From: Candidatus Latescibacterota bacterium
Lineage (GTDB): Bacteria; JAAXHH01; JABIQT01
Direction of reading: 5' to 3'
DNA length: 5,477 nucleotides
Assembly (NCBI GenBank): GCA_018667995.1
Contig: JABIQT010000690.1
Span: forward strand, 1-5,477
Part shown: positions 1 through 5,477 of the stretch, one piece after another
How positions within the stretch are numbered: the stretch's first letter is position 1
Layout: each line of letters starts with the position of its first letter
Position numbers and translations under genes: made by a program
Notes under the pieces: model-generated
Databases searched by the model: none
What the model was told of the DNA's origin: nothing
Seen by the model: the letters and a program-made list of their open reading frames with translations, nothing else

Positions 1-18
1 CGAGACAAGGCTGTCTCG
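1..18. repeat. Short perfect hairpin at the window edge
   Basis: CGAGACA (1-7) pairs perfectly with TGTCTCG (12-18) around a 4-nt loop. It sits 8 nt before the strong terminator at 27-63 and is probably part of the 3' untranslated end of a gene outside the window. No T-tract follows, so it is not itself a good intrinsic terminator. Nothing before position 1 is visible, so its role is unknown. Confidence 0.45.
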
Positions 19-26
19 GTCAATAA

Positions 27-63
27 AAAGGCCGCACTGCAATATGCAGTGCGGCCTTTCTTT
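27..63. terminator. Bidirectional intrinsic terminator
   Basis: A perfect 15-bp stem (27-41 with 45-59, GC-rich core GGCCGCACTGC) closes on a 3-nt ATA loop. It is followed on the plus strand by TTTCTTT and preceded by an A-rich run (24-29), which becomes the U-tract for transcripts on the minus strand. The structure should therefore stop transcription from both sides. It most likely ends a plus-strand gene to the left of the window and insulates the integrase region from read-through. The stem is unusually perfect, so this call is secure even though the gene it serves is not visible. Confidence 0.9.
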
Positions 64-100
64 GTGGTCGGGCGCCTGATTACAAATCAAAAACATAGAG

Positions 101-123
101 AGTCGTAGAATACGGCTTTTATT
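101..123 (+). terminator. Possible second, weaker terminator
   Basis: AGTCGTA (101-107) pairs with TACGGCT (111-117), including one G-T wobble, around a GAA loop. TTTATT follows. The stem is only 7 bp and modest in GC, so it is a weak intrinsic terminator at best. It lies 40 nt downstream of the strong one and could act as a back-up, or it could be one of several small dyads in this repeat-rich non-coding stretch. Confidence 0.3.
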
Positions 124-163
124 GGAGTTACGCACATAAGATGCTGTTAATACACACTATAAA

Positions 164-189
164 AGTCCACCGTAGTCCACCGAAGTCCA
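164..189 (+). repeat. Three tandem 10-bp direct repeats (AGTCCACCGW), candidate integrase arm-type sites
   Basis: AGTCCACCGT (164-173), AGTCCACCGA (174-183) and the truncated AGTCCA (184-189) follow head to tail with an exact 10-bp period, close to one helical turn, so all three units lie on the same face of the DNA. Short direct repeats about 100 bp upstream of a tyrosine integrase gene are typical of arm-type binding sites for the integrase N-terminal domain or of excisionase sites. No second copy of the array was found elsewhere in the window. The repeat is seen directly; its role is inferred. Confidence 0.6.
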
Positions 190-196
190 GTAGGAG

Positions 197-298
197 TTGG
201 CACAGTGTAGATTTTGTGACACACTTTTCGACACAATCGCCATAGCGCTTGGCACCGATTCTTGGCATCTTATAGGACGAAAGGGATACAATGCCAAG
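197..298. repeat. TTGGCAY repeats and inverted repeat over the integrase start codon
   Basis: TTGGCAC occurs at 197-203 and 249-255, and TTGGCAT at 262-268. The last copy, extended to CTTGGCAT (261-268), has a perfect 8-bp inverted partner ATGCCAAG at 291-298, which contains the integrase ATG. The ribosome binding site lies in the 22-nt interval between the arms. The repeats could be protein-binding sites (excisionase, regulator or integrase). In an mRNA starting further upstream, the two arms could form a stem that hides the start codon. Confidence 0.5.
249..276 (+). promoter_or_regulatory. Possible integrase promoter
   Basis: TTGGCA (249-254, five of six matches to TTGACA) is separated by 16 bp from TATAGG (271-276, four of six matches to TATAAT). 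Transcription would begin near 283, leaving a leader of only about 8 nt and part of the AAGGG ribosome binding site. That is short and makes the call doubtful. The spacer contains one of the TTGGCAT repeats, so a protein bound there would block this promoter. Confidence 0.3.
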
Positions 299-1331
299 GA
301 AGACCGATAGTGTTTATGAGATAGGCCAGGTGAGACTCCGGAAGCGCGAGAATCGCTGGCAAGCCCTATACACTACACCCGAGGGGCGGCAACGCAAGAG
401 CCTTAAGACCCCTTATCTCGAAATCGCAAAAACCAAGGCGAGAGAGATCGACGAGGCCCTGAGTCGAGGCGACTACGAGTCCATAGCCAGTCACAGCCGT
501 AGCCATGGGATGACCTTCTCAGACCTCTGCGACGAGTTCCGAACCAACTACAAAGGCTGGGCCCCGAGCACTTGGGCCTCGACGGGGCCAACCATCAACG
601 TGCTTGTCGAGGCGTTCGGAGACACCTCCCTGGCAAAGCTGTCGACTCGAGCAATTGAAGGCTACTTGGCGAGGAAGCAAGACGAAGGTTGGTCGGTGGC
701 GTCGTACAACCGCTGCCGGTCGTGCCTGTCAACCATCTTCGGAAGCGGCATCCGCTGGGGCTATCTCCCTCGCAATCCGGTGGAGCCTATCAGCATGCTA
801 CGGGAACAAGAGAAACTCCCGAAGCCCTATTCGGAAGAGGAGCTTGGCCGTTTGCTCGGCAAGCTTCACGGGACCTCTAAGGACGTGGCCTCGATTGCCG
901 TGGACACCGGCATGCGGAAGGGCGAACTCAGGAGACTTAGATGGAACGATGTCGATTTCGACAAGTCGATGATCCGAGTACAGCACACAAAGAACAAGAC
1001 GCCTCGCGAAATCCCAATGACGCATCGTGTTAGAGAGATTCTTGAGCGCCATCGCACAGAGAATGCTGCAGGAAAGGTTGCCTCGCTCTCAGTCTTTGGA
1101 AATGCCGCTGACATCCTTAAGGCTGTCAGGATGGCCGGTGAAGAGGCTGGCATCTCCTCTGCCACCGTCCATCGCCTTCGCGATACGTTTTGCACCCGAC
1201 TAGCAGATCGTGGTGTTCAAGTTGACCGCATCAGAGCTCTTGCTGGTCACTCAGATATCAGGATGACACTCAGGTATACGGAGACTCGTGAAGCAGGCCT
1301 TAGAGAGGCGATCGCCGCCCTGGAGGCTTAA
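291..1331 (+). CDS. int: Tyrosine recombinase, integrase of the element
   Basis: A complete 346-aa site-specific recombinase that would cut and join DNA at attachment sites through a 3'-phosphotyrosine intermediate. The C-terminal catalytic domain (about 175-346) shows every active-site residue: Arg209 in TGMRKGELRRL, Lys234 in TKNKTPREIP, His294 and Arg297 in VHRLRDTF, His320 in LAGHSDIRMT and nucleophile Tyr329 in LRYTET. Residues about 70-165 form the helical core-binding domain. The basic N-terminus (1-50, with RWQALYTTPEGRQRKSL) looks like the arm-binding domain of phage and island integrases. The ATG at 291 follows AAGGG at 281-285 with a 5-nt gap. The gene lies next to short direct repeats and converges on an excisionase-like gene with 2 nt between stop codons, which supports an integrase of a mobile element. 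Length and motifs are intact, so it is probably functional. Recognition sites are not known. Confidence 0.95.
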   Translation: MPRKTDSVYEIGQVRLRKRENRWQALYTTPEGRQRKSLKTPYLEIAKTKAREIDEALSRGDYESIASHSRSHGMTFSDLCDEFRTNYKGWAPSTWASTGPTINVLVEAFGDTSLAKLSTRAIEGYLARKQDEGWSVASYNRCRSCLSTIFGSGIRWGYLPRNPVEPISMLREQEKLPKPYSEEELGRLLGKLHGTSKDVASIAVDTGMRKGELRRLRWNDVDFDKSMIRVQHTKNKTPREIPMTHRVREILERHRTENAAGKVASLSVFGNAADILKAVRMAGEEAGISSATVHRLRDTFCTRLADRGVQVDRIRALAGHSDIRMTLRYTETREAGLREAIAALEA

Positions 1332-1333
1332 GG

Positions 1334-1567
1334 CTACCTCAGATTCTCCCTCTTTGTATTGTTGGCTGCGAAGGCCTCAAGATCTTCGATTCGGATACCT
1401 CGACGGCGACCGCACTTGAACGACGGTATCTCTCCTGAACTGATCAGCATGAACGTCTTCGACCGGCTGAGGTTCAGAAAGTATGCCGATTCCTCGACGC
1501 TCAGTACGCACCTGGGAACACCATTGGCCGAATACTCGGCCCTCACACGTTTCTTAGCTGTTCCCAT
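1334..1567 (-). CDS. Excisionase-like small HTH DNA-binding protein
   Basis: A 77-aa basic protein of the helix-turn-helix excisionase / MerR-like group (HTH_17 type). Residues 21-45 (LSVEESAYFLNLSRSKTFML) form the HTH: the VEESAYFLNLS helix, a turn, then a recognition helix. It is followed by the usual wing ISSGEIPSFKCGRRRGIRIEDLEAF (43-67), in which a basic patch leads into a closing helix. Such proteins bend DNA at attachment sites to favour excision, or act as small transcription factors. It is the last gene of the minus-strand cassette. Its ATG at 1567 lies inside the end of the ATPase gene (14-nt overlap, different frame), so translational coupling is likely, and the visible Shine-Dalgarno is weak (AGGG). 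Facing the integrase with a 2-nt gap supports the excisionase reading, but a generic regulator cannot be excluded. Confidence 0.85.
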   Translation of the reverse strand: MGTAKKRVRAEYSANGVPRCVLSVEESAYFLNLSRSKTFMLISSGEIPSFKCGRRRGIRIEDLEAFAANNTKRENLR

Positions 1568-2711
1568 TGAGCCCTAACACCTTCTTGATTGCACCTTTTC
1601 CTGTAGCGAACAATCCACGGCCCTCTATCCCGTTGCCTCCCGAGTCAATCGAATCAACAGTCAAAGGTTTTCCATACGGGGACGTTTGACCGTTGACTCC
1701 ATTGATTCCGTCGACAGGCAGGTAGGGCTGCTCTCTGCCTATAGGCTTCCCCTTGATCAAACGGCCAGCCAACCGCAGCCGCTTCATTGTCCTGCTTACT
1801 TGTCCCTTGTCGCGCTGAATCTTTGCGGCCACCGCAGTAGTCGTCACGATCTCTCCCTGCGCAACCAACTCGTGAATCGCAGTCAGGAGGTCCTCTTCAT
1901 GCTCGGATGGCTGAGGACGGCTCGCGTCACCAACAACCGTCCATAGGCAGGTGGTTTTCTCGAACTCAAGTAGAAGCGAAACCTCCTCTTCCATGTCTCG
2001 ACCGACTACATCAAGAGTCGCACCTTGTGCCCCCTTCTGTAGCACAAGAATCGCATCTGCCGTGGCGGTCTTGGCGGTAGAGCCCCGAACTCGGTCGAGG
2101 AGCGACCCCTCACTGCCCTTTCTAACGTGATCGATGACGAGGACGGAAATGTGATTGTCGAGAGCGAACCTTTGGTATGGTCCCAACTCCTCACTCATCT
2201 GCCCCGCGTCATTCTGGTCTACGCCACCTCCGGTTGCCCGAGCCAGTGTGTCGATGACAACGAGATCAGGCATTGTCGCTCTCAGCTCTTGCTCGACGGT
2301 CTCCCAACCTGGCCATTCTGTTGCTCGCCAGATCACATTGTCTGTTCGATCGGCTCCCTGCCTACGCAATCGAGACTGCAATCTTCGCCCGTTGTCCTCC
2401 AGGGCATAAACGAGTGCGGACCCTGCTTTGACCGGACGACCGAACATCTCTCCCCCTTCGCCAACTGCAGATGCACACTGCATTGAAAGCCAGCTCTTTC
2501 CCACCTTCGGTGGCCCTGCGAGAATTGTGAGCCCCTCTGGGATTAGAGATGGAATGATCCATCGAAGGGGCGAAAATTCCGCATCAAGAAGCTCTCTCGT
2601 ACTCCATTGCTGGACCGTTTCCACGCCGCTCATTGTGTTCACTATTTGTGCAATGCTCGCTTGGCCCGAATGGCGGGGCGCGGAACCAGGGTTTGAAGTC
2701 TTATCGTTCAT
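1554..2711 (-). CDS. RepA/RecA-like AAA_25 ATPase, probable replication helicase of the element
   Basis: A 385-aa P-loop ATPase of the RecA/DnaB-like RepA group (AAA_25), as found in plasmids, phages and integrative elements. Walker A is GPPKVGKS (66-73) and Walker B is DLVVIDTLAR (149-158, Asp154). VLVIDHVRKG (190-199) carries the sensor-like His195, and the late motif VVGRDMEEE (235-243) is typical of this family. Residues about 272-330 (EEDLLTAIHELV ... GQVSRTMKRLRLAGRL) look like a winged helix, followed by a low-complexity Gly/Asn tail (333-385) with repeated VNG/VDS-type units. Relatives are hexameric helicases or loaders acting at replication origins, and that role is inferred here. 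No primase or initiator gene is visible. The ATG at 2711 follows GAGAGGA (2716-2722). The gene is the middle one of a three-gene minus-strand cassette after the HTH regulator (63-nt gap). A catabolic or repair ATPase is unlikely given this context. Confidence 0.88.
   Translation of the reverse strand: MNDKTSNPGSAPRHSGQASIAQIVNTMSGVETVQQWSTRELLDAEFSPLRWIIPSLIPEGLTILAGPPKVGKSWLSMQCASAVGEGGEMFGRPVKAGSALVYALEDNGRRLQSRLRRQGADRTDNVIWRATEWPGWETVEQELRATMPDLVVIDTLARATGGGVDQNDAGQMSEELGPYQRFALDNHISVLVIDHVRKGSEGSLLDRVRGSTAKTATADAILVLQKGAQGATLDVVGRDMEEEVSLLLEFEKTTCLWTVVGDASRPQPSEHEEDLLTAIHELVAQGEIVTTTAVAAKIQRDKGQVSRTMKRLRLAGRLIKGKPIGREQPYLPVDGINGVNGQTSPYGKPLTVDSIDSGGNGIEGRGLFATGKGAIKKVLGLNGNS
1642..1708. 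repeat. Mirror-spaced array of TTGAY units inside the ATPase gene
   Basis: A 23-bp inverted repeat (1642-1664 against 1686-1708, 19 of 23 positions matching) surrounds a 21-bp centre. Each arm is itself repetitive: GTCAA/ATCAA/GTCAA start at 1644, 1653 and 1660, and TTGAC/TTGAC/TTGAT start at 1686, 1693 and 1702, with a related TCGAC at 1711. The unit spacing is 9-7 on the left and 7-9-9 on the right, exactly mirrored around 1675. In protein terms it encodes the VDGINGVNG and VDSIDS stretches of the C-terminal tail. It may be only a by-product of that repetitive peptide, or an iteron-like binding region for the element's replication. Confidence 0.5.
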
Positions 2712-2774
2712 CGTGTCCTCTCATAATGCGTGAAGCCGTGGGGCGCCCCCGCCCTGCGGCAAGATTAACTGCGG
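2712..2774 (-). promoter_or_regulatory. GC-rich spacer between regulator and ATPase genes
   Basis: This 63-nt spacer carries the ATPase ribosome binding site (GAGAGGA on the minus strand, 2716-2722, 4 nt from the ATG). It also has a perfect 10-bp palindrome GGGGCGCCCC (2740-2749) and two GCCGCAG copies on the minus strand (2769-2775 and 2754-2760, 15 bp apart). The first of these overlaps the regulator's stop codon. No T-tract follows, so this is not an intrinsic terminator. It may tune ATPase translation or be bound by the HTH protein. Confidence 0.4.
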
Positions 2775-2969
2775 CTATAGCACGTTCTCATCACTGATTA
2801 GGCGACGGACTCCCGCTGCAAGCCTCTTTCGAGTATTCCGAGTCGGCCTAACGACTTTGTCGTTGAACATTCTGCTTAGGTAGAAGACGGATAGGCCAGT
2901 CTCGCGCGAAAGGTCCTTCTTGCTGACACCCAAGGCCTGAAGAATGACCTTGATCTTCAACGGATTCAT
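2775..2969 (-). CDS. Small XRE/Cro-like HTH regulator
   Basis: A 64-aa basic protein with a Cro/C1-type helix-turn-helix. The segment VILQALGVSKKDLSRETGLSV (8-28) gives helices 1-3 of the fold, including a VSKKDLSRETGLS turn. YLSRMFNDKVV (30-40) fits the recognition helix and following loop, and RNTRKRLAAGVRRLI (44-58) is a closing helix, as in many proteins that read NDKVxPSxxTRxRI-like. It is short for a full phage repressor and has no dimerisation or peptidase domain, so it is more like Cro or a plasmid copy-control protein. It is first in the cassette with the ATPase and excisionase. The start is supported by a consensus AAGGAGG at 2975-2981 with a 5-nt spacer. A nested inverted repeat upstream (3126-3165) is its likely operator, suggesting autoregulation. 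The target is inferred. Confidence 0.85.
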   Translation of the reverse strand: MNPLKIKVILQALGVSKKDLSRETGLSVFYLSRMFNDKVVRPTRNTRKRLAAGVRRLISDENVL

Positions 2970-2974
2970 CTATT

Positions 2975-2981
2975 CCTCCTT
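2975..2981 (-). promoter_or_regulatory. Consensus ribosome binding site of the HTH regulator
   Basis: On the minus strand AAGGAGG lies 5 nt before the ATG at 2969. It is the strongest Shine-Dalgarno sequence in the window and fixes the regulator's start codon. It contrasts with the weak sites of the excisionase-like and Xer-like genes. Confidence 0.85.
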
Positions 2982-3024
2982 GCTTGTTAGAACGAAAAAA
3001 GCTCCCAGTCCCAGACACATCCCA

Positions 3025-3038
3025 AGCGGATTCCCGCT
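3025..3038 (-). repeat. Small hairpin in the regulator leader
   Basis: AGCGG (3025-3029) pairs with CCGCT (3034-3038) around a 4-nt loop. It lies about 55 nt upstream of the regulator start codon, between the larger hairpin at 3057-3100 and the ribosome binding site. A run of six T follows on the minus strand at 2995-3000, but some 25 nt further on, too far to make a standard terminator with this stem. Confidence 0.35.
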
Positions 3039-3056
3039 AAAGGTTCTGTGCCACGG

Positions 3057-3100
3057 ACCGAGAGCCTTACACCCGTCCCTCCGACGGTAAGGTCTCTGGT
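3057..3100 (-). repeat. Long imperfect hairpin with GGAGG loop in the regulator leader
   Basis: A 44-nt dyad with 17 paired positions in four blocks: ACC/GGT (3057-3059 with 3098-3100), AGAG/CTCT (3061-3064 with 3094-3097), CCTTA/TAAGG (3065-3069 with 3088-3092) and CCGTC/GACGG (3073-3077 with 3083-3087). Bulges are at 3060, 3070-3072 and 3093, and the loop is 3078-3082. On the minus strand the loop reads GGAGG, a Shine-Dalgarno sequence. If the cassette promoter is near 3119-3146, this hairpin lies in the untranslated leader, about 90-130 nt before the regulator gene. It could be an RNA control element or a folded-DNA binding site. No U-tract follows directly. Confidence 0.5.
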
Positions 3101-3118
3101 AATGTTATCTGCAGTCTA

Positions 3119-3165
3119 AGTATGCTTCCGTAAAAGAAGCAAGCAATTTCTTGCACATTACGGAA
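3119..3165 (-). promoter_or_regulatory. Candidate operator and promoter of the HTH-ATPase-excisionase cassette
   Basis: A perfect 8-bp inverted repeat, TTCCGTAA (3126-3133) and TTACGGAA (3158-3165), encloses a second one, GCAAG (3139-3143) and CTTGC (3150-3154), with nearly the same centre. On the minus strand a weak sigma70-like promoter overlaps it: TTGCTT (3146-3141), a 16-bp spacer and CATACT (3124-3119). A protein on the dyad would cover the promoter, as expected for an autoregulating HTH repressor. A further CGGAAA at 3171-3176 continues the motif. The dyad is clear; the promoter match is modest. Confidence 0.5.
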
Positions 3166-3260
3166 ACCACGGAAAAATGCGGCTATAATCGGAGAAACCA
3201 TCCGGCAGTATGCGACCCAACCGCCACAAGTTATTGCCAGTGTATGGTTGTCATCCCATG

Positions 3261-4214
3261 CTACTCTCGTTGTCTATCGGCCTCGTATCTCCGGAAAGCC
3301 TCATGTGCTGCGGCCGGGTTAACTTCCGCGTACCGAAGAGTCGTCCGGAGGCTGCGATGTCCCATCAGTTGGCGTAAAGCGAGTGCATCAATGACGCCTG
3401 CCCTTTCCGAACCGAACGAATGGCGCAACTGATGCATTGAGGCCGGACTGCCACGATACGAAATCCCTTCTGAATACTTCCGAAACAGACGATAGGCCAT
3501 GGCGTAGCTAAGGCGATCACCTGTTGCTTCGGTGTACTGGCGAGAAACGAAAAGGGCACCTGTCGATACTCTGCCCCGATCACGCAAGTAACGCTCGATG
3601 AGCTTTGCAGATCTCTTCGATAGGAATCCCACTCTCTCTCGGGAACCCTTCCCCCAGATACGGACCGTTCCCTCTCTAAGATCAAGATCCTCCACGTCGA
3701 TATTGAGCGCCTCTTGAATTCGAACACCAGAATCGTAAAGCAAGGTGAACAGTGCCTTATCTCGGTATGGTTCGGCCCGTGAGAGAATCGTGGCCGCGTC
3801 ACTAGGGGCCAGTGGTCTCGGTAGTGCAGCTGGAGCCTTCTTCCGCCTCAAACCACTGAGGGGTGAGCGGACGATACCCGACAGGAATTCGTCACTCTCT
3901 GCTTCTCGCCCAAGTGACGCAGTCCAGCCAAAGAGATTCTGCAAGGTCCCGAAGTGTCTGTTGTACGTTGAGATAGCCACGGGCTCGCCAGATCGCTTGA
4001 CGAGGCCATCCAGGTAAGCCTTTAGCTCCTTCTTCGTAAGCTCGTTGATTTGCCAGTTTCCGTAGTCGACGGCAAATCGCTTGAGATCTGTCGCGAATGC
4101 TCGGCGTGTGTTCGGATTTAGGTCACGCGACAGGAACCCTTCGATCGCGCTGTAGACAGTCAGTTTTTCGTCTCGCCGCCCGGACGCTTTCATCAGATCA
4201 TATGTCGACTTCAA
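3261..4214 (-). CDS. XerC/XerD-type tyrosine recombinase
   Basis: A complete 317-aa recombinase, close in length to XerC/XerD (about 300 aa). Residues about 18-105 are the SAM-like core-binding domain (SAIEGFLSRDLNPNTRRAF ... STYNRHFGTLQNLFGW), and 130-310 are catalytic. All active-site residues are present: Arg165 (YDSGVRIQEAL), Lys189 (WGKGSRERV), His261 and Arg264 (MHQLRHSF), His286 (LMGHRSLRTT) and Tyr295 (LRYAEVNP). There is no arm-binding domain like that of the integrase at 291-1331, and the two proteins resemble each other only at the active site. The start is taken as TTG at 4214 with CAGG 5 nt upstream; an in-frame ATG at 4193 (residue 8) lacks a ribosome binding site. A TTGACA promoter overlapping a 28-bp dyad lies just upstream. 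It could resolve dimers, act as a single-Xer system on that dyad, or be a second integrase of the element. No integron integrase signature was noticed. Confidence 0.93.
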   Translation of the reverse strand: MKSTYDLMKASGRRDEKLTVYSAIEGFLSRDLNPNTRRAFATDLKRFAVDYGNWQINELTKKELKAYLDGLVKRSGEPVAISTYNRHFGTLQNLFGWTASLGREAESDEFLSGIVRSPLSGLRRKKAPAALPRPLAPSDAATILSRAEPYRDKALFTLLYDSGVRIQEALNIDVEDLDLREGTVRIWGKGSRERVGFLSKRSAKLIERYLRDRGRVSTGALFVSRQYTEATGDRLSYAMAYRLFRKYSEGISYRGSPASMHQLRHSFGSERAGVIDALALRQLMGHRSLRTTLRYAEVNPAAAHEAFRRYEADRQRE

Positions 4215-4274
4215 GATAGCCTGCCAATGTTCGCCCAGATTCGGGGCCGTAACTGGTTGTTTTCGCTTGCCCCT

Positions 4275-4303
4275 ATTGTCTTGAGTTCATGATACTATGT
4301 CAA
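4275..4303 (-). promoter_or_regulatory. Sigma70-like promoter of the Xer-like recombinase gene
   Basis: On the minus strand a perfect TTGACA -35 (plus-strand 4298-4303) is followed by a 17-bp spacer and GACAAT (4275-4280, four of six matches to TATAAT). Transcription would start near 4268, giving a leader of about 54 nt before the TTG start. The -35 box is at the centre of the 28-bp dyad at 4286-4313, so any protein bound to the dyad, including the recombinase itself, would exclude RNA polymerase. Confidence 0.6.
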
Positions 4304-4313
4304 GTATCTTGAA
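4286..4313. other. 28-bp dyad with dif-like geometry (11-6-11)
   Basis: The left arm TTCATGATACT (4286-4296) and right arm AGTATCTTGAA (4303-4313) are inverted copies with 10 of 11 matches, separated by the 6-bp centre ATGTCA (4297-4302). An 11-bp arm, 6-bp centre, 11-bp arm layout is that of XerCD dif core sites. The dyad lies 72 bp upstream of a XerC/D-type recombinase gene, and single-Xer systems often keep their site next to the gene. It also covers the -35 box of that gene, so a transcriptional operator is an equally simple explanation. Seen directly: the dyad, its dimensions and its position. Inferred: recombination. Confidence 0.5.
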
Positions 4314-4379
4314 TTCCAATACGACGTCTCCAATTTCATGCCAGGTAACACCAATCAGTCATCATCATTGAACGACGTG

Positions 4380-4408
4380 TTGATGATCAAACCTATATGT
4401 GATATTGT
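4380..4408 (+). promoter_or_regulatory. Possible promoter of the surface-protein gene
   Basis: TTGATG (4380-4385) and TATTGT (4403-4408) each match the sigma70 consensus at four of six positions and are exactly 17 bp apart. Transcription would begin near 4415, leaving a leader of about 88 nt before the ATG at 4503. The leader would include the hairpin at 4430-4452. Matches are partial, so this is tentative. Confidence 0.35.
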
Positions 4409-4429
4409 GTTCTTATGTGCGCACCTTTT

Positions 4430-4452
4430 CGCGGGGAAAGACATGTCCCGCG
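4430..4452 (+). repeat. GC-rich hairpin in the leader of the surface-protein gene
   Basis: CGCGGG (4430-4435) pairs with CCCGCG (4447-4452), extendable by one G-T wobble, around a loop that contains the palindrome GACATGTC (4439-4446). No T-tract follows, so it is not a terminator. It lies between the candidate promoter and the start codon, and its loop includes an unused in-frame ATG at 4443. Confidence 0.4.
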
Positions 4453-4491
4453 TTGTGGCGAACTTGGAGGGTCTGGATGAAGAATGCACGC

Positions 4492-4496
4492 GGAGG
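4492..4496 (+). promoter_or_regulatory. Ribosome binding site that fixes the surface-protein start
   Basis: GGAGG lies 6 nt before the ATG at 4503. Earlier in-frame ATGs at 4338, 4383 and 4443 have weaker or no such site, and only the start at 4503 puts the hydrophobic signal-peptide core within about 20 residues of the N-terminus. Confidence 0.75.
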
Positions 4497-4502
4497 TTAC
4501 CG

Positions 4503-5477
4503 ATGACGACAGTATCGGGCCTCGTGTCCAACAAGCGTGAACTAGTGTGGGCCCGGGGCCATTTACTGCTGGTCGCATTCATATGGTTGACTGTCGGACG
4601 GGTTAACGCCAAGGAACCACTAGTCATAGCCGAGAGACAGGCTCCACTTGCAGTCTCTGAGACGGTTCGAGGCCCAATGAGAGCCGCGAAACCATCAGAA
4701 GCTCAACTGTTGCAACAAGTGTCGGCAACCATCTTCCCCGGATTCTACCAGACCTTTACCACAACAATGACTGGTATTTCAACCGTGTCCGTTGATGTAT
4801 GGTCAGCCGAGTTCCCTAGCGGGTGGTCTCCCCCCGCAGGGATAACCCACTTCACAACTCAAGCGCTCGGGCCGGTAGTCTGTTGCGGGGCCCCGACCAT
4901 CTCTCACAGGGTTGAAGTAGCTAGCAACGTGGCTCCGGGGACATATCAATTTGCGGTTGAGTACGTCTGGAGAACGGCACTAGGTACATACGTAGGCCTT
5001 GAATGGGTCAGTTTCACAATTACAGTGGTGAACCAAAATACCGCTCCAACTCTGGGATCTGTAGGGAGTCGAACCGTCAACGAGGGCCAGAATCTAACAG
5101 TTCAGCTGTCAGCATCCGATCCGGACGGCGATCCACTAACCTATTCTGCCACGATCAACCCAAGTGGACCAGTCTCGTCTGGGACCGTCAGCCTGAGTGG
5201 CAACATCTTCAGCTTTACACCCAGCTTTAGCGAGGCAGGCTCATATACAGTGGCCTTCACCGTAAGTGATGGAAACGGTGGTGAAGACTCGGAGACCATC
5301 ACGGTGACCGTCAATAACGTAAACCAGGCCCCAAGCCTGAGCAGCATTGGCAATCAGTCCGTCGCTGAGGGGCAAACACTATCACTGAGTCTCACTGGAT
5401 CCGATCCGGACGGCGATCCACTAACCTATTCTGCCACGATCAACCCAAGTGGACCAGTCTCGTCTGGGACCGTCAGC
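4503..5477 (+). CDS. Secreted tandem-95-type Ig/cadherin-like repeat protein (3' end outside window)
   Basis: The first 325 residues of an open frame with no stop before the window ends. Residues 1-36 look like a Sec signal peptide: basic start (NKRELVWARGH), hydrophobic core LLLVAFIWLTVG (21-32) and a likely cut after VNA (36). Residues about 85-177 form an unassigned beta-rich region (W100, PSGW, VVCCGAP, NVAPGTYQFAVEY) that recalls extracellular beta-sandwich modules. From 179 a 95-residue repeat starts (NTAPTLGSVGSRTVNEGQ) and begins again at 274 (NQAPSLSSIGNQSVAEGQ). Each repeat carries SDPDGDPLTYSA (205-216; 300-311), an acidic motif like the calcium-binding loops of cadherin-like folds. 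The first repeat ends with YTVAFTVSDGNGG and TITVTVNNV. Such proteins act outside the cell in adhesion or surface layers, often with sorting or anchoring domains at the unseen C-terminus. The start is chosen from GGAGG at 4492-4496. The gene is divergent from the Xer-like gene and probably not part of the mobile element. Confidence 0.85.
   Translation, partial: MTTVSGLVSNKRELVWARGHLLLVAFIWLTVGRVNAKEPLVIAERQAPLAVSETVRGPMRAAKPSEAQLLQQVSATIFPGFYQTFTTTMTGISTVSVDVWSAEFPSGWSPPAGITHFTTQALGPVVCCGAPTISHRVEVASNVAPGTYQFAVEYVWRTALGTYVGLEWVSFTITVVNQNTAPTLGSVGSRTVNEGQNLTVQLSASDPDGDPLTYSATINPSGPVSSGTVSLSGNIFSFTPSFSEAGSYTVAFTVSDGNGGEDSETITVTVNNVNQAPSLSSIGNQSVAEGQTLSLSLTGSDPDGDPLTYSATINPSGPVSSGTVS
5037..5477 (+). 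repeat. 285-bp coding repeat with a 79-nt perfectly identical block
   Basis: Two copies of a 285-nt (95-codon) unit begin at 5037 and 5322; the second is cut by the window end. The first 77 nt of each unit are strongly diverged. Then positions 5114-5192 and 5399-5477 are identical over all 79 nt, including third codon positions, up to the end of the window. The switch from divergence to identity is abrupt. It indicates recent recombination or gene conversion between repeats rather than protein-level constraint alone. Confidence 0.85.

Follow-up and report, generated by a model that had tools for sequence, protein, structure and literature searches.

A candidate recombination core site overlapping a promoter-like sequence upstream of an orphan tyrosine recombinase gene

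Recombination sites that overlap promoters are already known, so the principle considered here is not new, and the arrangement we describe, if real, is of an ordinary kind. Tn3-family transposons with TnpI or TnpS/TnpT systems place the resolution site, complete with promoters and an inverted-repeat core at which strands are exchanged, immediately in front of the recombinase gene (PMC7157771); in Tn5401, binding of TnpI at its site also modulates expression of tnpI and tnpA (PMC7157771). Prophages provide a parallel, as the attL of KplE1 overlaps the int promoter and its integrase IntS is negatively autoregulated, and this combination of an att site over the integrase promoter with negative autoregulation is common among prophages (PMC2951348).

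The window that we analysed is the whole of a 5,477-bp contig (C403; NCBI JABIQT010000690.1) from a fragmented metagenome assembly (6.06 Mb in 1165 contigs, 85% complete) of a bacterium in a poorly sampled phylum. A 288-bp intergenic region (4215-4502) separates a gene for a 317-aa tyrosine recombinase on the minus strand (3261-4214) from a divergent gene on the plus strand (4503-5477), and within it lies a dyad, TTCATGATACT-ATGTCA-AGTATCTTGAA, at 4286-4313 (no strand assigned), which we propose as a recombinase-binding core. The original prediction proved exact on recheck in the sequence and coordinates of this dyad, in its 11-6-11 layout and in its 10 of 11 inverted matches; the symmetry also continues outward, giving an extended 14-6-14 dyad at 4283-4316 (no strand assigned) with 12 of 14 inverted matches. 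G or C occupies 8 of the 28 bases of the core, whereas the intergenic region has 47% G+C. No other dyad of such quality with a 6-bp spacer occurs in the window, where whole-window shuffles lead one to expect 0.05 with that spacer and 1.4 with spacers of 0-20. Dinucleotide shuffles of the intergenic region equalled the dyad in 0.3% of cases with a 6-bp spacer, 0.85% with spacers of 4-8 and 3.6% with spacers of 0-20, and a separate dyad score over spacers of 4-10 gave P = 0.035. As a control, we applied the same scoring to the 250-bp regions preceding about 41 other recombinase genes, each against its own shuffles, and four of these regions reached P <= 0.05. By itself, the dyad thus stands moderately above chance and is suggestive, not compelling.

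A perfect TTGACA (4303-4298, minus strand) covers the centre of the dyad and is followed, after a 17-bp spacer, by GACAAT (4280-4275), which together form a promoter-like site at 4275-4303 on the minus strand, called by consensus match only. The prediction that the dyad covers a -35 box therefore stands for the hexamer itself, but the predicted promoter is not significant alone, because one such site was found where 0.4 +/- 0.8 are expected. We also noted two possible extra half-sites, both of which may be coincidence. The stronger, GACTTCAAGATA at 4207-4218 on the plus strand, matches GARTTCAWGATA at 11 of 12 positions (shuffle P about 0.008 for one 11/12 half-site among 317 flanking bases) and would fit an irs-like layout; it is partly coding, covers the TTG start and may be fortuitous because it overlaps the beginning of the recombinase gene. 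The weaker, GAACTCAAGACA at 4277-4288 on the minus strand, matches at 10 of 12 (shuffle P about 0.09) and overlaps the outer end of the dyad, of which it is not independent.

Pfam domains, alignment and trees all identify the neighbouring protein as a tyrosine recombinase (Phage_integrase, PF00589, 6.5e-27; Phage_int_SAM_4, 7e-7), and its catalytic set is complete, with R165, K189, H261, R264, H286 and Y295 all invariant in our alignment. The claim of an intact recombinase gene 72 bp from the dyad was borne out, the distance being 71-72 bp from a TTG start at 4214; from the first in-frame ATG, at 4193, it is about 93 bp, a start that fits because the N-termini of relatives are shorter. The protein scores 107-125 bits on XerC and XerD models with cut-offs of 330-335, and 81 bits on the XerS model with a cut-off of 267. 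Its closest named relatives are recombinases of cyanobacterial plasmids, at about 30-34% identity, with which it groups at 100/99 in a maximum-likelihood tree spanning the cyanobacterial and 32 XerC/D-type proteins, outside the latter (95/87 in another tree). Because the recombinase forms a long branch, we are more confident that it falls outside the Xer proteins than of where exactly it belongs. A block reading LMGHxxxxTTLRYxxV is common to the recombinase and the cyanobacterial group, and nearly all the Xer proteins compared read LGHxxxxTTQxYTxV. Of the 12 cyanobacterial plasmid loci examined, eight have a Tn3-family transposase, entire or fragmentary, next to the recombinase gene, and in 11 the recombinase gene diverges from a gene annotated as zinc-ribbon or HTH.

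Searches for an orthologue in which conservation could be followed returned XerC/D-type proteins exclusively (TTQxYTxV-type, not TTLRY) from the phylum set, which comprises 16 genomes including the source and 15 from other families, and from panels of 384 and 392 genomes; a scan of genome contigs added one distant match, and viral contigs gave none. The dyad itself is single-copy: a pattern search with 3 mismatches found no second copy in its own 6-Mb assembly, the 15 relatives yielded none, the exact sequence was absent from viral contigs, and the 18 weak matches inspected from half-site-plus-centre searches of its own assembly all lacked a second arm. Likewise, the upstream intergenic DNA had no meaningful match among plasmids and phages, and the regions upstream of 11 cyanobacterial relatives contained no common dyad of 11-6-11 layout. 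The suggestion of an insertion hotspot is unsupported, because the search for further copies, at element ends or in relatives, yielded none in its own assembly, the 15 relatives or the viral contigs. A resolution site requires no more than one copy per element, but integration would be expected to leave a partner site.

The remainder of the contig resembles an integrative element, with genes for an integrase (291-1331), an excisionase-type HTH protein (HTH_17, 1334-1567), an AAA_25 ATPase (1554-2711) and a Cro-like HTH protein (HTH_26, 2775-2969). Another genome of the order (G015, L071:11091-15077) has a related set of integrase, excisionase and AAA_25 genes close to a tRNA-Leu(GAG) gene; this set includes a Prim-Pol/AAA_25 fusion and has no second recombinase, so the recombinase studied here is not an invariant member of it. 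We found no direct repeat of at least 8 bp, such as attL and attR might form, between the flanks of the gene block (1-290 and 4215-4520), and the two ends of an element are thus not both visible in the window. A long inverted pair (126-141/4411-4426) and scattered 12-16-nt repeats were judged to be chance. Several other features of the contig may be recorded. A strong hairpin at 27-59, with perfect 15-bp arms followed by a T-rich stretch, probably terminates a gene that lies off the left end of the contig; tandem 10-bp units AGTCCACCGT AGTCCACCGA AGTCCAGTAG at 164-193, upstream of the integrase gene at 291, are possible arm-type sites; and a dyad, TTCCGTAA ... TTACGGAA, at 3126-3165, with GCAAG/CTTGC nested in it, lies upstream of the gene for the Cro-like HTH protein, for which it is a candidate operator. 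The divergent neighbour, whose proposed start at 4503 rests on a GGAGG 6 bp upstream, probably encodes an exported Ig/cadherin-repeat protein; it runs off the contig and is not part of the recombinase module. It carries two copies (74% identical) of a 285-bp repeat unit at 5014-5477, which are probably the reason that the contig ends at 5477. Elsewhere in the assembly, a probable integron integrase (L045:212-1249, G000 contig C98; TIGR02249, 388 bits with a cut-off of 265) adjoins phytanoyl-CoA-dioxygenase-like genes.

We tentatively favour, at a probability of roughly 0.4, the reading that the dyad serves the adjacent orphan recombinase as a core site of res/irs or att type, overlaps the recombinase's own promoter and so could allow autoregulation, because its anatomy, with a core site, a promoter overlap and an intact recombinase gene, fits known modules. 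From that anatomy we infer binding, cleavage and recombination at the dyad, a partner site and repression. Two protomers would bind the inverted arms of 11-14 bp each, strands would be exchanged within the 6-bp centre ATGTCA, and the role would be cointegrate or multimer resolution, or integration of a mobile element, not resolution of chromosome dimers. As the predicted -35 box overlies the region of crossover, recombinase bound there should keep RNA polymerase out and so repress its own gene. The proposal that one protein both recombines here and represses itself accordingly survives as plausible in its account of a dyad over a predicted -35 box beside a complete recombinase gene, but not in its analogy to single-Xer systems. 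The exact dyad in core geometry upstream of the gene (shuffle P 0.003 when a 6-bp spacer is demanded), its AT-rich core, the full catalytic set and conserved family blocks, the extra 11/12 half-site, the well-supported grouping with recombinases so often found beside Tn3-family genes, and the position of TnpI and TnpS/TnpT sites immediately upstream of their genes (PMC7157771) all argue for a core site. Against it stand a P that rises to 0.035 once the spacer is free, four control regions that do as well, a dyad of which no second copy was found, 11 cyanobacterial relatives with no shared dyad of this layout upstream, panels that returned no orthologue in which conservation could be followed, and a 5.5-kb contig that contains no Tn3 transposase. 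We regard as improbable the more specific version of this reading, in which the recombinase is a transposon-free relative of the Tn3-associated enzymes and works unaided at a minimal core of 28-34 bp placed exactly over its own -35 box, such that recombination competence and repression would be one binding event.

Among the alternatives, a single-recombinase dif/Xer module for chromosome dimer resolution, of the XerH/difH or XerS/difSL type, has been largely refuted already and is very unlikely. The 11-6-11 layout and adjacency to the gene speak for it, as does the TCTTGAA of the right arm, which recurs in the right arm of difSL (TTTTCTTGAAA), but the same assembly encodes a canonical XerD (contig C444, 368 bits with a cut-off of 330), the relatives in the phylum each encode two XerC/D-type proteins (24-30% identical to the recombinase of the window), and at least one of them has a canonical dif, TCGCATAATGTATATTATGTTAAAT, whose right arm shares 2 of 11 bases in register with the arms of the dyad. 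The reading as a solitary Xer module is therefore not upheld, given the XerD gene, the paired Xer genes of relatives and the dif of one of them, nor is the comparison with single-recombinase dif/Xer systems for a protein that falls outside the XerC/D group and below every Xer cut-off. A more serious competitor, though unlikely in our estimation, is that the dyad has no function of its own and is a chance or weak symmetry, such as an AT-rich promoter region may contain, that happens to lie over the recombinase promoter. A shuffle P of about 3.5% with a free spacer, the roughly 10% of compared recombinase upstream regions that score equally against their own shuffles, and a single-copy dyad for which no conservation is demonstrable are all consistent with chance, which accounts less readily for the 0.3% obtained with the exact 6-bp spacer, for symmetry that runs on to 12 of 14 positions and for a location exactly at the promoter-like site.

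The dyad could also be an operator through which another dimeric regulator, such as the Cro/C1-type HTH protein encoded at 2775-2969 or a host factor, controls the recombinase gene and possibly its divergent neighbour as well. Classic operators take the form of a palindrome over a -35 box, as the dyad does, and the element does encode a small HTH_26 protein. Cro/C1-type regulators usually bind their own promoters, but the half-site of the dyad is absent from 2970-3260, where the different dyad at 3126-3165 is found instead, and we consider an operator rather improbable. Less probable still is an attL or attR junction of an element that encodes either the recombinase or the 291-1331 integrase, in which case the divergent surface-protein gene would be host DNA. 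Such a junction would suit the mobile-element-like character of the block at 291-4214 (two integrase-family genes, an excisionase-type HTH gene and AAA_25) next to a host-like surface gene, and overlap of att with an autoregulated integrase promoter is familiar from prophages (PMC2951348); what counts against it is that 1-290 and 4215-4520 have no direct repeat of at least 8 bp in common, that its own assembly yielded no half-site-plus-centre partner with a second arm, and that the other genomes of the phylum, all from other families, supplied no empty site.

If the site is real, this poorly sampled phylum would have yielded a small pair of recombinase and site that might serve as a tool for recombination, and a recombinase lineage known here from cyanobacterial plasmids would gain a link to another phylum. 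How closely a core site of this kind would follow described systems varies from one to the next. XerH/difH and XerS/difSL likewise combine a single recombinase with a neighbouring dyad (PMC5357621, PMC2731167), but XerH and XerS are the sole chromosomal Xer proteins and act at the terminus, whereas here a canonical XerD exists and the recombinase lies outside the Xer group. IntS of KplE1 resembles the proposed module in having a recombination site on the integrase's own promoter (PMC2951348), although it is a phage integrase with arm sites and an RDF and, unlike here, attL and attR are both identified. The cyanobacterial plasmid recombinases that adjoin Tn3-family transposases and divergent HTH or double-zinc-ribbon genes (for example on NC_011737.1 and NZ_AP026079.1) are the nearest named relatives by identity and the sister group in the tree; the window has neither zinc-ribbon partner nor transposase, and their loci share no common upstream dyad. 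TnpS/TnpT-rst of the Tn4651 subgroup combines a tyrosine recombinase with an inverted-repeat core between divergent genes (PMC7157771), as the window does, but its divergent gene encodes a TnpT-like helper in place of a surface protein. Neither a Tn3-family transposase nor terminal inverted repeats were found in the window, whose contig stops 1.2 kb past the dyad. The TnpI/irs systems of Tn4430 and Tn5401 possess accessory direct repeats DR1 and DR2, whereas our locus shows one 11/12 candidate half-site and an overlapping 10/12 one; in them, as proposed here, the site lies just upstream of the tyrosine recombinase's own gene and has promoters within it (PMC7157771), and the inverted-repeat core that characterizes them, IR1-IR2, has its likeness here in the dyad at 4283-4316.
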